Position numbers and translations under genes: made by a program. From positions 1-64,000 of the forward strand of contig JAIXQA010000036.1 of the NCBI GenBank assembly GCA_027485915.1: DNA of 64,000 bases, given 5' to 3'. The DNA is from Alphaproteobacteria bacterium. Its GTDB lineage: Bacteria; Pseudomonadota; Alphaproteobacteria; Caulobacterales; Aquidulcibacteraceae. The notes under the pieces were generated by a model. That model ran no database searches. It saw only the letters and a program-made list of their open reading frames with translations, and was not told where the DNA came from. Below are positions 1 to 64,000 of this stretch, piece by piece (the first letter of the stretch is position 1; every line of letters begins with the position of its first letter).

Positions 1-72
1 GCACATGCTTCTAAAATGAGGCCTTTGCGAACTAGGCGGGGGCAATGACACCACCGAGGAGGGCTCATGATC

Positions 73-256
73 CTCCCTCAAGCACACAGACTTATCAAGC
101 CGGGGCGCACGGTTTGCGTCGTATTCCGGGCCAGTCCGTTAATCTGGCCCACTCTATTTGGCGCGTACCACGCGCCCCGGCCCCTCTGCCCTTTCTTCAA
201 GGGCACACGGCGTCCCCCCGGTGGTTTCCCACGCGGGGCTATGGGTGTTGGGGGAG
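73..256. ncRNA. Candidate structured RNA, about 185 nt, possibly 6S-like
   Basis: No convincing coding gene lies in 1-272, but the stretch folds well. CTCCCTCAA at 73-81 can pair with TTGGGGGAG at 248-256 (one G-U), and the helix continues with 83-85/245-247. GCCGGGGCGC at 99-108 is a perfect complement of 172-181. Local perfect stems are 128-133/145-150, 187-193/199-205 and 221-224/229-232; 160-165/171-176 is an alternative to the 99-108 helix. The size, a long closing stem, an apical arm and a small hairpin on the 3' side recall bacterial 6S RNA, and the motif GGGCCAGTCC (128-137) also occurs in E. coli 6S. That identity is inference. The strand is unproven, since stems read equally on both, and no T-run terminator is visible. 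Confidence 0.35.
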
Positions 257-272
257 AAGGAATGTCACGACA

Positions 273-1868
273 TCAGGTTGGGATGGATTGAAATGTGTTT
301 TCATCAACCGATTGGGCTTCAATACGGAGTGTAAAAGTTGATCCAAGGCCGGGTGTGCTGACCAGCGTCACATCGCCGCCCATCGCTTGGGCGAGCTTTT
401 TGGTAATGGCCAGACCGAGCCCAGTGCCTTCTTGTGACCGTGTTGCGGTGCCGTCGACTTGGACAAACGGTACGAACAAGCGCGCCTGATTTTCGGGTGC
501 GATGCCAATACCTGTATCCGCGACAGCAATGCAGAGATTCCGGTTTGCCTGATTTCCTTCTAAATAGGCTCGTATATGCACCTGACCATTTTGTGTGAAT
601 TTGCAGGCATTGGAGGCTAAATTAAACACACACTGCTTTAGGCGAAGACCGTCTATCGCAAGGATTGGAATTTCCGCCTCAACATTGATAGCAATGCTTG
701 TGCCCTGCTTTGCCGCTAACGGGCGGACGGCATCCGCAACGCCCTGCAGGATTGAGTCAATACGGACCGGGCCAGGATTGAGCTTGAACTTGCCCGATTC
801 AATGGTGGAAAGATCAAGCACCTCATTGATCAAGGTCAACAAATGATCTGCTGCCCGACGTATGCGGCGAGCATCCTCTGGGCTCGCAATTTCGGGAGCT
901 TTTTCAAGATCCTCCTCAAGAATATCCGAGTAGCCGATGATCGAGTTCAGGGGGGTTCGCAACTCATGGCTCATCGTGAACAGGAATTGTGATTTCAAAC
1001 GGCTGGATTCTGAGGACGCCTGTTGGGCCGAAGCCATCAGGATTTGTTTCCTAACTTGTCCACGCGCAACGAACCACGCAAGGACTCCAGCCAAAACCAG
1101 CCAGCTCAATACGAGAACGGCAAGGCTTGAAAATCCAACACTGCCGGGGTGTTCGTGGTCCCAAATAAGCGTGGTGCCAGATAGATGGAGTTGGGCAGCC
1201 GATCGTTGTGAAAGGTTTTGCGCATTTGGTGCGACCCGAAGGTTTTCAAGGCCCAATGATTCGCCCAGCTTTTTGAGTTTGGCCGCGTCCAGCACTCTAA
1301 TCAGCGCGACCTGGTCACGAATAGGGCCGCTCCCTTCAGCTGGGAGAACGGGCTTAGTCGACAGGATGAATAGGGTGTTTCCAGCGTGGAAGACTTGATC
1401 GCTATCCAGCGTCAAAGCGGATGCTTTAAAATGCTTGCTGAGCGCGGCATCAATTGCTTGGAGATTAGCGGGAGTAAGTGCGGCGGCCGAGGAATATCGC
1501 GTTTCGCCAGCGCGGGCGATATGAACGTACTCAACAAGATCGGTAAAAAAAATCTCTTTGACCCAAGCTGGGTTCCAGCTTTTGGTAATATTGTCATACG
1601 CCGCCTGCCAATTGCTCCAGTCGAGTGACAAGTCCCGCACGTCGGTGATGTGGCCTTGGATCTCATTTGAAACAAGCTGCTGAGAATTGGACGCAAACAC
1701 TCGGTCTTGCTCGGTCGCAAAATATCTCAACAGTCCGAGTGCCATGACCAATACGACGGCCACAAGCGCAAAAATCGGCGCCCCAACGCTGGCCCAAGCT
1801 TGGCGTTTGAGGTCGGCACTAAAGGCGGGCTTTTCCGTTAGCCCGGCCATGAGAGCAGATGATGACAT
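273..1868 (-). CDS. Membrane-bound sensor histidine kinase with CHASE4-like sensor
   Basis: 531 aa. One membrane segment lies at about residues 28-49 and a second at about 246-268. They enclose a periplasmic region with the CHASE4-type DWSNWQAAYD pattern (residues 83-92), so an extracytoplasmic signal is likely sensed. The kinase core follows: HELRTP with phospho-accepting His301, the N box around Asn420, DTGIGI at 451-456 and GTGLGLAI at 481-488. There is no receiver domain and no adjacent response regulator, so it is an orphan whose partner is elsewhere. The start has no Shine-Dalgarno; instead an 11-bp perfect inverted repeat ends 1 nt upstream of the ATG, so either the start is wrong (Met7 is an alternative) or initiation is controlled by that structure. 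The signal is unknown. Confidence 0.9.
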   Translation of the reverse strand: MSSSALMAGLTEKPAFSADLKRQAWASVGAPIFALVAVVLVMALGLLRYFATEQDRVFASNSQQLVSNEIQGHITDVRDLSLDWSNWQAAYDNITKSWNPAWVKEIFFTDLVEYVHIARAGETRYSSAAALTPANLQAIDAALSKHFKASALTLDSDQVFHAGNTLFILSTKPVLPAEGSGPIRDQVALIRVLDAAKLKKLGESLGLENLRVAPNAQNLSQRSAAQLHLSGTTLIWDHEHPGSVGFSSLAVLVLSWLVLAGVLAWFVARGQVRKQILMASAQQASSESSRLKSQFLFTMSHELRTPLNSIIGYSDILEEDLEKAPEIASPEDARRIRRAADHLLTLINEVLDLSTIESGKFKLNPGPVRIDSILQGVADAVRPLAAKQGTSIAINVEAEIPILAIDGLRLKQCVFNLASNACKFTQNGQVHIRAYLEGNQANRNLCIAVADTGIGIAPENQARLFVPFVQVDGTATRSQEGTGLGLAITKKLAQAMGGDVTLVSTPGLGSTFTLRIEAQSVDENTFQSIPT

Positions 1869-1869
1869 T

Positions 1870-1900
1870 TAGGATCGTCCTACAAGAGAGGACGATCCTA
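1870..1900 (-). promoter_or_regulatory. Perfect inverted repeat abutting the histidine-kinase start
   Basis: TAGGATCGTCC (1870-1880) and GGACGATCCTA (1890-1900) form a perfect 11-bp stem with a 9-nt loop. On the transcript it would end one base before the kinase ATG and occupy the place of the ribosome binding site. It may be a translational control hairpin or a dyad operator. No T-run follows, so it is not a standard terminator. The rest of 1901-2061 is AT-rich and I recognise nothing in it. Confidence 0.5.
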
Positions 1901-2061
1901 TCGAACAAGGCTTGTTAAATGATTTATTGTTGAACCTGTTGAGCGCTGATTACCAAAATTTACTTAAGATTTTTGAAGCGCTATTTCAATCAACCAAAGG
2001 TTATAGGTAAGTCTAATCCATTCCAATCTCGTAGGAGGCCAAATTTATTTTAAGAATAGTC

Positions 2062-3432
2062 TTACGGTGTCTTTACGCTATTGGCGGAGATTTTCTGCGA
2101 AGCGCTCAAGAGCATAACTTTGGTTGACGCGTCGGTATCAAACACAGAATACCAGCCTTGCGGCTCATGCGGCGGATCGCCGACATAGGCGGTTTCTTTC
2201 GGCTTCATCCGATAATCATCATGTAAGGCGCGGCCTTCGCCGCCCCAAGCCCAGAAGTTGATGCCAGCGATCTCGCCGCCGCGTTGATGGCTCTCCAGCA
2301 AGGACTTGATGATCAGGTCATAAAATTGGTCGCGCCATTTGGTTGATGTTCCAGGTTCATAAGACGCATCATCGCGGGGGAAGCCAAATTCTTCGATGAC
2401 GAGCGGCTTTTTGAGGGCATTGGTGATGGTAACAGAGTTGGCAATGTAGGCCGAGGTTTCTTTCGCCACCGTTGGGAAGCTGCCCTCTAAATCCTTGGGG
2501 TCCGCCCAAGACCAATTTTGCGGCCAAATATGGGCTGTCGTATAATCGATGTTCGGGCTGTCTTGGGCTGTTTGGGTCAAAGCCAGATCGTCATTGCAAC
2601 CCTTCGGACCCTCATGCCCAACACTGACCAAGTGGTTCGGGTCCAGCGATTTAATCAAAGCGGCCGTGCGATCAATCCAGCCCTTATAGGCTGTAAAGCG
2701 TTTGGCTATCACCTCATCTGTCCCACCCGGTCGCGGCTCATTGCATAATTGCCATGACATGATCGTTGGATCATCCTTGTAGGGCTTGTTGGTGACGCTA
2801 TTGGTGCGTGTCACCAAGCTTTTTACATAGGCCTCATATTTGGAGAGAGCGGCTTGGTTTTCATAAAATTGCGAGACAAAATCCGGGAAGGCAGGCCAAG
2901 GATGGGCCGGATCATTCATATCGATATAGCTGCCCCCATTGGTCCAAGCCTCATAGGTTCCAAGCCCGCCCGACCATTCCCAGAAATTTGTCAGATAAAG
3001 AATCGCCGTCATGCCGCGCTCTGCCATCAGCGCAAGGGCCGTGTCCAAGCCTTTGAGGAGGCTCTCGTTCAGAGTGCCGTCAGAGGTTTGGAAAGCGGGG
3101 TTGAGCGAGTTCTTTAAGGGCGACAATTCAGAGGAGGCCAAGAGCCGTAAGTTCGTTATGCCATGTTCAGCCAGCATATCCAATTCGCGCTCGAGTCTGC
3201 CCGGATTGCCGATTACAGGGTCCGGCGAGGCGGCATAGGCGGCATACCAAAGATTTGCCCCGACATAATAATAGGGCTTGCCCTGTTTAATGAATTGCTG
3301 GCCCTGAGTGGTGATAAAGCTCGGCCCGGTGTCCCTAGAAGGGCTGCAACCAGCTAAACCAAAAGAAGAAAGTCCAGTCGCAGCAAGACCCATCCCAGCC
3401 AAGCCAAACGACAATTCCCGACGGTTTACCAT
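2062..3432 (-). CDS. Tat-exported lipoprotein glycoside hydrolase, GH5 family (mannanase/cellulase-like)
   Basis: 456 aa from the ATG at 3432, chosen because GGAGAA lies 8 nt upstream. The N-terminus has a twin-arginine signal (NRRELSFGL) ending in a lipobox-like LAGC, so it is probably an envelope lipoprotein. The body reads as a GH5-type (beta/alpha)8 glycosidase: a GKPYYYVGANLWY opening strand, the LCNEPRPGG motif with the likely acid/base Glu, and PLVIEEFGFPRD with the likely nucleophile Glu. The layout resembles GH5_7 endo-beta-mannanases, so a mannan or other beta-glycan is the expected substrate, but specificity is inferred. It sits alone between two signalling genes, with no other polysaccharide genes nearby. 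Confidence 0.8.
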   Translation of the reverse strand: MVNRRELSFGLAGMGLAATGLSSFGLAGCSPSRDTGPSFITTQGQQFIKQGKPYYYVGANLWYAAYAASPDPVIGNPGRLERELDMLAEHGITNLRLLASSELSPLKNSLNPAFQTSDGTLNESLLKGLDTALALMAERGMTAILYLTNFWEWSGGLGTYEAWTNGGSYIDMNDPAHPWPAFPDFVSQFYENQAALSKYEAYVKSLVTRTNSVTNKPYKDDPTIMSWQLCNEPRPGGTDEVIAKRFTAYKGWIDRTAALIKSLDPNHLVSVGHEGPKGCNDDLALTQTAQDSPNIDYTTAHIWPQNWSWADPKDLEGSFPTVAKETSAYIANSVTITNALKKPLVIEEFGFPRDDASYEPGTSTKWRDQFYDLIIKSLLESHQRGGEIAGINFWAWGGEGRALHDDYRMKPKETAYVGDPPHEPQGWYSVFDTDASTKVMLLSASQKISANSVKTP

Positions 3433-3536
3433 GCCACTTTCTCCACAATACAACCCAATGGATCGCCTGTATGGGCAATTAAAACAGCGCTGTCAATTTA
3501 GAAATGGGCGGAAGGCGCAGGTGCCATTTTTGCCTA

Positions 3537-4892
3537 TTATCTTACTCTAAAGTCGGAAAGTGCGATGCTTAGCCGTTTGACTTTGTCATAAAAGGTTTTG
3601 CGCGGCAGACCCAAGGCGGCGATGGCCGTTTGGATATCGCCACCTGATTCCTGCAACGTCTGCTCGATAAAGGCCTTCTCAAACTCGGCCACGCGCGCTT
3701 TCAGATTATGGGTCGTGAGGGGCAGTTCAGCGCGTGAGGTCGCGCGCTTTCCATCCCAAAGGCCCAATACATTTTGTTCGGCGAAGTTTTGCAATTCCCG
3801 CACATTTCCCGGCCAATCATGGCTGTGCAAATAGCGATAGACATCCGGCGATAGGGCAGGGGACTTGCGGCCATAACGCTTTGCCGCTTGGTCTTGAAAT
3901 AGGCCATAAAGGAGGGGGATATCCTCGCGTCTTTGACGCAAAGGCGGTATCTTTAAGGTCAAACTATTGAGGCGAAAAAGTAGGGTTGGAAAGAAACTGC
4001 CTTCTTGCACGCGCTCGCTTAATTGCGTGGAACTAGCGGCCACAATGCGGGCATCAAAAGGTCTGGATTGATTGGCCCCCAGGGGCGTTACCTCCCGCAC
4101 TTCCAAGGCGCGATGTAGCTTATGTTGCACCTTCATGGGTGCGGCATCAATGGCATCTAAGAAGAGCGTGCTTTTATGAGCCAGTTCCAGCCGCCCGATG
4201 CGCGCTTTAAAGGCTGCTGGATAGGCTCCTTGGGCAACGCCAAACAATTCCTCGTCTAGCAGTGCGTCAGGAATCGCGCCGCAATCGATGGTGACCATCT
4301 GCCTTCGACTGCGGTTACTTTGTGCATGCAGCATGGCTGCGACAAGGCTTTTGCCGGTGCCAGTTTCGCCCTCGATCAGGACGTCGACATCAATCTCGGC
4401 TACTTGGGCGATGGTTCGACGCAGGGCGGTGATGGCGCTCGACATTCCATAAAGGGGCCCGCCCTCAATGGCATCAGGAACACAGTCGCGCAGGTGTCTG
4501 ACCTCCAGCGTTAACGCGCGGCGCTCTAGCGCGCGTTGGGCGGTCAACACCAATTGTTCGGGTAAAAATGGCTTAGACAAAAAGTCATAAGCACCTTGGC
4601 GGACGGCATTGACCGCTGTGGTAATGTCCGCATGTCCGGAAACCAGAATGACCGGCACTTCCGGGTCAATCGCTCTCACCCGTCGGAAAAGCTCCAGACC
4701 ATCCATGCCGGGCATCCGTAAGTCGCAGACGATAATGCCATCAAAACGATCGGAAAAGGCAGCGAGTCCCGCTTCGGCAGAGTCGAAGGCAAATACCTTC
4801 AGTCCTGCAAGCTGAAGCGTCTGTTGATGTGCGGCAAGGACATCGGGCTCGTCATCAATCAGAAGGACTGAGTCAGGAACAAGAGGAATCAT
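3537..4892 (-). CDS. dctD: DctD-like NtrC-family response regulator with degenerate AAA+ motifs
   Basis: 451 aa: receiver domain (phospho-accepting Asp57 in VCDLRMPGMDG), AAA+ domain from about residue 145 to 370 with Walker A GETGTGKS (175-182), and a Fis-type helix-turn-helix at the C-terminus. It overlaps the upstream sensor kinase by 4 nt, and dctA lies beyond that kinase, so it presumably controls dicarboxylate uptake. Two hallmark motifs are altered: the sigma54-contact loop GAFTGA reads GAYPAA (222-227), and Walker B reads LFLDAID with Ala in place of the usual catalytic Glu. It may therefore not act as a standard sigma54 activator. The symbol rests on architecture and context. Confidence 0.8.
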   Translation of the reverse strand: MIPLVPDSVLLIDDEPDVLAAHQQTLQLAGLKVFAFDSAEAGLAAFSDRFDGIIVCDLRMPGMDGLELFRRVRAIDPEVPVILVSGHADITTAVNAVRQGAYDFLSKPFLPEQLVLTAQRALERRALTLEVRHLRDCVPDAIEGGPLYGMSSAITALRRTIAQVAEIDVDVLIEGETGTGKSLVAAMLHAQSNRSRRQMVTIDCGAIPDALLDEELFGVAQGAYPAAFKARIGRLELAHKSTLFLDAIDAAPMKVQHKLHRALEVREVTPLGANQSRPFDARIVAASSTQLSERVQEGSFFPTLLFRLNSLTLKIPPLRQRREDIPLLYGLFQDQAAKRYGRKSPALSPDVYRYLHSHDWPGNVRELQNFAEQNVLGLWDGKRATSRAELPLTTHNLKARVAEFEKAFIEQTLQESGGDIQTAIAALGLPRKTFYDKVKRLSIALSDFRVR

Positions 4893-6571
4893 TTTGCTGG
4901 CCTCAAGCGCATCAAAAAGGCCGCCCCTTTTGGCGGACTGTCGGCAACCAGTTCGCCACCAAAATCAGCCATAATGTCGCGCGAGATAACAAGGCCCAAG
5001 CCTAACCCGTCGCGCTTGGTTGTCGAAAAGGGCTGAAACAGACTTTGACGTGTCTCTGTAGAAAGGCCAGGACCATTGTCGGCAACCTTCAAAACGACAA
5101 AGCCATCTTCCTGTTCAATCGAAAGATGGATTTCAACGCCTGTTTGCCCGGCGTCCAAGGCATTGGCCATCAGATTAACAAGCACTTGCTCGAGCCGAAC
5201 CGCTTCGGCTTGCACCAAAGCATCTTCCTTCGGCTGATGGATGACCGCGTTCAACGTCGCGAGTCGATCTCGCAGCAAAAGGAGAGCACCGTCGATCACT
5301 TTGCTGAGGGATACAGATGTTATGGTTCCCGTGGCCTTACGGGCAAAGCCCAATAGCTCTGATGTGATCATGCCGATGCGCGCCGCCAAACCGATTACCC
5401 GGTTCAGATTATCGCGCGCCTCATCGGTCTGGCCGCGGTCCAAAAAGGTCACCGCGTTGCTGGTATAGGCAGAAATGGCCGCTAAAGGCTGGTTGATCTC
5501 ATGGCCAACCCCGGTAGCAATTTGGCCCAAAGCTGCGAGTTTATTGAGTTGGACGAGACGCTCGCTCATCTCACGTTGTTGAATCGCAAGGTTCCGCTCT
5601 GCTTTGAAGGCTGCACTGCGGCGTAAATAGATCATCGCAAGACCCAGCGCGAACAAGGCAAATAAACCAGCCAGCACACTAGTTCTGCTAGACAATACCG
5701 CCGCGCGGATCGTGTCTTGGGTCTCGGTCAAAACATGAAGTTGCCAGTCATTGGCCAGCTGCTTGACTGCTTCTGCGTACTTCTTCGAAGCGATGTCATC
5801 GTCTTGAACCACCCCAACTTGCCCGTTTTGATAGAGCGGTAAAACTTGTAGCGGATTGGTGCCATAATCGAGGTCACGCAGCATTTTGTTTTGGGTTGGT
5901 TGGCTCAAGGGTTGGACCGTTTTGAACCGCCAGTCGCGATTGCTGGTAATCAAAATGACGCCATGGGAATTGGTCGCGAAGACGGTCACGCCGGCTTTTC
6001 GCCATTCGGCCTCTAAATTGTCGAACTCAACTTTAGAAACAATTACACCAAGAATCTGTCCACCTGCTTGTAATTGTCGCGCAATATAAAGGCCCGGACG
6101 CCGGGAGACAGTACCGAGTGCGAATTGCTCTGATTGACCCTTGCTGAGTGCTTCGCGGAAGTAGGGTCTAAAGCCATAATTCTGGCCAACAAAGGTTTCA
6201 GGTCTTTGCCAATTACTCGACGCCAAAGTCAGGCCCTTAGTATCCAGCAGATAGATTGCTGCGGCCCCCATGTCTTGGCTAAGCGCTTCAAGTTTGCGGT
6301 TAAAGTCGGCCAGTCGCCGACCATTCTCGCCCGCCAAGACCGCCCGTGCATCGGCGTCTTGCGCAAGCACCAGGGTTGCCAGTCGAAACCGCTCATGTTC
6401 GCGCTCAAGGGCTGAAGCGAGAAGCTCCGCCGACACATCCCCGCGTTTACCTGCCTCTAGGATAGCTTGGTTACGGGCAATCGAGTCGGAAAAGACAAAG
6501 CTGGCAGCAATGAGAATGAGTGTGGCCGCCAGCACCGCAACGAAGAAGAGTTTCTGCGTAGGACGATCCAT
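4889..6571 (-). CDS. dctB: DctB-like C4-dicarboxylate sensor histidine kinase
   Basis: 560 aa from the ATG at 6571; GAGGA stands 7 nt upstream, while a longer reading opens with GTG at 6658 and has no ribosome site. An N-terminal membrane anchor is followed by a dCache/PAS-like periplasmic sensor (pattern GQNYGFRPYFREAL, then GLYIARQ), a second membrane segment, and a kinase core with GVGHEINQPLAAI carrying the phospho-His, LVNLMANALDA (N box), DNGPGL and GLGLGL. The HEINQPL box and the periplasmic double-PAS pattern are typical of DctB, which senses succinate, malate or fumarate. It is translationally coupled to the dctD-like gene and divergent from dctA. Confidence 0.85.
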   Translation of the reverse strand: MDRPTQKLFFVAVLAATLILIAASFVFSDSIARNQAILEAGKRGDVSAELLASALEREHERFRLATLVLAQDADARAVLAGENGRRLADFNRKLEALSQDMGAAAIYLLDTKGLTLASSNWQRPETFVGQNYGFRPYFREALSKGQSEQFALGTVSRRPGLYIARQLQAGGQILGVIVSKVEFDNLEAEWRKAGVTVFATNSHGVILITSNRDWRFKTVQPLSQPTQNKMLRDLDYGTNPLQVLPLYQNGQVGVVQDDDIASKKYAEAVKQLANDWQLHVLTETQDTIRAAVLSSRTSVLAGLFALFALGLAMIYLRRSAAFKAERNLAIQQREMSERLVQLNKLAALGQIATGVGHEINQPLAAISAYTSNAVTFLDRGQTDEARDNLNRVIGLAARIGMITSELLGFARKATGTITSVSLSKVIDGALLLLRDRLATLNAVIHQPKEDALVQAEAVRLEQVLVNLMANALDAGQTGVEIHLSIEQEDGFVVLKVADNGPGLSTETRQSLFQPFSTTKRDGLGLGLVISRDIMADFGGELVADSPPKGAAFLMRLRPAK

Positions 6572-6764
6572 CTGCGCTTCCTCAGCTTGCATTGGCTTCT
6601 GCTCAGCAGGTGGCGGAAAGTCACACAATTTGCAATCAATTTGTGTGAAAAATCGCACGAATTCTAGATACTGCTACAATAAATCACTGTATTAATATGA
6701 TTTTATTTCTGTTCGATTGAATTTTACCTCCTCAAAGAATGTCGCTAAATTTCCATGAATAAGG

Positions 6765-8174
6765 ATGACGATAGGTCAGTCGATAAAACCGTGGGGAAAT
6801 GCCTTGGCCATCAGCCAACCAATTACAAGCGGGTCTAGCGCTGCCCTAGCCAAGCCAGTGGCTTGGTATCAGCAATTATATACCCAAGTGGTGATTGCGG
6901 TCGTCCTCGGCATCGCCATTGGTGCCATCTTCCCTAGCTTTGGCGCGAGCCTAAAGCCACTTGGAGATGCCTTCATCAATCTGGTGAAGATGATAATTGC
7001 GCCTGTCATTTTCTTGACCGTGGTCACCGGCCTGGGTGGCATGGCACAGGTCAATCAGATTGGCAGCGTTTTCGGCAAAGCTTTGGCCTATTTTCTGACG
7101 GTTTCCACATTTGCACTCGCGATTGGCTTGGTCGTCGGCAATTTGGTTCAACCGGGCGCAGGCATGAATATCGATCCCGCGACTTTGGATGGGAAACTTG
7201 TCGAGAACTACACCCAGCGCGCCCACGAGCAGAGCCTGTTAGGCTTTGTGATGAACATCATTCCAAAGACGCCGATCAGCGCTTTGGCCGAAGGCGAAAT
7301 CCTGCAAGTGCTGTTGATTGCAGTCCTAACCGGCATTGCCATTGCCGCTGTAGGCGAGCCTGCTCGTCCGCTCTTGAGTGTGCTGGAAGCGGCCAATCAA
7401 GTGGTATTCAAGCTGGTTCATATGTTGATGAAGCTAGCCCCGATCGGTGCCTTTGGCGCGATGGCTTTTACGATCGGCAAGTTTGGCGTGGGAAGCCTTG
7501 TAAGCCTCGGTTCGCTCATCATCACCTTTTATGTCACCTCGCTCTTATTCGTTCTGGTGGTCCTCGGCCTCATTGCAAGGATGGCTGGCTTCTCCATCTT
7601 TCAACTGGTGCGCTACATTAAAGACGAGCTCTTGCTCGTGCTCGGCACATCCTCGTCGGAAGCGGCCCTGCCGACTTTGATGGAAAAGCTAGAGCGGGCA
7701 GGGTGCCGGAAAGAAGTCGTCGGGATTGTTCTGCCAACTGGATACTCGTTCAATCTAGACGGTACGAACATCTACATGACCTTGGCTGCAACCTTCATCG
7801 CGCAAGCTGTTGGTATCGACCTTTCGTTGCACGATCAGCTGCTCTTGATAGGTGTGGCGGCCATCAGCTCTAAGGGCGCGGCAGGGGTTACGGGGGCCGG
7901 CTTTGTGATTTTGGCGGCGACGCTTTCAGTCGTGCCGTCAGTTCCCGTTGCGGGCATGGCACTGATCCTTGGCATAGACCGCTTCATGAGCGAGTGTCGT
8001 GCCCTAACAAACCTGATGGGAAACGCCGTTGCGACGATTGTCGTCGCACGTTGGGAAGGAGCACTAGACAGTGCTCAGCTAAAGCTTGCGCTTTCGTCAC
8101 CGAAGAGCTTAACGGCGAGCGGGCAAGCCACGAAAGCAGACGATTTAAATCCAGCGACAATTGACGTCGACTAA
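6765..8174 (+). CDS. dctA: C4-dicarboxylate/proton symporter DctA (SDF family)
   Basis: 469 aa. Family features include the N-terminal helix pair with [21 protein letters not shown], a serine-rich re-entrant loop [16 protein letters not shown], and [23 protein letters not shown], the substrate/cation site of SDF (dicarboxylate/glutamate) carriers. It should import succinate, fumarate or malate across the inner membrane. The ATG has AAGG directly against it, so the spacing is poor; a TTG 13 codons downstream with GGGGA before it is an alternative. The 193-bp divergent region toward dctB shows no GG-N10-GC sigma54 promoter that I can find, which is unusual for a DctB/D-controlled dctA. Confidence 0.92.
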
Positions 8175-8207
8175 TCCAAAATAAAACGAAATATGGGGAG
8201 AGCTAAC

Positions 8208-11200
8208 ATGAGAAGACTTTCAGGCCTTTTAGGAACCACAGCCCTATTTACAGCATTGTTCGGTCAGGCGTTCGCACAAACTCCACAGGGTCAAGCGCCC
8301 CAGGCTGAGCCTGAGAAAGCTGCAGAAACCATCATTGTCACCGGCACACGCATCAAGGCAGCTTCCGACAGTGGGGCGGTTGCAGTCACAACTGTAAGCC
8401 GCGACCAAATCGAGGCCTTAGGTCAGGCATCCACGGGTGAGCTCATGGAAAACCTTGCCCAAGCTGGTTCGTTTGAGATCAACGGGGCAGCGGATGGACC
8501 CAATGACGCGCGCGGGGACATTGCAACGGTGAATTTGCGCGGATTAGGGACTGGCAACACCTTGATCTTGCTTAATGGCCGCCGGATTGCCGCGCACGCT
8601 GTGAACCAAGATATTGGGTCGACGCCGCGCCAAGTTACCAACGTCAATGCTTTTCCGTCGGCCGGCATTGACCGGATCGAAGTGCTCCGTGATGGCGCGT
8701 CAGCTCTTTATGGGTCGGACGCGACTGCCGGCGTGGTCAACACCCTGCTTACAACCGACTTTGACGAAACCCGTGTCAATTTTAGAGCCTCAAAATTGGG
8801 GACGGCTGATCATGGCGAATTCAGCGCCGATATCGCGCACGGTTTCGGCTTTAATGGTGACAAGACCCGGGTTCTAGCGATCGGCTCTTGGTATCATAGA
8901 GACCCATTATTCTCGTCTCAATTGGGCGGCCAATTTCAAAGTGTCGACAAACGCGCATTTTTGGGGTCGAGCCCTTATGCGACTGCAAACACCGATTTCC
9001 GAAACACTTCCTCTGCGTCGCCATTTGGTGAATTTGTTGCCGGTGCCTTTAATGCTGACGGCACGCAATTTCTATCTCGCCGGGTTCGTCGCGGTACCAC
9101 AAACCTAACGAATACGGGTGGGGTATTCCACATCCAGCCGTGCAGTTTTGCAGGCACCTTGCAGCAATTTGGTGATCGCGGCGGACAGGGTTGTGTTGGC
9201 TTAGATGACAGTACTTTGGACGTTGGCTTGCGTTATGACTTCAATGCGCTTCAGCCAAATAACGCCCGGAACGAAGGCGTGGATCTTGTGCTCAATTCTG
9301 AGCAAGCCATGGGCCGCCAACTCCTAACCGAAATCGATCGGATTAACGTCTATGGCTTGGTGAAACATGACTTTTCAGATACGGTTGAGGGGTTTGCTGA
9401 GGTCCTCTATTATACCGCCGAGACCGCAGGCTCACGGGCCACCCAGCCCATGGATTCCGGTTTGGCGTTTCTTGTTGTCCCAAAAACCAATTATTGGAAC
9501 CCGTTTGGCGCTGTAGGTTCACCAAACCGGATTGCCGGGCTCAATACAACAGATGTGCCAACGGCGGGATTGGATGTTTTGATCCAGCAGTGGCGACCCG
9601 TAGAGTTGGGGCTACGCAATATTGCCACTGAGACAACAACCTGGAGGGCTTTGGCTGGGCTTAAAGGCAATTGGAATGCCTGGGATTGGGAAGGCGCTTT
9701 CGGCTATTCCAGCAACAAAACCACGGACAGTGAAAACAACCGTATTTCCAAAACACTTTTGCAGGCTGAACTCGCACGCTCTACTCCAGACGCGATCAAT
9801 CCGTTTGGCGGAGCAAACGCAAATTCGACAGCGCAATGGGACCGCGTTCGCATTACCAGCATCAATGTGGGCGAGACCGTCTTGGCAACCGGCGATTTCC
9901 GTGCGAGCACCGACGAGCTTTTCAAAGGCTGGGCCGGTCCGATCGGGGCAGCCTTTGGTGCGGAATGGCGCTATGAAAAATACATTGAGGACCGTGATCC
10001 TCGCCTCGATGGGACGATCATCTTCAATAACGCCAATGTATCAGGACGTTCAGACGTGGTCGGCGTTAGCCCGACGAATGATTCGACAGGCAAGAGAAAT
10101 GTATATTCCGCGTTTGGCGAAATGTTTATCCCACTGCTCGAGGGTGATGGACTATTCCCCAATAGCTTAACGCTTCAGCTGGCAGCGCGCGGCGAATATT
10201 TTGACGACCTCGAAGATGGTGCAATTAAGCCAAAAGTGGCGCTTTCTTGGTTTCCGATCTCTTGGCTGAATGTGCGGGGTGCTTGGAGCCAAGGATTCCG
10301 AGTACCTAACCTGGTTCAACTCAATCGCGGCGATATCTCGCGCTTGAATTTGGGCGTAGACGACTTTTGGCGGGCACCTGTTACACTTGATGCACAGTCA
10401 AATGGTGATGCTTATGTTGCATCCGTTAGACAGGCCAATCCGGGCTTGAAGAATGAGGATACAGAAACCGTTGTGCTCGGCACAATCGCGGATCTGAAAA
10501 AAGCCTTCGGGCAATCCTGGATCCGCGATTTCCGAGTAAGCCTCGACTATTGGAGCTTTAAGCAAACAGATGTCGTGGGTGCGTTTGGCGACCAAGAAGC
10601 CCTCGCATTAGATTTCTTATTGCGTCGCACGGGCTCCTTCAATCCAAACGTCGTGAGAGCGCCTGTAACCGATGCGGATCGAGCAGCCTATGCTGCGTGG
10701 AATGCGCGCAACCCAAATGACCAACGCCAGGCTGCCGGTTTGGTGCAATTCATCGTCGACCCTTATATCAATTTGGATAGTCAGGATGCCGATGGATTTG
10801 ACCTCGGTGTCAATTTCACCATGCGTCCAAAAGGTAATTTTGGAACCTTGGACTTTGACCTCGATGTGACTTATCTCAACAGCCTCAATGTGGTTCGAAA
10901 CGACCTATTGGCGGCCCTTGCGAATGATCCCTCGTTTGCTGGTGTCTTCTCCGAACTTCAAACCGATCGCATTCGTTTGGACGGGAACCCGCAGTGGCGC
11001 ACCAATCTGTCGGTGACTTGGACCAATGGACCAGTCGCAATTGGTGTTTCTGCACGACAGATTTCTGACTTCCTCGATACGGCCGCAGATCCTGACCTGA
11101 ACGGGGACGGAGTGCTGGATTATTGGACAGTTGAGCGCGCGACACGGATCAATGCCTATGGGGAGTTAAGGCTTGGCGGGGAGGGTCGCCCCTATCGTGT

Positions 11201-11327
11201 CCGGCTAGGCATCAATAATCTAACCGATGAATTGCCGCCGCTGGTCGATGATTCACTGGGCTATTCGCCAGAATTCCACTGGCTCAAAGGCCGCGAAATC
11301 TTCTTGCAAGTACGGGCGACCTTTTAG
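8208..11327 (+). CDS. TonB-dependent outer-membrane receptor
   Basis: 1039 aa from the ATG at 8208, preceded by GGGGAGAG. It has a Sec signal peptide ending AFAQ, a TonB-box-like ETIIVTGTRI, a plug domain (NLRGLGTGNTLILLNGRR, then IDRIEVLRDGASALYGSDATAGVVN) and a long beta-barrel ending in ATF with a C-terminal Phe, as expected for outer-membrane insertion. It should bring a large or scarce ligand into the periplasm. The substrate cannot be read from sequence; neighbours (dctA upstream, two exported hydrolases downstream) suggest an organic carbon compound. Only 33 bp separate it from dctA, so co-transcription is likely. Confidence 0.9.
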   Translation: MRRLSGLLGTTALFTALFGQAFAQTPQGQAPQAEPEKAAETIIVTGTRIKAASDSGAVAVTTVSRDQIEALGQASTGELMENLAQAGSFEINGAADGPNDARGDIATVNLRGLGTGNTLILLNGRRIAAHAVNQDIGSTPRQVTNVNAFPSAGIDRIEVLRDGASALYGSDATAGVVNTLLTTDFDETRVNFRASKLGTADHGEFSADIAHGFGFNGDKTRVLAIGSWYHRDPLFSSQLGGQFQSVDKRAFLGSSPYATANTDFRNTSSASPFGEFVAGAFNADGTQFLSRRVRRGTTNLTNTGGVFHIQPCSFAGTLQQFGDRGGQGCVGLDDSTLDVGLRYDFNALQPNNARNEGVDLVLNSEQAMGRQLLTEIDRINVYGLVKHDFSDTVEGFAEVLYYTAETAGSRATQPMDSGLAFLVVPKTNYWNPFGAVGSPNRIAGLNTTDVPTAGLDVLIQQWRPVELGLRNIATETTTWRALAGLKGNWNAWDWEGAFGYSSNKTTDSENNRISKTLLQAELARSTPDAINPFGGANANSTAQWDRVRITSINVGETVLATGDFRASTDELFKGWAGPIGAAFGAEWRYEKYIEDRDPRLDGTIIFNNANVSGRSDVVGVSPTNDSTGKRNVYSAFGEMFIPLLEGDGLFPNSLTLQLAARGEYFDDLEDGAIKPKVALSWFPISWLNVRGAWSQGFRVPNLVQLNRGDISRLNLGVDDFWRAPVTLDAQSNGDAYVASVRQANPGLKNEDTETVVLGTIADLKKAFGQSWIRDFRVSLDYWSFKQTDVVGAFGDQEALALDFLLRRTGSFNPNVVRAPVTDADRAAYAAWNARNPNDQRQAAGLVQFIVDPYINLDSQDADGFDLGVNFTMRPKGNFGTLDFDLDVTYLNSLNVVRNDLLAALANDPSFAGVFSELQTDRIRLDGNPQWRTNLSVTWTNGPVAIGVSARQISDFLDTAADPDLNGDGVLDYWTVERATRINAYGELRLGGEGRPYRVRLGINNLTDELPPLVDDSLGYSPEFHWLKGREIFLQVRATF

Positions 11328-11347
11328 TTAGAGGTCGCAAATGGAGA

Positions 11348-11376
11348 GCTTGGGAGGCACAGAGCGCTTCCCAAGC
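11348..11376 (+). promoter_or_regulatory. Stem-loop after the TonB receptor gene
   Basis: GCTTGGGA (11348-11355) pairs perfectly with TCCCAAGC (11369-11376) across a 13-nt loop. There is no T-run, so it is more likely an mRNA-stabilising or processing hairpin between the receptor and the hydrolase genes than a full terminator. Confidence 0.35.
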
Positions 11377-11440
11377 GATTCCGTGGTAGCCTTGTCTCCA
11401 TCCAAAGTTAAGGCACCCGGCAAATTGGAGTAGTAAGGCC

Positions 11441-12379
11441 ATGACATCAGCATCTCGGCGCGCGATCTTGGCGCTTTCCTCCGGTGCTTTATTGGCCGCT
11501 TCGGCAAAGGCGAGTCCCGTTCAAGCTCAATCGGCAGAGCCCGTTGCACCCATCCTGAATAGGCCGCCTGTGAAGAGGACTTTTGTTGACTGGGCAGGAC
11601 CGGCAATCCCAGTGTGGAGTCACCGACCTGACGGGCTAGGCCCAGATGCTCCTGTGCTCTTTGTTATGCATGGGGTTGGCCGGGATGCGGATCGTTATCT
11701 GAGTGAATGGCAAGCCGTTGCCGACAAGCATCGTTTCATCGCTATTTGTCCCGAGTTTAGCCAAGCCTCGTTCCCCGGTGCTTTAAACTACAATCTTGGT
11801 GGTGTATTAGATCGTGACGGCAAACCTCGGCCACGGCCTCTGTGGAGTTATTCTGCAATTGGTCCAATGTTTGACTGGTTTGTGGCACAAGAGCGATTAA
11901 CAGCGCAGACTTTTGATTTGTTCGGGCACTCAGCTGGTGGCCAGTTCGCACACCGGTTTTCCGCGTTTGCTTCTCCGCCTTCTTTACGTCGGGTAATTGC
12001 TGCCAACGCCGGTTGGTATACGTTGCCAGAGCCGGACGGTGCGTGGCCATTTGGTCTCAAGGGCGCGCCAGGCGGCGAAGAAACGCTGAGGACTTGGCTC
12101 GCCTCCGACCTCACAATCTTCTTAGGAACGATGGATACAGATCCGAACCATCGCAGCCTCAACAATGATCCGCCGCACAAAAGTCAGGGCCCGCATCGAT
12201 TGGCCCGCGGCGTTAATTTCTATTCCACGGGTCGAGCGATTGCCTCTAAATTGGGACTCCCATTTGGCTGGTCAATCGATTATGCGCCAGGCATTGATCA
12301 CAATAATGGCGGCATGGCGAGCTTTGCAGCAGCGCGCCTTTTCCCCCTCCCACATGTCATCCGCGCAGCTGGAAACTGA
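11441..12379 (+). CDS. Tat-exported alpha/beta hydrolase (PHB-depolymerase-like)
   Basis: 312 aa. The N-terminus SASRRAILALSSGALLAASA is a twin-arginine signal, so the enzyme acts in the periplasm or envelope. The hydrolase fold shows FVMHGVGRDADRYL (oxyanion region), the nucleophile elbow GHSAGGQFAHRF with the catalytic Ser, and a late His in GIDHNNGG. This resembles polyhydroxybutyrate-depolymerase/feruloyl-esterase-type hydrolases, so an ester is the expected substrate. AAGG precedes the ATG. It lies between the TonB receptor and a second exported hydrolase, and the three probably form one uptake-and-cleavage unit. Confidence 0.78.
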   Translation: MTSASRRAILALSSGALLAASAKASPVQAQSAEPVAPILNRPPVKRTFVDWAGPAIPVWSHRPDGLGPDAPVLFVMHGVGRDADRYLSEWQAVADKHRFIAICPEFSQASFPGALNYNLGGVLDRDGKPRPRPLWSYSAIGPMFDWFVAQERLTAQTFDLFGHSAGGQFAHRFSAFASPPSLRRVIAANAGWYTLPEPDGAWPFGLKGAPGGEETLRTWLASDLTIFLGTMDTDPNHRSLNNDPPHKSQGPHRLARGVNFYSTGRAIASKLGLPFGWSIDYAPGIDHNNGGMASFAAARLFPLPHVIRAAGN

Positions 12380-12385
12380 AGCGAT

Positions 12386-13720
12386 ATGAAGCAAGTTAAA
12401 GCAGGTTGGCGCGGATCCATAAGTTTGCTGCTAGCGCTGACACTGATGTGTTGCGTCATGCGTCCTGCGGCTGCCGAAGCACTCGGAGATCAGCCATCAC
12501 CCACAACTTGCCCCGAATTTCTGCCCAGCGAGACCCAATGCTTCACGGGCAAATCGGGCGCAGGCGCGCCCTTCTTTATCGCCTTGCCAAAAGACTGGAA
12601 CCAAAATCTGATCTTATTTGCCCATGGCGGCCCACGCCTCGGACCGCCAAAATTGGCAGAGACGATTGAGGACCTAGAGCGGTTTCATGTCATGGTTCGA
12701 GAAGGCTATGCGTGGGCTGGCACCACTTATCGCCGGGGCGGCTATGGTGTCCGATCGGCCGCTGAAGACATAGGCCACTTGCGCGCACTTAGCTGGCGGC
12801 ATTTTGGAAGGCCAAAGCGGACTATTCTGCATGGCCAGTCCTGGGGCGGGAACGTCGCCGCCAAGGCGGCGGAGCTTTATGCGATGGACCTCCAAGGCAG
12901 GCGCAATTTCGATGGCGTGATCTTAACTAGTGGCGTCTTGGCCGGTGGCACGAAGGCTTATCGGCTGCGCTCTGATTTGCGGGCGGTCTATCAATATTAT
13001 TGTCGCAACCACCCGAAGCCAGACGAAACCCAATATCAGGTTTGGCAAGGCTTGCCCGCCGGCACCACCATGTTACGTGCTGAACTTGCTGAGCGTGTGC
13101 GCGAATGCACGGGAATTGGCACGCCGGCCCCGCAGCGAACTGCCAAGCAAAAGGCTAACCTCCGCAACATCACATCGGTTCTATCGATCCAAGAAGAGCA
13201 AGTGCTGCCAAATTTGGTATGGGCCACCATGACGTTTCAGGACATGATTGGACGCCTTAATGGCCGCAATCCATTTTCCAACCAGGGCACGATCTATAAG
13301 GGCTCTAACAATGATCGGGCATTGAATGCCGGTATCGAACGCTTTGCGGCCGACCCCGTTGCGCTGGCTGAACTTGGCTATGACAGTGACTTGAGTGGCT
13401 TAATCGTTGCCCCGGTCCTTACCGTCCATGGCATCTATGATCCAATTGCCCATGTCTCTCATGAAGCCGCCTATCGACGCACGATTGAGCAGGCGGGGCG
13501 TGGTGATTTATTGGTGCAGACCTTCACCAATGAGGCCGAACATAGCCGCCTAAGCGTACCAACTTATCCCACACTATTTTCCGCTATGTTAGATTGGCTA
13601 GAGACAGGCAAACGTCCAAGTCAGGAGAGTATTAAAGCGGCCTGCCACGTGTTTGCGCGAAAATATGGCGCGCCCTGTTTGTTTGTGGCGCCCTATCATC
13701 CAGCGCCAGCAAAGCCCTGA
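12386..13720 (+). CDS. Exported alpha/beta hydrolase of unknown substrate
   Basis: 444 aa. A Sec-type signal (SISLLLALTLMCCVMRPAAAEA) is followed by a Cys-containing N-terminal segment and an alpha/beta-hydrolase domain: NLILFAHGGPR near the oxyanion strand, GQSWGGNVAAK with the nucleophile Ser, VHGIYDPIAH with the likely acid Asp, and NEAEHSRL with the likely catalytic His. Length and the Cys content recall larger secreted esterases, but I cannot assign a family with certainty. It begins 6 nt after the previous hydrolase stops, so the two are co-translated. Role inferred: hydrolysis of an ester brought in by the neighbouring receptor. Confidence 0.72.
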   Translation: MKQVKAGWRGSISLLLALTLMCCVMRPAAAEALGDQPSPTTCPEFLPSETQCFTGKSGAGAPFFIALPKDWNQNLILFAHGGPRLGPPKLAETIEDLERFHVMVREGYAWAGTTYRRGGYGVRSAAEDIGHLRALSWRHFGRPKRTILHGQSWGGNVAAKAAELYAMDLQGRRNFDGVILTSGVLAGGTKAYRLRSDLRAVYQYYCRNHPKPDETQYQVWQGLPAGTTMLRAELAERVRECTGIGTPAPQRTAKQKANLRNITSVLSIQEEQVLPNLVWATMTFQDMIGRLNGRNPFSNQGTIYKGSNNDRALNAGIERFAADPVALAELGYDSDLSGLIVAPVLTVHGIYDPIAHVSHEAAYRRTIEQAGRGDLLVQTFTNEAEHSRLSVPTYPTLFSAMLDWLETGKRPSQESIKAACHVFARKYGAPCLFVAPYHPAPAKP

Positions 13721-13813
13721 TTGGGACAATTTGGTCACCAGTGCGTTTCAGAAATGGCGCGTTATCAAGACGGAGCTACGTCTATAGGGTCTGTGCCAGA
13801 TCGGAGATCAACG

Positions 13814-14605
13814 ATGCCCCAGCAACCAGCTTTCTTCATCCCGCACGGCGGGGGCCCTTGTTTTTTCATGGACGACCCACAGGGCATATGGACGGACATG
13901 GCACGCTTCCTCGAAAGCTTGCCAGCCCGAGTGCCTACGCCACCCAAGGCTATTTTGATGGTGTCCGCACACTGGGAAACCAAAGGGTTCGCCTTGACTG
14001 GTGCCAGCCAACCCGACCTGATCTATGACTATTATGGATTCCCACCTCACACCTATGACTTAACATATCCTGCCAAGGGCGAGCCTAATCTTGCCAAACA
14101 TGCGGCAGAATGCCTACAAACACAGGGCCTAGAGGCTTACGTCGACCCTGATCGCGGGCTCGATCATGGCGTCTTTATTCCGCTGAAAGTAGCATTTCCC
14201 AAGGCCGATATTCCTGTAGTTGAAATGTCGGTAGAGCAAAGCTTTGATCCAGCCCTCCATGTGGCAGCCGGTAAGGCCTTGGCCCCTCTGCGCGACGAGG
14301 GATTCTTGATCATCGGGTCTGGGATGAGTTTTCATAATATGCGCGCATATGGTGACCCACGCGCATCACCCGGCGCACGTGCTTTTGACGAATGGTTGAT
14401 GGAGGCGGTTCAATCAAACGCATCCCGGCGCGCTGACCTTCTCTCGCACTGGGCAGAGGCCCCTTCCGCTCGCTTCGCCCATCCACCCCGCCAAGAGGAG
14501 CATTTGTTGCCTTTAATGGTCGCGGCAGGAACGGGCGCGGGTAAAGGTGAGCGCATCTATCATGAGGAGGTGCTTTCGACTGCCTTGTCTGGCTATCGTT
14601 TTTAG
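13814..14605 (+). CDS. DODA/LigB-type extradiol dioxygenase family protein
   Basis: 263 aa from the ATG at 13814, selected for its GGAG 7 nt upstream; an open frame extends back to 13721 without a ribosome site. It shows the class III extradiol (LigB/DODA) pattern: FIPHGGGPCFFM with the first metal His, VSAHWETKGFALTG, a central LDHGVFIPL with another His, and GSGMSFHNMR. Members use Fe(II) or Zn to open catechol-type rings or act on related aromatics. It is cytoplasmic and follows two exported hydrolases, so an aromatic released by them is a plausible substrate (inference). Confidence 0.85.
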   Translation: MPQQPAFFIPHGGGPCFFMDDPQGIWTDMARFLESLPARVPTPPKAILMVSAHWETKGFALTGASQPDLIYDYYGFPPHTYDLTYPAKGEPNLAKHAAECLQTQGLEAYVDPDRGLDHGVFIPLKVAFPKADIPVVEMSVEQSFDPALHVAAGKALAPLRDEGFLIIGSGMSFHNMRAYGDPRASPGARAFDEWLMEAVQSNASRRADLLSHWAEAPSARFAHPPRQEEHLLPLMVAAGTGAGKGERIYHEEVLSTALSGYRF

Positions 14606-14620
14606 TGGTTGAGGGGCGAG

Positions 14621-14648
14621 GGGGCTTAGGCGCATATGCCCAAGCCCC
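14621..14648. terminator. Convergent stem-loop between dioxygenase and flagellin genes
   Basis: GGGGCTTAGGC (14621-14631) pairs with GCCCAAGCCCC (14638-14648) over 11 positions with one mismatch and a 6-nt loop. It lies in the 56-bp gap between two converging genes. It lacks a clear T-run, so termination in either direction is plausible but unproven. Confidence 0.5.
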
Positions 14649-14661
14649 GCAACCTTTACCC

Positions 14662-15486
14662 TTAGCGGAACAGCGACAGGGCCGTTTGTGAAGAGCCATT
14701 GGCAATCGACAACGCTTGGACACCCAGCTGCTGCTTGACCTGAAGTGCTTGGAGCTTGGCGCTCTCTTTGGCGAGGTCAGCATCAACAATCGCACCAATC
14801 CCGTTGGTCAAAGCGTCTTGAAGTTTGCCGATGAAGGTGCGGTGCACTTCAAGGCGTTTTGCACCTGCGCCCCAAGTGGCAAGACGTGTCCCGAGGTTAT
14901 CGATTGAGGCATTGACTTGACCGAGCGCGGTCGTTGCGTTTGCTGTTGTATCGACGGCTGAAGCCGCCGCAACTGTGATCGTGGTACCACCAAGTGCCAA
15001 GCTGGTGCCTGCAACCGTGATCGTGTTGCCGCCTGCAGCGTCGCCGAGAGAGACGGCGTTGCCAGGCGTGGCAGCAATCATGTTCGCCCCGTCAAACGAA
15101 GCGTTGGCAATGATGCTGGTAATTTGGTCACGCAATTGCACATAATCTGCATTCAAAGCTGCCTGGGCAGAAGCAGAGTTACCCGCTTGGGTGGCCGCCA
15201 GAGCTTTGCCCTTCATCTCGTTGAGAAGCTCCATGATGCTTTCACCGGCGGCGATGCCAGTATCCAGAATTGAGGCAGCGCGATCTGCGGATTCGCGAAC
15301 CCGGTCATAGGCTGTCACGTCCGACCGCATTTTGTTGGCAATGGCAAAGAGCGCACCATTATCCTTGGCAGAGGCAACTTTCAGGCCCGTAGCAATTGCA
15401 TTCTGCGACTTATCCATTTCTTGGTTAGTTCGGTTCAGGGTCTGAAGGGCGACCATGGCACCTTGGTTGGTATTCACGCTGATCAT
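14662..15486 (-). CDS. Flagellin, Caulobacter FljK/FljM type
   Basis: 274 aa, the filament subunit exported by the flagellar type III system. The conserved N-terminal D0/D1 segment (ISVNTNQGAMVALQTLNRTNQEM, with AIATGLKVASAKDNGALFAIA) and the C-terminal LQALQVKQQLGVQALSIANG segment flank a short variable middle of Ala/Thr/Gly-rich residues. The short length and these motifs match the roughly 273-276 aa flagellins of Caulobacter. A strong AAGGAG lies 7 nt before the ATG. The leader carries two stem-loops (15514-15546), which may serve post-transcriptional control. No other flagellar gene is in the window, so this copy is away from a main flagellar cluster. Confidence 0.93.
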   Translation of the reverse strand: MISVNTNQGAMVALQTLNRTNQEMDKSQNAIATGLKVASAKDNGALFAIANKMRSDVTAYDRVRESADRAASILDTGIAAGESIMELLNEMKGKALAATQAGNSASAQAALNADYVQLRDQITSIIANASFDGANMIAATPGNAVSLGDAAGGNTITVAGTSLALGGTTITVAAASAVDTTANATTALGQVNASIDNLGTRLATWGAGAKRLEVHRTFIGKLQDALTNGIGAIVDADLAKESAKLQALQVKQQLGVQALSIANGSSQTALSLFR

Positions 15487-15513
15487 TCTTGATCTCCTTA
15501 ACTATACGCATGG

Positions 15514-15546
15514 CATGCCGTTCAGGCATGGGAGTCGTTCGGACTC
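15514..15546 (-). promoter_or_regulatory. Twin stem-loops in the flagellin mRNA leader
   Basis: Read on the minus strand, GAGTC-CGAAC-GACTC (15546-15532) is followed one base later by CATGCC-TGAAC-GGCATG (15530-15514). Both stems are perfect and both 5-nt loops end in GAAC. They lie between a possible promoter and the AAGGAG of the flagellin gene. In Caulobacter the FlbT protein acts on the 5' leader of flagellin mRNA (established), so these may be a target for such control (inference). Confidence 0.6.
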
Positions 15547-15556
15547 AGCGTGATTT

Positions 15557-15573
15557 TGCAAAACGCGGGAAAA
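15557..15573 (-). promoter_or_regulatory. Degenerate sigma54-like promoter of flagellin
   Basis: On the minus strand, TTTCCCGCGTTTTGCA resembles a -24/-12 promoter: CCCG, then TTGCA at the -12 position. The invariant GG of the -24 element is TT here. If used, transcription would begin close to the first leader stem-loop at about 15546. The missing GG keeps confidence low. Confidence 0.3.
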
Positions 15574-15837
15574 TTTTACTTTTTGAATTCTAGTCAATTT
15601 TATCTAACTGTCAGTAATGCCAAGTAATAAAGCAGATTTACAGATAACAATTCTGTGGGATTCGTGTGATGGAGCAAAAATTTGTAATTTATAAATTGTC
15701 TACACGAATTTGTGTTTGACTATATAGAAAACATGTACGAAAGCGGAGTATAGGCAAATATGTACTTTTGGTAGTTGATCCTAGCATGGCCTCTTTTGAC
15801 AAAGGGGTGATTTAAGCCAGAACCGTAAAGCCCACGA
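15574..15837. other. AT-rich intergenic region with no gene
   Basis: This stretch between the radical SAM gene and the flagellin promoter is AT-rich and has no plausible reading frame. The only structure I see is CCTCTTT/AAAGGGG at about 15791-15808, a 7-bp stem with a 4-nt loop and no T-run, which could be the end of the upstream transcript. Confidence 0.5.
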
Positions 15838-16893
15838 TTACGCGGCGCGTCGTGCTGCGCGGATATCGGCAATCTCTTGGTTGAGCTTTGCGACAAAGAA
15901 TGCATCGCAGCCAAGGCAGACATTAGCTACTTCGCGACCCTTTCCATCTGTTTGAAGCGACGCTACCCGAAAATCCTCACGGCTCCAGCCGAGTGACAAG
16001 CCCATGGCTTCTGGATCTCCAGCATTAATTGCTTCAAAAGCTGGATGGCCCCTAAAGCTATCCAAAATATCGAGCAGCTTTTCTTCAGTCAGATTGCCAA
16101 GTGGAGCCTTGGTTTTTAGGCAACAGGGGTAGATCGATCCGTCCGGCTCGATGGCGACTTCGCTGCCGGCTTGTCCGTGATTGAGAAAATTCTTCCCGCC
16201 ACTCCAGCGGGCGCAGAAATTTGTATCATAGGTCGCATCGGACAAGCCATTGGCCCACGCGCGACCCCGTGGCCACAATTCGCCGATCCAAAGATCAGGC
16301 TGGGCGCCAAAAAACAAGAAGTAGGGGCCGTTGCCGCGCTCGGCCCGTGTGGGCGCTGGCGTTTTGAGCTTGGGATCGCGTTGACCGCCAAGCCCTATTT
16401 CTTGCACACCATACTGATCCATCATGGTGCGGATCTTGTGCATCAGCTTGAATTTTTTGTCACCCTCGAGTCCGACATGATAGTCATCGATTGAAGCTAT
16501 CGCGATGGTGCCAACCCCACGCGCCAACATAGCTTCAATATGGTCTGGCTTTAGGATGTCCCCGGTCGTTTGAACCGAAATGTGGGGTGCTTTCGCACCC
16601 CAGCGCTTTTGAATGGCTTCAAGGACGGGGTAAAAAAGTTCCTCGCGGACTCCATCGATTAGAAGTTCGCCACCTGCGAGCACCAAAAGTCCTTGCCTGC
16701 GCCGCGATGGGTCCTTCGGGTCGGCATAGGTGAAATCATCTGGCAAATTGGCAAGGATGGCCTGATATGCCGACTGACCTTCTGAAACGACGCGCTGCAA
16801 GTCATCCCGCACATACGGCCTAAAGCGATCGTCGTAACAATGGACGCATTTTCGATGGCACGCCCAAGTTAGAACCCAATAGATCGCTTCCAT
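15838..16893 (-). CDS. Radical SAM protein with SPASM/twitch-like C-terminal cysteines
   Basis: 351 aa. CHRKCVHC at residues 12-19 is the CxxxCxxC motif that holds the SAM-binding 4Fe-4S cluster. LVLAGGELLIDG replaces the common GGEP region, and ISVQTTGD and IGLGGQRDP follow in the barrel. The C-terminus has further Cys in NFCARWSGG, SIYPCCLKT and NVCLGCDAFF, which suggests one or more auxiliary clusters as in SPASM or twitch enzymes. Such proteins modify peptides, cofactors or metabolites; the substrate is unknown and no precursor peptide gene is visible next to it. GGAG lies 6 nt before the ATG. It starts 26 bp after the antiporter gene ends, so they are probably co-transcribed. Confidence 0.82.
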   Translation of the reverse strand: MEAIYWVLTWACHRKCVHCYDDRFRPYVRDDLQRVVSEGQSAYQAILANLPDDFTYADPKDPSRRRQGLLVLAGGELLIDGVREELFYPVLEAIQKRWGAKAPHISVQTTGDILKPDHIEAMLARGVGTIAIASIDDYHVGLEGDKKFKLMHKIRTMMDQYGVQEIGLGGQRDPKLKTPAPTRAERGNGPYFLFFGAQPDLWIGELWPRGRAWANGLSDATYDTNFCARWSGGKNFLNHGQAGSEVAIEPDGSIYPCCLKTKAPLGNLTEEKLLDILDSFRGHPAFEAINAGDPEAMGLSLGWSREDFRVASLQTDGKGREVANVCLGCDAFFVAKLNQEIADIRAARRAA

Positions 16894-16919
16894 ACCAACT
16901 CCGACGTTCTATTTGCCCG

Positions 16920-18191
16920 TCACAATCGCGCATTGGTCGCCGGAAGTAAACCGGAGGCTCGTGCATGACGGCCATAGACCAGTTCGAACAAAGGTCCTGC
17001 CATCAAAGTCGTCACAATGGCCATGACGACCATGATGGAGAAGAGTGCGGGTTCGATAATGCCTCGTTGCAGACCGATATTGAGGATGATTAACTCCATC
17101 AGGCCTCGCGCATTCATCAAAGCCCCGATGCCCATGGCCGTGCGATTATCCTCACCGGTCATACGCGCCGCAGCATAACAAGCCAGACCTTTGGCCGCGA
17201 TTGAAATCACCAAAATGACCAATGCGATGAAGAACAAATGCCAGGTGTTGACCAAGGTCAATTGGGTATGCAGGCCAGAATATGTGAAAAACAAGGGCAA
17301 CAATAAAACCGCTGTAACGGGCTCAAGCTTCTCCCGCAAAGTTTCGGAGAATTTGCCCTTCGGCATGACCGCGCCCAGAACAAAGCCACCAAAAACGGCA
17401 TGGATCCCTGCGATATCCATGGCAAAGGCGCAAAGTGCAAAAGCGATTAGGACATAGGCTAAACTAATCTCGCTTATGCCACCGTCGCGCTCCATCATTT
17501 TTGCAAGGGGCGCTGTTAACTTCCGACCAAACATGGCCATGAAGATGGCAAAAACAAAAGCTCCACCAATGGCAGCAATGGCGACCATGGCGCCGCCGCC
17601 AAAACTGGCAAGCACGATGGCGAGCACGCACCAAGCCCCCGCATCATCAATAGCCCCGGCCGACAAGGCCAATGTCCCTAGAGGCGATTTGCTGAGGCCC
17701 TTTTCATGGATGATGCGCGCCAACATAGGGAAGGCGGTGATGGCGATACACGCCCCCATGAATAATTGAGCTTCCCAAGTCACAAGCTTTTCGTTGAACA
17801 AGCCAGGTGTTTGGAGAAGCCAAGGGGTGACTAGGAACGCGCAGACGAAAGGCACCGCAATGCCAGAAATCGAAACAGCCGCAGCACTTTTTGCCCGGGA
17901 GACAAAATGCGAGGTATCAAAGGTCAAACCCACGATAAACATATAAAGGCCAACGGCCAATTGCGCGCCGACAAAGAGGATAGGCTTGGATTCTTTTGGG
18001 AAAAGCAAACCTTGTAATTCCGGCGCAAAAAGTCCCAAGAGGGATGGGCCGAGACACACCCCTGCGATCATCTCCCCCACCACTTGTGGCTGACCCAAAA
18101 AGCGTTTGCCAATCCAGCCAACCACACGGCAAGCTAACAAGATCACAGCCAATTGCGCGAAAAAGACAATGCTCAATTCTTGCGGGGTCAT
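16920..18191 (-). CDS. CPA2-family cation/proton antiporter (KefB/GerN-like)
   Basis: 423 aa from the ATG at 18191, where the hydrophobic domain begins; an upstream reading to 18263 adds a charged leader that does not fit the family. About 12 membrane segments are evident, with the family motifs VVGEMIAGVCLGPSLLG, ALSAGAIDDAGAWCVL (the conserved Asp pair of the ion pathway) and GALMNARGLMELIILNIG. It lacks the C-terminal TrkA-N domain of KefB/KefC. It likely exchanges Na+ or K+ for H+ at the inner membrane. A 9-bp stem (about 18240-18278) lies upstream of the start. Confidence 0.88.
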   Translation of the reverse strand: MTPQELSIVFFAQLAVILLACRVVGWIGKRFLGQPQVVGEMIAGVCLGPSLLGLFAPELQGLLFPKESKPILFVGAQLAVGLYMFIVGLTFDTSHFVSRAKSAAAVSISGIAVPFVCAFLVTPWLLQTPGLFNEKLVTWEAQLFMGACIAITAFPMLARIIHEKGLSKSPLGTLALSAGAIDDAGAWCVLAIVLASFGGGAMVAIAAIGGAFVFAIFMAMFGRKLTAPLAKMMERDGGISEISLAYVLIAFALCAFAMDIAGIHAVFGGFVLGAVMPKGKFSETLREKLEPVTAVLLLPLFFTYSGLHTQLTLVNTWHLFFIALVILVISIAAKGLACYAAARMTGEDNRTAMGIGALMNARGLMELIILNIGLQRGIIEPALFSIMVVMAIVTTLMAGPLFELVYGRHARASGLLPATNARL

Positions 18192-18451
18192 AAGGGCTTT
18201 GATCTCCAAGCGCTCTCTAGTCAGCCGATCTGGGCGAAGGCGTGCTTGTGCCAGAGGCAGCACATGCGCACAAGCATAGAAGAGGGCACCAGAACAGAGG
18301 GACCAGATCTCGAACTATGGGTGACCTCACGCTCACAGCAAAAAAACGCCAAGAGCTTCGCGGGTTTATCGGTGAAGTTGACCAAATCTAGTCGAAGTAA
18401 ACATGTACCCACACCTGAGGTTTGAACTTCAAATTTCAGTGACGGCTCGCG

Positions 18452-19807
18452 TTACTTTGGACTCTCTGGTGCGCCGTCAACATAAATCCAATCGCGCTCC
18501 AACAATTTGGAAGAAGCAAACAAGAGGGCAGCCGCAATCAGATAGAAACTGGTCCCACATAAAATTGAATAGCGCAACGACTCCTCTCCAAAGCGCGCAG
18601 CCAAACCATCGGACATCGCACCTAATAGCAAGTCGCCTAAACCAATCCCAACCAGATTATTGATGAGCAAAAAAAGGGCAGAGGCCGTCGCACGCATATT
18701 TGGCGGCACAATCCCTTGAAAGGCGGCGAGCACAGGTCCTAGCCAAGCAAGCCCAAGTGCCGTTGGGATCAAGAACACAAAGAAAGACACCCAAATAGAG
18801 TCCGACAAGATACCAAAAGCAAAGAATGGCGTCGTCGCAACAAATGCGAGAGCAGGCACCAGAGCATATGCTCCTTTGTTCTTTGCGCCGAAGCGGTCGC
18901 CCAATTGTCCGCCAAGCCAAATGCCGATCAACCCACCAACCAGAACAATCGTACCATAAAAATAACCCGCATAGAGCAGGGGCCCTGCGCCTTCGGGGAT
19001 CATCCAGTCAGGTAACCATGCCATGGCTTTTCCGAGCTCTTCACCCCAGGACCTAACAAAAAAAGCGGGCAGCCAAGCAAATAAGCCATAGCCCATCATG
19101 GAAGAGGAGGCCGCGCCGAGTGACAAGGTCCAGAAGCTTGGCTTTTTAACCAATACAGCAATGACTTCATTGAGTTTTGCAGGAGCGACTTTCGAGCCAG
19201 GCGGATCGTAGCGACCTCGGACAGGCTCTTTCATGAGAATTTTGAAAATAGGGGCAAATGCCACCCCCATGATACCAACGATGATAAAGGCCCAGCGCCA
19301 GTCAAGCACGGTCGCAATTACGCCACCAAAAATAATGCCAACCGCTGAGCCTATCGGAATACCAAAGGAATAAGCTGCCATAGCCCGCCCCCGCCTATCC
19401 GGGGGGAAATAGTCAGATAGTAGCGAATAGGCAGGTGCCACTCCGCCAGCTTCGCCAACGCCAACCATGAGGCGCGCGGTGAATAATTGCCAAAAATTCT
19501 GGGCTAAACCACACAAGGCTGTCATCGCGCTCCAAAGAGTAAGCGCAATCGTCATGATCCAAGTGCGGTTGAACCGATCTGCTAAAAGGGCGATCGGAAC
19601 GCCTAATGTTGCATAGAATAAGGCAAAGGATAAGCCCCGCATCAGGCCCAATTGGGTGTCACTCAGGCCCAGCTCTTTTTGGATCGGGATCGACAAGATG
19701 CCAATAATCTGACGGTCCAGAAAGTTAAACGTATAAACGGTGACCAAAAGGGTCAGGACAAGCGCGCGATAGGCTGGGCTTGGATCATTGGCCTCATTGG
19801 GGTGCAT
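18452..19807 (-). CDS. MFS transporter (spinster-like)
   Basis: 451 aa from the ATG at 19807 (AAGG 7 nt upstream; a GTG two codons earlier is an alternative). Twelve membrane segments carry the MFS signature between helices 2 and 3, GVPIALLADRFNRTW, and VGVGEAGGVAPAYSLLSDYF in helix 4, typical of spinster-like and anion/sugar-acid porters common in Caulobacterales and sphingomonads. It follows a TonB receptor and an alpha/beta hydrolase on the same strand, so it probably carries the product of their shared pathway across the inner membrane. Substrate unknown. A TTTGAA-C-TTCAAA palindrome lies past its 3' end (18421-18433). Confidence 0.9.
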   Translation of the reverse strand: MHPNEANDPSPAYRALVLTLLVTVYTFNFLDRQIIGILSIPIQKELGLSDTQLGLMRGLSFALFYATLGVPIALLADRFNRTWIMTIALTLWSAMTALCGLAQNFWQLFTARLMVGVGEAGGVAPAYSLLSDYFPPDRRGRAMAAYSFGIPIGSAVGIIFGGVIATVLDWRWAFIIVGIMGVAFAPIFKILMKEPVRGRYDPPGSKVAPAKLNEVIAVLVKKPSFWTLSLGAASSSMMGYGLFAWLPAFFVRSWGEELGKAMAWLPDWMIPEGAGPLLYAGYFYGTIVLVGGLIGIWLGGQLGDRFGAKNKGAYALVPALAFVATTPFFAFGILSDSIWVSFFVFLIPTALGLAWLGPVLAAFQGIVPPNMRATASALFLLINNLVGIGLGDLLLGAMSDGLAARFGEESLRYSILCGTSFYLIAAALLFASSKLLERDWIYVDGAPESPK

Positions 19808-19826
19808 GGTCACCTTCCTTCATGTG

Positions 19827-19859
19827 AAAACAAAATGCCCCCGGACTTAGCCGAGGGCA
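19827..19859 (-). terminator. Rho-independent terminator after the TonB receptor
   Basis: On the minus strand TGCCCTCGG pairs with CCGGGGGCA (9 bp, one G-U, 6-nt loop, 19859-19836) and is followed by TTTTGTTTT. It closes the hydrolase-receptor unit and partly separates the MFS gene from it. Confidence 0.85.
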
Positions 19860-19875
19860 CCAAGGTTTGGGGAGT

Positions 19876-22116
19876 TTAGAATTTAGCAGACAGACTCAAA
19901 GTCACCGTCTTTGGTGGGCCATAGAAGCTGTTTTGCACGTTGCCGAAGGTCGCCCCGGCAAAGGAATAGCCGCCAACCTTATACCGTTCATCGGTCAAGT
20001 TGCGACCGGTAAGTGCCAATCGGAACACACCATCTTCGCTGTTCCAGCCGATCCCTGCATCGACCAAGGTGACCGAATCCAATTGGTCCACTAGAGGATT
20101 GACGAACTCAAACATGCTATATTCGCTGCGGTAGGAGCTCGACAATGTCGCATCCAATGAGCCCATCGTGCCAAGATCACGCGTGTAATTGAGTGCGACA
20201 TTGCCATTCCACTCTGGTGTGTTTTGGAAGACAGCATTCGGCGCCAGATCAATCGGGGTAAGTACACCGCCAACAAGGGTAAAGCTGCGGAACTCATTGA
20301 ATTTGGCGTCTGTATAGCCAAGTCCAAACGTCATCGACAGATTGTCGGTGAAGCGCGCGCCGCCTTCAAGCTCAAAACCTTGAATGGTTGACGAGCCTGC
20401 ATTGTCAACAAAGCTTGCGATCCCTGCGGCCAAAGTTGGTTCTTGGCGGGTGATTTGCTGGCCCTCATATTCGGCGCGGAAAACAGCAGCGGCAAAATTG
20501 GCGCGGCCATCAAACAAGCTTCCTTTCAGACCCACTTCATAGGAATTCACATATTCGGGCTTGTAGCCTTCAACCGTCTTCGGTGTGAGGACGGCGTCAC
20601 CGCGCATATCGAATCCACCTGATTTGAAGCCTTCCGAATAAGCGGCATAAGCAGTTAGTGCGTCACTAAATTCGTAGGAGACACTGACACGGGGGCTGAA
20701 GTCGCTGAAGTCTTTTGAGTTCGTGTAATTGGACCGCAACAGGCCAGCGATTGCCGCTGTATTACCAAACAAGGGCGAGCCAAGGCCCGTGAAGTTTTGG
20801 CGGTAAACTTGGCCAGTACGGGAGTCTTCAGTGTATCGCCCACCAACCGAAACGGACAATGCATCGGTAATGTCAAAGGAGAAATCACCATAGGCTGCAT
20901 AACTTTCGGTCTTCACTCGGCCCGAAGTTGCGATCGTCAAATTTGCGATGCCGACGATGGTATCAAAGGCACCGGAAGCTTCCGCATCCAGATAATAAAG
21001 CCCGAATACGCCATTCAAGCGCTCACCGGAAATCAGCAATTGTAATTCTTGGCTGAATTGCTTGTCGTCATAGCGAGCTGGCACATCCAGCGCTTTCGCT
21101 TGATTGGTGTCGAAGTCGATCAAGCTATCGCTGGCACCTTCGCGGCTGGCGCTAATAGATTTGAGGGTTAGGCGATCGTTGATTTTCCATTCGCCCGTCA
21201 ATGACCAGCCAGAGGTTTCAACCGAATTGGCACTGCCGATTCCGGCGTCGGTGTCATAGACATTCGGCAGGATTGCGACACCGGTAGTTAAGCCCGCACC
21301 TGCTGCTTCGCGGTGACCATGCTTTGCGTTTGAATCATCTTTGACCTTGTCATAAGCAAAGCGGAAAAAGAGGTTCTCGCTGGGTTCCCATTCTGCGCTG
21401 ACACGGCCAGCGAAGACGTCTTTATTATAATGTTCTGCACCCGTCGTGATGTTCTTACCATATCCATCGCGCTGATAACGCGCCAGGGCACCACCAACTC
21501 GGAACGTATCTGACAAAGTCGTTGAACCGCTGACGATGGCGTCAATCTGTCCATAGCTACCCATGTTCATCCGGGCGTTCAAAGCTGGCTCAGACGACAG
21601 CTTGCGCGTCACATATTTAATGGCACCACCAATCGTGTTGCGGCCATAAAGTGTTCCTTGGGGCCCGCGCAAAACTTCAATGCGGCTGATATCAAAAATG
21701 TCGAGAACCGCCCCTTGAGGACGCGCGATATAGACATCATCGACATAGAGGCCAACGCCAGGTTCAAAGCCCCACAAAGGATCTTGCTGACCAACGCCGC
21801 GGATAAACGCAATCAGCGTCGAGTTCGACCCACGCGCGACTTGAACGGTCGCGTTGGGTGCAGATTGTTGCAAGACAGTTATATCAGGGGCACCGGTCGC
21901 TTCCAGCGCGGCAGCATTCAAAGACGTTACCGAAATGGGGACATCTTGCAAGGCTTCATCGCGACGGCGCGCGGTAACGATGACAACATCAGCGGACTCA
22001 TCACTGGGGGCAGCTGTAGTGGTCTGCGCAAGCGCAGGGCTGATAAAGCCGACGCTGGTGAGCGCACTGGCGCTTAAGAGCAGGCTCGAAAGGGTCTTGA
22101 TGGCTTTCTTTTTCAT
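19876..22116 (-). CDS. TonB-dependent outer-membrane receptor
   Basis: 746 aa. Sec signal ending PALAQ, then VVIVTARRRDEALQDVPISV (TonB box region), a plug domain with FIRGVGQQDPLWGFEPGVGLYVDDVY and IEVLRGPQGTLYGRNTIGGAIKYVT, and a barrel ending LSLSAKF. This plug style is the common alphaproteobacterial class that takes up hydrophobic carbon sources as well as siderophores. GGAGG lies 7 nt before the ATG. It starts 20 bp after the alpha/beta-hydrolase gene stops and ends in a strong terminator. Confidence 0.92.
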   Translation of the reverse strand: MKKKAIKTLSSLLLSASALTSVGFISPALAQTTTAAPSDESADVVIVTARRRDEALQDVPISVTSLNAAALEATGAPDITVLQQSAPNATVQVARGSNSTLIAFIRGVGQQDPLWGFEPGVGLYVDDVYIARPQGAVLDIFDISRIEVLRGPQGTLYGRNTIGGAIKYVTRKLSSEPALNARMNMGSYGQIDAIVSGSTTLSDTFRVGGALARYQRDGYGKNITTGAEHYNKDVFAGRVSAEWEPSENLFFRFAYDKVKDDSNAKHGHREAAGAGLTTGVAILPNVYDTDAGIGSANSVETSGWSLTGEWKINDRLTLKSISASREGASDSLIDFDTNQAKALDVPARYDDKQFSQELQLLISGERLNGVFGLYYLDAEASGAFDTIVGIANLTIATSGRVKTESYAAYGDFSFDITDALSVSVGGRYTEDSRTGQVYRQNFTGLGSPLFGNTAAIAGLLRSNYTNSKDFSDFSPRVSVSYEFSDALTAYAAYSEGFKSGGFDMRGDAVLTPKTVEGYKPEYVNSYEVGLKGSLFDGRANFAAAVFRAEYEGQQITRQEPTLAAGIASFVDNAGSSTIQGFELEGGARFTDNLSMTFGLGYTDAKFNEFRSFTLVGGVLTPIDLAPNAVFQNTPEWNGNVALNYTRDLGTMGSLDATLSSSYRSEYSMFEFVNPLVDQLDSVTLVDAGIGWNSEDGVFRLALTGRNLTDERYKVGGYSFAGATFGNVQNSFYGPPKTVTLSLSAKF

Positions 22117-22136
22117 GGTCCGTTCCTCCGGGGTTT

Positions 22137-23024
22137 TTATTGGGCAGAAATGTGCTGGAAAGGCGTTCTGGCAGGTGGGCCCTGCTTGGCCAGATTAAGA
22201 AGGTAAGCGTTGAACGCGACAGGGGCTTCTATATGGGGCGCGTGGCCAACATCATCGAGCACGACGGCGCGACAATTGGGCATCAAACGGGCGATTTCTT
22301 CACCGACCGTCTGCGCATAAAGCACACTGCGTCCGCCATGAATCGCAAGCGCAGGCACGTGGATCTGAGTGAGGTCTGCACGTGCATCAAATTGCATAAG
22401 AGCGTGCCAAGCCTGCGATGCGGCTATGGGGTCAGCTTGCGCGGCAAGACCGGCGAGCGCCATCCTAATTTCGGCATTTGGCTCCGCAAGAATGCGATCA
22501 AGAAACAAATCGCAATAGTTGGCCCAGTCGTTGCGCATCGCTTTGACGGCAAACTCAATCGTTTCGCGGGTCATGCTTGTCGAAAGCGCAAACTCCCAGC
22601 CCTCCTGCGGCGCGACACGGGGTGACATGTCGATGCTCACCAGAGCCTTCAATCTTTCGGAGCTGGTTGCAGCCAGATGCCAGGCCACACTGGCCCCCAT
22701 TGACCAACCGACTAAGGTCACTTCCGACAGATCCAAGTTACTAATCAGCTCACGTATTAGGTCCGCCATCATGTCCATCGTTGGCGGGACTTCCGTCGCG
22801 GGACTCTCGCCAAATCCTGGAAGGTCTGGCGCGATGACTTCAAAACCTTGGTCAACCAAATCCAATTGTGCGGCAAAGGATAAGCCGCCCATCGCCCATC
22901 CATGAATACAAACCAAAGGACGCCCAGTGCCCGCCCGATGAACCATGATGGTGTCGCTACCGCACATCATGGCTTCATGACGGCCATTGCGGACAGCCCA
23001 AGCGCGGTCGAAGGCGGTTTGCAT
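22137..23024 (-). CDS. Alpha/beta-fold hydrolase
   Basis: 295 aa from the ATG at 23024; the open frame runs to 23117, but a start there would sit 10 bp from the divergent TetR gene and leave no promoter. A GTG at about 23066 with GGGGA upstream is another choice. Fold motifs are VCIHGWAMGG (oxyanion), APDLPGFGESP, GWSMGASVAWHLA with the nucleophile Ser, and DVGHAPHIEAP with the catalytic His. No signal peptide, so it acts in the cytoplasm. Likely an esterase, lactonase or C-C hydrolase of the pathway encoded on both sides of this divergent promoter. Confidence 0.85.
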   Translation of the reverse strand: MQTAFDRAWAVRNGRHEAMMCGSDTIMVHRAGTGRPLVCIHGWAMGGLSFAAQLDLVDQGFEVIAPDLPGFGESPATEVPPTMDMMADLIRELISNLDLSEVTLVGWSMGASVAWHLAATSSERLKALVSIDMSPRVAPQEGWEFALSTSMTRETIEFAVKAMRNDWANYCDLFLDRILAEPNAEIRMALAGLAAQADPIAASQAWHALMQFDARADLTQIHVPALAIHGGRSVLYAQTVGEEIARLMPNCRAVVLDDVGHAPHIEAPVAFNAYLLNLAKQGPPARTPFQHISAQ

Positions 23025-23127
23025 CTCCAATGGCTCGTGCCTCCCTTCCTCAGGTGATAGACTCACCCAGATTCCCCGTTTCATGGCAGGGCTTGTTCTT
23101 TCTCTAACTCGTGGCATAAGTTGAAAT

Positions 23128-23766
23128 ATGAATCAACATTCAATTTTGAAATCAGGTGGCGGCAGCCCAGGTCCTAAAACGCCAAAAACCCGGAAGGGAT
23201 TGGCAACACAGGCAAAACTTTTGGAAGCAGCAGAAGCAGAATTCGGCGAGCGCGGCTTTCATGACGGTTCAATTGTTGAGATTACGCGCCGCGCCGGCGT
23301 TGGCCTGGGCACATTCTATGTCTATTTCGAATCAAAAGAAGCGGTGTTCCGCGCGCTTGTGACTCATATGGGCCATGAAACGCGAGCCTATATCGCCCGC
23401 CAAGTCGAACAAGCTTCAGACCGCCTGAGTGCAGAAAGGATCGGGATGCGGGCGTTTTTCGAATTCGCCCGTTCTCACCGTAATCTCTACAAAATCGTCA
23501 TGGAATCCCAATTTGTGGCAGAAGATAGTTATCGCGCCTATTATGATACGTTCGCGGAGGGCTACCGGCGTAACTTGCAGACAGCTATAGACCGCGGGGA
23601 AATCAGGGCAGGGGATGCGGATATTCGCGCTTGGTCTTTGATCGGCCTCTCGGTCTTCTTGGGAATGCGCTACGCCATTTGGGATGAGACCGCAGATTTG
23701 GAACCTGTCGTTGATGCTGCCCTCGATCTGATTGAGCGAGGTCTAGCCCTGGGACCGAAGCCATGA
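23128..23766 (+). CDS. TetR-family transcriptional regulator
   Basis: 212 aa. The N-terminal helix-turn-helix spans about residues 27-72 (KLLEAAEAEFGERGFHDGSI, then ITRRAGVGLGTFYVYFESKE), and the C-terminal half is the ligand/dimer domain. It probably represses both the acyl-CoA ligase/MaoC genes downstream and the divergent hydrolase-receptor genes, with an acyl-CoA or the substrate as inducer (inference from context). A TGAAT-CAAC-ATTCA dyad overlaps its start. Its stop overlaps the ligase start by 4 nt. Confidence 0.9.
   Translation: MNQHSILKSGGGSPGPKTPKTRKGLATQAKLLEAAEAEFGERGFHDGSIVEITRRAGVGLGTFYVYFESKEAVFRALVTHMGHETRAYIARQVEQASDRLSAERIGMRAFFEFARSHRNLYKIVMESQFVAEDSYRAYYDTFAEGYRRNLQTAIDRGEIRAGDADIRAWSLIGLSVFLGMRYAIWDETADLEPVVDAALDLIERGLALGPKP
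23129..23142. promoter_or_regulatory. Possible TetR operator
   Basis: TGAAT-CAAC-ATTCA is a perfect 5-bp inverted repeat that overlaps the start codon of the TetR gene in the divergent promoter region. The region 23025-23127 must hold both promoters. Short dyads arise by chance, so this is a candidate only. Confidence 0.3.
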
Positions 23767-25256
23767 AGTATCTGACCAACCTTTTGGCACGACGGGCCGA
23801 GCTCACGCCAAACCGACCGGCCATGACTGAACTGGTTGGCGGCCAAGGCCGGACTTATGGGGACTTGCAGGAACGTGTATTGCGGCTTGCGCAAGTCCTA
23901 AAGGCTCATGGCGCAACTGACGGGGCGAGAGTCGCGATCTTGTGTCGCAATCGCATCGCCTTTTTTGAAGTGCTGTTTGCTGCGGCCAATACGGGCGCGA
24001 TAGTGACGCCACTCAATTGGCGCGCACCCTTGCCTGAGCTCACCCCTTTAGTCATGTCAGCTGCTCCCGTCTTGATATTTTGCGGCGCAGATGATGCCAG
24101 CGCGGCCGGCGCATTAGCAAGCTCCTGTGGGGCGAAGTTGATTGACTTTGACGACGGCTATGAAGCGTTGTTGAATCAGGCAACACCATTCGATGCGCGC
24201 CGCCATTGGCCGTTTGATGATATCTGGTACCTGCTCTATACCTCCGGCACAACTGGCCAGCCAAAAGCTGTGATCCAGACCTATGGTATGGCGCACGTGA
24301 ATGCTGTCAATCTTGGCCAAGCGATTGATCTTCAAAGCAGTGATGTAACCCTGAACTTCCTGCCGCTATTTCATACCGCCGGCATAAATCTGCACACCTT
24401 GCCCACGCTGTTTGCAGGTGGTCATGTATTGATCCTACCGGGATTTGAGGCCGATCCTGTGATCGAGCTCCTAGCCGAGGGCCGTATCTCGACTTTTTTT
24501 GGTGTACCAGCTGTCTATCAGGCCCTAAGCCTACACCCGGATTTTGAAAAATTGGCGCTCAACAAAGTGCGTCATTGGGGCTGTGGCGGCGCACCACTTG
24601 CGGACGCACTGGTTCACGCGTTTGCGCGGCGCGGTGCCAAGGTTGCCAATGGAATGGGGATGACCGAAACTGGACCTACTGTTTTCCTGGCCGATCCTGA
24701 AACTGCAGCCCAAAAGATTGGGTCAGTTGGCAAACCGCAAATCCTATGTGAGGCGCGACTTGTCGGGAGAAACGGTTTGGACGTTCAACCGGGGGAAACA
24801 GGCGAACTCTGGTTAAGTGGACCTGGGATCACGCCGGGTTATTGGGGTAATGCTGAGGCAACAAATGCAGCCATCACACCAGACGGTTGGCTGAGGACCG
24901 GGGATCTTGCGCGTCAGGATGAAGACGGGTGCTTCTATATCGTTGGTCGTTTGAAGGAGATGTTTATTTCCGGTGCTGAGAATGTCTATCCAGCTGAAGT
25001 TGAGAATGTTCTGGCGCTTCATCCAGCCGTTCTGGAGGCGGCCGTCATCGGTGTCCCAGACGCACGTTGGGGCGAAGTTGGTCATGCGTTCATTTTACTG
25101 GGTCCCGATCAAAGCTTGCCGGAAACAAGTGACTTACAAGCTTGGTGCCGCGCCCATTTAGCCGCCTTTAAAGTACCCAAATATGTCACCGTGGTCGACG
25201 AATTTCCTCGAACAGCGGCAGGCAAGATCCAGAAGCATTTAATTCAGAAACCATGA
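23763..25256 (+). CDS. AMP-dependent acyl-CoA synthetase/ligase
   Basis: 497 aa. It activates a carboxylic acid to its CoA thioester by way of an acyl-AMP. The P-loop YTSGTTGQPKAV lies near residue 159, followed by NFLPLFHTAGI, NGMGMTETGP (A5), GWLRTGDLARQDEDG (A7/A8 hinge), GAENVYPAEVENVL and the C-terminal TAAGKIQK with the catalytic Lys. The pattern fits medium- or long-chain fatty acid and aryl acid ligases. It overlaps the TetR gene by 4 nt and the MaoC-like gene by 4 nt, so the three form a tight operon. Confidence 0.92.
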   Translation: MKYLTNLLARRAELTPNRPAMTELVGGQGRTYGDLQERVLRLAQVLKAHGATDGARVAILCRNRIAFFEVLFAAANTGAIVTPLNWRAPLPELTPLVMSAAPVLIFCGADDASAAGALASSCGAKLIDFDDGYEALLNQATPFDARRHWPFDDIWYLLYTSGTTGQPKAVIQTYGMAHVNAVNLGQAIDLQSSDVTLNFLPLFHTAGINLHTLPTLFAGGHVLILPGFEADPVIELLAEGRISTFFGVPAVYQALSLHPDFEKLALNKVRHWGCGGAPLADALVHAFARRGAKVANGMGMTETGPTVFLADPETAAQKIGSVGKPQILCEARLVGRNGLDVQPGETGELWLSGPGITPGYWGNAEATNAAITPDGWLRTGDLARQDEDGCFYIVGRLKEMFISGAENVYPAEVENVLALHPAVLEAAVIGVPDARWGEVGHAFILLGPDQSLPETSDLQAWCRAHLAAFKVPKYVTVVDEFPRTAAGKIQKHLIQKP

Positions 25257-26002
25257 TCCTAATACCTACTCAAAGCGATCTCGACCTATTTGCAAAGCTC
25301 TCTGGCGATGCCAACCCGATCCATGTCGATCCTAGCTTTGCTGCGAACAGTGGCTTTGGTCGCACGGTTGCACATGGGGCGATGTTGACGGCATGGCTTG
25401 TCCGAGCCTCAGGTCTACTAGAAGCACCTTCGTCAACTTCCGCGATGTTTCCAGCTCCGGCCTTTGCCGGCGAAGCATTGAAAGCCACGCATGAGAACAG
25501 CGCTTGGGAACTCAGACGTGTCGCAGATGGTGTTGTGGTTTGCCGCCTGCAACTGAATTCGCAAGGGTCTTTGGAAGAAACCTCAGTGATCACATGCGCC
25601 GCGAACATGCCACTCCAGGTTGGGATGACCGTGGCAAGCGAAACATCACTTGAAGCCGATGCCTTCCAATCCTTGCAAGACTTGCAAGGCCGAGCAGGCG
25701 ACGCGCCTTTATCGCCAGGAGCAGCGCATGCCTTTGCGAGCCAAGCCTACATCTTAGGTCAGATATCCACGCTGCTCGGCATGCATCTGCCGGGGCAAGG
25801 TACGAATTATCTGAAGCAAGAAACCGCATGGCTTGGCAAAATCTTGCCCGGCGAACGCGTCAGGACAGAGATTGTCATCACACGTCTGCGTCCAGAGAAA
25901 AACTTAGTGGATTTAAGCACGCAAGCCGTATGCACGAGCGGTGAAATCGTGGCTAAAGGTCGCGCGCTGGTTTCAGCTCGCGACGTGAAGGGTGCCTTCT
26001 AA
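25253..26002 (+). CDS. MaoC-like hot-dog dehydratase/thioesterase
   Basis: 249 aa, probably a double hot-dog protein. The N-terminal half has the R-hydratase signature FAKLSGDANPIHVDPSFAANSGFGRTVAHGAM, with the Asp and His of MaoC/(R)-enoyl-CoA hydratases. The C-terminal half (ILPGERVRTEIVITRLRPEKNLVDLSTQ) resembles the second hot-dog but lacks an obvious catalytic pair. It likely hydrates an enoyl-CoA made after the ligase reaction. Its 3' end overlaps the convergent metallophosphoesterase gene by 30 bp. Confidence 0.82.
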   Translation: MILIPTQSDLDLFAKLSGDANPIHVDPSFAANSGFGRTVAHGAMLTAWLVRASGLLEAPSSTSAMFPAPAFAGEALKATHENSAWELRRVADGVVVCRLQLNSQGSLEETSVITCAANMPLQVGMTVASETSLEADAFQSLQDLQGRAGDAPLSPGAAHAFASQAYILGQISTLLGMHLPGQGTNYLKQETAWLGKILPGERVRTEIVITRLRPEKNLVDLSTQAVCTSGEIVAKGRALVSARDVKGAF

Positions 26003-26764
26003 GATATTGTTGGCTTCTTTGAAATGTCCCGCTTCATATCGCCAAATAGCGCGTGTTATTATCAGATCATCAGTACTTAAATGGATCACACCAAAACCAG
26101 CGCCAAAACCACGCTCCCGTGAGGACGCCAAAGATGGTACGGTCATGACCCTTAAACCTTCCAACGTATGGGCTGGAAAATCAAATGCCGCATGAACATG
26201 GCCGCAGAGTAATAGGTCAGGACTGCCGCATGCCAAATGTTTGATGAAATGATCAACGCCTAAAGGCTCACTGGTCACCGCAGCACCAATCGGGGTTTCG
26301 GGCGGGTGATGGAGGGCTAAAATTTTATATGGGGCGCGTGATCGAACCAAACGATCCAAGGCCGCAAAAACATCCGGTTGACCATAATCGCCCTGAGACC
26401 AATCCATCCGCCCCTGCAGGCCGCGTGCACTATTGGCTGCTTCAACATGGACTGAGCCATCGATAGAGTGCCACGTGGACAAAAGGCCAAGTCGCCTAAA
26501 CCTGCCAAATGGATCCAAAAACCTCAAAGCGAGGTTGAACATGGGTGTATCATGGTTGCCGGGACATCCCACAATTGGGGCTTGAATAGCGTTGAGCCAC
26601 TTGGAAGCTTGCGCGAACTCCTCGCGCTTGCCTTCCTGCGTGAGGTCACCCGTCAGGATTACACAGTCTGGACCGATCGCTGCGATCGCCCGGCTCGCTG
26701 CATCGAGCTTGTCTGCGCACGCGTCGCCAAAATGTATATCACTGATATGAACAAGGGTGATCAT
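25973..26764 (-). CDS. Metallophosphoesterase (CpdA/Icc-like)
   Basis: 263 aa from the ATG at 26764, where the fold begins (MITLVHISDIHFGD); upstream codons to 26848 overlap the lipid kinase gene and add no recognisable sequence. All binuclear metal motifs are present: DIH, LTGDLTQEGK, CPGNHDTP, LALHHPP and CGHVHAAF. Such enzymes cleave cyclic nucleotides (as CpdA does for cAMP) or other phosphodiesters. It follows the lipid kinase gene by 31 bp on the same strand. Substrate not determined by sequence. Confidence 0.87.
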   Translation of the reverse strand: MITLVHISDIHFGDACADKLDAASRAIAAIGPDCVILTGDLTQEGKREEFAQASKWLNAIQAPIVGCPGNHDTPMFNLALRFLDPFGRFRRLGLLSTWHSIDGSVHVEAANSARGLQGRMDWSQGDYGQPDVFAALDRLVRSRAPYKILALHHPPETPIGAAVTSEPLGVDHFIKHLACGSPDLLLCGHVHAAFDFPAHTLEGLRVMTVPSLASSRERGFGAGFGVIHLSTDDLIITRAIWRYEAGHFKEANNILEGTLHVAS

Positions 26765-26795
26765 CGCGCCGTTCAGGTTCCAAAACACGCACTCC

Positions 26796-27782
26796 TTAGC
26801 ACTTGGAGTCAGGTTTTGTGGATAGGACCAGCGCAGCGCGAGGAACAATTTTCAAACAGACTGAGGGACCAAAGTTGCGCCTTTCCCCATCAACGAGACC
26901 CACAATTTCTTCTCCGTCAAATTCGATGACTTCCTCGGTCGCGACTTGGGTATAAGCAAAGGGAAGTCGTCGCCACCGGCGCATCAAGACATTGGCTGCC
27001 AGCCGCAGGGTTGAGGGGATACCCCGCAAGCGCGCTGCAGCAATTTCCAGTCCTTGTTCGGGAAAGTCTTTACTCTGCGATCCGAGGCCAAAGGCATTGT
27101 CGACAAAGTTAGGCGCTGCAATCACAACATCATGAGTGCGTCCTGTTGTCTGTGTTGCAAGTTTTCCGGAGAACAAATCCCGTCGCAGGGACTTGAGCGC
27201 GCCAAGCCCATGCAATAGACCCTTCGAGCGGATTGCTTCGCGCATATCATGAAAAGCCATCCAAGGCCCAAAGCCGGAGGCAACCAAGAAAACATGTTCA
27301 TTCGCATGGCCGCCAGACAGCCAAACCGGCTTCGCCTGCACAAAGTCACGTAGGGTTCTTGATAAATTCGCATGCCCATGAACCCGGTGACATAAGCGGT
27401 TTAAGGTGCCGCCGGGCAGGGGCAAAACTGGCACACCCAACCCACGAAGGGCAAGCGCAACGGTCCTAGCCGATCCATCGCCGCCGAAAATGCCAATTGC
27501 TTGCACCCCCTGCCGCGCAAGAGCCAAAGACTTTTCGTGGAGTTCGCTGCCAGCGCAACGGATCAAAGGGACACGCTCTTCCAGTCCGGCCATTCTTAAG
27601 GCCCTGTTCAGGCGCGAAGTACCGAAGAAGCGGTACGCGCCGGCGGAAACATTGACCAGGATTGCGAGCGCAGGTGCATCTATATGAAGGGGGAAGGTGA
27701 GCGACACATTCGGTTTTGGCTCGAACCGATTTGAGTCAAAACATCCAACTGAATTTGGTCTCTCGTCAAGGAGATTGGTCAT
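26796..27782 (-). CDS. Diacylglycerol/lipid kinase family protein
   Basis: 328 aa from the ATG at 27782; the frame can be extended to a TTG at 27812. The catalytic domain shows ILVNVSAGA (nucleotide strand), IGIFGGDGSARTVALALRG with the GGDG motif, and LPLPGGTLNRLCHRV, which stands for the family's PxGTxND (Asp is replaced by Arg). The C-terminal beta-domain contains DGEEIVGL and GPSVCLKIVPRAALVL. It probably phosphorylates a lipid such as diacylglycerol or a sphingoid base at the membrane. It is coupled to the metallophosphoesterase. Confidence 0.82.
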   Translation of the reverse strand: MTNLLDERPNSVGCFDSNRFEPKPNVSLTFPLHIDAPALAILVNVSAGAYRFFGTSRLNRALRMAGLEERVPLIRCAGSELHEKSLALARQGVQAIGIFGGDGSARTVALALRGLGVPVLPLPGGTLNRLCHRVHGHANLSRTLRDFVQAKPVWLSGGHANEHVFLVASGFGPWMAFHDMREAIRSKGLLHGLGALKSLRRDLFSGKLATQTTGRTHDVVIAAPNFVDNAFGLGSQSKDFPEQGLEIAAARLRGIPSTLRLAANVLMRRWRRLPFAYTQVATEEVIEFDGEEIVGLVDGERRNFGPSVCLKIVPRAALVLSTKPDSKC

Positions 27783-27834
27783 CGGGCGGCTCAAAACAAG
27801 AGAGATGGGCAAGTAAGGTCAGGAGAGAAGGCGA

Positions 27835-27950
27835 CCCTTGCGCGACCAGACGGGGGGAAGGTCTGCGCGCAAGGGCCGTTTGGGTGAATGACAATTGCAC
27901 TTCTTGCTAGCATTCACCCGCGGTAGGCTTGGGGGCGGGGCGGCCTACCG
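27835..27950. ncRNA. Candidate small RNA: three perfect stem-loops in tandem
   Basis: Three perfect hairpins follow one another. (1) CCCTTGCGCG 27835-27844 with 27866-27875, continuing as CAGAC 27847-27851 with GTCTG 27861-27865. (2) GGGTGAATG 27882-27890 with CATTCACCC 27911-27919 and a 20-nt loop. (3) CGGTAGGC 27921-27928 with GCCTACCG 27943-27950. Loops 1 and 3 are G-runs on the plus strand, hence C-runs on the minus strand, which could pair with Shine-Dalgarno sequences as some alphaproteobacterial sRNAs do. The region lies between two minus-strand genes and no long frame explains it. Strand and promoter are unknown. Confidence 0.5.
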
Positions 27951-27963
27951 ATCTGGGTGGACG

Positions 27964-28164
27964 TTAATGGCCGATGGCCATCGCCCGCTCTGGACGCGGC
28001 GGCGTAACACCCGCCGCAACCAACTGGTCTTTAACGAGAAGCTTTTGGCGCTTCAGTCGCGTAATCAGCTCGGGCTCAGGGAATGGCCGTTTTATCAGAG
28101 CGGCCAACTCGCTTTCCAGTCTAGAGTGATGGCTCTTTAAGGCTTCGATACGTCCAAGTTTCAT
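27964..28164 (-). CDS. DUF465/YdcH-family small protein
   Basis: 66 aa from the ATG at 28164, set by GAGGAG 7 nt upstream. It is a short, charged, mostly helical protein (HHSRLESELAALIKRPFPEPELITRLKRQKLLVKDQL), the coiled-coil pattern of DUF465. Function of the family is not established. A structured region (28236-28314) lies in its possible 5' leader. Confidence 0.85.
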   Translation of the reverse strand: MKLGRIEALKSHHSRLESELAALIKRPFPEPELITRLKRQKLLVKDQLVAAGVTPPRPERAMAIGH

Positions 28165-28235
28165 GTCATGCTCCTCTATGCTTATGCATGGCAGAGCCCG
28201 TGGTACGCGGTTGGGGCGAAGGAATTGGGACCCTG

Positions 28236-28314
28236 ACACCGCGCCTCACAAAGGACTCCGGTGTGGCCGACATCGCAACTCACGTTTGAGTTGCCAGAGG
28301 GGCCCGGTCCACAC
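28236..28314. promoter_or_regulatory. Candidate leader with mutually exclusive helices
   Basis: The 322-bp gap 28165-28486 separates divergent genes and has no gene of its own. It contains GCAACTCA-CGTT-TGAGTTGC (28275-28294), a perfect 8-bp hairpin, enclosed by GTGTGG 28261-28266 pairing with CCACAC 28309-28314. The same GTG bases also form CGGTGT 28259-28264, which pairs with ACACCG 28236-28241. The two outer helices exclude each other, as in attenuators and riboswitches. I recognise no known riboswitch class, and the strand is uncertain. Confidence 0.35.
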
Positions 28315-28486
28315 GCAATCAAGATGGGGTCACCCCCCTCAATGCGCAACCGACAAAATTGTGACCTCACTAGCTTGTGAGAGTTTGTTGATGAGACCAG
28401 TGCTGGAGGGGCAAGTCCTTGGCTTGGATCGGAATGCACGCATGTTAATGTGACGGCGCTTAGGTTCAAAACAGCGAGATAAGTCG

Positions 28487-28957
28487 ATGCCTGACGCCTC
28501 ATATTGGTGGACGAACTTGCCCACGACCTGCTTCGGTTCAATCCACATGGAAGAACGTCTTGCAGGCTTGATTATTGCCGGGCGTAAGCGCGCGACGGTT
28601 TGGAATGGCCTTGAGGAAAACCCAACCAAACCGGGTATGCAATGGGTCGTAACCGCCAATCACAAACCGGCGGCTGTCATCGAGACCCTATCTGTCGGCC
28701 AATGTCGCTTCGATGAAATTGATGCTGAATTTGCGTTTGAGGAAGGTGAGGGGGATCGCAGCTTGGCCTATTGGCGTGCGGTCCACCAGGCCTTCTTTGA
28801 GAAGGAAGGAAATTTTGCCCATGATATGATTTTGTGGTGGGAGAAGTTCCGTTTGATTGAAATCATCGATGCTGACTTGGCTGTAAAGAGTGACGAAATG
28901 GTCGCGCTTGATGAGGCGGAAGCTGTCGAGCTCTTGGCGCGTTTGCCTGCGTCATAA
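28487..28957 (+). CDS. ASCH-domain protein
   Basis: 156 aa, close to the whole length of a stand-alone ASCH domain. Typical features are GRKRATVWNGLEENPTKPGMQWVVTANHKPAAVIET and an acidic EFAFEEGEGDRSLAYWRAVHQAFFEKE. ASCH proteins share the PUA-like fold, bind RNA or nucleosides, and some hydrolyse modified cytidines such as N4-acetylcytidine (established for YqfB). No signal peptide. Whether this copy is an amidohydrolase is not shown by sequence. Confidence 0.85.
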   Translation: MPDASYWWTNLPTTCFGSIHMEERLAGLIIAGRKRATVWNGLEENPTKPGMQWVVTANHKPAAVIETLSVGQCRFDEIDAEFAFEEGEGDRSLAYWRAVHQAFFEKEGNFAHDMILWWEKFRLIEIIDADLAVKSDEMVALDEAEAVELLARLPAS

Positions 28958-28961
28958 TCTG

Positions 28962-29609
28962 TTATAAAGCGCGCTCCAAAAAGTCTTGGATTCCTGCCAT
29001 GGATTCAAAAACCTGATGCGCGCCCGACGCCTTCAAGTCCGCTGCCGGTGTCTCACGTGCGAAGCCGATTACTTTCATTCCCGCGCGTACCGCTGCCAAG
29101 ACTCCATTGGGACTGTCCTCAATCGCCAAGCAGTCCTTAGGTGTAAAGCCGGCCTTGTGCGCGGCGAGCAAATAAACATCGGGGGCAGGCTTACCTTCAG
29201 CGACTTCTGTCGCCGAGCTAATCTGATCGCCAAAGTAATGAAGTAAGCCGACTTGGGCCAGATTGGTGAGGATTTTCTCCCGTTCGCCACTTGAGGCGAC
29301 TGCTAACGGAATTGCCCGCGCCGAGAGTGCTTTAACCAAATGCTCGACGCCTGGAATGGCTTGGAGGTCTGATGCAAACCTCGCCTTGAGGCGATCATGG
29401 TATTGATCAAACTCATCGGATGTAATTGGGCGGCGAAATTTTTGTTCGATCAAGGCAAACATCGCGCTGTCTGATAGGCCCAAAAAGCGGGCGCGGGCCT
29501 CCAGCGCATCCATCGGCCAGCCTAGGCATGTAATCCAATCAGCCCCTACCTCATTGGCGATGGGCTCTGAATCAACAAGCACGCCGTCACAATCGAAAAT
29601 CACAAACAT
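28962..29609 (-). CDS. HAD-superfamily hydrolase (phosphoglycolate phosphatase-like)
   Basis: 215 aa from the ATG at 29609, which places DCDGVLVDSEP close to the N-terminus as in the family; the open frame reaches an ATG at 29645. Motif I is FDCDGVLVDSE, motif II VASSGEREK, motif III Lys in EGKPAPDVYLLAA, and motif IV AIEDSPNGVLAA. The cap domain is the small helical type. It should dephosphorylate a small sugar phosphate or interconvert one (beta-phosphoglucomutase-like). It converges on the ASCH gene with 4 bp between them. Confidence 0.87.
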   Translation of the reverse strand: MFVIFDCDGVLVDSEPIANEVGADWITCLGWPMDALEARARFLGLSDSAMFALIEQKFRRPITSDEFDQYHDRLKARFASDLQAIPGVEHLVKALSARAIPLAVASSGEREKILTNLAQVGLLHYFGDQISSATEVAEGKPAPDVYLLAAHKAGFTPKDCLAIEDSPNGVLAAVRAGMKVIGFARETPAADLKASGAHQVFESMAGIQDFLERAL

Positions 29610-29801
29610 TGTTGGTGCATTGAGGACGCGGAAAGGGTGGGGCATGAATGAGCCTAGACTTGCGGCAAACCGATTAGACCGTCTTGCCCGACATGGCGAT
29701 AAGGCAAAAGAGGCGTGAGTAAACTTAAGCGCATCCCTTCATTCCAACAACCTGCAGCCCTATATCTTGGAATATACACATAAGGATAGAAAGATAACGT
29801 C

Positions 29802-30269
29802 ATGGAACCTGATACTGGCATTGCCGCACAACACCGCGCCGACATTGCAGATGCACTCGCGCAAGTTCTGGCAGATTCCTACAGCCTCTATCAAAAGACC
29901 CATCTCTACCATTGGAATGTCCAGGGACCGAGGTTTGGGCCGCTGCATCAATTGTTCTCAGACCAATACAATGAGCTATGGACTGCGCTTGACGAGATTG
30001 CCGAGCGCATGCGCGCCTTAGGTGTCTTTGCGCCTACTCATGGACAAATGGCGGCCCGTACGACCATTCCTACCGCCAATGATGTACGTGCTAGTGAGGA
30101 CGCGATGTTGAAAGCACTCCTAGAAGGCCAAGAAGCCGTTGTCCGCTCAGCTCGTAGGGCGCTTAAACTCGCAGCTGGACACGACGATGATGCGACCGCA
30201 GATCTCATGACAGAGCGCTGCGCCGCCGGGGAGAAAGCAGCATGGATGCTGCGCGCGCATCTAAGCTAA
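29802..30269 (+). CDS. dps: Dps-family DNA-binding ferritin
   Basis: 155 aa. The ferroxidase signature of Dps is present: LADSYSLYQKTHLYHWNVQGPRF, with HxxxH-type ligands, then LFSDQYNELWTALDEIAERMRALG with the acidic ligands. Twelve such subunits form a shell that oxidises and stores iron and protects DNA in stationary phase. The N-terminus is short and not very basic, so DNA binding is less sure. GGATAG lies about 12 nt upstream of the ATG. The 156-bp upstream region has a short TATAT/ATATA dyad around 29762-29777, but I recognise no defined regulator site. Confidence 0.9.
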   Translation: MEPDTGIAAQHRADIADALAQVLADSYSLYQKTHLYHWNVQGPRFGPLHQLFSDQYNELWTALDEIAERMRALGVFAPTHGQMAARTTIPTANDVRASEDAMLKALLEGQEAVVRSARRALKLAAGHDDDATADLMTERCAAGEKAAWMLRAHLS

Positions 30270-30494
30270 GGCTTTCGCCGATTTATAGTGTGTACGCCGG
30301 TCAGAAAAATCGCGGACGCGCTTGCGCCACGCGCGATAACTTCCCGGACGAAGGTTAGTGCGCATCAAAGCTTTAACTTGGTCTGGCGCGAGGCCATAAA
30401 GACTGCGGATATGATCAAAGCTTACATGATCACTCAAGGCCATAGCAATGACTTCGCTGATCGCGACGGAATCGAGGGGTTCAGAGACGGCCAT
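30261..30494 (-). CDS. TIGR03643-family (DUF2805) small protein
   Basis: 77 aa from the ATG at 30494. It reads ISEVIAMALSDHVSFDHIRSLYGLAPDQVKALMRTNLRPGSYRAWRKRV, a helix-turn-helix-like small protein of the TIGR03643 family. The ATG lies inside the last codons of the photolyase gene (14-nt overlap), so the two are translationally coupled. Its 3' end overlaps dps by 9 bp. Proteins of this family are often beside bacterial FeS photolyases; function unknown. Confidence 0.78.
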   Translation of the reverse strand: MAVSEPLDSVAISEVIAMALSDHVSFDHIRSLYGLAPDQVKALMRTNLRPGSYRAWRKRVRDFSDRRTHYKSAKALA

Positions 30495-32016
30495 TGTCGA
30501 GTGCATCCAAAATACGAGTTGAATCTTCTCTGATCTCGTCGTGGCGGGCTGCGCCCATTTTGCGCCACGTAGCATAGACAGGGCCCATTCGCGGATTGCC
30601 ACCAAGTTTGCTCTCATTGCGTCCAATGAAATCCCAATAGAGTGGATTGAATGGGCAAGCCTTAGGGCCGGATTTGATGGCGGGATCATAGGCACAGCGC
30701 TCACAATAATCGCTCATCTTATGAATATAGGCACCGCTGGCAGCATAAGGCTTGGAAGCCATGATGCCGCCATCAGCATAGAGCGCCATGCCAATTGTAT
30801 TGGGAACCTCGACCCACTCAAATGCATCGGCATAAACACTCAAATACCACTCATGCACGTCATGCGGATCTAGGCCCGCCAGCAACGCAAAATTACCAGT
30901 GACCATTAAACGCTGAATATGGTGGGCATAGGCTTCGCGTTTGGTTTGTCCGATAGCTGCAGCCATGCAAGCCATTTTGGTTTGCCCGGTCCAATAAAGT
31001 TCGGGCAGGGGGCGCTTGGCTTCCAGGTGATTGAAGCCCGTATAGTCGGGTGCATGTAGCCAATAAATCCCGCGCACATATTCACGCCAACCAATAATCT
31101 GACGGATGAAGCCTTCAACCGCCGCCAAAGGGGCACGGCCCGCTTGCCATTCCAATTCTGCTCGGCGGCACAAGTCCAGCGGCTCTAACAAACCGACATT
31201 GAGATAGAGGGATAGCACCGCATGATTGAGGAAGGACTGGCCCTCCAGCATGGCATCTTGGGTCTCACCAAACCGAGGCAGATGATTTGCTAAGAAATGG
31301 TCGCGTGCCCGTTCAGCTTCAGCTGCTGTTGTGGCGAACCAAAAGGGCTCCAGATCACCAAAATGGTCCGTAAAGCGGGTGCCCACCATGGCGATGATGT
31401 CTTGGGTTTGTGTGGAAGGCGGACAGCGATATGGCGGCAGCATAAAGAGGTCGGGCTTTGCTGGCTTGCGATTGTCATGGTCAAAGTTCCACTTACCGCC
31501 AGCAGGTTGATCGCCGTCCATTAACAGGCCAGTTCTCCGACGCATGTCACGATAAAAATGCTCCATCACAAAGCTTTTGCGGCCCGCAGCCCAAGCGCGA
31601 AACTGCGCCTCGTCACACAGGAAGCGATCATCCTCAAGAAGCGAGACTTCCACGTCGAGGGTTTCCGCCCAATGCCGCTGCATATCTAGGACCCGCCATT
31701 CAGAGGCCCGTGTCAGGCATAAGGCGTTGGGTCGGTGGCGAGTAAGGGCGCGGTCCAGCTCTCCGTTGAAATTGCCCGTGTTCGCTGGATCATCCATTTT
31801 TATGTAATCGACGGTGAAACCTTGCCCTCGAAGTGTTTCGGCGAAGGCACGCATCGAAGCTAAGATAAAAGCAATCTTCTTCTTATGATGACGAACAGAG
31901 ACCGCTTCGGCCTGCGCTTCCACCATCAGGACAATATCCGTCGCAGGGTTTGCTCCACGTAGGGCAGAGACCTTTTCCGAGAGCTGATCTCCCAAAATAA
32001 AGCGCAGGATTTTCAT
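30481..32016 (-). CDS. phrB: Iron-sulfur cryptochrome/photolyase (FeS-BCP, PhrB-like (6-4) photolyase)
   Basis: 511 aa, the usual length. The N-terminal alpha/beta domain begins LRFILGDQLSEKV. The C-terminal FAD domain has TGNFALLAGLDPHDVHEWYLSVYADAFEWVEVPNTIGM. Cysteines at 350, 438, 441 and 454 (the last three in SDYCERCAYDP and PKACPF) match the four ligands of the 4Fe-4S cluster in Agrobacterium PhrB, and the His365-His366 pair matches that enzyme's repair site. It should use light to repair (6-4) photoproducts in DNA. It is coupled to the TIGR03643 gene. Confidence 0.92.
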   Translation of the reverse strand: MKILRFILGDQLSEKVSALRGANPATDIVLMVEAQAEAVSVRHHKKKIAFILASMRAFAETLRGQGFTVDYIKMDDPANTGNFNGELDRALTRHRPNALCLTRASEWRVLDMQRHWAETLDVEVSLLEDDRFLCDEAQFRAWAAGRKSFVMEHFYRDMRRRTGLLMDGDQPAGGKWNFDHDNRKPAKPDLFMLPPYRCPPSTQTQDIIAMVGTRFTDHFGDLEPFWFATTAAEAERARDHFLANHLPRFGETQDAMLEGQSFLNHAVLSLYLNVGLLEPLDLCRRAELEWQAGRAPLAAVEGFIRQIIGWREYVRGIYWLHAPDYTGFNHLEAKRPLPELYWTGQTKMACMAAAIGQTKREAYAHHIQRLMVTGNFALLAGLDPHDVHEWYLSVYADAFEWVEVPNTIGMALYADGGIMASKPYAASGAYIHKMSDYCERCAYDPAIKSGPKACPFNPLYWDFIGRNESKLGGNPRMGPVYATWRKMGAARHDEIREDSTRILDALDNGRL

Positions 32017-32100
32017 GAAGGTTCCAGTTTGCTAGTGCGACGAGAGCTAGGTCAACCAATCTGGAAATCCAGTCGCTATTGTCAGAGTCCCGAGGGTTCT

Positions 32101-33036
32101 CTAGCGTGGTTTCAGGTAGCTTGGGTCACCAGCGCGCCTTTGATCACGCCATTTCAGCCAAACATCGATGCATGTGATACCCGCAATCAAAGCAACCCAG
32201 AACTTCATGGCTTGATCCGTCGTCGCAGCCACAAAAATGGGTCCAGCCAACACAACCCAAAAGCTAATCAAAGCTATGACCAGCGACAAGCCAAGCGCGA
32301 GGTTCCGGGACATGGGCCGCCAGCGACCTTCAAGCATTGCTAAGGCCAGAATGAGGAGGCTGACAGTCAACATACCCCATAACAAAGGGGCACGTTCAGA
32401 GAGGAATTGGTGATCATAGGTAAAGGCATATGCAAGCATGCTTGGGATCTGGCCGTCCAAAAGCAAATCAAAGAAAGCGATCGGATTCATCAAAATGAGC
32501 AGACCGGAAGATCCGGCCAACACGGCCGATAAAGCCAAAGGTCGCGAAATAAGATCTGGGTCACGCACCGCTGGAAGTTTAGCGGGTTTCCAAGCAAAGA
32601 GCTTGGGTTGCGCGCGTCGAAGCGCACCAAGAGCCCAGAAGCATACCAGCAACACGCCAAGCACCATGAAGCTTGCGTCTTTTAACCTTTCCTCTAGCTG
32701 AGCACTCAAAGGCTTGGGCGAGGACAGCCCGATGCTAAGCGCTAAAACAGTCAGGCCCAGAACAAAGCCAAGCGCGAGCTTGGAGAACAGTGGCGTATCA
32801 ACATCCTCAATAATGGGGGCAGGTCGATGGTAGCGAAGAGCGACTTCTTGGGGTGGGCCAAAGGCGATTAGCCGATCTTCGACCAGTTTAAGTGTCGGGG
32901 CACCATTGGTGGAGACCGCCTGAATATCTTCATGCAACAATGCATAAAGCTCGGCGCGCACGTCAGCTCGCATCGCGTGGGGAAGGCGGGAGGCAACCGC
33001 CTGCGCATAGCGCTGGATCATGTCGTCAGGCGTCAT
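32101..33036 (-). CDS. HAAS-type membrane protein linked to a PadR regulator
   Basis: 311 aa. Residues 1-75 (MIQRYAQAVASRLPHAMRADVRAELYALLHEDIQ, ... DRLIAFGPPQEVALRY) are the soluble helical HAAS-like domain usually found beside PadR regulators. The rest has about six hydrophobic segments. It overlaps the PadR gene by 11 nt. In known cases the PadR/HAAS pairs monitor membrane or cell-envelope state, but the mechanism is not settled. No transporter or enzyme signature is visible. Confidence 0.75.
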   Translation of the reverse strand: MTPDDMIQRYAQAVASRLPHAMRADVRAELYALLHEDIQAVSTNGAPTLKLVEDRLIAFGPPQEVALRYHRPAPIIEDVDTPLFSKLALGFVLGLTVLALSIGLSSPKPLSAQLEERLKDASFMVLGVLLVCFWALGALRRAQPKLFAWKPAKLPAVRDPDLISRPLALSAVLAGSSGLLILMNPIAFFDLLLDGQIPSMLAYAFTYDHQFLSERAPLLWGMLTVSLLILALAMLEGRWRPMSRNLALGLSLVIALISFWVVLAGPIFVAATTDQAMKFWVALIAGITCIDVWLKWRDQRRAGDPSYLKPR

Positions 33037-33376
33037 TTGGAAGTCCTTCCTTGAATAGATTTTCCATCACGGCAGACAAGTTCCGCCATGAATTCACCAG
33101 CTGAGGGTAGAGCGTGCGCCCTTGGTCGCTCAGCACATAGAAGCGACGGGGTGGACCATGTTCGATCCGCCACTCGCTGGTTAAGAGCCCCTGACCTTCT
33201 AAGCGACGCAGTAGGGGATAAAGCGTGCCTTCCTCAACCTCCAATCCGCTTTGCGCAAGGCGTTGACGCAAGGAATAGCCATATTGGGCGGTGCCCAATT
33301 GCGACAGAGTCGCCAAGACGATCACGCCGCGCCGGAGGTCGACCTCAAATTTGGGAAAGGCATCTTCAGTTACCAT
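33026..33376 (-). CDS. PadR-family transcriptional regulator
   Basis: 116 aa. A winged helix-turn-helix spans about residues 13-85 (RRGVIVLATLSQLGTAQYGYSLRQRLAQSGLEVEEGTLYPLLRRLEGQGLLTSEW), with the PadR signature EGTLYPLLRRLE. A short C-terminal helix is for dimerisation. It probably represses itself and the membrane protein that follows; a dyad 11 nt upstream of the start is the likely site. Confidence 0.92.
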   Translation of the reverse strand: MVTEDAFPKFEVDLRRGVIVLATLSQLGTAQYGYSLRQRLAQSGLEVEEGTLYPLLRRLEGQGLLTSEWRIEHGPPRRFYVLSDQGRTLYPQLVNSWRNLSAVMENLFKEGLPNDA

Positions 33377-33386
33377 GTGCAGTCTA

Positions 33387-33407
33387 ATACTATGTGATGC
33401 ACAGTAT
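33387..33407 (-). promoter_or_regulatory. Likely PadR operator
   Basis: An imperfect 21-bp dyad has outer arms ATACT at 33387-33391 and AGTAT at 33403-33407, with TG and CA placed symmetrically inside. It lies 11 nt before the PadR start, covering the promoter or ribosome site. Operator function is inferred from position. Confidence 0.45.
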
Positions 33408-33517
33408 GTCTAGTCGTAATATTGGCGTCCTCCTTCGGCCTTCATCCTCGACAAGATCGCGGGCATCGCTTACCGTAACCCAACACAATGACCGGGGGCG
33501 GTCACACGGGGGCGAGT

Positions 33518-33955
33518 ATGTATAACGCGAAAATTGGACTGAGGATTGGTTTGGGCTTTGTCGGATGTGCCCTGCTTGTTTCCGGCTGCGCGACGACACC
33601 GAAAGCCGCCGACCAGATCGTCGTTGGCGATGATGTCTGCGCTGGTGAGGCAACGCGTATCTATTTCCAACATGGCGATAGCGCCCTTGGCCCTTTGGCA
33701 GCGCAAGTAGTGGTACGGGTGCAGGATCAATTGGCGCTATGCCCAAAGCGCCGCATCCTATTGGTGTCCATCTCCGGCGATGATGGCCCACCTTCGAGCT
33801 TGGAAAACCGGGAAGAGCGGGCCGCGATCGTCCGTCAGATTTTGGTTAGCCGAGGTGTCGCTGAAAGCCGCATCACGTCAACCGCACAGGGCCCATTGGT
33901 AGATCTAGCCCCCAAAGGTCCGATTGGCGGCGTACTAATCTTCACGCGACCTTGA
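33518..33955 (+). CDS. Small lipoprotein with OmpA-like C-terminal features
   Basis: 145 aa from the ATG at 33518. The signal ends in the lipobox LVSGC, so it is anchored in the membrane. The rest, TRIYFQHGDSALGPLAAQVVVRVQDQLALCPKRRILLVSISGDDG with LENREERAAIVRQILVSRGVAESRI, resembles the OmpA/MotB peptidoglycan-associated domain (FxxxxSxL, then a helix and NxxR-like region), with weaker match at the end. A role at the cell wall is inferred. Its stop overlaps the next gene's start (TGATG). Confidence 0.65.
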   Translation: MYNAKIGLRIGLGFVGCALLVSGCATTPKAADQIVVGDDVCAGEATRIYFQHGDSALGPLAAQVVVRVQDQLALCPKRRILLVSISGDDGPPSSLENREERAAIVRQILVSRGVAESRITSTAQGPLVDLAPKGPIGGVLIFTRP

Positions 33956-34341
33956 TGACCAATAAGGAATCTGTCGGTGCTTTCGCGATTGTTCCAACCA
34001 ACGATCTGGTCGCTACAATCGCTTTCTGGGAACGCTTGGGATTTGAGCAGGCTGGTGGCGACACGCACTATATCATCCTGACGGGCTGGGACTGTGAAGT
34101 CCATGTCACCCAGGCTGGCAAGGGCCCGTGGGCCGTTCCTGTAGATCATAACCCGTTTGGCGTCTTTATCCGTACGCCACATGTCGACGCCATCGCCGCC
34201 CTTGTTGACGAGTTAATCATCCGGCCGGGTGGCATTTTACGGCACCGCGAATGGGGCATGTATGAATTCGCCGTCGGCGCACCCGATGGCCTGCTGGTTC
34301 GCATCGGCTGGCCGTCAAGCTTGGTTGGGGTTGATACCTAG
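33955..34341 (+). CDS. VOC-family (glyoxalase/bleomycin-resistance fold) protein
   Basis: 128 aa. VPTNDLVATIAFWERLGFEQAGGDTHYIILTGWDCEVHVTQ and GMYEFAVGAPDGLLVRIGW are the two beta-alpha-beta-beta-beta modules of the VOC fold. Members bind a metal and act as glyoxalases, dioxygenases or drug-binding proteins. The first ligand position may be missing here, so it could be a binding protein. It overlaps the lipoprotein gene by 1 nt. Substrate unknown. Confidence 0.8.
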   Translation: MTNKESVGAFAIVPTNDLVATIAFWERLGFEQAGGDTHYIILTGWDCEVHVTQAGKGPWAVPVDHNPFGVFIRTPHVDAIAALVDELIIRPGGILRHREWGMYEFAVGAPDGLLVRIGWPSSLVGVDT

Positions 34342-34435
34342 CCCAAGTCTATTGCACAAAAACAATCTCAACGAGTCTCTTGACGGTTTTCACAACTGAC
34401 GTTGTAGTCTCCAACTATTGGAGAAATAACTATAG

Positions 34436-37400
34436 ATGTTTTGGACAGTTGCACGATTTGAGGCCTGGTATCAGCTGCGCAATGTCTATGTGCTGGCTTG
34501 GGCATTTCTGTCCTTTGCGGTGACTTTAGGCATTTTTGTGTTTGAACCGATGCGCATTGATCCCGGCGTGTCGCTGACGATGACTAGCCCAACCTACCTC
34601 CTTGGGGTCTACATCGGGATAGCTGTCAGTTTGATCGTTCCTATGACCCCGATCTTGGGCGGGGCCGTTGTGCGTGACCTACAGCTCGGGAGCGGTGAGT
34701 TGCTGAGGGCAACATTGATCACGCGCACTGGCTATGTCTTTGGGCGGTTTATCGGTGCCTTTCTGCCAATCGTGCTGATTTTCTTACTGCATATCCCGTT
34801 AATCTGGCTCGCATGTGAGTGGCCCGGCTTACCGCCCAATAAATTTCCCGACATCAAGCTTGCTGCCTTATTGCAGCCAGCTGCGATAGCGGCGTCGACC
34901 TTGGTCATCATCGCTTGCATACTTTTTGCGGTCGGCACTTTAGCGCGCTCTACGCTCGTCTCTTATATCATTGTTGCGTTGTTATTGGGTGCTTGGATTT
35001 TTGTCCTCTCCAAGCTGAGGTTCGGCGGCTATGAAGACATGCGCAATGCGCTCGATTGGACTGGCTTTTCCTCTGTCTTCATCGCCAATGAAGCACGGTC
35101 AATTTTTGAACGCAACACGGAACTCTTGGCCATCTCACGAGAATTCTATTACAATCGGGCCGGTTGGATAGGCATTGGTGCCTCGAGCCTTTTCGTAGCT
35201 TGGTTCCTTCAAGGGATACGCGGTGGGCTTTGGGGTAATCGTCAGGTGGATTCAGCAACGGGCTCAATAGCGCCTGAAGTCGGGCCCTTAAAACTCTACC
35301 GGAACCAAATCGATGCCGCCGCGTTCCGGACCCAAATCTGGGCGCGCTTAACGCTAGATCTCAAACGCATCGTCGTCAGCCGCAGCTTCGCGCTCTTGAT
35401 GCTAGGCGGGATGTATCTGTGCTGGGTCATTGCCAATAACACCGGATCTTTTGGCGACCGTGGCATTGAACCTGTCACACGTTTGCTGGTTAACGAATTA
35501 CACGACGCTTCAGTCTTCATAATCTTTTTGACGTCTTCAATTTTCGCTTCTGAACTCGTCTGGGGCGACACCGATCGCCGGATCCATGAATTGGTAGATG
35601 TCACACCAACCAACACCTGGGTCTATGTTGCCCCGAAACTGTTTGTCATTTGTGCCGCAAGCCTGTCATTCATTCTGGTGGGCTCGGTTGTTGGCATGAT
35701 CGCACAAGCAGTTAAGGGCTATCCTTTATTTGAAGTAGGCAAGATCGCAGTTTGGCTGTGGGTGCCCATGCTCTTTACTGTGTTCCAATTCAGCGTAGCC
35801 GCACTTCTGTGCCACAGCATTACGCCCAATAAGGTTTGGGGCTGGGTGCTGTATTTGGCGTTGACGGCAGGTCTTAGTACGCTAGCGGCGAACCTCGGCT
35901 TTGATCATGTGCTAATTGAATATGGGGTCAGTGAACTTCCACCCTTGAGCGATTTTAATGGACTGGCGCACTTTTGGAAGGGCTTTGCTTGGCTGCACAT
36001 GCATTGGACCCTTGTCGCGTTATTCCTCTTGTTATGCACAATACTGATGTGGCGGCGCGGCGTCGAACAACGCCTGAAGCCCAGATTTTTAGCGCTCAAG
36101 GGCAATTTGAGATCCGCTAATGGCCTAGCTCTGGCGGCTTTTTGCCTTGCCAGCCTAGGTTCGGGCGGCTGGATCTTTTATAATACCAATATCGTCAACA
36201 CCTATGTGACCGATACAGGTTACAATCAGTGGGCCGCAGAAGTTGAACGCACCGTTGCGCCCTTGGAAGTGCTTCCAGGTCCCACCATTGTTGCCCTTAA
36301 ACTCACAGTCGACATTCGACCGAAGAAAGTGACGGCAACCGCGAAAGGGACGGTGACACTTGAGAATCGGACCACCCGCCCGCTGACCCAGTTCATCTTC
36401 AATCATAGCGACCTCACGCTGGTTTCAGCCTCCATGCCTGGCGCGGCGCTTAAGGAAGAGGTCAAAAACGCTTATGTCGATGTTTGGACATTCACGAAGC
36501 CACTGCAGCCAGGGGAACGACGTGACCTGAGTTTTGAGACAAGTATGGACGGTCATTCTGTAGCGAGCCGATACCCGCCAACTTCTATCGTCTCGAATGG
36601 TACTTTTATTGAGAGCACAGACCTGGTGCCTAGGGTCCGGATCGACCGAGAGGCTTGGTTGACTGACCCCGAAGAGCGCAAAAAATATGGCTTACCGGCA
36701 AAACGTCCGCTTCCCGCGGCCATGATGGATGAAAACTTTTATGCACCAGGAAGCGGCTGGATCGACGCGGACATTACCGTTTCCACAGATGTTGGCCAAA
36801 TCCCCGTTGCGCCCGGTATCTTGGTGCGGGAGACCATCAAGGACGGTAGAGTGACACGGCAATTTCGGCCGCCTGTCAAAATCAACAATTTGTTTGCAAT
36901 CCAATCGGCCAATTATGTTGTGAAACGCGAGCGGATCCAATTGGACAATGGTCCAGTGGAGTTAGAGATTTATCATTTGCCCGGCTTCACCCGCAATCTC
37001 GCGACGATCATGACCGCCATGAAGAGTTCTCTAAAGACCTTTTCTGAGCTCTATGGTCCATATCCTTTCGGGGTCTTGCGCATCGTCCAAACCCCATCCT
37101 ACGGCGCAGAAGATATTGCCGCCCAAGCCTATGCCGGGATGGTTCCATTTTATGAAGATGGAGGCTGGCTTCAGATCATTGACGAGACTGCTTATTCAAA
37201 CAACTTAAGCGAAACAGTCGCCCATGAAGTTGCGCATATGTGGTGGGGGCATCAGATAGTTCCGTCCATGCGCCCCGGTGCAAAAGTGCTTACCGAGGGT
37301 CTTGCGGAAATGACATCTTGGCTTGCTTTGGAAGACTTATTTCCTGCGGAGCTCATTATATCATACGTAAACGAAGCTGAGGACGCTTATGAAAACAAGC

Positions 37401-38119
37401 GGGGAAAAGAGACCGAAGGCGAGCCAATCCTAACAATGATGGAAGGCGAGGAGTATCTGGCCTATGGTAAAGCACCGGTTGCGCTCTACATACTCCGCAA
37501 TGAAATAGGACCCGAAGCCTTCGATGCGGCCTTACGTTCTTTTATAAAGCGCTACGCGTTTGCGGATCGGCCTTACCCCAATTTAGAAGATTTGTTGGTC
37601 GCCCTAAAGGCGGCGGCTAAACCAGAAGTTCATGCGCTTATCGATCAATTTTTTACCGACCGCGTCAGGTGGCGTACTGAGATCAGCAGCCTAGATGCGA
37701 CCAAGCCCAACAAGTCTGGCTCGGTGGTAAGTGTGACAGCAGGGGCGTGGACCGAAAGTCTTGATGAGCTTGGCATGCCTTATGCCAGCGCGGGAATTGG
37801 ACGGGGGCGGATCCAACTTTTCCATTCCGTCCCTTGCGACAAAGAACAGTCTAAGTCGTGGACAAAATTCATGACCGCTGAGGACACGAAGTCGGGCATA
37901 GGGGAGTGCTGGGCCTCTGAGGAGGTTGCCACGTTCACAGTCGATTTCAAGCGCACGTTAGGGCGCTTTCAGTTTGATATTCCGAGCGCCAAATGGGTCG
38001 AGACAGTTCAAATTGGGCAAGCACAACGATTTCGCATTTCTACGATATCCGACTCTCAAAGCCGATCAGAAACCTTCTTTCCACCCCATGATTTCCTCCC
38101 ATCCCAGAAGCCCAAATAG
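34436..38119 (+). CDS. ABC-2-type permease fused to M1-family metallopeptidase
   Basis: 1227 aa, a fusion. Residues 1 to about 565 contain roughly twelve hydrophobic segments arranged as in ABC-2 permeases. The C-terminal half is an M1 (gluzincin) aminopeptidase-like domain: a beta-rich part from about 610, then VAHEVAHMWWGHQ with zinc ligands His930 and His934, general base Glu931, and the third ligand in TEGLAEM (Glu954). The spacing His934-Glu954 is one residue longer than the usual HExxH-x18-E. The peptidase domain presumably faces the periplasm. GGAGAA precedes the ATG. The ATPase gene follows by 12 bp. Such fusions are known; substrate and role are not. Confidence 0.88.
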   Translation: MFWTVARFEAWYQLRNVYVLAWAFLSFAVTLGIFVFEPMRIDPGVSLTMTSPTYLLGVYIGIAVSLIVPMTPILGGAVVRDLQLGSGELLRATLITRTGYVFGRFIGAFLPIVLIFLLHIPLIWLACEWPGLPPNKFPDIKLAALLQPAAIAASTLVIIACILFAVGTLARSTLVSYIIVALLLGAWIFVLSKLRFGGYEDMRNALDWTGFSSVFIANEARSIFERNTELLAISREFYYNRAGWIGIGASSLFVAWFLQGIRGGLWGNRQVDSATGSIAPEVGPLKLYRNQIDAAAFRTQIWARLTLDLKRIVVSRSFALLMLGGMYLCWVIANNTGSFGDRGIEPVTRLLVNELHDASVFIIFLTSSIFASELVWGDTDRRIHELVDVTPTNTWVYVAPKLFVICAASLSFILVGSVVGMIAQAVKGYPLFEVGKIAVWLWVPMLFTVFQFSVAALLCHSITPNKVWGWVLYLALTAGLSTLAANLGFDHVLIEYGVSELPPLSDFNGLAHFWKGFAWLHMHWTLVALFLLLCTILMWRRGVEQRLKPRFLALKGNLRSANGLALAAFCLASLGSGGWIFYNTNIVNTYVTDTGYNQWAAEVERTVAPLEVLPGPTIVALKLTVDIRPKKVTATAKGTVTLENRTTRPLTQFIFNHSDLTLVSASMPGAALKEEVKNAYVDVWTFTKPLQPGERRDLSFETSMDGHSVASRYPPTSIVSNGTFIESTDLVPRVRIDREAWLTDPEERKKYGLPAKRPLPAAMMDENFYAPGSGWIDADITVSTDVGQIPVAPGILVRETIKDGRVTRQFRPPVKINNLFAIQSANYVVKRERIQLDNGPVELEIYHLPGFTRNLATIMTAMKSSLKTFSELYGPYPFGVLRIVQTPSYGAEDIAAQAYAGMVPFYEDGGWLQIIDETAYSNNLSETVAHEVAHMWWGHQIVPSMRPGAKVLTEGLAEMTSWLALEDLFPAELIISYVNEAEDAYENKRGKETEGEPILTMMEGEEYLAYGKAPVALYILRNEIGPEAFDAALRSFIKRYAFADRPYPNLEDLLVALKAAAKPEVHALIDQFFTDRVRWRTEISSLDATKPNKSGSVVSVTAGAWTESLDELGMPYASAGIGRGRIQLFHSVPCDKEQSKSWTKFMTAEDTKSGIGECWASEEVATFTVDFKRTLGRFQFDIPSAKWVETVQIGQAQRFRISTISDSQSRSETFFPPHDFLPSQKPK

Positions 38120-38131
38120 GCAGGCCGAAAT

Positions 38132-39022
38132 ATGCTGACCATTACCGACCTGTCGCACATTTATCCCAATGGGGTGAAAGCCATTTCAAGCCTCAGCCTG
38201 ACGATCCCAAAGGGCATGTTTGGTCTTTTGGGACCTAATGGCGCCGGTAAGTCGACGCTCATGAGATCTATCGCCACGCTACAAACTCCGACTGAAGGGG
38301 CTATCCAGTTTGGCGAAATTGATGTCATCAAGCAGCCCGCCCAATTGAGAGCCCAGCTCGGTTATTTGCCTCAGGAATTCGGTGTCTATCCGCGTGTGAG
38401 CGCCCTTCAACTCCTCGATCATTTCGCGCGATTGAAGGGCTTTTCCAAACCCGTCGAGCGCAAAGAGATGATTGAAGGGCTACTCAATCAGGTCAATCTT
38501 TGGGGTGTCCGCAAAAAGGCGGTTGCAAGCTTCTCTGGAGGCATGCGCCAACGCTTTGGCATCGCGCAAGCTTTAATTGGTGATCCAAAGGTGCTCATTG
38601 TCGACGAACCGACTGCTGGCCTCGACCCAGAGGAGCGCGCCCGATTCCTGAACCTTCTAGCAAGTCTCAGCGATGAGGCGGTTATCATCCTTTCGACGCA
38701 TATTGTCGAAGATGTCTCAGATCTCTGCCCCAATATGGCGATCATGGCAGGGGGACGCATTGTGTTAGAGGGTAATACATCTGACTTGATCGCGGGCTTA
38801 AACGGCAAGGTCTGGCGCAAAGTCGTGCCGCGGGCTGAGGTCGCACAGTATCAATCCCAACACCGCATCATCGCCACGCGCCTCTTTGCGGGGGAGACGG
38901 TTTTACACGCACTTTCGGAGAACGATCCAGGCAATGGCTTCTCTCCCCTGCAGCAAGGCTTAGAGGAGCTTTATATGGTCACCATCCAGGAGGATCGAGG
39001 TTTGCTGCCGCAGACAAGCTAA
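38132..39022 (+). CDS. ABC transporter ATP-binding protein
   Basis: 296 aa. Walker A GPNGAGKST, Q-loop LPQEFGV, signature FSGGMRQRFG, Walker B VLIVDEPTAGLDP and the switch region STHIVEDV are all intact. It powers the permease half of the preceding fusion protein, which lies in the same operon. The C-terminal 80 residues are a variable domain typical of ABC-2 ATPases. Converges on the SUMT gene with 13 bp between stops. Confidence 0.93.
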   Translation: MLTITDLSHIYPNGVKAISSLSLTIPKGMFGLLGPNGAGKSTLMRSIATLQTPTEGAIQFGEIDVIKQPAQLRAQLGYLPQEFGVYPRVSALQLLDHFARLKGFSKPVERKEMIEGLLNQVNLWGVRKKAVASFSGGMRQRFGIAQALIGDPKVLIVDEPTAGLDPEERARFLNLLASLSDEAVIILSTHIVEDVSDLCPNMAIMAGGRIVLEGNTSDLIAGLNGKVWRKVVPRAEVAQYQSQHRIIATRLFAGETVLHALSENDPGNGFSPLQQGLEELYMVTIQEDRGLLPQTS

Positions 39023-39035
39023 ACTTGCCTTTTTG

Positions 39036-39818
39036 CTAACTAGCTTTAGCCGAACTAACCATTCCGACCGGGGTAGGCGACACGCCAAGAACCTCAACAT
39101 CCACTTCTGCCCCTGCAAACACCTCCCCAATCATCATGAGCACGGGCCCAGAGCCCACCTTAAAGGCCAGGTCTGGTAGGTCTGATAGAGGTCCTTTGAC
39201 GGTGAAGCTGGAGGGTCGGGAGACGTTTTCCGCCAAGACGACGGGCAGGGTAGCGGGCATGCCCAGATCGATGAGGCTGTCGCGGATCCAGACTGCATCA
39301 CCCCGGCCCATATAGATGACAGACGTATCTGTAGCCGCAACCGCCTTTGCCCACGCCGGTGAAGCTTGGCTGCCACGGGCCACGGTTGGGGTCACAAAGG
39401 TCACCGAACGCGAGAGGCCGCGTTGGGTAAGCGAAGTAGCTAGAGCAGAAGCCGCCCCAAAAGCCGCACTAATCCCGGGCACAATCGAGACAGGGATACC
39501 TGCTTGCACACAGGCCTCAATCTCTTCATGGGCTCGACCAAACAACATGGGGTCGCCACCTTTCAGGCGCACGACCAACTCATGCTTTGTGGCGGTGGAT
39601 ACCAACAAGCGATTGATCAAGGCCTGATCCATCGACACGCGACCGCCACGCTTGCCGACTGGCACTTTTTTGGCCTGTGGGGCGAGGGCTAAAACCTCCT
39701 CCGTCACCAACGCATCATAAAGGATGACGTCGGCGCGCTCAATTAGGCGCAGCGCGCGAACCGTCAACAGGTCCGCCGCACCTGGCCCTGCGCCAACCAG
39801 ATAGACGTGACCGGTCAC
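39036..39818 (-). CDS. cobA: Uroporphyrinogen-III C-methyltransferase (SUMT)
   Basis: 260 aa. It methylates uroporphyrinogen III at C2 and C7 with SAM to give precorrin-2, on the way to siroheme. Motifs are VYLVGAGPGAADLLTVRALRLIERADVILYD, VRLKGGDPMLFGR and VPGISAAFGA, all diagnostic for SUMT. It is the stand-alone type without the CysG oxidase/chelatase domain. The GTG start overlaps the DUF934 stop by 4 nt. Its role beside cysI is to provide siroheme for sulfite reductase. Confidence 0.93.
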   Translation of the reverse strand: MTGHVYLVGAGPGAADLLTVRALRLIERADVILYDALVTEEVLALAPQAKKVPVGKRGGRVSMDQALINRLLVSTATKHELVVRLKGGDPMLFGRAHEEIEACVQAGIPVSIVPGISAAFGAASALATSLTQRGLSRSVTFVTPTVARGSQASPAWAKAVAATDTSVIYMGRGDAVWIRDSLIDLGMPATLPVVLAENVSRPSSFTVKGPLSDLPDLAFKVGSGPVLMMIGEVFAGAEVDVEVLGVSPTPVGMVSSAKAS

Positions 39819-40432
39819 GCGGCTTCTCTTTCCAGATTAGCCTCTTTTGCCAACACAAAGTCGCGCTCGTCGGCTGCCCACTGATAGACTGCGGGGAAGG
39901 ATTCAAAGGCACGCTTGGCGGCGGCGACATCTTGGTCGCCCCGCAAAGCAAAACTATCGATGCCGCAGCGGGCCATGGCAAACAGCTGGTCAATCAAGAC
40001 ATCACCGACCGCACGGATTTCGCCTTTGAAGCCTAAGCGCGAGCGCAAGAGGGTGGCAATCGAATAGCCACGGCCATCGCTGAATTTAGCAAACTCAACC
40101 GCAATCATGGCCAAGCCCTCCAAATGACCCGCCAAAGTCAGCGGATCATCAGTTGGCATCAACACGATCCCCACGGGTGCTGCAGAACTTGCACCATCAC
40201 GTGACAGCCATTCAGCAAGCGTCAGCAAAGTACCATGCTCCCAGGCGGCTACGCTTGGAGCCTCAGGTTGTTTAACATTTGGGCGAATGAGACTGCGCAC
40301 ATCGCCTTGGCCTTGATTGATCACGTTCATATTTGGCAATGGATTAAGGGCGGGGGCGGGGCGAAAGGCGCCTTCTGGCAAAGGAAGCGTCCAAACGTCG
40401 CCGGCCGAGAAGAGTTTCAACAAAGTGCTCAT
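39815..40432 (-). CDS. DUF934-family protein of the sulfite reductase operon
   Basis: 205 aa. The C-terminal 150 residues (VGIVLMPTDDPLTLAGHLEGLAMIAVEFAKFSDGRGYSIATLLRSRLGFKGEIRAVGDVLIDQLFAMARCGIDSFAL) are the DUF934 domain. The family occurs next to cysI/cysH in many proteobacteria, and its molecular role is not established. It overlaps CysI by 1 nt and SUMT by 4 nt, so all three are coupled. Confidence 0.88.
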   Translation of the reverse strand: MSTLLKLFSAGDVWTLPLPEGAFRPAPALNPLPNMNVINQGQGDVRSLIRPNVKQPEAPSVAAWEHGTLLTLAEWLSRDGASSAAPVGIVLMPTDDPLTLAGHLEGLAMIAVEFAKFSDGRGYSIATLLRSRLGFKGEIRAVGDVLIDQLFAMARCGIDSFALRGDQDVAAAKRAFESFPAVYQWAADERDFVLAKEANLEREAA

Positions 40433-42123
40433 CAGTTTGCTTCCTGGATTTGGGGAGAGAGGGAAGTTTGGGTGGTATCAGTTTGGAAAGCAGCATCATG
40501 GAAAGCTGCCTTGCCAAGCCGCTCAACAGCATCGATGAACAACTCGCCACTGTTACGGTTTTCTAGGTAGAAGTCGGTCAGGCGTTCGATGGTGGGTGCC
40601 ACGGCTTCGCGCGGAATGGCTTTGCCAACAATTTGACCCAGCGATGTCTTCGTATCGGTGCGGCCGCCGATGAGGATTTGGTACCATTCCTCGTCCTTCT
40701 TATCGACGCCCAAAATGCCGATATGGCCGACATGGTGGTGGCCGCAGGCATTGATACAGCCAGACATTTTGATGGCGAGCGTGCCGATATCTTGCGCTTT
40801 TGGAGCAAGGGTTTCTTGCACGGCCGCTGCCACCGGGATCGACTTGGCATTGGCCAAAGCACAATAATCGCCGCCGGGGCAGCAGATGATGTCGGTCGCG
40901 AGGCCAACATTGGGCTCTGACAGGCCAAGGGTATCAAGTGCTTGATAAAGCGCCCATAAGTCCGAACGCGCCACATCAGCCAACACCAAATTCTGATGAT
41001 GGGAAACACGAATCTGGCCAAAGGAGAAGCGGTCGGCCAGATCGGCAATCGCCTCCATCTGATCGCTCATAGCATCGCCTGGAGCTATGCCGAGCGGCTT
41101 AAGGCTGATTGTAACCGCGCCATAATTATCGCGCTTATGCTTGGCTACATTCCGTTTCACCCAAGAATTAAAGCGTGGATCGGCGAGGCGGTGCCGGGCT
41201 TCATCCTGATCACCGGTCGTCGCACTTTGATAAGGTGGCGCGCCAAAAAAAGCGGTCATGCGCTCCAGCTCTGATGCTGCTAGCGTCGCCGGCCCACCTT
41301 GCAGATGGGCAAATTCTTGCTCAACCTCTTCGCCAAACCGTTCAGGGCCGAGTGCGTCGACCAAGATTTTGATGCGGGCCTTATAAATATTGTCGCGCCG
41401 ACCCCAACGATTATAGGTCCGCAGGACTGCTTCGGTATAAGACAGCATGTCGCGCCAATGCAGGCCTGTTTTGATTACAGGTGCCACGCGTGGCGTGCGG
41501 CCTTGGCCGCCCCCAACTTTCACAGTCAACCGAACCTCGCTTGATTCGTCACGATACACATCAAAAGCAAGGTCATGGACTTCACTGGCAGCCCTGTCTT
41601 CCAACGCACCATTATAGGCGACTTTGAATTTACGCGGCAGGAAAGCAAATTCAGGATTAAGCGTCGACCACTGGCGCATCAGCTCTGCTAATGGGCGGGG
41701 GTCCACACGCTCGTCATGGGCGACGCCGGCCAAATGATCGGTGGTAACGTTGCGAATACAGCTGCCGCTGGTTTGGATCGCATGCATTTGCACACTGGCC
41801 AGATCGGCCAAAATCTCATGTACCTGCTCCAGTTTGACCCAGTTAAACTGAATATTCTGGCGCGTGGTAAAATGGCCAAAGCCACGATCATATTTGCGGC
41901 CAATCTGGGCCAGCATGCGCAATTGGCGCGAGGAAAGCAGGCCATAGGGGATTGCGACCCGCAATAAAGGCGAGTGCCGCTCAACATAAACCCCGTTTTG
42001 TAAGCGCAGTGGCTTAAACTCATCCTCCGAAATCCGGCCGCTCAGATAGCGTTCCGTTTGGTCGGCGAACTGCTTAACCCGCGCATCCACGATGCTTTGG
42101 TCTATGGCATTATAAATATACAT
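40432..42123 (-). CDS. cysI: Assimilatory sulfite reductase (nitrite/sulfite reductase hemoprotein)
   Basis: 563 aa. It reduces sulfite to sulfide with six electrons. Two ferredoxin-like half domains are visible, each followed by a siroheme/4Fe-4S module. Cluster cysteines sit in ICCPGGDYC and in SGCINACGHHHVGHIG, and RQNIQFNWV contributes to the siroheme site. AAGGG lies 7 nt before the ATG. No CysJ flavoprotein gene is present; a ferredoxin or other donor is likely. It is divergent from cysH. Confidence 0.92.
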   Translation of the reverse strand: MYIYNAIDQSIVDARVKQFADQTERYLSGRISEDEFKPLRLQNGVYVERHSPLLRVAIPYGLLSSRQLRMLAQIGRKYDRGFGHFTTRQNIQFNWVKLEQVHEILADLASVQMHAIQTSGSCIRNVTTDHLAGVAHDERVDPRPLAELMRQWSTLNPEFAFLPRKFKVAYNGALEDRAASEVHDLAFDVYRDESSEVRLTVKVGGGQGRTPRVAPVIKTGLHWRDMLSYTEAVLRTYNRWGRRDNIYKARIKILVDALGPERFGEEVEQEFAHLQGGPATLAASELERMTAFFGAPPYQSATTGDQDEARHRLADPRFNSWVKRNVAKHKRDNYGAVTISLKPLGIAPGDAMSDQMEAIADLADRFSFGQIRVSHHQNLVLADVARSDLWALYQALDTLGLSEPNVGLATDIICCPGGDYCALANAKSIPVAAAVQETLAPKAQDIGTLAIKMSGCINACGHHHVGHIGILGVDKKDEEWYQILIGGRTDTKTSLGQIVGKAIPREAVAPTIERLTDFYLENRNSGELFIDAVERLGKAAFHDAAFQTDTTQTSLSPQIQEAN

Positions 42124-42361
42124 TCAGGGCCCTTTATCTGGGGTCTATATCCGGGCTCTCCCGCGCGCGAACAATGCTGATCCGCTTAAGGTGTCTATTA
42201 GAAGACCTGATAGATGCCGTAACAGAAGGGCTTTCGATGGGTTTTGATAGGTTTGCTAATGACAGCGTGCAGCTTCAGTCAGTCGTTTAACGCACGCGCG
42301 CTGCCTATGTCGGCTTAACCAGCGTCGGCTTTCTGTCGAGGCGTTAGAAAAGTTGTCGACC

Positions 42362-43111
42362 ATGATCCTCTTCGATCAAACAAAGAGTATTAAAGGCCTA
42401 GCCACTCAGGGTCACCGGCTTGCCGCCTTGATTGGCCAGCTTGAGGCAAGCCTTCGCGCCATCAGCGAAGAGGGCCGAGTTGCGCTAGCCAGTTCTCTTT
42501 CTGCCGAAGACATGGTGCTGACTGATGTGGTCGCAAGATTGGGCCTGAACGTTGACATTTTTACCTTGCAAACTGGCAGGCTCCATCCAGATACGGTCGC
42601 CATGATCGCGCGGACTGAGGCGCGCTATGGCTTGTCCATCCACCAATTTGAACCAGAAGCGGAAGCACTGGCTGAAATTGTCGCCACCTATGGTCTCAAT
42701 GGCTTTTATGAGAGCTTGGAAGCCCGCAAGGCCTGTTGCGATGTGCGCAAGCTTAAACCCTTGGGCCGCGCGCTGAGGGGCTATCATGGGTGGATCACGG
42801 GCCAAAGACGCGAACAGTCTCTCACCCGCACGCAGTTGGAAGAGCACGAGGAAGATACAGCCCACGATCTGGTCAAATATAATCCGCTTGCCGCCTGGGC
42901 TTGGACAGATGTGTTAGCCTATGCTGAGCAGTTTCAAGTCCCCCTCAATCCACTCCACGCCCGCGGTTATGTTTCGATTGGTTGCGACCCGTGCACGCGT
43001 GCCATTCGCCTCGGCGAACATGCACGTGACGGGCGTTGGTGGTGGGAAAATGCCGATTCCAAAGAATGCGGCCTGCATCAGAATAATCACAATAAGGAAA
43101 CAATCGCATGA
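42362..43111 (+). CDS. cysH: Assimilatory APS reductase (CysH)
   Basis: 249 aa from the ATG at 42362 (a TTG lies three codons upstream). It reduces adenylyl sulfate to sulfite and AMP. The nucleotide loop is SLSAEDMVLTDV. The Cys pairs CC in KACCDVRKLKPL and CxxC in SIGCDPCTRAI bind a 4Fe-4S cluster, and ECGLH holds the catalytic Cys. The presence of this cluster marks APS rather than PAPS specificity. This fits with the absence of an APS kinase gene (cysC) here. It overlaps cysD by 4 nt. Confidence 0.92.
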   Translation: MILFDQTKSIKGLATQGHRLAALIGQLEASLRAISEEGRVALASSLSAEDMVLTDVVARLGLNVDIFTLQTGRLHPDTVAMIARTEARYGLSIHQFEPEAEALAEIVATYGLNGFYESLEARKACCDVRKLKPLGRALRGYHGWITGQRREQSLTRTQLEEHEEDTAHDLVKYNPLAAWAWTDVLAYAEQFQVPLNPLHARGYVSIGCDPCTRAIRLGEHARDGRWWWENADSKECGLHQNNHNKETIA

Positions 43112-44016
43112 CTTTTTTTAGCCGTCTCCTCCACCTTGACCGCCTCGAGTCTGAAGCCATTTACATTCTGCGCGAAGCCGCCGCCCAAAGTCGTAATCCT
43201 GCGCTACTGTTCTCGGGCGGCAAAGATAGTGCCGTCTTATTGCATCTGGCGCTCAAGGCCTTCCGGCCAGAAAATCTGCCATTCCCGCTCTTGCATGTCG
43301 ACACTGGCCATAATTTTGAAGGTGTCACGCAATTCCGCGATGAGACCGCCGCGAGATTGGGCGAACGGTTGGTCGTGGCCCAAGTTGAAGAGTCGATCAA
43401 GCGCGGCAGTGTGCGCTTGGCTTCACCCACAGCCAGTCGCAATGCGGCGCAAGCTGTCACCTTGTTGGAATCGATTGAGACCCATGGCTTTGACCTTTTG
43501 CTAGGCGGTGCCCGCCGAGATGAAGACAAGGCGCGGGCAAAGGAAAGGGTGTTTAGTCACCGTGACGCCTTTGGCGCATGGAACCCCAAGTCGCAACGGC
43601 CTGAACTCTGGGATCTTTATAATGGCCGTCTGCAAGAAGGGGAGAACTTCCGCGTTTTCCCCCTATCCAATTGGACCGAGCTCGACGTCTGGACCTATAT
43701 TGAGCGCGAGAAGATTGCCCTACCAGACCTCTATTTCGCCCATATAAGGCCTGTTGTGCGTGACGGCGCTTATTGGCGGCCGGTCACGCCAGTGACCCCA
43801 GCTGCCGAGGGTCAATTGGTAGAGCACCGCCTTGTCCGCTTTCGAACAGTCGGCGACATGACCTGCACTTGCCCAATCGAAAGCGACGCCGCGGATGTGT
43901 CGGCCATCATCGCCGAAACACGTCTGAGCACTTTGTCCGAACGTGGTGCCACCCGCATGGATGATAAGGTCAATGAAGCCGCTATGGAGCGGCGCAAGCG
44001 TGAGGGTTATTTCTGA
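43108..44016 (+). CDS. cysD: Sulfate adenylyltransferase small subunit
   Basis: 302 aa, the usual length. It forms APS from sulfate and ATP with CysN. The PP-loop is LLFSGGKDSAVLLHLALKA, and FPLSNWTELDVWTYIEREKI and TCTCPIESDA are family blocks. Overlaps cysH by 4 nt and cysN by 1 nt in a tight operon. Confidence 0.96.
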   Translation: MTFFSRLLHLDRLESEAIYILREAAAQSRNPALLFSGGKDSAVLLHLALKAFRPENLPFPLLHVDTGHNFEGVTQFRDETAARLGERLVVAQVEESIKRGSVRLASPTASRNAAQAVTLLESIETHGFDLLLGGARRDEDKARAKERVFSHRDAFGAWNPKSQRPELWDLYNGRLQEGENFRVFPLSNWTELDVWTYIEREKIALPDLYFAHIRPVVRDGAYWRPVTPVTPAAEGQLVEHRLVRFRTVGDMTCTCPIESDAADVSAIIAETRLSTLSERGATRMDDKVNEAAMERRKREGYF

Positions 44017-45287
44017 TGACCCAGACACAAACCAAACTCGTCCGCATTGTTACAGCAGGCAGCGTCGATGACGGAAAATCGACTTTAATCGGTCGCATCC
44101 TGCATGACTCGAAAGCTTTGATGAGCGATCAAGTCGATGCTTTATCTCATGCACGTTTCAGTCGCGCGGAAGAGGGCGACCTTGATCTGTCCTTTGTGAC
44201 CGATGGTCTTGAGAGTGAGCGCGAGCAGGGCATTACGATCGATGTCGCCTATCGCTACTTTGCTACACCCCAAACATCCTTCATTGTTATTGATGCGCCA
44301 GGGCATGAGCAATATACCCGCAACATGGTGACTGGGGCGAGCAATGCCGATGTCGCCATTGTGCTGGTGGATGCATCGCGCTTGCATCAGGGCGCGCTTA
44401 AAGTTCAAACCCGCCGCCACGCAACCATTGCCCATCTCTTGGGCCTTAAGGTGGTTTTTGCCGTCAATAAGATGGACCTCGTCAATTGGTCACAGAAGGT
44501 TTTTCAAGACGTTGAGGAGAGCCTTAAACGCTTAAGCCGCAGCCTTGGCATCACCAATCCCGCCATCGTGCCCATCAATGCGCGTTCAGGGGATAATGTC
44601 GTTTCGAAAAGCCCTGCTGCAAGTTGGTATCAAGGGGCGTCGCTTCTAGACATTCTCCAGAACCAAGGCGACGGAACGGATTTGAGCGAGCTTCCGTTCC
44701 GCTTTTCCATCCAACGCGTGGTGCGGATCGACGGTCACACAAAGGCGGCGCAGCGCGGCTATGCGGGGCGCATTGCCTCGGGCCAAGTTGCGGTTGGTGA
44801 CGAAATCTTTGTCGGGCCGTATCGCCGTCCAACCAAAATCACCCGCATTGAAACCTACGACCAAAGCTTAGATCGTGCTGAAGCGGGGCAATCGGTTACG
44901 CTCTATACTGAAGATGAGGTCGATGCCGCCCGGGGTGATTTGCTCACCAATGGGAACGTGGCCTATGCCAACAGGATAACAGCCGACTTATGTTGGTTGG
45001 ACGATCAGGCTTGGGAATCGCGCCGTCGTTATATTCTGCAACAAGGCACCGCCAATATCACGTCGCGTATTGAAAGCGTTTTGCATATTCGCGACATGCA
45101 AGACTTATCTGAAGTGCGTGGCGATCAAGCCTTAAAACTCAATGATATTGCCTTGGTTCAGTTGCAGACCCAAACACCGATCTTAGCCGATCTGTTTCAA
45201 GATAATCCCAAGACGGGGGCTTTCATCCTGATTGATCCTGACACCAATCAAACCGCCGCGGCCGGCATGATAAGGGGGGTGGCCTAA
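44016..45287 (+). CDS. cysN: Sulfate adenylyltransferase GTPase subunit
   Basis: 423 aa. GTP hydrolysis drives APS synthesis by CysD. G motifs are AGSVDDGKST (P-loop), DAPGHEQYTRNM and NKMDLV. It ends after the EF-Tu-like domains, so it is not fused to an APS kinase as in many CysNC proteins. This agrees with the APS-type CysH. A hairpin spans its stop codon. Confidence 0.95.
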   Translation: MTQTQTKLVRIVTAGSVDDGKSTLIGRILHDSKALMSDQVDALSHARFSRAEEGDLDLSFVTDGLESEREQGITIDVAYRYFATPQTSFIVIDAPGHEQYTRNMVTGASNADVAIVLVDASRLHQGALKVQTRRHATIAHLLGLKVVFAVNKMDLVNWSQKVFQDVEESLKRLSRSLGITNPAIVPINARSGDNVVSKSPAASWYQGASLLDILQNQGDGTDLSELPFRFSIQRVVRIDGHTKAAQRGYAGRIASGQVAVGDEIFVGPYRRPTKITRIETYDQSLDRAEAGQSVTLYTEDEVDAARGDLLTNGNVAYANRITADLCWLDDQAWESRRRYILQQGTANITSRIESVLHIRDMQDLSEVRGDQALKLNDIALVQLQTQTPILADLFQDNPKTGAFILIDPDTNQTAAAGMIRGVA

Positions 45288-45296
45288 AGCCACCCC
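45276..45296. terminator. Stem-loop spanning the cysN stop codon
   Basis: GGGGTGGC (45276-45283) and GCCACCCC (45289-45296) form a perfect 8-bp stem whose 5-nt loop contains the TAA of cysN. It lies between two converging genes. There is no T-run, so bidirectional termination is possible but not assured. Confidence 0.45.
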
Positions 45297-45313
45297 AAAG
45301 CCTTCTTGACCGG

Positions 45314-46084
45314 TTAGAACTTACCATTTGCATGGGGCATCTCGTCGGGAATCGTCGAGAGCGTATCCCAATGCTCGACGATTTTGCCATCCTCAATCCG
45401 GAACAGGTCGAAGAAAGCTGTTGGTACATCGCCAAGTTTGCCTTCTGAAGCGGTGAACACGAAATTGCCTTCCGCCACGACGAGGGGTGTGCGCGCATAG
45501 GTCATGGGTTGCCCTGCTTCGGCAAAGGCCTGCATGGCAGCCCCTAAACCATCCAGACCGTCTGCGACTAACGGATTGTGCTGCGTGTAGGTGGTTAGGG
45601 AAATATAGTCCGTCACACGCTCTGGCGCTTGGCCCTGCAAGACCTCGCGGACAAAGCCTTGGATCAGCGCCTTGTTGCTGGCTGTCTTATCTAGGTCCTG
45701 GATTCCAGTCGCGCCATCCGTCATGCCATGGCCTGACGCAGTCTGGGTGGCGAGGGGTTGCAGATTGTCCCAATGTTCGGCCACTTTACCATTTTCCACG
45801 CGGAAGACATCAAATGCGACCAAGGTTTCGCCGCCGAAGGCCTGTGCATTTTCATAGGTTACGTGCAGTACAACTAAATCCCCTTCAGAAATGACACGGT
45901 GAATGGTGCACTGAATGCCGCTTTCCTTAAGGGCAGGGATAAAGCCGATGATCGTGGCAGCCCCCGTCGGCACACCAACATTATGTTGGATATAATCGGA
46001 TGCCAGCAAGGCTTCAGCTTTGGCTGGATCAAAGTCGGCGAAAATCGCTTGGACAGCGCTTAAAACAATCTCGCGAGGGGTCAT
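45314..46084 (-). CDS. Tandem SnoaL-like (NTF2-fold) protein
   Basis: 256 aa from the ATG at 46084, with GGAG 6 nt upstream. It contains two copies of a SnoaL/NTF2-like domain: residues 1-115 end in FDVFRVENGKVAEHWDNLQ and residues 135-256 contain FFDLFRIEDGKIVEHWDTL. TYTQHNPLV and YIQHNVGV are the matching early motifs with the conserved His-Asn. These domains act as small isomerases, hydrolases or binding proteins. It is divergent from an HxlR regulator that likely controls it. Confidence 0.83.
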   Translation of the reverse strand: MTPREIVLSAVQAIFADFDPAKAEALLASDYIQHNVGVPTGAATIIGFIPALKESGIQCTIHRVISEGDLVVLHVTYENAQAFGGETLVAFDVFRVENGKVAEHWDNLQPLATQTASGHGMTDGATGIQDLDKTASNKALIQGFVREVLQGQAPERVTDYISLTTYTQHNPLVADGLDGLGAAMQAFAEAGQPMTYARTPLVVAEGNFVFTASEGKLGDVPTAFFDLFRIEDGKIVEHWDTLSTIPDEMPHANGKF

Positions 46085-46124
46085 ACAAAACTCCATAGGG
46101 TGGTTTCCAACTTGGAGACTTTGC

Positions 46125-46141
46125 AGTACTATTCTAATACT
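46125..46141. promoter_or_regulatory. Likely HxlR operator
   Basis: A 17-bp dyad, AGTACTA-TTC-TAATACT, has arms that match at six of seven positions. It lies between the divergent SnoaL and HxlR starts, where an autoregulating HxlR protein would be expected to bind. Function is inferred from position. Confidence 0.45.
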
Positions 46142-46174
46142 AAGTGTCAACTACGCACTAAAAAGGTACTAAGT

Positions 46175-46546
46175 ATGCTTCCCATAACCGTCGCCACAGA
46201 AGAAGAAAGCGGTCTGTGCCCCGTCCGCAGTATTCTCGGCACCGTCACCGGTAAGTGGAGCTCGCTGATCCTCCTGTCTCTCGAAGATGGGCCCCGGCGC
46301 TTTTCTGCCATCAAACGCGTGATCGGCGACATCACCCAACGCGTCTTGACTGAAAACCTCCGCGCCCTTGAACGCGACGGGTATGTAACACGCGAGGTTA
46401 TAGCTGGCCCGCCCGTCGAAGTGCATTATCAACTCACGCAAATGGGGTCGGATATAGTTGCCCGCTTTATTCCATTGGTGACCTGGGCAACCGAACATTA
46501 TGATGCGGTACAAGCCGCTCGACGGCGGTTTGATGGGCGGGCGTGA
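46175..46546 (+). CDS. HxlR-family transcriptional regulator
   Basis: 123 aa from the ATG at 46175 (AAGG upstream). The winged helix reads CPVRSILGTVTGKWSSLILLSLEDGPRRFSAIKRVIGDITQRVLTENLRALERDGYVTRE, the HxlR pattern with the N-terminal Cys (CPV) that serves as a redox or aldehyde sensor in several relatives. It is divergent from the SnoaL gene and probably regulates it. Confidence 0.92.
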   Translation: MLPITVATEEESGLCPVRSILGTVTGKWSSLILLSLEDGPRRFSAIKRVIGDITQRVLTENLRALERDGYVTREVIAGPPVEVHYQLTQMGSDIVARFIPLVTWATEHYDAVQAARRRFDGRA

Positions 46547-46807
46547 TCAAAAGCCATGAGGGAACCAAACCCCAATTACGGTCACATCACCCATATTCGG
46601 AATAACTTTGTTCTGATTCAAACTACCTATATCGATATCGCTTTGAATGGACTTGATCTGCAAATGCCCGAGCTTTGAGAAAACCTGCTGCTCTAAGATC
46701 TGGCGTGCTTGGGCCTCATCCAGCGCACTAATTCCACACCCGAGCCCGATTGCATTGCCCAACAGCGGGTCGGAAAATTCAATCCAATATCGTGTTGGCT
46801 TGGTCAT
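46547..46807 (-). CDS. Small conserved hypothetical protein (GCG...NMG...WFP type)
   Basis: 86 aa from the ATG at 46807. YWIEFSDPLLGNAIGLGCGISALDEAQA and PNMGDVTVIGVWFPHGF form a pattern I have seen in short single-domain proteins of unknown function, in which the C-terminal NMG-x(n)-G-x-WFP block is conserved. It overlaps the upstream membrane protein gene by 29 bp. No enzyme motif is visible. Some such small proteins are immunity proteins, but no toxin is seen here. Confidence 0.6.
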   Translation of the reverse strand: MTKPTRYWIEFSDPLLGNAIGLGCGISALDEAQARQILEQQVFSKLGHLQIKSIQSDIDIGSLNQNKVIPNMGDVTVIGVWFPHGF

Positions 46808-47549
46808 GAGGTTCGTTCCAAACACATCTGCCTCTTGGGGCGTCTATAATTGCAATCAATGACTGGGCAACGAATACGCCTATGAATGTGAAAAGATAGA
46901 GGGCGAACGAATGCCCGGCGATGAAACCAAATAACATCCATAACACAGCTGCAATCGAAACCGTTACCACCATCGCCCCAGAAAGGTGACTGAGCCGGCG
47001 GTTGAGTCGTTCTTTCGGCGTCAGTTTCGAGTCAGGCCTGCGATCATGGCGGCTTATATGGCGACCACATCGGTCTTGTTTTAAAGCATGGTCGACTTCC
47101 GGCAGCAGCATTACCACTCTTTCGACTAGATTGTCATAACCGACTTTGTCGTGCTTCTTTCCTCGCCACCAATCTACCCGAAAGCTTCTGAGGAAGAATG
47201 GAAAACTGCAAAGACTGTAACTCACTTCAAGCCAACCGGGCCAAAAGGCCGATTTAGCAATGGAACGTGAACCAGGGTTAGTTGCATCAACAATGATAAG
47301 ATCATGAGGGACAACTCCAAATATTAATCCAAAGCCGGGCGGGCCGTACTTATCAATTTGAACGATGAGAAGTTCGTCGCCGTTGGAGCCAGAGCGCCAG
47401 AATTTGCCAAATGGAGAATAGATTTTCGTCGCGCGACTCGCTGCATCCTCACCAAGATAAGGCGTCAGAACAAAGCCGCGTGCTTGAAGGGCAGGCACAA
47501 GTATTTGTTTGAGGCTAGATCGCAGCAATTGGCCAGGTGTTTTTGGCAT
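46779..47549 (-). CDS. Hypothetical protein with C-terminal membrane segments
   Basis: 256 aa. The N-terminal 100 residues (LRSSLKQILVPALQARGFVLTPY, then LLIVQIDKYGPPGFGLIFGVVP) faintly resemble DUF4304. A basic linker (SRHDRRPDSKLTPKERLNRRLSHL) leads to two hydrophobic segments (about 195-240). It shares a 29-bp overlap with the small gene downstream and so is a likely partner. Function unknown. Confidence 0.62.
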   Translation of the reverse strand: MPKTPGQLLRSSLKQILVPALQARGFVLTPYLGEDAASRATKIYSPFGKFWRSGSNGDELLIVQIDKYGPPGFGLIFGVVPHDLIIVDATNPGSRSIAKSAFWPGWLEVSYSLCSFPFFLRSFRVDWWRGKKHDKVGYDNLVERVVMLLPEVDHALKQDRCGRHISRHDRRPDSKLTPKERLNRRLSHLSGAMVVTVSIAAVLWMLFGFIAGHSFALYLFTFIGVFVAQSLIAIIDAPRGRCVWNEPHDQANTILD

Positions 47550-47805
47550 CAGATTAGGTCCGTTGGATCAAGCAAAATATTTGGGTCACAGGCTCTGCCG
47601 GAACGCATTACAATTGGCGACAACAAATAACCAGAAATTGTTACTTTGAGACAAAAGCTTCTCCCATTAGGTCAACCAGAAATTCAGATGCGTTTTCCTT
47701 ATTTCCACCCAGTTACCCCGCATTTGAACTAATCCCGAAAACATCTTGAAAGCAATTTCACCTAAAAGTGGGCTCTACTCTAAATGGCGGGGGCGCCACT
47801 TGATT
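47550..47805. other. Intergenic region between divergent genes
   Basis: The 256-bp gap holds the two divergent promoters. I see no convincing gene, stem-loop or regulator site in it. An extended frame of the plus-strand gene starts at a TTG at 47746 but lacks a ribosome site. Confidence 0.4.
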
Positions 47806-48828
47806 ATGCGTTTATCTTTGGTTTTGGCGGGATTGGCCGTACTTTCAAATTGCACATCAGAGGCCGTTGCGTCTCAACCTGTGCCTGAGGTTTCCAGTGC
47901 GGGCGATGAGATTGCGACGCGCGAAAAGGTCTTTAGTGACGTCAAGAAGATGATCGCGGCCAATGACTTCAAGTCCCTAACAGAGCTTGAAGTAACCTAC
48001 CGGACCAGTCGTTCGCGTACGACGAGTGGCTATTGGTACTTGGGCCTGTTTCACGCGCAAGTGGAAAGCTTTGTGCTGGAAGGTCTAACGGCCGAGCAAG
48101 GCTGTGTTCCACTGCATGCTGATTTTGTTTCGCGCTGGAAAGCCGCAGTCCCCAATAATCCAGCACCCATTATCGCCGAGGCCACCATGTTATCACACGA
48201 AGGCTGGTGTCACCGCGGCGTTGGCTTTGCCAATACAGTTACGCCCGAAGCTTGGGAGAAATTTCAAGACAAGCTACAAGCCGCCTATGAGGTCCTTGAA
48301 ACCAACAAGGAGACCGCATCGATCAATCCCGAATATTATGCGGTACAAACCACACTCTATCGTGGCCTGAGCGCACCAAAAGATAAATTCGACGAATTGA
48401 TGGATGATGCAACCAAGCGGGAGCCGGCTTACCTCCGAACTTATACAAATGGGGTCGTCTACCACTTGCCGAAATGGGGCGGTAGTTGGGGTGAGGTAGA
48501 TCGCTTTTTGCGCTATGCCGCCAAGAAATCTGAGAAGACGGACGGGAGTGGCCTCTATGTCCGCATCCTCTGGAACCTTGAGGCGTGTAATTGCGACATC
48601 ATCAAGGAAGTTGCCGACTGGTCAACCTTGCAGGCCTCCATGCGCGATGTCTATCAGCGCTTCCCCAATGGTCGGAACCGGGAATATTTCATGAAGCTTT
48701 CCTGTAAAATGGGTAAGCCACAAGAAGCCTTCGACCTCGCACAAATGGGCTTCCCGGATAAGAGCAAAGACGAACTCAACACCATGACCATGCAGGCCTG
48801 CAGCGAGGCGATGGCGGAGGCGAAGTAA
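47806..48828 (+). CDS. Lipoprotein of unknown function (DUF4034-like)
   Basis: 340 aa from the ATG at 47806. The signal peptide ends in a lipobox-like LSNC. The rest is mostly helical with paired aromatic and tetratricopeptide-like stretches (SGYWYLGLFHAQVESFVL, PEYYAVQTTLYRGL, YTNGVVYHLPKWGGSWGEVDRFLRYAAKK, NREYFMKLSCKMGKPQEAFDLAQ), a layout like DUF4034. Its stop shares one base with the start of the next gene. Function unknown. Confidence 0.68.
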   Translation: MRLSLVLAGLAVLSNCTSEAVASQPVPEVSSAGDEIATREKVFSDVKKMIAANDFKSLTELEVTYRTSRSRTTSGYWYLGLFHAQVESFVLEGLTAEQGCVPLHADFVSRWKAAVPNNPAPIIAEATMLSHEGWCHRGVGFANTVTPEAWEKFQDKLQAAYEVLETNKETASINPEYYAVQTTLYRGLSAPKDKFDELMDDATKREPAYLRTYTNGVVYHLPKWGGSWGEVDRFLRYAAKKSEKTDGSGLYVRILWNLEACNCDIIKEVADWSTLQASMRDVYQRFPNGRNREYFMKLSCKMGKPQEAFDLAQMGFPDKSKDELNTMTMQACSEAMAEAK

Positions 48829-49229
48829 TGGAGTATCAGTTTGAACAAAATGGGCGTCGACCCATCGTCATGTTTGCCGCTGTGTTTGGCCTTGTTCTGG
48901 TCGGCGTCGGGTTCCATTACAGCGCGCCTTGGTACTTTCTCGTGATGCCGGGCATTGCCAGCTTGATGGCGATTTTAATGCTGATCCAAAATAGCCGGAG
49001 TGGTTTAAAGCTAACCCCACAAACCCTCACACTCCACAAGGACAGCTGGCACGAGGAAATTCCGCTGTCGACAATCAAGGGCGTGCGAACGACTCACTTC
49101 TCAAGCGGCCAGCCAAGTATTTGGCTTGATCGTATTGATGGACCGCCCTATCGCATACCTGGCTATTGTTTCGGTTCAGCACAGCAATTGAAGCAAGCTT
49201 TTGCCACCCATCAGATCGCAACGGACTGA
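48828..49229 (+). CDS. Small membrane protein of unknown function
   Basis: 133 aa. Two hydrophobic segments (about residues 13-32 and 34-54) are followed by a beta-rich tail (SGLKLTPQTLTLHKDSWHEEIPLSTIKGVRTTHFSSGQPSIWLDRIDGPPYRIPGYCFG), a PH-like pattern found in small bacterial membrane proteins. It is coupled to the lipoprotein gene (TAATG). No function can be named. Confidence 0.65.
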   Translation: MEYQFEQNGRRPIVMFAAVFGLVLVGVGFHYSAPWYFLVMPGIASLMAILMLIQNSRSGLKLTPQTLTLHKDSWHEEIPLSTIKGVRTTHFSSGQPSIWLDRIDGPPYRIPGYCFGSAQQLKQAFATHQIATD

Positions 49230-49235
49230 CTCGAT

Positions 49236-50396
49236 CTAGGAACGGTTTGGCCAATTCCAACTTGGTTTATCTGGCCCTGAAATCATCGTCTCCCCTAGGT
49301 GCTTGCTGAGTTCGAACATCGCAACTTCAGCTTCGCGCGATAGTGCCGCCACCAAAGCCGGTGCATGAGTCACAATGATCAATTGGGTTTTGCGAGCGGC
49401 TGTCACGATTAGGCGTGCCAGAGGGGCCAAAAGGTCAGGATGCAAGCTCGTCTCAGGTTCATTCAAGACCATGAGGGAAGGGGGGTCGGGCGACAATAAG
49501 GCGGCGACCAACAGCAGATAGCGCAAAGTGCCGTCGGAAAGCTCTGCCACCCGCAGCGGACGCAATAGGCCGTACTGGCGGATTTGAATATCAAAATAGC
49601 CATCGTCCTTCCCAATCACTTCCACTTCTGCCCGATCAAAGGCGTCAGCAATCGCGGCATCAAAGGCGACACCGTCCCCGATCTCCCGGATTGTTTGAAT
49701 AGCTGCAGCCAAGTCCGCACCATTGCTCGCCAAAACGGGTGTATAGGTGCCAATTTGAGGCTGGCGTGCGGGGGCGTCACGGTCTGTTCGAAGATGATCA
49801 TAATAGCGCCAAGCACGCAGGCGTTCGCGCATTACCAAAAGCTCCAACCCATCATCTGGATCACTGCAATGGGTCATCATGGAATCATGACTTGCCAAGC
49901 TCGTGTAGGCTTGCTGCCACTGGCCATCCTTATCGCGCAGGCGAACACCGGTGCCATTTCGGAGCGCGATTGTGTTTGAACGAGCCAAGGTCTCGCCAAC
50001 CCACAGAGCCTCGGCCTTGATGGCCGGGTCCCGCGAAAAAGCAGAGGATGACGGCGTGGGTAAACCCAAGTCGATTGCATAGCCATAATCCTGACCCGAG
50101 AAGCCCAATTTTAACGCAACTGGGCCTCGGCGCTGCGTACCTTGAACCGGCATCTCACCGCGCTTCATGGCAGAAGAGAAGGCCTCGGGACCGGCCCACA
50201 GGGTGGAATTTAGACCACCTTCTTGGGCTAGAGATTGAATGACGCGCCCCTGTGCCACATCGCCCAAGAGGCGCAAGGCCCGATAGACATTGGATTTGCC
50301 CACCCCATTCGGCCCCGTCACGACATTGATGCGACCCAGCGCCAAAACACAGTCACGGAGGGATCGATACCCCGAAATCGCAAGCTTCAAAATCAT
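49236..50396 (-). CDS. AAA-family ATPase (RecF/OLD/SMC-like)
   Basis: 386 aa. LKLAISGYRSLRDCVLALGRINVVTGPNGVGKSNVYRALRLL is the Walker A start of the SMC/RecF/OLD-type ATPases, and ELSDGTLRYLLLVAALLS with LMVLNEPETSLHPDLLAPLARLI carries signature-like and Walker B motifs. The centre has no coiled coil long enough for an SMC and no toprim domain is present. Stand-alone members occur in DNA repair and defence; the role here is not known. Confidence 0.83.
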   Translation of the reverse strand: MILKLAISGYRSLRDCVLALGRINVVTGPNGVGKSNVYRALRLLGDVAQGRVIQSLAQEGGLNSTLWAGPEAFSSAMKRGEMPVQGTQRRGPVALKLGFSGQDYGYAIDLGLPTPSSSAFSRDPAIKAEALWVGETLARSNTIALRNGTGVRLRDKDGQWQQAYTSLASHDSMMTHCSDPDDGLELLVMRERLRAWRYYDHLRTDRDAPARQPQIGTYTPVLASNGADLAAAIQTIREIGDGVAFDAAIADAFDRAEVEVIGKDDGYFDIQIRQYGLLRPLRVAELSDGTLRYLLLVAALLSPDPPSLMVLNEPETSLHPDLLAPLARLIVTAARKTQLIIVTHAPALVAALSREAEVAMFELSKHLGETMISGPDKPSWNWPNRS

Positions 50397-50483
50397 CGCT
50401 GCGGACCCATCAAAATTTCCGATTCCTCACCCTAAGCGAAAGCCGAAAGACCCTCAATCCAGACAATGTCGCACGACGACACA

Positions 50484-50513
50484 GGCAAATGGGCGGATCG
50501 AGGACCCGCCCAT
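50484..50513 (-). terminator. Terminator-like stem-loop after the large TonB receptor
   Basis: On the minus strand ATGGGCGG (50513-50506) pairs with CCGCCCAT (50496-50489) over 8 bp with a 9-nt loop, followed by TTTGCC. The T-run is short, so strength is moderate. Confidence 0.55.
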
Positions 50514-50540
50514 CGCACAGACAAAAAGATGTTGCTTCGT

Positions 50541-53282
50541 TTAGAAGGTCTTTTTGATCTTCAGATAATAATAGGTACCCTGCCAATCAACGAGCGAGTC
50601 AGATCGGTAGACCCGACCATTACCCGTTTCACCCAAACGCGAAGCGCCTTCATCTGGATATTCATTCGTGATGTTACGCGCACCGAGGGTGACGATGACA
50701 TCCTTGGGGAAGTCATAAGACACTTCCATATCGATCAAGACTTCGCTGCCAAGCTTTTGCTTGATTAAGCCTTCCGGATAGACCGTGCTCGTTGGGCATT
50801 TGAAGACGCTGATTGGCTGCGAAGTCAGGCAATTGGATGCGGTATATTCGCCCCAATAATTGGCCCGCAACATCCCTGTGAATTTGCCAATGCTGTGGTT
50901 GACCGTGAAGTTTGACTTGAACTCTGGCACCCCATTTTCAAAGTCATAGACATCCTCTTCCAAGAACAAGAGCGCAGATGGTGAGCCAATCAGAATGTCG
51001 CCAACCTTGAACGTATTGTAATTGGCGCTCAAGGTGAAATTGGTTGTGCCATAGTCACCAAAGTCAGCCCGATAGGTGCCGACAAAGTCAACACCCTTCG
51101 TGACGGAGTCAAACGCATTCTGGAAGAATTGCACGGCACCAATGGTATTGGCACCGGGCACATTTGCGGCAATCAGAGCTGCTTGAATGGTTGGTGTCAC
51201 CGTGATGGAGCGCGTCGCATAAAACTGGCCCTCAATGTCGATTTGGTAGAAATCGAGCGTGAGGTTAAAGCCGGCCACGGCTGCGGTCAGACCCGCGGAG
51301 TAATTCTTCGACCGCTCTGGTTCCAATGGTTTCGCGCCGAGGAAGAGCGAGACTGGATTGGTCGCAGGGAAGAGACCTGAAGCGACGGGTTCACTGGCGG
51401 GAAAGCGTGTGGAGACGTTGGCCGTTGACAATTGTCCAGGCGTTGGAGCCCGAAAGCCAGTGCCAATCGACGCACGAAGATTGATGTCGTCGGTCAACTC
51501 ATAACGGGCGGCAATTTTGCCATCGGTTGTTGAGCCAAAATCTTCATAATCTTCAAAGCGGCCCGCAACACCCACAAAAAGTTTGTCGGTGACATCGGCT
51601 TCTAGGTCGACATAGACAGCATAGCTTGCGCGGTCGATTGCACCGGAATAGTCAGGGTTGTTGCCCGGAAAGCCATCAGAGCCGACACCCAAAAGGCGGT
51701 AGACAGGATCACTCGCATTGGCGCAATTCAGTGTCGAGCCCGCGGCGATGACAGCCAGACCCGCAGCAGTTGGTGTGCGGGTAGCAATCGGTTGGGCCAA
51801 GTTACAAAAGCCCCAAGGGTCTGGTCTGGCATAGGGTCCTGCCGCCCAGGAGGCACGGTCACCCTCAACCAACTCATAGCCTTCAGAGCGATATTCTGCG
51901 CCATATGAAATAGTCAGCGGCGAGGCAAACATGGCGACCGGCATTTCGTAAGAGAAGTCGAGGTTGAATGCCGTTTCATCCGCGACCAAATCACCGGGGC
52001 TAAAAGAGGTTGGTGAGGCAGGTCCATAGGATGGGTTCTGCGTCTCGGATAGACCATAGGAAATTTTGTTATAGCCATAGCGAATGGTAGCATCATAGGA
52101 CCAGCGGGCGGATAGTTCACCTCGAACACCGGCAGTCAGTGAATAATCAATGACATTGCCGGAAAAGCGGGGTGTATAGCCCGCTGGAAATCTGGAGGTG
52201 CCTGTCCAAGTGGTGCCATTTTGCAGACGGATCGCTGGGCCCAATGTCCCTTGGCTGCCGTTTGGATTTGGCGTCTGGCCGAACTCAGGGTCTGGGAAGC
52301 GGTAATTGAAGTCGCCACTTCCTTCTGAATTCGAGTAGTTTGCAAAGGCATACAGGTCAATCTTATCCGAGATTTTATAGCCTGCATTCACAAACGAGCG
52401 AAATGCCACATTTTCGGGCTGCCCCCAAATCTGCACGTTACTGGTATTGTTCCGGGTGCCCGGACCAAACAGAGTAGCAAATTGTGGATAGGTTGTGCGA
52501 TAGAGCTCGACATCAAAGCCGGTACCGACCCCGGTTGCAGTGTCAAATTGTGGGCTTTGCGCGCGTGACCACTGATCGCCACGATTGGTGCCTTTGGCGG
52601 AATTGGCCTCCACACTGATACTGACAAAACCTGACTCGCCGAGCGCCAAACCCAAATTGCCGGATATAGTGATATCGTCACCATCACCTTCGGTATATTG
52701 GCCCATTGAAGCGCTCAACTCACCGCCGGAGTCATTGTCCTTCAAGATGAAGTTCAAGACACCTGCAATCGCGTCCGAGCCATATTGCGCCGCTGCACCA
52801 TCGCGCAAAACTTCGACTGTTTTAAGCGCTGAGGCCGGGATTGTAGCAACGTCGGGCCCTTGTGTACCGCTGCCACCAATCGTCACCAAAGCGGCCCGGT
52901 GGCGGCGCTTTGAATTGACCAGAACCAATGTTTTGTCAGACGTAAGGCCCCGCAATGTTGCCGGACGGATGAAGGTCGCGCCATCCGATATTGGCTGCCG
53001 GAATGTGTTGAAAGACGGCACCAAGGTCTTGAGCACGTCTTGAGTATCGGTGAACGCTACAGCCGTGATCGCTTCACTGGTCAACACATCGACTGGGACG
53101 GCTGAATCCGCAACCGTCCGCCCCCGCGTTCTGGTTCCGGTTACAACAACCACTTCACCCACTTTTGTCGTATCTGCACTCGTTGCTTCTTGCGCCTGAG
53201 AAGCTGCCGGAAGCGTTACTCCGGCGGCCAAAAGGCTGACCGCCACGGCAAGGCCACTGGCCCCATTTTTTAATTTCAGCAT
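50541..53282 (-). CDS. TonB-dependent outer-membrane receptor
   Basis: 913 aa. Sec signal ending AASQAQ, TonB box-like VVVVTGTRTRG, a plug with ATLRGLTSDKTLVLVNSKRRHRAAL and LKTVEVLRDGAAAQYGSDAIAGVLNFIL, and a barrel ending LKIKKTF with the C-terminal Phe. The plug belongs to the type with a long extracellular region, often used for carbohydrates or peptides. A TTTTATGCC repeat cluster lies 120-180 bp upstream. Substrate unknown. Confidence 0.92.
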   Translation of the reverse strand: MLKLKNGASGLAVAVSLLAAGVTLPAASQAQEATSADTTKVGEVVVVTGTRTRGRTVADSAVPVDVLTSEAITAVAFTDTQDVLKTLVPSFNTFRQPISDGATFIRPATLRGLTSDKTLVLVNSKRRHRAALVTIGGSGTQGPDVATIPASALKTVEVLRDGAAAQYGSDAIAGVLNFILKDNDSGGELSASMGQYTEGDGDDITISGNLGLALGESGFVSISVEANSAKGTNRGDQWSRAQSPQFDTATGVGTGFDVELYRTTYPQFATLFGPGTRNNTSNVQIWGQPENVAFRSFVNAGYKISDKIDLYAFANYSNSEGSGDFNYRFPDPEFGQTPNPNGSQGTLGPAIRLQNGTTWTGTSRFPAGYTPRFSGNVIDYSLTAGVRGELSARWSYDATIRYGYNKISYGLSETQNPSYGPASPTSFSPGDLVADETAFNLDFSYEMPVAMFASPLTISYGAEYRSEGYELVEGDRASWAAGPYARPDPWGFCNLAQPIATRTPTAAGLAVIAAGSTLNCANASDPVYRLLGVGSDGFPGNNPDYSGAIDRASYAVYVDLEADVTDKLFVGVAGRFEDYEDFGSTTDGKIAARYELTDDINLRASIGTGFRAPTPGQLSTANVSTRFPASEPVASGLFPATNPVSLFLGAKPLEPERSKNYSAGLTAAVAGFNLTLDFYQIDIEGQFYATRSITVTPTIQAALIAANVPGANTIGAVQFFQNAFDSVTKGVDFVGTYRADFGDYGTTNFTLSANYNTFKVGDILIGSPSALLFLEEDVYDFENGVPEFKSNFTVNHSIGKFTGMLRANYWGEYTASNCLTSQPISVFKCPTSTVYPEGLIKQKLGSEVLIDMEVSYDFPKDVIVTLGARNITNEYPDEGASRLGETGNGRVYRSDSLVDWQGTYYYLKIKKTF

Positions 53283-53405
53283 CGTTCATCCCCTCATCGG
53301 TCCTAACAATGGACCGCGTTGAATTTCGCGATGGCCGTTTCCCCATATTCATGCTTTGCGAGCTCGAATGATAAGTCCAGTCAAATCGAAGAATTTAGTG
53401 ATATT

Positions 53406-53463
53406 GGCGTAAAATAGGCCAAATAATCATCTTTTATGCCGCAAAACGCCTAATTTTTATGCC
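53406..53463. repeat. TTTTATGCC repeat cluster upstream of the TonB receptor
   Basis: TTTTATGCC occurs at 53432-53440 and 53455-53463, 23 bp apart, and its near inverse GGCGTAAAA at 53406-53414. Spacing near two helical turns suggests a regulator that binds on one face. The rest of the 308-bp gap 53283-53590 holds the receptor promoter and, at 53493-53534, a terminator. Confidence 0.4.
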
Positions 53464-53492
53464 GATAAATCATGGCTTGGTCGAATAATTTT

Positions 53493-53534
53493 ATAAAAAG
53501 AAAATGGGCGTGCAGGATTGTTCTGCACGCCCAT
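53493..53534 (-). terminator. Strong rho-independent terminator
   Basis: On the minus strand ATGGGCGTGCAG (53534-53523) pairs with CTGCACGCCCAT (53515-53504), a perfect 12-bp stem with a 7-nt loop, followed by TTTCTTTTTATAAAA. It ends the transcript of the exported aminotransferase gene. Confidence 0.92.
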
Positions 53535-53590
53535 TATGAGACTCTAATGACGAATTCCGACTATGGTTAGCGGGCTTCGACTGGGATAAT

Positions 53591-54700
53591 TTAAGCCCGG
53601 ATGACCTCTGGCAGCGCCTTACAATAGCGCTCAACATCCGGCAGCTTCCCCATGCTGACGCGGCTCCAATTGGTGTGGGTACCATAAACGCCTCGGATCA
53701 AGATTTTTTTGGCTTCCATGCGCTCACGAACAATATTGGCGTTCATGCCAACATTAACCCAGACAAAGTTGGTGGAAGAGGGCAGGGCAGTGAGGCCAGC
53801 ACTCTTCACGGCTGCCATGACCATTTCACGCGCTTCCACAATCTTGGCGCGCGAATAGCTCAGGAATGGCTCGTCATTATAGCAGGCAACAGCACCAGCC
53901 AGTCCAACACTGTTCATTCCGCCCATCACATACGGGCGGATTTTGGCAATATTGGCGGGCGTCGAAATCACATATCCGACGCGAATGCCCGCCATGCCAT
54001 AGATTTTCGAGAAAGTACGCGTGATGGCGATATTGTGCCCGGCACGGATCAGATCAACGACTGAGTTTGAAACCGGCTGATCGGACAGCTCAATATAAGC
54101 CTCATCAATCAGGACAGTCGTCTTCGCAGAAGCAGCCTTAGCAAAGGCATGGATGTCTGCAGCTTTCTCAAGAATGCCGGTTGGGTTATTTGGGTTACAC
54201 ACCGAAATCAGCGACGTCTCTGGCGTAATCGCCGCTTCCATCGCTCCAAAGTCATGCGAGTAGTCGGCCTTCAAGGGGACGCGAACCGTCTTGACGCCTT
54301 TGTCTTCAGCAAATTTAAAATAGGCATCCCAGAACAAATTCGTGCTGATCAATGTGCCCTTCATGCCGTAGGCGAGGCCAATAGCATTCAACAATTCGCC
54401 CGAGCCAGATGAGACAATGATATGATCGGTTGTTACGCCATGACGCTCGGCAATCATTTCCATCAAACGCTGAATGCCGCCGCCAGGATAATAGGCACCG
54501 GTTGAAAGGGCATCGGTCATGGCTTTAATGGCGCTTGGCGCGGGACCATAGGGATTTTCATTGAGGCCGAGACGCGCAAATCCCGGTGCTGGTCCCAACA
54601 AAGGTGCGGCTGCAGGTTCTGCTGCCGATGCCGCCTTCGTGAGGCTTAGGGCCACACCACCTGCGGCAGCCCCAAATAGCAAACGTCTTGAAAGATCCAT
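53591..54700 (-). CDS. Tat-exported PLP-dependent aminotransferase (HisC-like)
   Basis: 369 aa. The N-terminus DLSRRLLFGAAAGGVALSLTKAASAA is a Tat signal. The rest is a class I/II aminotransferase: FARLGLNENPYGPAP, SSGSGELLNAIGLA, CNPNNPTG, VLIDEAYIELS with the PLP-nitrogen Asp, and TRTFSKIYGMAGIRVGY with the Schiff-base Lys. The layout is that of histidinol-phosphate aminotransferase, but periplasmic export points to a different substrate. A strong terminator follows. Confidence 0.87.
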   Translation of the reverse strand: MDLSRRLLFGAAAGGVALSLTKAASAAEPAAAPLLGPAPGFARLGLNENPYGPAPSAIKAMTDALSTGAYYPGGGIQRLMEMIAERHGVTTDHIIVSSGSGELLNAIGLAYGMKGTLISTNLFWDAYFKFAEDKGVKTVRVPLKADYSHDFGAMEAAITPETSLISVCNPNNPTGILEKAADIHAFAKAASAKTTVLIDEAYIELSDQPVSNSVVDLIRAGHNIAITRTFSKIYGMAGIRVGYVISTPANIAKIRPYVMGGMNSVGLAGAVACYNDEPFLSYSRAKIVEAREMVMAAVKSAGLTALPSSTNFVWVNVGMNANIVRERMEAKKILIRGVYGTHTNWSRVSMGKLPDVERYCKALPEVIRA

Positions 54701-54737
54701 CGCCGTAACTCCTTTTCCCTGCTTGATCGAGTGAAAC

Positions 54738-55571
54738 CTAACTAAGCCCTTCTCGCAACATCATGGCCGATGTGACGAGAAGGTAAATTCCAAATGCGCG
54801 CTTCAGCATAACCGCATTGAGCGCATGGGCGGCACGTACGCCCAAGGGCGCGGTGAAATAGGACATAGCTGCAATCGCAACCGCGCCCAAAATATTGATA
54901 TAGCCAATGGAGCCTAAAGGCAGAGACGCATGTCCCCAGCCGATTATAGCAAAGCCAATGGCACCGGGGATTGCGATAATCGCTCCAAGTCCAGCGGCAG
55001 TTGCCACAGCACGATGGATTGAACGGCCATAAGAGGTCATGACGAGGATCGCGATCGTGCCGCCACCAATGCCCAATAGGGCTGAGAAACCGCCGAGGAA
55101 GGTCGCGAGGCCCGCGCGAAGGGGTCCGGTCGGCATCTCACGAGCGATTGGGTTTTTGCGCTCCAGAATGGGAAACACGAAGTGAAGCCCCATGATGAAA
55201 ACGCCGGTTGCAAACACCAGAACCAACACTTGACCCTTGACAGAGCCCGCCAGGACCAGTCCGCCAATGACGCCCAGAACGATCCAGGGTGCCCAGCTTC
55301 TCAGTATCTCAAAGTCCACCACACCACGCGCCGCATGGGCTTGGACCGAGCGTAAGGACGTCACGATAATCGTGGCAAGGCTTGTCCCTACTGCAACGTG
55401 GGTAATGACGCTCGGGTCCACACCAAAGTAATGATACACAGCGATCAAAGCTGGCACGACAACGAAACCACCCCCGATTCCAAATAGGCCAGCGGCGAAC
55501 CCTGCCGTCAGTCCCGCCGCCATCAGCGCCAGCACCAAGGGTATCTGTACCGCTAAGTCCCCCATATTCAT
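54738..55571 (-). CDS. TauE/SafE-family permease (probable sulfite/organosulfur exporter)
   Basis: 277 aa, about eight membrane segments, with the duplicated family motif: GFAAGLFGIGGGFVVVPALIAVYHYFG near the start and GFSALLGIGGGTIAILVMTSYG in the second half. TauE/SafE proteins move sulfite, sulfoacetate or similar anions. It is upstream of the exported aminotransferase on the same strand (37 bp apart), so they may be co-transcribed. Confidence 0.9.
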   Translation of the reverse strand: MNMGDLAVQIPLVLALMAAGLTAGFAAGLFGIGGGFVVVPALIAVYHYFGVDPSVITHVAVGTSLATIIVTSLRSVQAHAARGVVDFEILRSWAPWIVLGVIGGLVLAGSVKGQVLVLVFATGVFIMGLHFVFPILERKNPIAREMPTGPLRAGLATFLGGFSALLGIGGGTIAILVMTSYGRSIHRAVATAAGLGAIIAIPGAIGFAIIGWGHASLPLGSIGYINILGAVAIAAMSYFTAPLGVRAAHALNAVMLKRAFGIYLLVTSAMMLREGLS

Positions 55572-55727
55572 CTAAAATCTTGCCCCGCGTCGCATTGAAC
55601 ATTCAACGTCCAGATAGCGCTATCACGGGTCTGCGAGGACAAAAGCCGGTCGGCTCAAGATTTCGTGAGTTTAAGTAGTTCCAAGCGTAGATTGAATTTG
55701 GATTGCGCAAATGCTCTTTAGTTTTGC

Positions 55728-56393
55728 TCAATCCATAGGCGAATAGATGACGGAGCCGTCACTGAAGATCGCCGATTGCCCTGATTCCCACAGCGGAAAT
55801 TTGGTCATGATCTGTTCAAAGAGCGCGCCTTCGATAAAGAAGGCGAGCCAGCCGCGAAGCCGATCTAGCGGCAGTTGCGCGAACCAGTTGGGATCGACCG
55901 CAGCGAATTGGCGAACAAAGGGGAAGAGGCAAATATCGACCAAGCTTGGCCAACCTTGAGCGAGAAATGGGAACTTGGTCAGGCGCGCGTCCAAGTCCAT
56001 TAGAATTTCTAAGCCCTTCTCCCGCGCGGTTTCCATCGGTACGTCATAGCGTTGCGGGTATTTATATTGATCCAAATAGGTCTTGAACGGGCCATCGTTG
56101 CGCATAACCAAGGCCTCTTGCTCTGGGCCCCAGCCAACAAGCCAGCGCTCTGGGTCATTTAGCCCTAAGGCATAAAGCATTATATCCCGGCTTTCTTCGA
56201 TGACCCCACCCTGTGGCAAAACCATCACGGGAACGGTGCCCTTTGGCGAAACCTGCAGCATTTCTTTGGGCTTTGCCTTTAAGGCAACTTCGCGCACTTC
56301 ATAAGGCTGACGCGCAACGGCCAAGGCCATTCGCGCCCGTATGGCATAGGGGCATCGACGAAATGTGTAGAGTATCGGCCAAGTGCGCTCCAT
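55728..56393 (-). CDS. Glutathione S-transferase-like protein
   Basis: 221 aa from the ATG at 56393 (AAAGGC upstream; a TTG at 56408 would overlap the beta-lactamase gene). The N-terminal thioredoxin-like domain reads ILYTFRRCPYAIRARMALAVARQPYEVREV with a Cys at the active site, as in Omega- or beta-like GSTs and glutaredoxin-like members, then SPKGTVPVMVLPQGGVIEESRDIMLY. The helical C-terminal domain follows. It starts 4 bp after the beta-lactamase gene. Confidence 0.83.
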   Translation of the reverse strand: MERTWPILYTFRRCPYAIRARMALAVARQPYEVREVALKAKPKEMLQVSPKGTVPVMVLPQGGVIEESRDIMLYALGLNDPERWLVGWGPEQEALVMRNDGPFKTYLDQYKYPQRYDVPMETAREKGLEILMDLDARLTKFPFLAQGWPSLVDICLFPFVRQFAAVDPNWFAQLPLDRLRGWLAFFIEGALFEQIMTKFPLWESGQSAIFSDGSVIYSPMD

Positions 56394-56397
56394 GCCT

Positions 56398-57330
56398 TTA
56401 AGAAACAACCCAGCGCGCCGCGATACGACCAGCTTCTGCTAACACAGCCTGAAATTCATCGCGAATATCACCATAGCCAATTCTCGTATTGAAGTAGGCG
56501 GTTACGACGATGGGCGCACGATCTGGCGGCCAGACAATGGCGATATCATTATATTTGTCGCCCTCGTCTTCACTCAGGCCGGTCCCGGTTTTATCGCCGA
56601 CCTTCCAATCCACCGGCAGACCGGCCCGAATGCGCTTTAGACCCGTCTGAGTCTCTATCATCCAGCCAATAAGCAAGTCTTTTGAAGCTTGCGACAGATA
56701 ATCCGTCGTCAAATAGCGGGCGATCAGCCGAGCCATCGCAGCAGGCGATGTGGTGTCGCGCTCATCATCGCCAGTTACCCGGTTCATCATCGGCTCATAC
56801 CTGTCTAGGCGAGTCACTGGATCTCCTGCAGCGCGGAGGCGTTGGGTCATACCCTCAGGCCCACCCAGTTCGCGCATGATCAGATTTGCAGCAGGATTGT
56901 CGCTGGTAATTTGGGTTGCCTTTGCCAGGGCACCAATCGTCATACCGCCGACGCTTAAATTAGCCTCTGTCACCGGTGCATGCGCGACCATGTCGGCCGG
57001 AGTGTAGGAGATGAATTGGTCGAGCGTGCGCTTACCAGCATCGACATCCCGCAAGACCTCCGCTGCCAAAGCCAGCTTAAACGTCGAGCACATGGCAAAG
57101 CGTTCGTCTTGCCGATGTCCGACCAGCTCGCCCGTGGCAGTGTCCAAAATGCCAACACCGAGCCTGCCTTGAGACTTTGCTTCCAAGGCCGACAACGCCT
57201 CTGCCGGCGCTTTACGGGCAAGGGGCTTGGGGACAGGTGCAGCGCAGGCAGTAAGGCCGGGCAGGGCTAAGGCGCCTGCGAAGGCGAGACCCATAAAGGT
57301 GCGGCGGTCGTTCTTGGGGGTCATGCTCAT
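56398..57330 (-). CDS. Class A beta-lactamase
   Basis: 310 aa. A Tat signal (NDRRTFMGLAFAGALAL) precedes the enzyme. Catalytic features are MCSTFK with the acylated Ser82, SDN at 143-145, RYEPMMN with Glu179 (standing for Glu166), and KTG at 247-249. It should hydrolyse penicillins and perhaps cephalosporins in the periplasm. The Cys before the active Ser occurs in several class A enzymes, including chromosomal ones. Coupled to the GST-like gene downstream; the spectrum cannot be read from sequence. Confidence 0.93.
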   Translation of the reverse strand: MSMTPKNDRRTFMGLAFAGALALPGLTACAAPVPKPLARKAPAEALSALEAKSQGRLGVGILDTATGELVGHRQDERFAMCSTFKLALAAEVLRDVDAGKRTLDQFISYTPADMVAHAPVTEANLSVGGMTIGALAKATQITSDNPAANLIMRELGGPEGMTQRLRAAGDPVTRLDRYEPMMNRVTGDDERDTTSPAAMARLIARYLTTDYLSQASKDLLIGWMIETQTGLKRIRAGLPVDWKVGDKTGTGLSEDEGDKYNDIAIVWPPDRAPIVVTAYFNTRIGYGDIRDEFQAVLAEAGRIAARWVVS

Positions 57331-57368
57331 GGATCACACCTCACGCGGTGAAAACAAATTGAAGGCCA

Positions 57369-58073
57369 TCAGCCCTTGTTTTGGTATGCTGCCAAAATGA
57401 TTTCGACATGGAAGTCAATCATGGCTTGGATGTCGCCCCAAGGAAAGTCTGGACGGGCCAGTAGAAGTGCACATAGGCCGTGCATGCTCGCCCATAGACT
57501 TTGCGCAATATGGTCAGCTGATCCTTCGCGCAAATGGCCTTCGTCCTGCAAAAGCGCCAGCCCATCGCGAAAACCCGCGAAGGCTTGCATGCCCGGCAAG
57601 ATGTCTGGGTTATACGCCTCGTCCTCGTGCATAGGCCCCTCAAGCATGAAGGCAATCCGGTAAGCCGCGCCCTGTTCGAGGGCAAAGCCAATATAGCCAC
57701 GGATCATAGCTTCCAAACGGGCCGCCGCGGGAATGTCTGCGGTTCTTATCTTGCTGATCAAATCCTCCAAGACGGAGAATGCACGCGCCGACAGAGCATT
57801 GGTCAACGCCTCTTTCGTCGCAAAATGAGCATAGAGACTGGGCTGAGAGATGCCAACTGCATTGGCGATCATGCGCGTAGACGTCCCGGCAATGCCATAG
57901 GTCAGAAACAAGCGCGAGGCATGATTGAGAATATCCTCACGTCGATCTGCGCCTTTCAGCCGATGCACGACGCCCGACCGAGGCTCTTCACCCGAAACAG
58001 TTTCGGACCGCACGCCAGATTTTTTTCTGTAGATCCCCACTTTTCCTCTTGACCTCTCGCAGATTTGCTTCAT
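57369..58073 (-). CDS. TetR-family repressor of the RND efflux genes
   Basis: 234 aa. The helix-turn-helix spans about residues 44-90; the recognition helix ISQPSLYAHFATKE resembles the QPTLYWH helix of the tetracycline repressor. A dyad CCTATCA-C-TGATAGG lies directly upstream. The ATG at 58073 abuts this dyad and has no ribosome site; a GTG at 58040 after GAGGAAAA is an alternative start. It is divergent from the efflux operon and most likely represses it. Confidence 0.9.
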   Translation of the reverse strand: MKQICERSRGKVGIYRKKSGVRSETVSGEEPRSGVVHRLKGADRREDILNHASRLFLTYGIAGTSTRMIANAVGISQPSLYAHFATKEALTNALSARAFSVLEDLISKIRTADIPAAARLEAMIRGYIGFALEQGAAYRIAFMLEGPMHEDEAYNPDILPGMQAFAGFRDGLALLQDEGHLREGSADHIAQSLWASMHGLCALLLARPDFPWGDIQAMIDFHVEIILAAYQNKG

Positions 58074-58088
58074 CCTATCACTGATAGG
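58074..58088. promoter_or_regulatory. tetO-like operator of the TetR/RND promoter region
   Basis: CCTATCA-C-TGATAGG is a perfect 7-bp dyad with one central base. Its core CTATCA-N-TGATAG is the same as in the Tn10 tet operator. It sits between the TetR and MFP starts. TTGACC at 58049-58054 may be the -35 of the efflux promoter, which would place the operator over the -10. Confidence 0.7.
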
Positions 58089-58131
58089 TTAGTAGTCCAG
58101 TCTGAAAATCTCCTCCCCAGTACGGCAAAAA

Positions 58132-59532
58132 ATGACCAAACAAAGAAAACCGAAAAGCGACCTCCCCAACCGGGGAGGTCAAAATTTTAAACTACGCGTG
58201 ATTCTGATAGCAGGCGCTGCCATGATCCTATCATCCTGTGGCAATGGGGATGATAAATCAAAAGCAGCAGACCCAGTCCTTGTCGAAATTAAGCGCGCGC
58301 AAAGTGTCAATGCCCAGACTGAGATTGTCGCTACAGGATCGTTCCGCAGGGAAAAGGAGATTGACCTTTCTTTTCGCATCAGCGGTGTGTTGCGCGAGGT
58401 CAATTTCCGCGAAGGCCAATTGGTTGAGAAAGGGGTTGTGGTTGCCAGCATCGACCCAACCCAAGTCGAAGCACAAATCATCCAAGCCCAAGCTCAAGCT
58501 ATGCAGGCAACGGCCGGCATCGGCCAAGCCGTTGAACAAGCCCGCGCGGCAACCTCTTCGATTGCGTCCGCCCGTGCTGGCCAAGCCCAAGCTGAAGCCA
58601 ATACCAGCCGTGCAGCCGCAGCTTTAGCGCAAGCGCAAGCAGATTTTGCCAATGCCAAGCGCGATTATGATCGTGACGCCACTTTGGTACAGAAGGGTTT
58701 TGTATCCGAAGCCCGTTTGGACGCACGAAAAACGCGCCTTGATGTTGCCGAGGCATCTGTGCGCGCCGCCGAGGCAGGTCTAAACGCTGCGCGCCAAGGC
58801 ACGCTCGCGGCCAATGCTGGGATCACGCAAGCACAGGCTGGTGCGGGTGCCGCTCAAGCCGGCGTTCAAGCCGCTTCTGGCCGCGCGCGCGCGGCAGAGG
58901 CTGGCGTTTCGGCTGCGGCTTTTGACCGTCGTTGGGCAAGATTGGTAGCACCAGTGCGCGGGATCGTTTTAACGCGTGTGGCGGAACCTGGCGAGATCAC
59001 GGCACCGGGTCAGCCTATCCTGACCGTTGCAGACGAAGATTCGCCTTTGATCTTGCGGACGCCGGTTTCAGACAAGGATGTTGCCCGCATTCAAGTTGGC
59101 GATTCAGCCGATGTTTATGTGTCAGCCCTGAACAAGACCCTGAAGGGCACTGTCACACGGGTGGCCGAGCGCGCGGATCCACGTACGGGTGCCTTTGATA
59201 TCGATATTGCTATTGAAGGCGGCGGCGACGTGAAGACAGGTTTCTTTGCCGAGGCGCGTATCAAGGCCAAATCAAGTGCTGCACCTTTGCCAGCCAGCAA
59301 TGAGGTTCTTGTGCCAACTGAATCTCTGATCGGGGTCACCAATGGCAAAGCGAGTCTTTATGTTCTCAATGGTGACCAAAAGACAGTGCGGCTGGTCACG
59401 GTCGACTTCATTCGGTTGCAAGGCAATCAAGCCCTTGTTCGCGGCATTCCCCCAGGCCTTGGCATTGTGACGTCTGGTGGCGCCTATGTCAGCGATAAAG
59501 CGCAAGTCTCGGTGGTTGAGGCAAGATCGTGA
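58132..59532 (+). CDS. RND efflux membrane-fusion protein (HlyD/AcrA family)
   Basis: 466 aa. A lipobox-like SSCG follows a basic N-terminus and a hydrophobic segment, so it is probably anchored in the inner membrane. The lipoyl half reads DLSFRISGVLREVNFREGQLVEKG, and the hairpin (about residues 115-260) is a long Ala/Gln-rich alpha-helical coiled coil (AQAQAQAMQATAGIGQA and similar), which accounts for the repetitive DNA. The beta-barrel follows. A 9-bp hairpin lies in the first codons. It overlaps the RND pump gene by 4 nt. Confidence 0.9.
   Translation: MTKQRKPKSDLPNRGGQNFKLRVILIAGAAMILSSCGNGDDKSKAADPVLVEIKRAQSVNAQTEIVATGSFRREKEIDLSFRISGVLREVNFREGQLVEKGVVVASIDPTQVEAQIIQAQAQAMQATAGIGQAVEQARAATSSIASARAGQAQAEANTSRAAAALAQAQADFANAKRDYDRDATLVQKGFVSEARLDARKTRLDVAEASVRAAEAGLNAARQGTLAANAGITQAQAGAGAAQAGVQAASGRARAAEAGVSAAAFDRRWARLVAPVRGIVLTRVAEPGEITAPGQPILTVADEDSPLILRTPVSDKDVARIQVGDSADVYVSALNKTLKGTVTRVAERADPRTGAFDIDIAIEGGGDVKTGFFAEARIKAKSSAAPLPASNEVLVPTESLIGVTNGKASLYVLNGDQKTVRLVTVDFIRLQGNQALVRGIPPGLGIVTSGGAYVSDKAQVSVVEARS
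58159..58180 (+). promoter_or_regulatory. Stem-loop in the first codons of the efflux MFP gene
   Basis: GACCTCCCC (58159-58167) and GGGGAGGTC (58172-58180) form a perfect 9-bp stem with a 4-nt loop, followed by AAAATTTT. It could slow or attenuate expression of the efflux operon. As codons 10-17 pass through it, coding constraint alone does not explain it. Confidence 0.4.
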
Positions 59533-62500
59533 TCACCAAGTTCAATCCGGCTCGTTTTACGGTTGAACGCTGGCAGTTCACCTTACTAGCTTTCGCTTTA
59601 TTGGCGCTGCTTGGGCTCAATGCCTTTCAGTCCATCCCGCGTTCGGAAGATCCCCACTTTCCCATCCCCATTGTGATCACAAATGTGGTGTTGCCCGGTG
59701 CGGATGCGAAGGATGTGGAAGAGCTTCTCGTCAAGCCCATTGAAGATGTGGTCGATGGCTTGGATGATGTGAAAGAAGTGCGTAGCTTTGCCGCCGATGG
59801 CGTTGCGACCGTCCTTGTTGAGTTTGAGTGGAGTACCAATCCCGAACGCAAATATGACGAAGTCATTCGCGAAGTGAATGCGATCCGCAACACATTGCCC
59901 AGCGGCATTGTGCGTCTAGAGACACGGCGGGCGCGCACGACTGAGACCAATATTTTGCAAGTTGCCTTGGTGTCTGACCTTGTTCCCTGGAAGGACTTAG
60001 AACGGGTCGCCGACGATTTGCGCGAAGAGCTTGATCGCTCACCTGGCGTACGCAAAGCCGAATATTGGGGTGCACCCCGTTCAGAAGCGCGTGTCTCGAT
60101 TGATGCGGGCAGGCTCGCCACTATGCAGCTCTCGCCCACCCAAGTTGCCGATGCCCTGCGCAATGCCGGGGTCGATACGCCGATTGGGGCCGTCCATGCC
60201 GGTGAACGCCGGTTCAACGTCAAGACCAAGGGTGCTTATAAGAGCCTCGCGCAAATCAAGGACGTTCCAATCTTTGCCAGTGCCAATCGCGTTGTCCGCG
60301 TACGCGATGTCGCTGATGTCAGTTGGAACACGGCAGAAGCCAGCCATTTGACTTTCCTCAATGGCAAGCGGGCGATGTTTGTCACCGTCAAGCAACGCGA
60401 CAATGTCGACGTCCAGCGTGTGCGCGATGGGCTGGAAAGCCGGCTTGATGCCTTTGAGAAGCGCCTTCCGGCAGGCATACGCTTGGAGCGCGCCTTTGAC
60501 CAATCGGTGAACGTCAATCATCGCTTGGGCAATCTCTATCGCGACTTTGGTATCGCGCTTGGCCTCGTCCTAATCACTTTGTTGCCCTTGGGCATTCGTG
60601 CTGGCTTTGTGGTGATGCTGTCCATCCCGATGTCGCTTTTGATCGGTGTGTTCTGGTTGCAAAATGCCGGCTTCACTTTGAACCAATTGTCGATCGCGGG
60701 CTTTGTATTGTCGCTCGGCCTTTTGGTGGACGATTCTATTGTGGTGACCGAGAATATCGCTCGCCGCATTCGAGAAGGCGAAGATCGGGTTGCGGCCGCC
60801 ATCAATGGTACGGGTCAAATTGCGGTTGCTGTTTTGGGCTGTACCGCGACTCTCATGTTGGCCTTTTTGCCGCTTCTATTTCTGCCCGAGGGCTCGGGCC
60901 AATTCATCAAGTCTCTGCCTGTCACTGTTCTGTTGACGATTGCCGCATCCCTGTTTGTGTCCTTGACGGTCATTCCATTCTTGGCAAGTCGCTTGCTCAA
61001 CAAACATGAGGACCCGGAAGGCAATCCGCTATTGCAACGGATCAATACCGGGATCCATGAATTCTATACACCCATCCTCCACCAAGCTTTGGCAAAACCT
61101 TGGGCGGCATTGGGAATCATATTTGCCATCTGCTTCACCTTTGTGCCCATCATCGGAGTGATTGGGCAAAGCCTGTTTCCGCCCGCTGGTATCCCACAAT
61201 TCCTAGTGCGTGTCGAAACACCCGAGGGCACATCGCTGGCCACCACCCAGAAGGCGCTGAATTTTGCGGAATCTCGGCTGCAAGCCCGCAAGAAGGCGGG
61301 CGAAGTCGATTGGTATATGTCGAACCTCGGCCGGGGCAATCCGCAAATCTTTTACAATATCTTCCAACGTGAAACGGCCACCAATTACGCCGAGATTTTT
61401 GTTCAGAAGGAACATTGGAAGGGCAAGGAGAGTGAGCAATGGGTCGAGACGCTCCGCAAGGATCTTACCGGCTATCCAGGTGCGCGCTTTACCGTTGAAG
61501 TTTTTGTCAACGGCCCGCCCGTCGAGGCACCAATTGCTGTGCGGGTGTTTGGTGAAGATATTGGTGAGCTGCAGAAATTATCTCGCGAAGTTATGGTTTT
61601 GATGGAATCAACACCGGGCGTCCGCGATGTCGTCAACCCATTGCGCCTCGACCGTTTAGACGTCGATCTTGGAGTAGACGCGCAAGAAGCAGCGCTCTTG
61701 GGCATTCCTGCCGGGCTTGAGAAGCGCGTCGCCCGCTTGGCTTTGGCGGGCGAGACGGCGGGCACCTTCCGCGATGAACGGGGTGACGACTTCCCAGTCG
61801 TGGTTCGATTACCGACAACCGGGCGCAATATATTGGCGGACCTTGATCGAATCTATGTGCCAACCAATGCGGGCGGATCCGCCCCACTGGCTTCCTTTGC
61901 TGACCCAAAGCTTGTGGCAACACCTGCCTCCATTACCCGGGTTGATCGCGAGCGTGTTGTTACGCTGACTGGCCAAACCGCAGACGGCTTCTTAACCGCC
62001 AATGTGACAGCGGACCTGTTGGCGCGGGTCAATCAAGAGATCAAACTGCCGCCGGGTTTCCGCGTTGAATTAGGGGGACAAGCGGCCGCCCAGTCGGAAA
62101 GCTTTTCCGGTTTAGGTGCCGCTTTCATGATCGCCTTGTTCGGCATTCTGGCGGTCCTGGTGTTGGAGTTTGGTAAGTTCAAGACAGCCATCGTGGTTGC
62201 AGGCATTATTCCACTTGGCATCTTTGGTGCTGTGGCAGCCTTGGGCTTGACCGGCAATTCCTTGAGCTTCACCGCCACCATTGGCATCATTGCCTTGATC
62301 GGGATTGAGATCAAGAATTCCATCCTTTTGGTCGACTTCACCGAGCAATTGCGGCGCGAGGGAGTTGGACTGATGGAAGCGATTGAGCGGGCGGGCGAAG
62401 TTCGCTTCTTGCCCGTTCTTCTGACCAGCGTCACCGCCATTGGCGGCCTGTTGCCCTTGGCTTTGGAGCAATCGGGCCTTTACTCACCCATGGCTATTGC

Positions 62501-62600
62501 CATCATTGGTGGATTGATCAGCTCAACCTTCCTATCGCGGATCGCCACGCCGGTCATGTATTATCTGACCGCGCGCAAGGAAGAGGCAGTCGCGCACTAG
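59529..62600 (+). CDS. RND multidrug efflux permease (HAE1 family)
   Basis: 1023 aa, the usual length of AcrB-like pumps. Two repeats of six membrane segments with two large periplasmic loops are clear. LGLLVDDSIVVTENIARR in TM4 has the proton-relay Asp pair. GNSLSFTATIGIIALIGIEIKNSILLVDF is the TM10-11 counterpart, with the Lys-Asn. It exports drugs or toxic organics with the MFP encoded upstream. No outer-membrane TolC gene is in the window, so a factor from elsewhere is needed. Confidence 0.94.
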   Translation: MITKFNPARFTVERWQFTLLAFALLALLGLNAFQSIPRSEDPHFPIPIVITNVVLPGADAKDVEELLVKPIEDVVDGLDDVKEVRSFAADGVATVLVEFEWSTNPERKYDEVIREVNAIRNTLPSGIVRLETRRARTTETNILQVALVSDLVPWKDLERVADDLREELDRSPGVRKAEYWGAPRSEARVSIDAGRLATMQLSPTQVADALRNAGVDTPIGAVHAGERRFNVKTKGAYKSLAQIKDVPIFASANRVVRVRDVADVSWNTAEASHLTFLNGKRAMFVTVKQRDNVDVQRVRDGLESRLDAFEKRLPAGIRLERAFDQSVNVNHRLGNLYRDFGIALGLVLITLLPLGIRAGFVVMLSIPMSLLIGVFWLQNAGFTLNQLSIAGFVLSLGLLVDDSIVVTENIARRIREGEDRVAAAINGTGQIAVAVLGCTATLMLAFLPLLFLPEGSGQFIKSLPVTVLLTIAASLFVSLTVIPFLASRLLNKHEDPEGNPLLQRINTGIHEFYTPILHQALAKPWAALGIIFAICFTFVPIIGVIGQSLFPPAGIPQFLVRVETPEGTSLATTQKALNFAESRLQARKKAGEVDWYMSNLGRGNPQIFYNIFQRETATNYAEIFVQKEHWKGKESEQWVETLRKDLTGYPGARFTVEVFVNGPPVEAPIAVRVFGEDIGELQKLSREVMVLMESTPGVRDVVNPLRLDRLDVDLGVDAQEAALLGIPAGLEKRVARLALAGETAGTFRDERGDDFPVVVRLPTTGRNILADLDRIYVPTNAGGSAPLASFADPKLVATPASITRVDRERVVTLTGQTADGFLTANVTADLLARVNQEIKLPPGFRVELGGQAAAQSESFSGLGAAFMIALFGILAVLVLEFGKFKTAIVVAGIIPLGIFGAVAALGLTGNSLSFTATIGIIALIGIEIKNSILLVDFTEQLRREGVGLMEAIERAGEVRFLPVLLTSVTAIGGLLPLALEQSGLYSPMAIAIIGGLISSTFLSRIATPVMYYLTARKEEAVAH

Positions 62601-62604
62601 CGTC

Positions 62605-63978
62605 CTAACGCCTGTTAGGCCTCTGGACATTGTCGCGATTTGGATACGGTCTTGGGCTCCCGCGGGATAGAGGAATGAAGATTTCCTCCATTGTCTTGGC
62701 TGCGATCAACATGACGAGCATCCAAGGCATGTCCATGCTGGATACCAAAATGCTCTCAGTGAAGGAGATCATGGTCAGGGTAGCCAGCGCGCTGATCGAA
62801 AACAAAGCGCCCGGCCCCCCATGACGCAAGCGGACCAGTGCCGCCAGCCAAGCCAGACCCATACAGGCGGTTAAGAGGATTACGCCCGGTGTCCCCAATT
62901 GCAGCGTGACATCCAACCAAGAAGAGTGCGCGTTCTGCGGAAAGAAGCCCGTGCCATCGGCGATCCATTGATAGGGTCCATCTATGGAGGTTTGATCTTC
63001 CCATACGCCATGAAACCCGTAACCGGTGGTCGGCTTCTTGCTCGCGACATATTCAACTTCGCGCCAGACTTCCGTTCGCCCCGTGAAATCCGGCTTGCGG
63101 CCTAGCAGGCGAAATACGGCTTCCTTGCCTTGGGTCAAGCCGTACAGCGTTGCGCTGCCGACGACGATGGAGGTCCATAAGGTGACAATCGCAATCCGCA
63201 AATCGCGTTGGACAAGCCAGCCTGTGATCAAAACAGCTATGCCCATAAAGCTCATCAAAATCGCAGTCTTCCCAGTGGTCCCAATAATAGCCAGAAGCGA
63301 CAGCGGCACCAAGAACAGACATGGCCAGTATTTTCGATGGCATAATGCGAGGGCTAAGGACGCGAGAATAAGAAGAGCAGCATACATGCCCATGGCTTGC
63401 TTCTCTCCCCAAACGCCGGACCAAGCCCCAGCCAGGACATCGCCCTGCATCTGACCAATAGACGGCACCACCAGAGCAAGCCCAACAGAGAGGACCATCA
63501 AGCTGCCGATGGCCACGGTGAGGCGCGCCAAGATTTCTTCCCAATTCAGATGCGCGGCGATGGCACAAGCCCCGATCAAACTGCAGGTCATGAAGGTTGA
63601 CGCCCGCAATGTATCAATCGGGTCTGCACTCCAAGTGCTGGAGACATAGGCCCAAAGACACAGGGTGACAAAAGGAAAGGCAAGAACTCCGAGTGCCGCC
63701 GTTCTCAGCGGTCGGGTGAGGGCTAAGCCCAAGCCCAGAATGGATCCAAATGCCCATACAATGCCTAGGCCTGGAACAGGTCCGCCATTTAGCTTAACCG
63801 GAATACTGACAAAGACCTGCAAATGGATCAGGAAAAATAGCAGGACAGCGCCATCGAGGATCAAGCGCCGCAAGGCTTGCGACACAAGTAGAGCCGCCGG
63901 CTCAACGGGTTGTCGCACGACAGAACGAAACGAGTCGGTCAAACAGCTATCTTTACGAAAAGGCGCTACACACAACAT
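62605..63978 (-). CDS. O-antigen ligase/polymerase-like membrane protein
   Basis: 457 aa, about ten to twelve hydrophobic segments and a larger periplasmic loop. The Wzy/WaaL signature region is PQNAHSSWLDVTLQLGTPGVILL, with the conserved His. Such enzymes join or polymerise lipopolysaccharide or exopolysaccharide chains in the periplasm. The start at 63978 is close to the window end and has no clear ribosome site, so the true start may be nearby. Its stop codon lies in a small convergent hairpin (62604-62619). Confidence 0.82.
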   Translation of the reverse strand: MLCVAPFRKDSCLTDSFRSVVRQPVEPAALLVSQALRRLILDGAVLLFFLIHLQVFVSIPVKLNGGPVPGLGIVWAFGSILGLGLALTRPLRTAALGVLAFPFVTLCLWAYVSSTWSADPIDTLRASTFMTCSLIGACAIAAHLNWEEILARLTVAIGSLMVLSVGLALVVPSIGQMQGDVLAGAWSGVWGEKQAMGMYAALLILASLALALCHRKYWPCLFLVPLSLLAIIGTTGKTAILMSFMGIAVLITGWLVQRDLRIAIVTLWTSIVVGSATLYGLTQGKEAVFRLLGRKPDFTGRTEVWREVEYVASKKPTTGYGFHGVWEDQTSIDGPYQWIADGTGFFPQNAHSSWLDVTLQLGTPGVILLTACMGLAWLAALVRLRHGGPGALFSISALATLTMISFTESILVSSMDMPWMLVMLIAAKTMEEIFIPLSRGSPRPYPNRDNVQRPNRR

Positions 63979-64000
63979 TGACTGAACCAGATATTCAGCC

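Follow-up and report, generated by a model that had tools for sequence, protein, structure and literature searches.

A three-hairpin candidate regulatory RNA downstream of a DUF465 gene and a terC RNA in Aquidulcibacter

Introduction

What is the function of three hairpins packed into 116 bases between two genes of Aquidulcibacter? The hairpins (positions 27,835 to 27,950) lie in a stretch of 64,000 nucleotides, referred to below as the window (assembly GCA_027485915.1, contig JAIXQA010000036.1, positions 1 to 64,000). A sequence-only reading of the window had described three tandem stem-loops outside any gene, with C-rich loops on the minus strand that might bind Shine-Dalgarno sites, as do the anti-Shine-Dalgarno (anti-SD) loops of some alphaproteobacterial small RNAs (sRNAs). 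In the analysis reported here the observation was confirmed, and its interpretation was partly supported.

Results

Structure and gene context of the hairpins

Three hairpins were found in a row on the minus strand, and their stems agreed with those described before (10 + 5 bp with a 2-nt bulge, 9 bp and 8 bp). The order on this strand is terC RNA, DUF465, the three hairpins and a diacylglycerol-kinase-like gene, with the following coordinates.

28346..28395, minus strand: conserved block upstream of the terC RNA, GTGA-n-TCAC, from an alignment of five species and genome G003
28259..28315, minus strand: terC RNA (RF03067), Rfam score 57.2 bits, above the gathering score of 39.9
27964..28164, minus strand: DUF465 (PF04325) small protein gene, 66 aa, directly before the hairpins
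27921..27950, minus strand: hairpin 1, 5'-most of the three, with a stem of 8 bp and a C-rich loop at 27929-27942, core CCGCCCC
27882..27919, minus strand: hairpin 2, with a stem of 9 bp; AGAA is conserved in its 20-nt loop
27835..27875, minus strand: hairpin 3, with a stem of 10 + 5 bp interrupted by a 2-nt bulge and a C-rich loop at 27852-27860 that includes UCCCCCC
26796..27782, minus strand: diacylglycerol kinase catalytic domain protein, next same-strand gene past the hairpins

The description of the stretch as lying outside any gene holds for coding sequence; a DUF465 stop codon is, however, located only 13 nt upstream on the same strand, and the ATG of the kinase-like gene (27782) 52 nt downstream. 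The stretch is a 3'UTR or intercistronic element and not an isolated locus. On the minus strand, the loops read CGCCCCGCCCCCAA in hairpin 1 (27929-27942) and CTTCCCCCC in hairpin 3 (27852-27860). The tail past hairpin 3 is pyrimidine-rich and has no clear U-tract.

That a DUF465 gene with an upstream terC RNA precedes the hairpins had not been foreseen in the sequence-only reading. The terC RNA ends 94 nt before the DUF465 start and was the sole Rfam match at the locus, even at E values up to 10; none of the alphaproteobacterial sRNA families to which the loops had been likened was matched. In most of the loci seen the terC RNA keeps a CCCCUCU that might base-pair with the ribosome-binding site of DUF465 at its AGAGG (28293-28314 with 28171-28197, minus strand); this pairing was absent from the five MFE folds. 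Between 26500 and 29000 on the minus strand, neither an intrinsic terminator nor a sigma-70-type promoter was found. The 50-nt GTGA-n-TCAC block is kept in the five species and partly in G003, and is a candidate promoter or operator region. A viral origin was rejected, as 0 of the 34 matches to the DUF465 pattern in viral contigs was a relative.

Folding of the minus strand between 27820 and 27965 gave an MFE of -60.4 kcal/mol, compared with -40.35 ± 3.66 kcal/mol for 200 dinucleotide shuffles (z = -5.48; 0/200 as good). For the plus strand of the hairpin region z was -2.39, and 4 of 200 shuffles folded as well. Each of the three stem sequences occurs once in the window, and the whole element is single copy in its own genome by both DNA search and covariance model; the remaining matches of the DNA search covered just 14-27 nt, with E values of 0.31 or worse. 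A REP-like repeat family was rejected on this single copy. A coding function of the stretch was likewise rejected, given indels of 1-2 nt between species and loops that change freely.

The rarity of such clusters was assessed in a 464-kb sample, consisting of the window and 20 stretches of 20 kb from the same genome. Perfect stems of at least 8 bp closing loops of 4-20 nt numbered 198 in this sample, and three of them were grouped within 120 nt at just one further place, a repeat region where groEL ends. The present cluster escaped the scan because 21 nt lie inside the outer stem of hairpin 3. At this groEL (PF00118) 3' end (L123 19242-19400, G000:C25), two near-identical copies of about 76 nt with strong hairpins start at 19242 and 19318; they overlap the groEL stop codon and continue past it.

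Conservation within the genus

Close orthologs of the DUF465 gene were detected in five of nine Aquidulcibacter genomes, window included, and the protein of the window is 86-92% identical to those of the four other genomes. In all five the gene is preceded by the terC RNA and followed by all three hairpins, with the kinase-like gene downstream of these (5/5). The kinase-like gene is thus found in the four other hairpin-bearing species, and also in G003, another member of the genus; here terC and a degenerate DUF465 are kept as well, while the hairpins are missing and the covariance model finds no match. In G002, G004 and G006, neither a DUF465 ortholog nor the kinase gene was found.

A structure of 29 pairs was formed in 99.3% of the 145 pair cells of the five-species alignment. 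Both sides had changed in 7 of the 29 pairs, a value reached by 5 of 500 shuffles. Such compensatory changes, which had been sought as a mark of conserved pairing, occurred in all three helices (3/9 pairs in hairpin 1, 2/8 in hairpin 2 and 2/12 in hairpin 3, five species). The covariation score was 0.307 versus 0.159 for shuffled alignments (0/500 as high), and slid controls gave 0.021-0.055. Further pair types did not exceed the shuffles (12 versus 11.3; 235/500 shuffles reach this number). Covariation support for the three-hairpin structure is good but not deep, because the structure was drawn from the same five sequences, representing about three lineages. A covariance model (R1) matched 27826-27953 at 122.9 bits, the window being one of its five building sequences.

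G-U pairs occupied 7 of the 145 pair cells on the minus strand, and one cell, the C-A that closes loop 1 in the window, would become G-U if the plus strand were the RNA. As G-U pairs occur almost only on the minus strand, this strand is favoured as the RNA, in line with the strand assigned earlier.

Loop cores and modelled pairing with translation starts

The C-rich loops reported on the minus strand have conserved cores. CCGCCCC in loop 1, AGAA in loop 2 and UCCCCCC in loop 3 were present in 5/5 sequences, with six C in a row in loop 3 (seven in L020). Invariant columns made up 6/7 of the loop 3 core, compared with 1/5 in the linker and 1/7 in the tail. For the loop 1 core the count was 5/8, lowered by a 1-nt shift of the core, and for loop 2 as a whole 5/22; outside the cores the loops are variable. 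Since 4-fold sites of the DUF465 coding sequence were identical between lineages at only 10/28, 11/29 and 12/28 positions (36-43%), the loop cores are, judged by this alignment, kept beyond drift while the stems change letters in pairs. Such a pattern is more typical of a recognition loop than of a terminator or stabiliser alone.

Pairing was modelled for 327 genes from the 464-kb sample, a rough choice of ORFs of at least 150 aa with the longest ATG start. Loop 3 paired better with the start region (-25..+5) than with -90..-60 (p = 1.7e-5), +100..+130 (p = 0.0016) or +200..+230 (p = 0.034), and GGGGG was present in 14 start windows versus 5-6 in the controls. No start-region preference was detected among these genes for loop 1 (p = 0.25, 0.81 and 0.98) or loop 2 (p = 1), and GGGCGG, part of the loop 1 complement, was rarer at starts (2 windows versus 8, 9 and 9). 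The anti-SD sequence of 16S rRNA, used as control, behaved as expected (all p < 1e-8).

The proposed binding to Shine-Dalgarno sites therefore fits loop 3, which prefers starts, and is not supported for loop 1, which does not behave as a Shine-Dalgarno mimic. CCUCC is absent from the loops.

Distribution outside the genus

The three-hairpin model gave no convincing match outside the genus in 60 family and 299 order genomes, searched with filters that can lose weak matches. The three-hairpin form is thus represented by five sequences from about three lineages of one genus. In the family, 7/60 genomes had matches at E ≤ 0.1, five of them genus members. The other two were judged chance: one (L082, E = 7.5e-5) lies within a gene, antisense to a Schlafen/AlbA-type protein, the other (L083, E = 0.022) inside a methylmalonyl-CoA mutase gene. 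The order search yielded 11/299 genomes at E ≤ 0.01, namely the five of the genus and six weak matches (E = 0.004-0.01), five of which fall in a single other genus (g23); none was counted as a member. The sixth weak match (L100) lies inside a phage prohead-protease ORF. An unfiltered model search returned 42 matches in 8 loci, including L095 (0.0038) and L094 (0.015), which were also set aside, as they are not at DUF465 3' ends.

In two of the g23 loci (L098 and L099, about 1530-1600), a 103-aa ORF is followed by a terminator-like hairpin with the loop UCCUCUUCCCCC. This lone hairpin has the loop UUCCCCC and a T-rich tail. The 103-aa ORF of L098 had no Pfam match. L101 carries the same hairpin by alignment only, and L102 a different one; these four loci account for four of the five g23 matches.

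The terC RNA itself is far more widespread, with occurrences in 46/60 family genomes (up to 8 per genome) and 57/150 order genomes. With a script pattern, 115 distinct terC-like elements were recognized in the fetched loci, 32 of which were followed by a DUF465-like gene; beyond the genus, DUF465 calls were made with a six-sequence profile at E < 1e-3, and a few are weak (e.g. L093). A hairpin with a UCCC or CCCC loop followed 14 of these 32 terC-DUF465 genes: 5/6 in Aquidulcibacter, 8/14 in g11, a second genus of the same family, and 1/12 elsewhere. Where it occurs in g11, the element is a lone hairpin whose loop retains UCCC even as both sides of stem pairs change (e.g. C-G to T-A, T-A to C-G); one of six g11 hairpins (L094) is unpaired at the outer three positions in the register used.

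Outside Aquidulcibacter, UCCC/CCCC loops thus followed 9/26 genes (9/16 of those with a hairpin; 10-15 bp stems in all nine cases), and a C-rich loop was lacking in 17/26. At ordinary gene ends such loops were present in 2/68 hairpins (804 genes, two genomes). The difference between 9/16 and 2/68 was significant (Fisher p = 1.4e-6), where the scan covered 90 nt with a minimum stem of 8 bp for the 26 genes, and 80 nt with a minimum of 9 bp for the background. UCCC loops were also found at 6/12 DUF465 genes with terC versus 0/30 without (p = 1.8e-4), where the 12 terC loci leave out G003 (L084) and L019 is counted with the genus. One of the 30 genes without terC has a CCCCA loop; with CCCC counted, the comparison becomes 6/12 versus 1/30 (p = 0.001). 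These p-values overstate independence and support, because eight of the nine cases belong to g11 and are not independent.

Genes downstream of terC in the fetched loci encode TerC (PF03741), an NhaA-type Na+/H+ antiporter (PF06965) and DUF465. Further neighbours were a Zn-ribbon protein (PF13453) and weak matches to Bax1-I and Usp below the cut-offs; the antiporter, the Zn-ribbon protein and some weak neighbour matches were identified from 70-residue fragments, and other neighbours were named by eye. The terC RNA is often multi-copy in the family (loci L084-L096 and L153-L207, and the window).

Comparison with known small RNAs

Caulobacter belongs to the same order as Aquidulcibacter. Its general-stress sRNA GsrN is described as pairing with G-rich targets through a loop that contains six tandem C (PMC5869019). 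Its BLASTn homologs are given there as limited to Caulobacteraceae and typically near general-stress genes, and its sigma-T promoter as GGAAC and CGTT, 15-17 nt apart. Loop 3 resembles GsrN in its six or more C (5/5), with target pairing modelled only. By contrast, the hairpin RNA follows the DUF465 gene and has no sigma-T promoter: GGAAC-N15-17-CGTT was found within 700 nt upstream in 0/5 loci, as an exact or a loose pattern.

The gene ccaF1 of Rhodobacter sphaeroides encodes a DUF1127 protein, and the CcsR RNAs carry the C-rich recognition motif CCUCCUCCC. The published text on these RNAs describes CcsR1-4 as cut from the 3'UTR of ccaF1, with the small protein CcaF1 affecting their maturation from its own 3'UTR (PMC8625941). 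Like CcsR, the present locus has RNA elements in tandem within the 3'UTR of a small-protein gene, together with a C-rich motif. It differs in its host gene (DUF465, PF04325, instead of DUF1127), in having three hairpins with different loops and in the lack of an Rfam match; the motif CCUCCUCCC is absent from the hairpins.

Rfam includes the cuckoo or alpha-r14 (NfeR1) family. The sRNAs alpha-r14, NfeR1 or 'cuckoo' of Rhizobiales are described as three hairpins with variable stems, in which the same anti-SD target-pairing motif is unpaired in all three loops (PMC7143759). Here, too, three hairpins with variable stems hold a candidate target-pairing motif in their loops, but the loops differ from each other (CCGCCCC, AGAA, UCCCCCC) and only loop 3 is start-directed; the gene context is also unlike, and Rfam returned no match to the hairpins. 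In Staphylococcus, UCCC-motif sRNAs expose UCCC in hairpin loops aimed at Shine-Dalgarno regions, in an organism and sequence unrelated to the Aquidulcibacter hairpins.

The hairpin RNA is filed under none of GsrN, CcsR and alpha-r14, because Rfam matched only terC, the sigma-T promoter was found in 0/5 loci, the RNA follows a DUF465 gene and no single anti-SD motif is repeated across its loops. In the literature search, no paper was found that joins DUF465 and an sRNA, and Aquidulcibacter together with small RNA or sRNA was not found among the matches listed.

Discussion

The reading preferred here, with a probability of roughly 55%, is that the hairpins form a 3'UTR-derived small RNA or a regulatory 3'UTR, in the manner of GsrN, CcsR and alpha-r14 and perhaps under terC control. 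With the structure, strand preference, location, conservation and loop-core conservation established, the 116 bases would be the folded 3' portion of a minus-strand transcript that includes terC and DUF465. This message, through predicted co-transcription, would end in, or run through, a three-hairpin RNA that presents conserved C-rich loop cores and might act after release as an sRNA or while still attached. For loop 3 (UCCCCCC) the partners would be G-rich sites in translation-start regions, for loop 1 (CCGCCCC) G-rich targets of another kind; such base-pairing would alter the translation or stability of the target messages. The amount of hairpin RNA would then track the terC-controlled DUF465 transcript.

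The main rival is a cis-acting intercistronic element with no targets in trans, which would make the DUF465 message more stable, act as a partial terminator or fix how much DUF465 is made relative to the kinase. It was considered a serious but unlikely alternative. The position of the hairpins between two same-strand genes in 5/5 species speaks for it, as do the many terC-DUF465 loci of g11 with a single strong hairpin directly after DUF465 and the T-rich tail after stem 3 in the relative L020. A bare stabiliser or terminator, however, needs no conserved loop cores while its stems covary. No terminator was called at the hairpins, and C-rich loops are rare in ordinary gene-end hairpins (2/68); G003, moreover, keeps the downstream gene yet lacks the hairpins.

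The same genome lends itself to another explanation: hairpins accompany an intact DUF465 gene in 5/5 genomes and are absent where it is degenerate (G003), as might be expected if the loops were a protein-binding site, for instance for the DUF465 protein itself, serving feedback or RNA processing. The repetition of a C-rich theme in two loops and the precedent of CcaF1 and CcsR as described (PMC8625941) are in keeping with such a site. It is nevertheless rated improbable, as the start-region preference of loop 3 is what a base-pairing RNA is expected to show. Least probable by far is an element acting at the DNA level, or a chance set of GC-rich inverted repeats; inverted repeats fold on the plus strand too, but the element is single copy, pairs have changed on both sides, and G-U pairs occur almost only on the minus strand.

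The neighbours of terC suggest a cation or alkaline-pH regulon, perhaps wider than the name terC implies; no ligand of the terC RNA was found in the portions of the literature searched. If such a regulon exists, the same signal would be expected to raise the level of the hairpin RNA. A bolder version, possible but with the odds clearly against it, is a two-ended gene, in which a riboswitch-like terC leader would sense cations or alkaline pH and gate a DUF465 message with a C-loop sRNA at its 3' end. The abundance of an RNA that acts in trans on translation starts would then be set directly by one RNA sensor; in Aquidulcibacter this gene would carry three hairpins, and in at least one other genus of the family a single one.

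For Aquidulcibacter, the hairpins represent a covariation-supported candidate regulatory RNA, predicted to be carried on a conserved small-protein transcript, and the link to terC would allow the signal and the RNA alike to be tested directly.
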